A stretch of 12,951 bases of DNA from Deltaproteobacteria bacterium RBG_13_61_14 (GTDB lineage Bacteria > RBG-13-61-14). Location: assembly GCA_001797815.1 (NCBI GenBank), contig MGQK01000071.1:20266-33216 (forward strand), written 5' to 3'. The notes under the pieces were generated by a model. That model ran no database searches, was not told where the DNA came from, and saw only the letters and a program-made list of their open reading frames with translations. Of the stretch, positions 1 to 12,951 are shown piece by piece. Numbering within the stretch: position 1 is the stretch's first letter; each line of letters starts with the position of its first letter. The translations under genes were made by a program, and so were the position numbers.

Positions 1-317
1 TGTTCCGGCGCGAGGGGGACGACCTGCACCTGGAGGTGCCGGTCACCGCTTCGGAGGCGGCGCTGGGAGCGGAGATCACGGTGCCCACGCTCGAGGGCAA
101 GGCCACCCTGAAAATGCCGGCCGGGACCCAGAGCGGCCAGATGCTGAGGCTGCGGGGCAAGGGCATGCCCCGGCCGAACGGCTCGGGCCGGGGCGATGAA
201 TACGTGCGCGTCCAGGTCACGGTGCCCAAGCATCCGGACCAGCGGACCCAAGAACTATTTCAGGAGATCGCGGAGCGTAACCCGGAGAACCCGCGGTCGC
301 ACCTGGTCAAGGAGTAA
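1..317 (+). CDS. DnaJ-family co-chaperone, C-terminal part (5' end outside window)
   Basis: The reading frame is open from base 3 and ends with TAA at 315-317. About 104 residues remain. They match the second C-terminal substrate-binding beta domain of Hsp40/DnaJ: GDDLHLEVPVTASEAALGAEI, then a threonine/glycine stretch PAGTQSGQMLRLRGKGMP, then GDEYVRVQVTVP. The end NPRSHL resembles the FNPR ending of CbpA-type (class B) DnaJ, but the J-domain and any zinc-finger region lie outside the window, so class A and class B cannot be separated. The protein stimulates DnaK ATPase and delivers unfolded clients in the cytoplasm. Its last codons contain the AAGGAG ribosome binding site of grpE, so the two genes are co-transcribed and probably translationally linked. 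The family call is certain; the exact paralogue is not. Confidence 0.93.
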   Translation, partial: FRREGDDLHLEVPVTASEAALGAEITVPTLEGKATLKMPAGTQSGQMLRLRGKGMPRPNGSGRGDEYVRVQVTVPKHPDQRTQELFQEIAERNPENPRSHLVKE

Positions 318-320
318 AGC

Positions 321-884
321 ATGAGTCGGCGGATCCCTATTCGAGTAGCCGGCGATGACGAGGCCGAGTGCCGGACGGAGACAGAGGTGATGGTGGACCA
401 GCCGGAGCTGGAGAGCACGGATGCGCGGGTGGGGTCACCCGCGCCCCTAAAGAAAGAGGAAGGCGAGGAAGCTTGGCGGGATCAGTATGTCCGGTTGCAG
501 GCGGACTTTGACAACTATCGCCGGCATGCCGAGGCGGAAAGGAGCCGGCTGACCGGGCTGGGCAAAGAAGCGGCGCTGGCCGATATTTTCCCGCTGGTGG
601 ATCACCTGGACCGGGGCCTGGCCTGGGCTCGGGAGCATGGAGCCGACCCGGCCGTGGTCGAGGGTCTGCTCCTGGTGCAGAAAGAGCTGCACAAGGTCCT
701 GGAGAAGAACGGGATCACGCGCCTGACCACGATCGGCGAGGCTTTTAACCCGGAGTTGCACGAGGCGGTTTCGGTCATCGCCCGCGCCGGGGCCAAAGCG
801 GGCGAGGTCGTGGAGGAGCTCCAGGCGGGTTTCATGCGGGACGGCAGGGTGCTGCGGCCGGCGCGGGTGGTGGTGGCGGGATGA
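321..884 (+). CDS. grpE: Nucleotide exchange factor GrpE
   Basis: A 187-residue protein, normal GrpE length, that releases ADP from DnaK in the Hsp70 cycle. Residues 1-50 are a charged, probably disordered leader. Residues about 50-110 form the long dimerisation helix (WRDQYVRLQADFDNYRRHAE). The C-terminal beta domain has the family signatures GEAFNPELHEAVS (about 139-151) and GFMRDGRVLRPARVVV (about 170-185). The start ATG follows AAGGAG (309-314) by 6 nt, with only 3 nt between the dnaJ stop and this start. The order dnaJ then grpE differs from the common grpE-dnaK-dnaJ order, and no hrcA or dnaK is visible. Residues 35-42 are encoded by a perfect palindrome (423-444) whose arms recur at 10975-10996. 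The gene converges with the OmpA-like gene at 968. Confidence 0.97.
   Translation: MSRRIPIRVAGDDEAECRTETEVMVDQPELESTDARVGSPAPLKKEEGEEAWRDQYVRLQADFDNYRRHAEAERSRLTGLGKEAALADIFPLVDHLDRGLAWAREHGADPAVVEGLLLVQKELHKVLEKNGITRLTTIGEAFNPELHEAVSVIARAGAKAGEVVEELQAGFMRDGRVLRPARVVVAG
423..444. repeat. Perfect palindrome inside grpE, arms shared with 10975-10996
   Basis: The 9-bp arms gcgcgggtg (423-431) and cacccgcgc (436-444) are perfect inverted complements around the 4-nt loop gggt. The same two 9-bp arms occur at 10975-10996 around loop ccct. It lies in frame in the poorly conserved leader of GrpE and encodes ARVGSPAP. A REP-type element that settled in a tolerant part of the gene explains this best; chance is possible because the arms are GC-rich. 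Confidence 0.7.
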
Positions 885-967
885 TTCGGAACGCGCGCAG
901 CTTTTGCCGGATTCTGAGAACCCGAAAAGCATAAAGACTCAAGCCGCCTCGGCAGAGCCATCCCGCC

Positions 968-2347
968 TTAGGGCTTCGCGATCTTAAACTCCACTCTCCG
1001 GTTGACTTGTCGGCCCTCCCCGGTGTCGTTGCCGGCAATCGGCTCCACCTCCCCCCAGCCGGAGCAGCTGAGCCGGCGCGGGTCTATGCCGCCTTGGTGG
1101 ATGAGATAGGTATGCACGGCCAAGGCCCGGCGTAAGGAGAGGTCAATGTTGTATTCGTAGGATCCGGTGGAGTCGGTATGTCCCCGGATTTCGATGTTCA
1201 GGTCCGGGTTCTGGTGAAGCAATTGAATCAGGTTTTCCAGCTCCGCCCTGGAGGCGGCACGCAGGTCGGCCTTGTCCAGGTCGAAGAGGACATTTTTCAG
1301 CACCACCGGCTCCTGGGTGGCGGCCGCGCGGGTGATGGTCTCCTGGGTGACTTTTTCCGGGATAATCGGCGCCGGCTTGGCCGCCTCCGTCATCGGCGCC
1401 TGGGCGACCGGCGCCGGGGCCGGCGGCCGCGGGGTCGGAGCCAGCGCAATCAGCTTCAGCCGGTTCAGCACCAAAGGCATCGCCACGGAGTAGATATCTT
1501 CTTTCCCCAAAGAATCGTCCCGGTTCGAAGAGAGGTAAACCAAATCCCCGGCGGCGGGAATGGTGAAATACATGTCGTTGGCCGGGGTATTAATGACCGG
1601 GCCGAGGTTGACCGGGTCGCTCCATCCGGCCGGCGTCTTGGAAGTGTAGAAGATATCGGACCCGCCGAAACCGCCCAGGCCGTCCGAAGAAAAGTAGAGT
1701 TCCTCGCCGTTGGGATGGATAAAGGCAATGAACTCGTTCCCGGGGGTATTGATCTTCGGGCCCAGGTTCTCCGGCTCACTCCAACCCTGGTCGGTAAGGT
1801 GAGCGGTCCAGATGTCCCAGCCTCCCAGGCCGCCCGGCCGGATCGAAACAAAGTAAAGGGCGCGGCCGTCGAGGGAGAGCGAGGCATTGGCTTCGTTATA
1901 GCGGCTGTTGACCGGCGGGCCCAGGTTTTGGGGCGGGCCCCAGGCGCCGTCCGGCCCCAGCTGGGAAACGTAAAGGTCACACGCGCCCAGTCCATCGGGC
2001 CGCTGGCAGGCGCTGAAGAACATCATGCGCCCGTCGGCGGAAAAAGTGTCGGGTCCTTCATTACCCGCCGTGTTGATGGACGAACCCAGGTTGGTCGGCT
2101 GTCCCCAGTGGCCGTCCGGGCCGCGATGACTCACCCAGATGTCCTGGCCGCCGAGCCCTCCCTCGCGGTCCGAAGCAAAATACAGGGTGTTGCCGTCCGG
2201 CGAGACAAAGGGGGCATAGTCCCGGTCTTTGGAATTGACCATTGACCCCAGGTTGACGGCGTCTTCCGCGGGGACCTGACCCAGGCCCATGCTGGAGCAA
2301 AGAATTAACCCTCCCATCCAGAATGCAAGTTTTACCCCTGATCGCAT
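968..2347 (-). CDS. PD40 beta-propeller repeat protein with C-terminal OmpA peptidoglycan-binding domain
   Basis: 459 residues from the ATG at 2347, chosen because AAGGAGG lies 9 nt upstream; an ATG 33 nt further upstream would overlap that site. A hydrophobic signal sequence spans about residues 5-24. Five WD40-like PD40 blades follow (about 43-290), each with a pattern such as SPDGNTLYFASDREGGLGGQDIW and a spacer NLG-x-x-IN-T. A Pro/Ala-rich linker (about 300-345) leads to an OmpA C-terminal domain (about 350-459). It has GHTDS at 389-393, supplying the Asp that contacts diaminopimelate, LSLRRA at 403-408 with the conserved Arg, and the ending GEGRQVNRRVEF. The protein should be periplasmic or outer-membrane associated and anchored to peptidoglycan. 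It has its own promoter and is separated from the upstream cluster by a terminator. The ligand of the propeller is unknown. Confidence 0.93.
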   Translation of the reverse strand: MRSGVKLAFWMGGLILCSSMGLGQVPAEDAVNLGSMVNSKDRDYAPFVSPDGNTLYFASDREGGLGGQDIWVSHRGPDGHWGQPTNLGSSINTAGNEGPDTFSADGRMMFFSACQRPDGLGACDLYVSQLGPDGAWGPPQNLGPPVNSRYNEANASLSLDGRALYFVSIRPGGLGGWDIWTAHLTDQGWSEPENLGPKINTPGNEFIAFIHPNGEELYFSSDGLGGFGGSDIFYTSKTPAGWSDPVNLGPVINTPANDMYFTIPAAGDLVYLSSNRDDSLGKEDIYSVAMPLVLNRLKLIALAPTPRPPAPAPVAQAPMTEAAKPAPIIPEKVTQETITRAAATQEPVVLKNVLFDLDKADLRAASRAELENLIQLLHQNPDLNIEIRGHTDSTGSYEYNIDLSLRRALAVHTYLIHQGGIDPRRLSCSGWGEVEPIAGNDTGEGRQVNRRVEFKIAKP

Positions 2348-2356
2348 GACTGCCAC

Positions 2357-2363
2357 CCTCCTT
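2357..2363 (-). promoter_or_regulatory. Strong Shine-Dalgarno site deciding the OmpA-like start
   Basis: On the - strand this reads AAGGAGG, 9 nt before the ATG at 2347. It lies inside any reading from the upstream ATG at 2380 and so supports the shorter protein, whose signal peptide then starts cleanly. Confidence 0.85.
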
Positions 2364-2467
2364 AAAAAATATCGGTCCATGATCCAGCCCGCTTCAGAAA
2401 AGATTGTTCCCGCTCTTGAATTGACTGCAGCGCCTATGTTGGTTCCCTTGCCTGCCTTGGTATAATT

Positions 2468-2496
2468 TTCATAGCACTCGTTCCAAGACTTGTCAA
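2468..2496 (-). promoter_or_regulatory. Sigma70-type promoter of the PD40/OmpA gene
   Basis: On the - strand a perfect -35 TTGACA (2496-2491) is followed after exactly 17 nt by TATGAA (2473-2468), a 4/6 match to the -10 box. Transcription would start near 2461, leaving a leader of about 115 nt. It lies 14 nt downstream of the T-tract of the preceding terminator, as expected for a new transcription unit. Confidence 0.75.
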
Positions 2497-2509
2497 TGAT
2501 GGTGTGCAG

Positions 2510-2548
2510 AAAAAACCCTGCGCCCGGGCAGGGGGGCGGGTCCCCCCT
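2510..2548 (-). terminator. Intrinsic terminator at the end of the LPP20/CsgG cluster
   Basis: Read on the - strand, CCCTGC (2533-2528) pairs with GCAGGG (2521-2516) around a 6-nt GC-rich loop and is followed directly by six T (2515-2510). An overlapping 7-bp stem AGGGGGG/CCCCCCT (2548-2542 with 2536-2530) can form just before it, so two alternative hairpins compete. It lies 52 nt past the stop of the CsgG-like gene. Confidence 0.8.
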
Positions 2549-2600
2549 CCTGTCCTTCGAAGCCTTGGGGTTCCGCGGTGGCGGACCGGATGATCTCGCC

Positions 2601-3590
2601 TTATTTCAGGATCACCAGATCCCCTACCCGGGGCCGATCATTGGCGTCTTTGAGCGCCAGAATGCGGCCGCTGGACATCTTTTCTTCGGACGAGTCAATC
2701 TGGATCAGGGCGATGATCTCCTTGGACCAGCCCAGCTTCTGGCTGGTGGCGGGATGGAGGATGGGTTCGCCCTTGCGGAAGACGATGAATTGCGAGCCGG
2801 GCTGGACCCCCCGGGTGGAGCCGACGTCGGTGAGCACCTGGTCGCCGGAAACCGAGACCACGTAGCCGAGCAGCGGAAATTTGGCCGCGATCTGGGCAGA
2901 AGCCTGGCTGAGGGACTTGCGGCAGGCCTCGGCGTATTCCGACTTGGGATCGCGGTTGCCGGAGACGATGTTGCCCCGCGAGTCCAGGATCAGTTTCTTG
3001 TCCACCCGGCCGACCGATTGCTCGGAGTAGATGACCTTAGCCGTGGACACATCCACGCAGCGGATGTCCACCTGCACCTCGGTCTGCAGGATGTTGTAGG
3101 AAATCTTCTGCACCTCCTCGTAGCTGGTGCCGGTAACCGTGCCGAAAACCACGGCGTCGGCCCCGAGCAGGCGGCCCAGCTCCGCCACCTGGGTGCCGAC
3201 CATATCCGAGAGCTGGAACTCCTGCTCCCGGATCACCTTGTCCAGGCGGGTGCGCTCGACCACGTTGAACTTGCCGGTGTTGTGGAGATAGGTGATGGCC
3301 ATGTCCGCCAGGGAAAGGCCCAGCTCGACCGGGATTTTTTCCGCCCCCTCGAATTCGAGCACGGCAATGGTCCGCCGCGGGTCCTGGCCCCGGGTGAGCT
3401 GATCGAGCATTTGATCGCTCCAGCCCGAGGGCATGGAGAGGTCCGCCGCCGCTGCGGCCGTGGCTTTTTCTTCTTCGGCCTTTTTCTTCCGCGCTTCGAG
3501 CGGCGAGGCCAGGGATAGGCAGCCCATCATCAGCATGATCGGAATCAGCCGGAATGGGTTAGTAAGGTTTCTCACCGACAAAGTTTTCAT
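2601..3590 (-). CDS. CsgG/FlgO-like exported protein with FlgT_C-like C-terminal domain
   Basis: 329 residues from the ATG at 3590, preceded 9 nt upstream by AGGA in an A-rich context; an in-frame ATG at 3632 would overlap the upstream gene and bury the signal peptide. Residues 13-32 are a signal sequence. MMGC at 21-24 is only a weak lipobox, so lipidation at Cys24 (as in true CsgG) is possible and cleavage after LEA at 33 is the alternative. Residues about 73-240 are a CsgG-type domain: RRTIAVLEFEG, VVERTRLDKVIREQ, LGRLLGADAVVFGTVTG, DIRCVDVSTAKVIYSE. Residues 243-329 look like the FlgT C-terminal beta domain: GYVVSVSGDQVLTDVGSTRG, then a lone GD near the end (RVGDLVIL). Last gene of the long - strand run, followed by a terminator. 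Family relatives form outer-membrane or periplasmic rings; its partner here is inferred to be the LPP20 proteins upstream. Confidence 0.85.
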   Translation of the reverse strand: MKTLSVRNLTNPFRLIPIMLMMGCLSLASPLEARKKKAEEEKATAAAAADLSMPSGWSDQMLDQLTRGQDPRRTIAVLEFEGAEKIPVELGLSLADMAITYLHNTGKFNVVERTRLDKVIREQEFQLSDMVGTQVAELGRLLGADAVVFGTVTGTSYEEVQKISYNILQTEVQVDIRCVDVSTAKVIYSEQSVGRVDKKLILDSRGNIVSGNRDPKSEYAEACRKSLSQASAQIAAKFPLLGYVVSVSGDQVLTDVGSTRGVQPGSQFIVFRKGEPILHPATSQKLGWSKEIIALIQIDSSEEKMSSGRILALKDANDRPRVGDLVILK

Positions 3591-3628
3591 GGCAGATTTT
3601 CCTTTTTCCAGATTCAGTGTCGCCTCGG

Positions 3629-4537
3629 TCAATCCACCGGGGTCAGGTCCTTGGTCTCCTCGTGCAGCTCCTTGACGATGGCCGCATACTTGGCCAAATC
3701 AATCGCCGTCCGTTTCCCTTCCCCCGGCAAGGCTTGCAAATGCTTGCGCGCCTGGTTCAGGTTTTGGAGCACAAAAGGAATTTTGAGCGCGTCCGGGCCG
3801 CGGAAGTCTTCCCTGGCCGAGCCGATCAGGTCCGGGATCTGGCGGCCGAGCTCCACTTCGGATTGGACCCCCTTGCCCAACACATACCCGGCCACGGCCA
3901 GGTTGACCGACATGGTGGCGAAATAAGTGATCTCGTCCCGGGTGAACTGGCCCTTTTGCCGCTTGGCCTCTTTGATGACATAAGCCGCTTCTTCCGGGGT
4001 CCACTCCGGCTCGGCGGCCGGCTCGCCGGCCGGTGATGCGGTGGAGGCCTCGGCCGGCGCCGGGCCCGATTCGGTCCCCGGCGGGGGCGCCATTTCCGCC
4101 ACCTGCGTCTCCTGCTTCAATTCTTGCAGTTGCCGCTTGGCTTCGCCCCGGGCCACGTGGTCCTTGGCGTATTTGACCAGGTTCTCCTGGGCGTCGGCGA
4201 GCATGGTCTGGGCGACCTTGAGACTGCCGTAAGCCACCGCGGCGTGCATGCAGACCTCGTCGTAGGCCGGCATGCCCACCTCGCCGAAATAGACTTGCTC
4301 CTTCTCGAATGGATCGGACCGGGTTCCGGCCAAGGAGTCCAACTGCGGGGCCACGTCGGTCAAGGTCAGCGCCCGCTGGAATTTCTTCGGCCCTTTGTCC
4401 TTCTCCCGGTGCTCCCCCCTGCCCCTCCGGCCCAGGGCCAGAGCCGGCACCAGGGACACCACGCACAAGATCATCAGCCCCAGACGCAGGATGCGATGCA
4501 AGGAAGCAGGTGAGACCCAGGTTCTGCGTTTAATCAT
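3629..4537 (-). CDS. Exported protein of unknown function
   Basis: 302 residues; I do not recognise the family. The ATG at 4537 follows GGGAGGT by 6 nt. A basic start (KRR) and a hydrophobic stretch (about 16-35, ending ALA) form a signal peptide. The mature protein opens very basic (GRRGRGEHREKDKGPKK, 36-52). Two helix-rich parts, about 55-145 and 178-300, flank a Pro/Ala/Glu linker (about 149-178). The second has EWTPEEAAYVIKEAKRQKGQF and TYFATMSVNLAVAGYVLGKG. Its only mature cysteine is at about 96. Position is the main clue: it lies 21 nt after the LPP20/CsgG fusion and 38 nt before the CsgG/FlgT_C gene, so it is probably co-expressed with them and may be a helical partner. Confidence 0.75.
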   Translation of the reverse strand: MIKRRTWVSPASLHRILRLGLMILCVVSLVPALALGRRGRGEHREKDKGPKKFQRALTLTDVAPQLDSLAGTRSDPFEKEQVYFGEVGMPAYDEVCMHAAVAYGSLKVAQTMLADAQENLVKYAKDHVARGEAKRQLQELKQETQVAEMAPPPGTESGPAPAEASTASPAGEPAAEPEWTPEEAAYVIKEAKRQKGQFTRDEITYFATMSVNLAVAGYVLGKGVQSEVELGRQIPDLIGSAREDFRGPDALKIPFVLQNLNQARKHLQALPGEGKRTAIDLAKYAAIVKELHEETKDLTPVD

Positions 4538-4558
4538 GGTCTTACCTCCCTGACCTGA

Positions 4559-5752
4559 TCACTCCAGGGACTTGAAGATTTCCTCGACTTTCTGGCTCAC
4601 CTGCTCGGCCAGGAATTCCCCGGCCCGCTCCAGCGAACACGATGCGGCTTTATCGCGCGAGGGCTTGCCGCACTTGGTCTTATCGCCCCAGTCAAAAGCT
4701 TCGTTGACCAGGATCTTGCCGTTGTCGAGGTTGACGATTTTCAACTCGGCCGCGGTCAGGAAGAAGTAGGCCGGAGTGCTGCCGATCATCATCTTGGACG
4801 ATTCGCGGGCCTCGGCGTCGCCCAGGATCAGGTAGTTGCCGCGCAGGCCGGGCAGGCTGCGCAACTGCTCGACCGAGGCATCACCGAGCGAGTCGTAACT
4901 CGTGCCGCGGAAGGCCGCGGCGTTGTCCATCACGTTGAACCCTTTTTGGCGCAGGCCCTGGATGATCGCGTTCTGGACCAGGGCGCTTTGCATGGAAGGA
5001 TTGACTTCGAAGATCTGGACCACGAAGCGGATGGACTCCAGCGCCTGGTCCATGGCCGCCTGGCATTTCCAGACGGTCAGGGCCTCCGCGGCCACCGGCA
5101 CCGGCCGGCCCAGGATCACCGCGAGCATGGCCTCCTTGCCCTCGATCTGCACGAGTTCATTCTGGGCCTTCTGGTAATTGACCAAGGCCCGGGGCGCGTC
5201 ATGGGCCTTGAGCGCCGAGTTGCCTTCGCCGAAGAAGCCCCCGGCCGCCTCGCGCTTCTCGGCGATGAACTTGCGCAGGTTGTCGGCCGCGACCCGCCGC
5301 TCCATCACCGCCAACGCATAGTATTGCTTTTCCTTCTTGTTGTAATAGGTGTCGGCGATGGTGATGCCTTCCAGCTCCAGGTTGACCTTGGCCATGATGT
5401 CGGAGACCACCTCCTGGGTGCCGCGGGTGCGGGCCTTGCTCCGGTGTTTGGTCTGGGCATACTTCTGCTCTTCCGCCACCCGGGTGGTGAGGGTGGATTC
5501 CAGTTGCACCCGGATCTGGCCGCCAATCTCGGCGCGGCCCGAGTTCTCCGCAGTCTCTCGGTCCTTGACCTCGTTGCCGGTATTCTTGGCCCGGCCGATC
5601 CCCACCATGTATTTTTCCGCGGGATATTCCGCCGAGGCCCCTCCGGTCACCCAGTCCGGAACCTTGCCGGCCCAGGCCAGAACCGGAATCCCCAAAGCCA
5701 AGGCCACCAGCACGGCCAGCTTTTGTCCCCTCTCTCCTCTGCTTTCTTTCAT
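4559..5752 (-). CDS. LPP20-domain protein with C-terminal CsgG/TolB-N-like region
   Basis: 397 residues; the ATG follows AAGGAA by 6 nt. Signal peptide 1-28, probable cleavage after AWA. Residues about 31-165 are an LPP20 (FlgP-type) domain: PDWVTGG, then a YMVGIGRA motif, a run of helices beginning RETAENSGRAEIGGQI, and the closing strand QYYALAVMERRVAADNLRKFI. Residues about 174-215 are helical and TPR-like (EGNSALKAHDAPRALVNYQKA). Residues about 255-394 resemble the alpha/beta fold of CsgG/TolB-N proteins: IIQGLRQKGFNVMD, NYLILGDAEA, AELKIVNLDNGKILVNE, AGEFLAEQVSQKVEEIF. So one chain joins the two module types that are separate genes elsewhere in the cluster. There is no lipobox, so it is probably a soluble or associated periplasmic protein. 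The LPP20 call is firm; the C-terminal fold is inferred from pattern. Confidence 0.85.
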   Translation of the reverse strand: MKESRGERGQKLAVLVALALGIPVLAWAGKVPDWVTGGASAEYPAEKYMVGIGRAKNTGNEVKDRETAENSGRAEIGGQIRVQLESTLTTRVAEEQKYAQTKHRSKARTRGTQEVVSDIMAKVNLELEGITIADTYYNKKEKQYYALAVMERRVAADNLRKFIAEKREAAGGFFGEGNSALKAHDAPRALVNYQKAQNELVQIEGKEAMLAVILGRPVPVAAEALTVWKCQAAMDQALESIRFVVQIFEVNPSMQSALVQNAIIQGLRQKGFNVMDNAAAFRGTSYDSLGDASVEQLRSLPGLRGNYLILGDAEARESSKMMIGSTPAYFFLTAAELKIVNLDNGKILVNEAFDWGDKTKCGKPSRDKAASCSLERAGEFLAEQVSQKVEEIFKSLE

Positions 5753-5765
5753 GTTCGCTTCCTTC

Positions 5766-5800
5766 GATCTCCAATCTAAAATCCAAAATCTAAAATTCCT
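5766..5800. repeat. Degenerate heptamer repeat aatcYaa between the fecR-like and LPP20 genes
   Basis: The spacer divides into five 7-bp units: gatctcc, aatctaa, aatccaa, aatctaa, aattcct. It fills the space between the ribosome binding site of the LPP20 gene and the fecR-like stop codon (5799-5801). The unit differs from the heptamers at 8083, 8230, 11029 and 11078. Confidence 0.75.
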
Positions 5801-7001
5801 ATCTCGGCCGGTGCTGTTCCTGGAATTCCCGCCACTTCTTCAGCCATTCCTCTTCCTGCTGCTGCCGCTTCTCAAAATACTCGCGCTGTTGCAGTTCGCG
5901 GCCCAACTCGTATTTCGCCACCAGCGCGTCCAGTTTGCTCGTGTAGCTGTCCAGGGTGGCCTGGGTGGCCTGGTGGGTGCCGGCGACGTCGCGGGCATAA
6001 ACCTGGGCTTCCAGCGCCGCCACTCTTTTCCGCGCCGCGGCCGAGTAATTCTCCGGATGTTCCTTCACGTCCTGGATGAGCTGCTTCAACATCTCATCGC
6101 AGGAGATCAAATAACCGTCCTGGTGCTGGAGGTCGCGGGCCTGGGAGTAGTTCAACTCCAGGGACTGTTTCAAGGCGCTGAGCTTACCTTCGTAAACTTT
6201 CGGCTGGTCCTTGGTGGCCTCGGCTTCCTGGGCCGCGCGTTCGACTCCCTGGAATTCCTTGGCCAGGGTTTGCTGGGCTTGCACCGCGCGCTGATGCCGG
6301 CGTTCCAGTTCCCGGTCCATTTCCTGGGCCATGTGGTCGGCGTTCTTGGCCAGGCGGCGGGAGCGTTCGGAAAGGAAACCCGCCCAGTTGGCGGTCTGAG
6401 GATCATAGGCCTGGGCCGCCGAGGGCTTATCCGTCAGTTCCACGGTCATCTGCTGGTTGGGCACCAGGGTCAACCCCTGGGAGTGCCCTTGAACCTCAAC
6501 TTTTCCCTTTTCCACGGCCACCCGGGAGGAGCAGTCCGCGGCCCCGGCCACGGTAAAGCTGGTGGCCCGGACCCCGGCCACCACGGTGGCGGTCTGCACC
6601 TCCAGGTTGGCGCCCTCTTCCGGCGCGACCAGGGCCTGCAGCCAGCCCTTGAGCAACAGCAGCGAGCTGGAATGGCGGGCATTGGCGCGGCTGTCGAGGA
6701 TCTGGATCCGGGAGGACGGCTGGAGGGTGATCAGGCTGCCGTCATCGAGTTTGATCTGGGCCTTGCCGTTCGGGCCGCTCACCACCCGATCCTGGGCATA
6801 GACCAGGTCTCCCTGGGAAACCGGCCGGGGCTTGTCCTGTCCCACGCTCTGAGCCGTCACCGCGCCGCTGACCGACTGAATTTGTCCTTCCCGCCGGAGC
6901 TCTTGTGCGCTACCAATCGCAGGTTGAAAACCTGCGCCCCAGGCCAGAAAGAAAACGATCACGAGCCAGGCCAGGCGGCGTCCTCTTTTCAGGCTTTCCA
7001 T
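5799..7001 (-). CDS. FecR-domain exported protein with long C-terminal coiled coil
   Basis: 400 residues; the ATG follows GGAGGA by 5 nt. Signal sequence about 8-32. A FecR domain (about 60-185) shows GDLVYAQDRVVSGPNGKAQI, LDDGSLITLQPSSRIQI and the hallmark VQTATVVAGVRATSFTV (135-151). From about 208 to the end the chain is almost all charged or Gln-rich helix with heptad spacing, ending in basic/Gln-rich EKRQQQEEEWLKKWREFQEQ, predicted coiled coil. Classical FecR relays iron signals from TonB receptors to an ECF sigma factor, but no sigma factor, receptor or inner-membrane anchor beyond the signal peptide is seen. This is one of the many secreted FecR-fold proteins with structural or binding roles. 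Only 13 nt follow the upstream stop, so it is in the operon. Residues 22-28 (GAGFQPA) are encoded by a palindrome. Confidence 0.88.
   Translation of the reverse strand: MESLKRGRRLAWLVIVFFLAWGAGFQPAIGSAQELRREGQIQSVSGAVTAQSVGQDKPRPVSQGDLVYAQDRVVSGPNGKAQIKLDDGSLITLQPSSRIQILDSRANARHSSSLLLLKGWLQALVAPEEGANLEVQTATVVAGVRATSFTVAGAADCSSRVAVEKGKVEVQGHSQGLTLVPNQQMTVELTDKPSAAQAYDPQTANWAGFLSERSRRLAKNADHMAQEMDRELERRHQRAVQAQQTLAKEFQGVERAAQEAEATKDQPKVYEGKLSALKQSLELNYSQARDLQHQDGYLISCDEMLKQLIQDVKEHPENYSAAARKRVAALEAQVYARDVAGTHQATQATLDSYTSKLDALVAKYELGRELQQREYFEKRQQQEEEWLKKWREFQEQHRPR
6918..6936. repeat. Palindrome within the fecR-like signal-peptide coding region
   Basis: Perfect 8-bp arms cgcaggtt (6918-6925) and aacctgcg (6929-6936) surround the 3-nt loop gaa. 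Read in the gene frame it gives GAGFQPA at the end of the signal peptide, a place that tolerates insertion. A CTAC lies 7 nt outside the left arm (GTAG on the - strand). It looks like a REP-type element that became coding sequence. Confidence 0.65.
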
Positions 7002-7014
7002 GTTCGTCCTCCAT

Positions 7015-8064
7015 TCACCGGAATTCGCATCCGTAGGGATTTTCGCTGGAATAATCCTTGTGCAACAGGCCGACCGGGATCAGAGCAGGATAAAGGTAGA
7101 GTCCAATGCTTTCCACGTAGTCGGCCCCCTGCTTGGTGCAACGGCCCAACCGCTGGATATCACCAATGCACAAGCTTTTCCCCTCCGGCCAGGCAATGCG
7201 ATCTTTGGCGGACCAGACCTCCCCTTCGCTGCCGGAAAGCGCCTGGGCCAAATCGCCGAAGCCCCCTTCGCCCGGGCCGCAAAGGATGGCCACCTGGTCC
7301 AGGGTCTTCTGGTCCAGCATCTCGTGGAAGAAGACCAGCCGGCCCTGCTGGCCGCAGGTAGGGGAAGAAGTCTGCTTGCTTAAAGTTGCCCCGGGCAAGC
7401 GCAAGGTCACCCGCGAATAGAGCACGCCCTCGGCGCTGAGCCAGCGGTCTTCCACCTGAAACCGGGCAGCCACCAGGCCAGGATCCCAGGAGAAAAGGAT
7501 GACCGACCGCGAGGCATTCTGCAGGTGATAGTCCTGGTTTTGCTCGTAGTCCCGGCGCAAAGAAGCGGTCTGATTGTCCATGGTGCGAACGATGTCCATG
7601 CGGCCGCGCAGGTCGGCGAGCAGAACCTGCACCCAGGCGTTCGGGCCCCAGGCCGTGCTCGCGCCTACCCCTTCAAAGAACAGTTCCTCGCCGGAATTTT
7701 GGAAGCGGGCGCCCCCGTCCACCCAGGCTGGGGCCGGCTGCTCCTTGCCGGGCTTGAGCCGGAGCTCTTTCTCCTGGCCGGGCTTGCACACCCAGGGTTC
7801 CTGGGTGCTCGCCCGCTCCTCGAAAAGGACGGTCAGCCGGTGCGGGCCCGGCACCGCCTCGAACTCGTCCGGGATCGGACCGGCCCGCTTCTCATCCAGG
7901 AAATAAATGCCTTTGGGCTCGCTCTTGCCGGCAACGACCAGCTTTAACCGGCAGTTATCGGTCTCGGGTGGAGAAGCCGCCCAGGCGGGGTTTTCTCCGA
8001 CCCGGGTGCACCAGAGCCAGGTCACCGCGGCTAAGAAGAGGATTGACTTCCAGTGTCCGGGCAT
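7015..8064 (-). CDS. Exported protein with PEGA-like and LPP20-like domains
   Basis: 349 residues from the ATG at 8064. The nearest purine run (GGGAG) is only 1 nt away, so the ribosome site is poor, but an in-frame stop 27 nt upstream leaves no earlier start. Signal sequence about 7-29, cleavage after AWA. Residues about 39-105 look PEGA-like (a short beta domain with VPGPHRLTVLFEE and LRLKPG). Residues about 110-225 carry an LPP20-type core: PAWVDGGARFQNSGEELFFEGVGAS, matching PAWITRGAGAF...LAFYGVGIA in the lipoprotein next upstream and PDWVTGG...YMVGIGRA in the 4559-5752 gene. The C-terminal third is not recognised. The mature protein has seven cysteines (39, 93, 237, 262, 299, 309, 346), suggesting disulfides. 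It lies 13 nt before the fecR-like gene. The LPP20 call is moderate, the PEGA call tentative. Confidence 0.75.
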   Translation of the reverse strand: MPGHWKSILFLAAVTWLWCTRVGENPAWAASPPETDNCRLKLVVAGKSEPKGIYFLDEKRAGPIPDEFEAVPGPHRLTVLFEERASTQEPWVCKPGQEKELRLKPGKEQPAPAWVDGGARFQNSGEELFFEGVGASTAWGPNAWVQVLLADLRGRMDIVRTMDNQTASLRRDYEQNQDYHLQNASRSVILFSWDPGLVAARFQVEDRWLSAEGVLYSRVTLRLPGATLSKQTSSPTCGQQGRLVFFHEMLDQKTLDQVAILCGPGEGGFGDLAQALSGSEGEVWSAKDRIAWPEGKSLCIGDIQRLGRCTKQGADYVESIGLYLYPALIPVGLLHKDYSSENPYGCEFR

Positions 8065-8082
8065 TCTCCCAGTTCCGAGGAG

Positions 8083-8110
8083 CCAGGGTCAGGGATCAGG
8101 GTTTAGCCCT
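8083..8110. repeat. Heptamer repeat cagggNt upstream of the LPP20/PEGA gene
   Basis: Four consecutive 7-bp blocks read ccagggt, cagggat, cagggtt, tagccct; the first three share cagggNt. It begins 19 nt upstream of the start codon at 8064, in the 175-nt spacer. Confidence 0.55.
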
Positions 8111-8111
8111 C

Positions 8112-8136
8112 GTTGCCACCAATAGAGGCGGGCAAC
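8112..8136. repeat. Short inverted repeat in the 8065-8239 spacer
   Basis: gttgcc (8112-8117) and ggcaac (8131-8136) are perfect 6-bp complements with a 13-nt loop. No T-tract follows on either strand, so it is not a terminator; significance is uncertain. Confidence 0.4.
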
Positions 8137-8176
8137 CCCCGCGCTTCTTGGGATACCGTCAAGCCTGGGTAAGGCC

Positions 8177-8200
8177 AGGGCACGGGATGCCGCGCCCTAC
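8177..8200. repeat. REP-like palindrome, family of 9049-9076
   Basis: An imperfect palindrome around gggcacgg and ccgcgccc. On the - strand it begins with GTAG immediately before the hairpin. It is close in sequence to the palindrome at 9049-9076 and lies between the lipoprotein gene and the PEGA/LPP20 gene. Confidence 0.7.
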
Positions 8201-8229
8201 CCGAAGGGCTCCTCTCAGTTCCTGCCCGT

Positions 8230-8243
8230 CGGTCAGCGGTCAG
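8230..8243. repeat. Two heptamers cggtcag overlapping a stop codon
   Basis: cggtcag occurs twice in tandem (8230-8236, 8237-8243). The stop codon of the LPP20 lipoprotein (8240-8242) lies in the second copy, so the repeat has run into the end of the gene. Confidence 0.5.
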
Positions 8244-8845
8244 TTCCCGCTCTCCCGGCGCTTTTGCAACTGAACATCCAGCTCTTTCATGGCATCGTCG
8301 GCGTTCATCTTGATCTCGGCCGAGCGCTTCTTCATTTCCCGCTTCATGCCGTTGGCCACATCGTCAAAGCTGAGCATGGCCAGGGAGTAAAGGGTGCCGT
8401 CCGGCCCGCGCCAGTGGTTGATGATCTGGGAACCCACCAGCGTGGTTTCGGTGATGCTCTTGGTGATGCTGGAGACAAATTGCTCTTCTTCCGAGCTGGA
8501 CATGTCCGAGGCCACGGCCGAGGCCATGTAGTCCTTCATGAAGTTGGCCACATAGGTGTCGAGCGCCCGCGCCAGGTCGGTCCGCGCCCGGGTGTCCGCA
8601 GTCTGCATTTCCAGGGCCCGGTTGGCGATCCCCTGGGCGATGCCCACCCCGTAAAAGGCCAAGCCGCCCGTGTCTTCCTTGAACGCGCCCGCGCCCCGGG
8701 TGATCCAGGCCGGCTCGTTGGCCGCGCCGGATACGCTGGTCTGCTTGGTGACCTCCGGCTCCTTCTTGCCCCCGCCGCAGGCGGCCAGGGCCACGACCAG
8801 CCCCAAAGCCAAGAGCAACGCCACAATCTTCTTCATCCCTTTCAT
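8240..8845 (-). CDS. LPP20-family outer-membrane lipoprotein (FlgP-like fold)
   Basis: 201 residues. The ATG at 8845 follows AAGGAGG by 5 nt; a second ATG nine bases inside is too far from it. A basic start and hydrophobic stretch lead to the lipobox LAAC, giving lipidated Cys23 and an N-terminus CGGGKK, without Asp at +2, which favours the outer membrane. After a short linker comes the LPP20 domain (about 45-165): PAWITRGAGAF, LAFYGVGIAQG, the helix EMQTADTRARTDLARALDTYVANFM, and the closing strand GTLYSLAMLSFDDV. A charged helix ends the protein. It is close to the minimal FlgP/LPP20 architecture and is the founder-like copy among the LPP20 proteins here. It is the first gene after a strong promoter and a leader of about 140 nt. 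The family call is firm; the partner ring is inferred. Confidence 0.92.
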   Translation of the reverse strand: MKGMKKIVALLLALGLVVALAACGGGKKEPEVTKQTSVSGAANEPAWITRGAGAFKEDTGGLAFYGVGIAQGIANRALEMQTADTRARTDLARALDTYVANFMKDYMASAVASDMSSSEEEQFVSSITKSITETTLVGSQIINHWRGPDGTLYSLAMLSFDDVANGMKREMKKRSAEIKMNADDAMKELDVQLQKRRESGN

Positions 8846-8850
8846 TTTGT

Positions 8851-8857
8851 CCTCCTT
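8851..8857 (-). promoter_or_regulatory. Strong ribosome binding site of the LPP20 lipoprotein
   Basis: AAGGAGG on the - strand, 5 nt before the ATG at 8845. It selects this start over the ATG at 8836. Confidence 0.8.
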
Positions 8858-8994
8858 CTTTCCTTACCGGTTGAGTATTTTCAAGCCAGATCCGACCTTT
8901 CCTGTGTCAGTCGTTAAAAGGGAGTGTGCTTGAACTGATGCCCACGCCCGTGAACCCCTTACATTAGATGAAAAAAGCCATGCTTGCAATGCAC

Positions 8995-9023
8995 TTTATA
9001 GAATATTTCCTTCCCGGTGTCAA
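8995..9023 (-). promoter_or_regulatory. Near-consensus sigma70 promoter of the LPP20 lipoprotein unit
   Basis: On the - strand TTGACA (9023-9018) is followed after exactly 17 nt by TATAAA (9000-8995). This is the best promoter in the window. Transcription would begin near 8988, giving a leader of about 140 nt before the ATG at 8845, and would drive the five following genes down to the terminator at 2510 plus the lipoprotein itself. Confidence 0.82.
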
Positions 9024-9048
9024 CCTTGTCCCGATTCCCTCGGTTCCT

Positions 9049-9076
9049 GTAAGGGCACGGCATGCCGTGCCCCTAC
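9049..9076. repeat. 28-bp REP-like palindrome with GTAG foot
   Basis: The two halves (9049-9062 and 9063-9076) are inverted complements with one mismatched pair, centred on gcatgc. On the - strand it opens with GTAG directly before the stem GGGGCACGGCA. It lies 25 bp upstream of the -35 of the lipoprotein promoter and downstream of the TlpA-fusion stop. Confidence 0.8.
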
Positions 9077-9124
9077 AACCGGAGATTAGAGTCAATCTTG
9101 CCAGGAGGCGGCAAAAGACCCTGG

Positions 9125-9925
9125 TCAAGGCAACTTCTGGATCTTGGCCGCGAGATCGGCGATCAGCGGGCCGTAATCTTCGCCGCTCACCGATTGGGAG
9201 AACTCATCCATCTGGAGCTTGGAGCGGGTCTGAAAGATCCGGACCGAAACCCCGGTCACCGGCCCGATCCGGGAAACCGATCCCTCCACCGTGTAGGCCG
9301 AGGCCGCGCCGGCCGCGGCCACCTCCATGCCCCGGCCCTGCAGACCCGCGGCAATCGCCCGTTGGAGCTTTTTCCCCAGGCCCGCCTGCTTGGCCGCGGC
9401 CGTGGCCTCCGTGAAAACCCCGACCGTGATCGCAGTGGACCTTTGCTGGGCACTCAAGCGCTGGACCCCGGCCTGAACCATCGCCTCCACTTCTTGCTGC
9501 TGAAAGCCATACCACTTGCCGATGATCTTGCCATTCTCGTCTATCAGCGCCCCAAGGGGCAGCGAAGTCACCCGGTAGCGCCGCGCCACCATGCCGGTTG
9601 CATCCACCAGCACCGGAAACCGCGCGCCCATGTCCGCCGCCACCGCCTTGAGCTTGGCCGGGTTCTTTTCCTGGTAGCCGACGCCCAGCACCTGCAGGTA
9701 GTCCGGATACCTGGCCGCGAGCTGGCTCAGGAAGGGGATCTCTTTCTTGCAGGGCACGCAACCCTCCTTGAAAAAGGTGAGGAACACCAGCTTGCCCTGG
9801 TATTGGGCCAGGGAATAGGTCTGGCCGTCCACCGACTTCAGCGTCAGCGGCGGAGCCGGCTCCGGCCCCGCGGCCAGCACCATTAAACTCAACCCCGCCA
9901 GAATGACCATCGCGATCCTTTTCAT
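9125..9925 (-). CDS. TlpA-like thioredoxin fused to a CsgG/LpoB-like domain
   Basis: 266 residues; the ATG at 9925 follows a G-rich AGAGGGG stretch by a few nt. Signal sequence 1-19 (LAAG), no lipobox Cys. Residues about 25-155 are a TlpA/AhpC-type thioredoxin fold: LKSVDGQTYSLAQYQGKLVFL, active site CVPC at 56-59, VDATGMVARRYRVTSLPLGALID with the cis-Pro at about 123, and NGKIIGKWYG. CVPC is typical of periplasmic TlpA/ResA thiol reductases. Residues about 163-266 form a second domain with STAITVGVF, AGLGKKLQRAIAAGLQGRGMEV and YTVEGSVSRIGPV...VSVRIFQT. This arrangement of strand, helix, then a 'TVEGSVS' strand recalls the CsgG/LpoB/TolB-N fold. I have not met this fusion as a named family. 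Neighbours rich in cysteine are plausible substrates. Confidence 0.85.
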   Translation of the reverse strand: MKRIAMVILAGLSLMVLAAGPEPAPPLTLKSVDGQTYSLAQYQGKLVFLTFFKEGCVPCKKEIPFLSQLAARYPDYLQVLGVGYQEKNPAKLKAVAADMGARFPVLVDATGMVARRYRVTSLPLGALIDENGKIIGKWYGFQQQEVEAMVQAGVQRLSAQQRSTAITVGVFTEATAAAKQAGLGKKLQRAIAAGLQGRGMEVAAAGAASAYTVEGSVSRIGPVTGVSVRIFQTRSKLQMDEFSQSVSGEDYGPLIADLAAKIQKLP

Positions 9926-9950
9926 CGAATCCCCTCTCTTCGTCGGGAAG

Positions 9951-9968
9951 GCGGCGGCTTGCCGCCGC
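9951..9968. repeat. Palindrome in the leader of the TlpA-fusion gene
   Basis: Perfect 8-bp arms gcggcggc (9951-9958) and gccgccgc (9961-9968) with a 2-nt centre. On the - strand no T-tract follows, so it is not a standard terminator. It would fold in the 5' leader, 25 nt before the start codon, next to an AT-rich stretch. Confidence 0.6.
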
Positions 9969-9976
9969 TCTCAACT

Positions 9977-10006
9977 TTTATGCAATTATGTAAAGTTTAA
10001 AGTAAA
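9977..10006 (-). promoter_or_regulatory. Possible weak promoter of the TlpA-fusion gene
   Basis: On the - strand TTTACT (10006-10001) and CATAAA (9982-9977) are 18 nt apart; each matches its consensus at 4 of 6 positions. The stretch is conspicuously AT-rich. Weak; it may instead be the remains of a repeat element beginning GGGGTCAGAAC. Confidence 0.3.
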
Positions 10007-10021
10007 GTTCTGACCCCATCC

Positions 10022-10918
10022 TTACTTACTTCTTGTTTTCTTCTTCGCTTTCTTGGTTTCCGGCGGTTGCATCTCTTCCGGTCTTTTGCAATTCTGTGCC
10101 CATTGCCTGCCTTGGGCTTCGGGCACCAAGATGGCGCTTATCCATCCCTGAGGCTCCGAGTTGATCCAAGTGGCTTCAATATAATACGTCTTTCCCGCCT
10201 CAACATTTAAATTCAGATTACCAAAAGTTTCGGGTCCAGGGTCTGCATCAGCTACCATACATTGATTCGGCAACATTTCCTGGATAGCGGCTTGGCCTTG
10301 ATCATCGGGCATTCTTAAAAAGATATAGATTCTCGCCTTGCCCAATGGAATTGGTCCCAAATCTGCCGGCAGGCTTCCTGCCCCTGCGGGAGCGGCCGGA
10401 GCCTGTTGCTGGGCCAGCGCGGGGAGCGGAACGTTATCCCCGCAATAATTCCGCACTTTGACCGCGGCCACAGCCACCAATTGGTCCAACTGATCTTCCG
10501 CGCAGGTGCATTCGTCCTTGGTGCTGAATTCCGTGGTGCTGGTCTGAATGTCAATCAACCGCAGCGACAGGATATACTTGGCCCCCAGCTTGACCAGGTC
10601 GCCGGTGACGATCTTCTGCGCTTGCACCAGTTTCCCGATCTCCACCTGGCAGACCGTGTCGTCGCAGGCGTCGGAGATGTTCATCGCCTGCCGCTCCATC
10701 ACCTCTTTCAGCATCGCTTCCTCAATCACCCGGAGCTTCGGGGAGGGAGTCAGCTCGGAACTGAGGAGCGCGCTCAAAGCCTGGGCCACGGCCTTGTCCA
10801 CCGCGCCCGCGGCCTTGATCGGATAAATTGCCACGCTGGTCTTCTTCGGCTCCTGGCTCAGGCTGCTGAAAGCCACCAGCCAGCCGGCCATCACCCCGAA
10901 TACCAGCTTTCGTGTCAT
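10022..10918 (-). CDS. Cys-rich CsgG/TolB-N-like exported protein
   Basis: 298 residues from the ATG at 10918; the frame stays open upstream to 10990, but that would start within a palindrome and hide the signal peptide. The ribosome site is weak (AAGAAG). Signal sequence 1-21. Residues about 26-160 carry the pattern of CsgG-like proteins: SVAIYPIKAAGAVDKAVAQALS, LRVIEEAMLKEVMERQAMN, CDDTVCQVEIGKLVQAQKIVTG, KLGAKYILSLRLIDIQT. A Pro/Ala linker (166-185) leads to a beta domain (about 193-265) with ARIYIFLRMPDDQG and VEAGKTYYIEATW, reminiscent of DUF2846. The tail is Lys-rich (KKAKKKTRSK). Seven mature cysteines (85, 90, 137, 139, 159, 220, 277) and a thioredoxin gene next in line suggest redox-handled folding. 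The C-terminal third is visibly AT-richer than its surroundings. Confidence 0.85.
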   Translation of the reverse strand: MTRKLVFGVMAGWLVAFSSLSQEPKKTSVAIYPIKAAGAVDKAVAQALSALLSSELTPSPKLRVIEEAMLKEVMERQAMNISDACDDTVCQVEIGKLVQAQKIVTGDLVKLGAKYILSLRLIDIQTSTTEFSTKDECTCAEDQLDQLVAVAAVKVRNYCGDNVPLPALAQQQAPAAPAGAGSLPADLGPIPLGKARIYIFLRMPDDQGQAAIQEMLPNQCMVADADPGPETFGNLNLNVEAGKTYYIEATWINSEPQGWISAILVPEAQGRQWAQNCKRPEEMQPPETKKAKKKTRSK

Positions 10919-10935
10919 TGTTTCTTCTTTCGCTT

Positions 10936-10958
10936 CCGCGACCGAAGCGCCCTCGCGG
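10936..10958. repeat. Inverted repeat in the leader of the CsgG-like gene
   Basis: ccgcga (10936-10941) and tcgcgg (10953-10958) form a perfect 6-bp stem with an 11-nt loop, 18 nt upstream of the ATG at 10918. It could shape the leader; no other signal is seen. Confidence 0.4.
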
Positions 10959-10974
10959 CTACCTTGCTTTCGGG

Positions 10975-10996
10975 GCGCGGGTGCCCTCACCCGCGC
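10975..10996. repeat. Palindrome with the same arms as in grpE
   Basis: gcgcgggtg (10975-10983), loop ccct, cacccgcgc (10988-10996). The two 9-bp arms are identical to those inside grpE at 423-444; only the loops differ. It lies in the spacer between the transglutaminase-like and CsgG-like genes. Confidence 0.75.
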
Positions 10997-11007
10997 AACC
11001 TTATTCT

Positions 11008-11063
11008 TTCACGTTCACGTTCACGAAATCAGTGTTCAGTGCACGGTGCACAGTGGACAGTGA
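11008..11063. repeat. Hexamer ttcacg and heptamer acagtgN tandem repeats
   Basis: ttcacg occurs three times in tandem (11008-11025). Four bases later five 7-bp units follow: tcagtgt, tcagtgc, acggtgc, acagtgg, acagtga (11029-11063). Confidence 0.75.
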
Positions 11064-11070
11064 AAATCCA

Positions 11071-11105
11071 GGCCTCATGCCTAATGTCTAATGCCTAATG
11101 CCTCT
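11071..11105. repeat. Heptamer repeat tgYctaa ending at a stop codon
   Basis: Units: ggcctca, tgcctaa, tgtctaa, tgcctaa, tgcctct. The last unit abuts the stop codon of the transglutaminase-like gene (11106-11108) exactly. Confidence 0.75.
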
Positions 11106-12497
11106 TCACCGCTTCAGCACCCAGTTCTTCTCCACCCTGGCCCCGGGCTTGATCTCGATTTTCGCCTCCGCCTTCTGATAACCTGGTCCCTCCACGCTCA
11201 AGCGCTGGGTCCCCGCCGAACACCCGATCACCTTGTAATTGCCGTCCTCGTCCGTGGGAAAGCCCTTGCCGCTCCCGCCTTGCCAGAGATAGACATAAAT
11301 TCCCGAAATCCCCTGGCCCGAGGCATCCGTCACCCGGCCGTAAATCACCCCGCCCGGCTCCAGGACAAAGTCGAGCTTCTTCGCCTCCGGCTGCTCAAAC
11401 GTCACGTTCTTCTTCGCCTCGGCAAACCCTTCCGCGCGCACGCTGATGAAATAGGTCCCGCGGTTCAAGCCTCCAACTCCAAAACGGCCCTTGCGGTCAA
11501 GGGGATAACCCTTGCCCTGGTCGCCCTCCCAGACGATCAAGCTCCCGCTCTTCACCGGCTTGCCCGCACCGTCCTTCGCCACCCCGTAAACCGCGCAAGT
11601 GGCTTGCGGCCCGGTGCGCAGGCTGAGCAGCGGCCGCTTCGGCTCCGGCAGGGCATCCACCACCCGGCTCTGGTCGTCCTCGCTGAAGATGGTCCAAGAG
11701 GTCCCTTCTTCCATGCGGATGTTGCCGTCCTCCCCGCTCACCGTGGTCTCATACCCGGGGTTGAGGTTCGTGCCCGCGATCTGGAAAAGCAAGTGGTGCG
11801 GGTCCACGAAGTTGAGCGAATGCAAAATGTCGGAAAAGACCCAGCCCTGGTCCGGGTAATACACCTCGATCCAGGCGTGGAACCCGCCGCTCTTGATGCT
11901 CACGCCCCAGTATTCCTTGTCAAAGCCCCACTGGCCGCCCGGGGGCAAAAAGCCGCGCGCGTAGCGGGCCGGGATCCCGGCGGCCCGGAGGATGGCCATC
12001 ATCAGCCGGGTCTGGCCGGCGCAGGAGCCGGCCCGGTTGCGATAGACCGAGAGCGCATCCTGCGGCGTGTTCACCTCGTAGCGGATGTTGTCCGCCATCC
12101 AGTCGGCCACGCGGGTGACCGCGTCGGTCTCGGTGGAAGCATAGCCGACCAGTTCCCGGGCCTGTCGCTGGATCTCCGGCCGGGACGATTGGACCTCGGC
12201 TTCGGGTTTCAGAAAGACCTGGAATTGCTCCGGAACCTGGTAGTCGGCCAGCGGATAGCCAGCTTGCGAGCGGAAAGGCTCCAGGGTGATGATGATCTCC
12301 ACCCGCGCGGTCCAGGGCTTGGTCTCGATCACTTTCTGGCTGAAGTTCGCGTTCTGATAGTCCGGAATCTTCTTGATCCCGGAAGGATTGATGATATCCA
12401 GCACTACTCGATGCTTCCCTTCCAGGATCATGGTCTCCGGCAACGCGAGGCCAGGCAAAAGCAAGGCGAGCAAAAGGAATGAACGAAACAGGCGCAT
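11106..12497 (-). CDS. Secreted transglutaminase-like protein with two carboxypeptidase-regulatory-like repeats
   Basis: 463 residues from the ATG at 12497, preceded by GGAGG with 6-nt spacing; the ATG two codons upstream sits on that site and the frame further up is not signal-like. Signal sequence 1-20. Residues about 60-235 form a transglutaminase/papain-like core: AVTRVADWMADNIRYE, RNRAGSCAGQTRLMMAILRAAGIPARYARGF with Cys159, GFHAWIEVYY with His207, and WVFSDI with Asp223, so the full Cys-His-Asp triad is present. Residues about 302-380 and 384-463 are two related beta-sandwich repeats of the carboxypeptidase-regulatory type: VYGVAKDGAGKPV...GKGYPLDRKGRFGVGGL and IYGRVTDASGQGI...GKGFPTDEDGNYKVIGC. 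Such enzymes cleave or cross-link peptides outside the cytoplasm. The gene follows the truncated LPP20-like gene after 43 nt. Substrate unknown. Confidence 0.93.
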   Translation of the reverse strand: MRLFRSFLLLALLLPGLALPETMILEGKHRVVLDIINPSGIKKIPDYQNANFSQKVIETKPWTARVEIIITLEPFRSQAGYPLADYQVPEQFQVFLKPEAEVQSSRPEIQRQARELVGYASTETDAVTRVADWMADNIRYEVNTPQDALSVYRNRAGSCAGQTRLMMAILRAAGIPARYARGFLPPGGQWGFDKEYWGVSIKSGGFHAWIEVYYPDQGWVFSDILHSLNFVDPHHLLFQIAGTNLNPGYETTVSGEDGNIRMEEGTSWTIFSEDDQSRVVDALPEPKRPLLSLRTGPQATCAVYGVAKDGAGKPVKSGSLIVWEGDQGKGYPLDRKGRFGVGGLNRGTYFISVRAEGFAEAKKNVTFEQPEAKKLDFVLEPGGVIYGRVTDASGQGISGIYVYLWQGGSGKGFPTDEDGNYKVIGCSAGTQRLSVEGPGYQKAEAKIEIKPGARVEKNWVLKR

Positions 12498-12503
12498 CTC
12501 CAT

Positions 12504-12508
12504 CCTCC
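12504..12508 (-). promoter_or_regulatory. Ribosome binding site deciding the transglutaminase start
   Basis: GGAGG on the - strand, 6 nt before the ATG at 12497. The in-frame ATG at 12503 directly abuts it and so cannot use it. Confidence 0.75.
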
Positions 12509-12517
12509 AGTTTGTAG

Positions 12518-12540
12518 CCCGCCCCTCGAAGAGGGGTGGG
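12518..12540. repeat. REP-like palindrome with GTAG foot between two genes
   Basis: cccgcccctc (12518-12527) and gaggggtggg (12531-12540) pair over 10 positions with one mismatch around loop gaa. On the + strand GTAG (12515-12518) stands at the foot of the hairpin. It abuts the stop codon of the LPP20-like gene (12541-12543) and lies just upstream of the transglutaminase ribosome site. Confidence 0.75.
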
Positions 12541-12951
12541 TTATTCGACGACGACCACCACCCGGGCATTGTCCAGGTAACGGTATTTCTCGTCGCTGGC
12601 TTTGATCTTGGCCGCGCCGCTCGGCTTGAGCACGATCTTGTTCTCCACCGTATCCTCCACCTCCTTCGGCTCCAGCACCAGCGGCTCGCCGGTGTAGCGG
12701 CCGCCGGGGGTCAGCCGCGGCTCGGTAGTCGCGGCGTCGGGCGAGCGGGCCCAGCCGGACACCCCCATCTTGCCCACGGCGGAGTTGCTCATGTCCCCGG
12801 AAAAATAGATCACGTCGTAGCTGTCCATCAACCGGGGGAACAGGCACGGAACAAAGCCGGTGCCCCGCGTGTCCACGATCAGGCCGCTGATCGGGCCTTG
12901 TTTTGCTATCCAGGCCTGCTCATCAAAGGCCGGCTCCGGTTTTCGCGGCGG
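12541..12951 (-). CDS. LPP20-family-associated protein, C-terminal part (5' end outside window)
   Basis: The frame is open from the window edge to TAA at 12541-12543, about 136 residues. A valine GTG codon at 12876 is not the true start, since the frame continues upstream. It begins PPRKPEPAFDEQ and then shows ISGLIVDTRGTGFVPCLFPRL, VIYFSGDMSNSAVGKMGVSGWARS, RYTGEPLVLEPKEV and a final NARVVVVVE. This matches from memory the C-terminal region of large LPP20-type exported proteins, with 'TGLIVDARGLGxRPA' and a terminal 'CRVMIVxD'. The LPP20 part itself would lie outside the window, so the call is moderate. It heads the visible run and is followed by the transglutaminase-like gene after 43 nt. 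Confidence 0.65.
   Translation of the reverse strand, partial: PPRKPEPAFDEQAWIAKQGPISGLIVDTRGTGFVPCLFPRLMDSYDVIYFSGDMSNSAVGKMGVSGWARSPDAATTEPRLTPGGRYTGEPLVLEPKEVEDTVENKIVLKPSGAAKIKASDEKYRYLDNARVVVVVE

Follow-up and report, generated by a model that had tools for sequence, protein, structure and literature searches.

Introduction

FlgP, FlgO, and FlgT have been studied nearly always as additions to the flagellum. Domains of the same types are encoded together in the window analyzed here, a 12,951-nucleotide stretch of contig MGQK01000071.1 from Deltaproteobacteria bacterium RBG_13_61_14. What might such proteins do in a genome in which FlgI and FlhA are not found? An operon with these domains in genomes without FlgI and FlhA is a candidate for an ancestral or a parallel system. 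The reading that we tentatively prefer is that the block 10918-2601 may encode a non-flagellar, outer-membrane-tethered periplasmic complex or scaffold that acts on peptidoglycan and outer-membrane integrity and has its own thioredoxin-like protein.

Organization of the Locus

Open reading frames run consecutively on the minus strand from 12951 to 2601 (Table 1), and their N termini are signal-peptide-like as judged by eye, in agreement with a sequence-only reading of this DNA that had described ten consecutive genes with exported products. The FecR, transglutaminase, and TlpA proteins that it had placed there all have their domains matched in Pfam. Genes 12541 and 11106 probably form a unit of their own, apart from the core block, and gene 968 is probably also a separate unit. 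The limits of the transcription units are only suggestive, because a promoter scan of the window found none and terminator-like sites are in no excess over shuffled sequence.

Table 1. Features of the window from high to low coordinate; genes are named in the text by their lower coordinate
Feature	Coordinates	Strand	Remarks
Exported orphan protein, C-terminal part	12541..12951	-	N-terminal part past the N run at the window end; without LPP20
Transglutaminase-like exported protein, CarboxypepD_reg/PEGA repeats	11106..12503	-	PF01841 6.6e-24, PF13620 1.3e-22; flanking, outside the conserved core
Terminator-like hairpin	11084-11068		After gene 11106
CsgG/TolB_N-like exported protein (core)	10022..10918	-	CsgG 0.001, TolB_N 0.0046 (Pfam); HHalign 95.7% to CsgG alignment A6
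TlpA/ResA-type thiol-disulfide oxidoreductase, CVPC (core)	9125..9925	-	AhpC-TSA 7.8e-19; fused C-terminal domain
LPP20-short lipoprotein, lipobox ...ALAAC23 (core)	8240..8845	-	PF02169 0.0013; 40-43% identity to relatives
LPP20-mid, cysteine-rich, 8 Cys (core)	7015..8064	-	LPP20 domain ~residues 112-229
FecR-domain protein, helical tail (accessory)	5799..7001	-	PF04773 3.6e-16
LPP20-long (core): LPP20/SHS2, helical linker, CsgG/TolB_N-like C-terminal domain	4559..5752	-	PF02169 2.7e-10
Exported orphan protein (accessory)	3629..4537	-	No Pfam/NCBIfam match
FlgT M+C-like protein: CsgG/LpoB-type domain, then FlgT_C-like beta domain	2601..3590	-	PF03783 2.4e-18
Terminator-like hairpin and T run	2516..2533	-	Directly past 2601; pattern match only
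PD40 repeats and OmpA peptidoglycan-binding domain	968..2380	-	Next gene downstream of the 2601 block

LPP20-Type Proteins

Three of the four LPP20/FlgP-type genes counted by the sequence-only reading stand. LPP20-long (4559) scores 41.0 bits against PF02169, over the gathering score of 25.9, and LPP20-short (8240) and LPP20-mid (7015) fall below that score and are tied to LPP20 through relatives. The 8240 protein is ~41% identical to the product of 3784-4371 in L142, which passes PF02169 (4.6e-6). The 7015 protein has no Pfam match; its residues 112-221 align with an LPP20-short relative (blastp 2e-9, 33%), and it aligns with the LPP20-short alignment in HHalign (94.5%). The fourth gene, 12541, has no LPP20 match by profile or HHalign in either of the pieces that flank the N gap. 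The LPP20-short family occurs in 46 of 386 genomes, and a PDB sequence search with its profile gave no match.

The AlphaFold (AF2) model of 4559 (pLDDT 81) resembles the N and M domains of FlgT, with a CsgG/PelC/TolB_N-like fold at the C terminus. Its top structure match is HP1454 (4kzs, 7.5e-7), followed by FlgT (3w1e, 8.3e-7), and comparison with 5ok8 gives a Z of 9.7. The C terminus of the TlpA protein, 9125, matches the LPP20-long profile at 28.4 bits, within the C-terminal domain of that family.

CsgG- and FlgT-Type Proteins

The CsgG/FlgO/TolB-N-type regions proposed from the sequence are recovered at differing levels of similarity: 2601 by a Pfam match over cutoff, 10022 by HHalign, the C terminus of 4559 by its fold, and the C terminus of 9125 by the 28-bit match described above. 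Against PF03783, 2601 scores 66.6 bits (gathering score 20.8), and 10022 scores 18.9 bits, under the cutoff, covering only part of the CsgG N-terminal domain. The best matches of 10022 are the CsgG proteins of L142 and L144 (1e-17 to 1e-19).

The AF2 model of 2601 (pLDDT 84.5) resembles the M and C domains of FlgT, with FlgT (3w1e, 2.3e-17) and the Vibrio LPHT ring (8z5n, 1e-16) as Foldseek matches. Together with FlgT_C matches in 12 of its 28 relatives, this likeness agrees with the FlgT_C-like end previously assigned to 2601. LpoB matches are found in 27 of the same 28 relatives. In 2601 itself, neither the FlgO domain (PF17680; 20.5 bits, cutoff 22.6) nor LpoB (NCBIfam TIGR02722; 22.8 bits, cutoff 110.55) is reached, and no window protein, the core CsgG protein included, reaches the NCBIfam LpoB cutoff. 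The architecture of 2601 occurs in 195 of 386 genomes, often enough that the place of this gene in the operon may be incidental.

Recurrence of the Core Genes

The core set of LPP20-short, LPP20-mid, LPP20-long, CsgG, and TlpA recurs in two MAGs of other lineages, L142 and L144, in both of which the genes are ordered as just listed. The order in the window (CsgG, TlpA, LPP20-short, LPP20-mid, FecR, LPP20-long) is a circular permutation of that arrangement, with FecR interposed. Looser sets are seen in L108 (CsgG, CsgG, long, short, mid, TlpA) and L097 (TlpA, another gene, CsgG, short). Within six genes of the 42 LPP20-short loci, another LPP20 gene is found at 24 and a CsgG/LpoB gene at 17, with a TPR protein at 10, a trypsin-like protease at seven, and TlpA at three. 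Many genomes have looser sets in which LPP20 and LpoB/CsgG are accompanied by a TPR protein and, in some cases, by a trypsin-like protease, and the known Campylobacter cj0089-cj0091 type is one of these; one related cluster, L083, holds a true LpoB (PF13036, 4.6e-43). In the order-level relatives G001 and G002, LPP20 genes are single, without the operon. No homologue of the FecR protein 5799 or of orphan 3629 was found among the relatives' loci compared.

The sequence-only reading had also remarked that no flagellar gene accompanies these modules. The window's genome (G000, 95% complete) has no match to FlgI or FlhA. Neither is found in G386 or G387, the two distantly related genomes that share the full core set with it. 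FlgI is present in 14 of 30 other genomes searched (18 in one set, 12 in another); in the 18-genome set it lies on another contig or far from the LPP20 clusters, save for one LPP20 gene in G138. Nothing that the sequence-only reading had listed as refuting it was found: LPP20 and CsgG have matches, the core gene set is conserved, and flagellar ring genes are not adjacent.

A Scaffold Model and Its Alternatives

The recurrence of the core in distant flagellum-less bacteria points to an outer-membrane or cell-wall scaffold. In such a scaffold, the LPP20-short lipoprotein would anchor the other proteins at the periplasmic side of the outer membrane, and SHS2 and CsgG/TolB_N domains may stack as in FlgT. 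Like LpoB, and in the way suggested for HP0018/HP1457 of Helicobacter, the scaffold would touch peptidoglycan or the enzymes that act on it and would thereby keep growth of the wall coupled to the integrity of the outer membrane. On this view, FlgO/FlgP/FlgT and the basal disk of Campylobacter would be cases in which these parts serve the flagellum specifically. The link to peptidoglycan comes from LpoB-type relatives, not from the window's own genes. In Helicobacter, HP0018, whose gene adjoins that of an LpoB homologue in many enterohepatic species, influences cell shape and vesicle formation, and AmiA and MltD co-precipitate with it (PMC11394524).

Alternatively, the proteins could form a FlgO/FlgP/FlgT-like outer-membrane ring around another envelope-spanning machine, such as a pilus, secretin, or exporter, which we consider unlikely. 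FlgT and the Vibrio LPHT ring are the best solved-structure matches of 2601 and rank second and third for LPP20-long, the 2601 C terminus is also like TsaP, a type IV pilus secretin-associated protein, and relatives of the CsgG, PelC, and TraT type form 9-12-mers. In FlgP, however, ring formation goes along with a β-hairpin insert that separates the SHS2 helix from strand 2 (PMC12222027). In the 4559 model, the one LPP20 domain modeled, this stretch consists of helices (61-103 and 112-122) followed by a strand (131-138), with no hairpin, at a pLDDT of only 57-79. Because the prediction for 4559 lacks the insert, the "ring or channel" of the sequence-only reading is unproven, and it finds no support in 2601, where inspection by eye shows no amphipathic transmembrane hairpin. 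Genes for a secretin, a pilus, or an exporter are also missing from the conserved core.

It is quite unlikely that these envelope genes are unconnected and form a loose island without a joint function. The FecR, 3629, transglutaminase, and 12541 genes have no conserved partners in the relatives' loci, and the operon is missing from order-level relatives, but the five-gene core is kept in distant genomes and the LPP20-LPP20-CsgG linkage recurs.

A CsgG-type outer-membrane export channel of unspecified cargo is very unlikely, despite the PF03783 match of 2601 and the match of the A6 profile to E. coli CsgG (1.9e-16), which includes the first transmembrane hairpin region. In the fold search with 2601, FlgT (2e-17) stands far above CsgG (~3e-7), the strands at the transmembrane hairpin position look polar on inspection, a cargo gene is lacking, and the core protein 10022 matches CsgG over just part of the N-terminal domain.

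That FlgO/P/T-like genes here outlived a lost flagellum is highly improbable, since the fold likeness to FlgT and the occurrence of FlgI in other genomes are set against its distance from the LPP20 clusters in the 18-genome set, save for the G138 case, its absence, with FlhA, from the three full-core genomes, and a core with TlpA and three LPP20 genes that matches no known flagellar set.

Comparison with Known Systems

The Vibrio FlgO/FlgP/FlgT H-/T-ring shares with the window the LPP20/SHS2 domain, the TolB_N-like middle domain, and the FlgT_C β domain. Vibrio FlgT holds its three domains (N, M, and C) in one protein, whereas in the window their counterparts lie in 4559 (N and M) and 2601 (M and C), and no single protein has all three; the window also differs in its three LPP20 genes, in the TlpA gene of the operon, and in a genome without FlgI/FlhA. 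The modules are, as had been read from the sequence, both multiplied and fused.

Campylobacter cj0089-cj0090-cj0091 and Helicobacter HP1454-HP1457 with HP0018 share LPP20-type (HP1456, HP1454) and LpoB-type (HP1457/Cj0091) proteins with the window, in which the cj0089-cj0091-type trait of an LPP20 gene beside an LpoB/CsgG-type gene is present. These systems include a TPR lipoprotein (Cj0089/HP0018), whereas the window has TlpA, FecR, and the FlgT M+C protein instead, and no window protein has a TPR match in Pfam. The cj0089-cj0091 genes are a known related lipoprotein operon, and motility is normal in cj0089 and cj0091 mutants (PMC3100323); Helicobacter likewise has a known LPP20 protein (HP1456) and a known homologue of LpoB (HP1457) (PMC11756786, PMC11394524). 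The term "undescribed" applied to the system is accordingly only partly right; among the open-access papers searched, none was found that combines LPP20 and CsgG or that has three of FlgP, CsgG-like, LpoB, and TolB.

E. coli LpoB (the PBP1B activator), CsgG, PelC, and the TolB N-domain have an α/β fold in common with the CsgG-type domains of the window, but 2601 bears the additional FlgT_C-like domain. The Campylobacter flagellar disks (FlgP, PflC/PflD, PflA/PflB) are alike by class only to clusters L146, L148, and L152, which contain LPP20, a trypsin/HtrA-type protease, and TPR; those clusters differ in also carrying LpoB, and their proteases have no PDZ match in Pfam.

These comparisons join Lpp20, HP1454, HP0018, Cj0089-Cj0091, and LpoB-like lipoproteins as one recurrent module and offer a lead on the origin of flagellar H/T-ring and basal-disk proteins. 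Flagellar rings may be a specialized application of a scaffold like the one proposed. A stronger proposal is doubtful. It takes the operon and its relatives (two to three LPP20 proteins, a CsgG/LpoB type, and TlpA or a trypsin-like protease with TPR) for an ancient outer-membrane/peptidoglycan scaffold that is independent of the flagellum and that supplied, one module at a time, the FlgO/FlgP/FlgT rings and the Campylobacter disks (FlgP, HtrA-like PflC, TPR PflA/PflB).

TlpA and the Cysteines of the Core

Within the proposed scaffold, TlpA may control the disulfide status of 10022 (seven Cys) and 7015 (eight Cys), the members that bear cysteines. The cysteines of 10022 include a pair, C85/C90, that is common to a CsgG subfamily. 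In a first set, this C-x4-C pair was found in six of seven CsgG proteins at TlpA loci, compared with one of 78 others; in a wider search, it proved common in the 10022-type subfamily, mostly without TlpA nearby. A specific action of TlpA on the pair was dropped, because the pair is a subfamily trait found mostly away from TlpA. In a dsb double mutant of Campylobacter, neither the TPR lipoprotein Cj0089 nor the motor protein PflA was detected (PMC8708908). One further case of a CsgG gene adjoining TlpA is seen in L214.

Organization of the Locus

In the ORF map of the window, open reading frames on the minus strand run from beyond position 12951 to 968 (genes are named by left coordinate), within an assembly of 4.74 Mb in 132 contigs that is 95% complete. 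A single transcription unit from 10918 to 2601 is only suggested, because terminator-like sites are not enriched over shuffled sequence. The first gene is split by Ns in the scaffold (window end; positions 1–6 of locus L003), and therefore its full protein is unreadable. The last protein is similar to the CHU_0125 and PorE families, with NCBIfam matches of 3e-93 and 5e-90 that do not reach the cut-off.

Features of the minus-strand locus, in transcription order
Feature	Position	Strand	Basis or remark
Orphan	12541–12951	−	C-terminal part only; first in transcription order
Transglutaminase and CarboxypepD_reg protein	11106	−	Pfam
Terminator-like hairpin	11084–11068	−	3′ of 11106
CsgG/TolB_N protein, weak match	10022	−	Pfam
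TlpA/ResA type	9125	−	Pfam
LPP20, weak match	8240	−	Pfam
	7015	−	No Pfam match
FecR protein	5799	−	Pfam
LPP20 protein	4559	−	Pfam
	3629	−	No Pfam match
CsgG protein	2601	−	Pfam
Terminator-like hairpin	2533–2516	−	3′ of 2601
PD40 and OmpA protein	968–2380	−	Pfam; last in transcription order

Domain Composition

The eight domain calls of the sequence-only reading are largely borne out, except that no LPP20 domain was found in 12541. LPP20-long (4559) passes PF02169 (2.7e-10). LPP20-short (8240) falls under that cut-off and is 40–43% identical to LPP20-short proteins of other genomes, one of which, from locus L142, passes it. LPP20-mid (7015) has a central LPP20 domain at residues 112–229 (blastp 2e-9; HHalign 94.5%). 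TlpA (9125) ends in a region that is similar to the LPP20-long C-terminal domain (28 bits). The core CsgG protein, 10022, groups with the CsgG alignment (HHalign 95.7%). Five additional proteins of its type are found in the same genome, apart from the operon (contigs C94, C126, C82, C63, and C83), several of which carry a C-x4-C pair.

Predicted Structures and the Question of a Ring

In the AlphaFold model of 4559 (pLDDT 81), a helical linker joins an LPP20/SHS2 domain to a C-terminal α/β domain. Among solved structures, the model is most similar to Helicobacter HP1454 (4kzs, 7.5e-7) and FlgT (3w1e, 8.3e-7), as well as to the Vibrio LPHT ring, CsgG, GNA1162, PelC, and TolB. The model of 2601 (pLDDT 84.5) aligns with FlgT (2.3e-17) and with the LPHT ring (1e-16) over residues 54 or 70 to 329; CsgG is a far weaker match (about 3e-7). 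Among 28 relatives of 2601, Pfam identifies CsgG in 28, LpoB in 27, FlgT_M in 15, and FlgT_C in 12; this architecture alone says little, because it is common (195 of 386 genomes). The C-terminal region of TsaP (3jc8), a LysM protein associated with the type IV pilus secretin, is likewise similar to the C-terminal domain of 2601–3590.

The ring or channel proposed from the sequence alone is unproven. Drobnic et al. (PMC12222027) found ring formation in the FlgP family to correlate with an insert that separates the SHS2 helix from strand 2 and that in FlgP itself is a long β-hairpin. In the 4559 model this stretch (112–122) is predicted, with moderate confidence, to be helical, which tends to speak against a FlgP-type disk formed by the LPP20 domain of 4559; the argument does not extend to rings built via CsgG/PelC-like domains.

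Relation to Campylobacterota Operons and Proposed Role

Related operons have been described before in Campylobacterota. Campylobacter cj0089–cj0091 is an operon of three lipoproteins; a cj0091 mutant is reduced in adherence and early colonization, and motility was normal in both operon mutants tested (PMC3100323). In many enterohepatic Helicobacter species, hp0018 adjoins hp1457, which encodes an LpoB homologue; cells that lack HP0018 hypervesiculate and are less helical, and AmiA and MltD co-precipitate with HP0018 (PMC11394524). In a dsb double mutant, neither Cj0089 nor PflA was detected (PMC8708908). By analogy, these relatives support a possible role in the envelope or peptidoglycan, with a place for a thiol-disulfide enzyme.

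The LPP20-short lipoprotein would anchor an assembly beneath the outer membrane, in which LPP20-long and the CsgG-type proteins may stack like the domains of FlgT. The scaffold would contact peptidoglycan enzymes, and TlpA may serve disulfides in 7015 and 10022. Specific action of TlpA on the C85/C90 pair of 10022 seemed well supported in a small set of CsgG proteins, failed in a larger one, and was rejected. Recruitment of the flagellar H/T rings and disks from the envelope module represented by this operon seems unlikely.

Flagellar Genes and Conservation of the Gene Set

Flagellum-ring parts had been read here without a flagellum, which is right in kind. No match to FlgI or FlhA was found in this genome, in its order-level relatives G001 and G002, where LPP20 genes are present singly, or in the genomes of loci L142, L143, and L144. 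FlgI is present in 14 of 30 other genomes searched (9/18 and 5/12 in the two sets). In the 18-genome set it lies on a different contig from the LPP20 cluster or about 300 kb away, except in G138, where one LPP20 gene is about 14 kb from FlgI.

Conservation was assessed from a scan of named genomes and gene maps of matching loci. LPP20-short profile matches occur in 46 of 386 genomes spread across bacteria. The five-gene core is conserved: L142 (a Lake Pavin MAG) and L144 (MAG STA_72) have the order LPP20-short, LPP20-mid, LPP20-long, CsgG, TlpA, of which the window order (CsgG, TlpA, short, mid, FecR, long) is a circular permutation. The closest window protein to their CsgG is 10022, not 2601. 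The full core, in these orders, was found only in genomes negative for FlgI and FlhA; the looser sets L108 (CsgG, CsgG, long, short, mid, TlpA; genome G189) and L097 (TlpA, one gene, CsgG, short; G146) sit in flagellated genomes. Within six genes of LPP20-short, another LPP20 gene is found at 24 of 42 loci, CsgG/LpoB at 17, a TPR protein at 10, and a trypsin-like protease at 7.

In L142, TlpA (8122–9045) is fused to LytR_C, in place of which the window TlpA has its LPP20-long-like domain. In an unrelated genome (G008), a 10022-type CsgG with the C-x4-C cysteine pair (L214, 4203–5735) lies immediately 5′ of a TlpA gene, in a 13-kb stretch in which no LPP20 gene was found. In L146, L148, and L152, and partly in L154, L155, L156, and L160, LPP20-short is followed by an exported trypsin-like (Trypsin_2) protease. 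In the first three, LpoB and a TPR protein come next, and the classes of parts are those of the Campylobacter flagellar disks (FlgP, HtrA-like PflC, and TPR proteins PflA/PflB).
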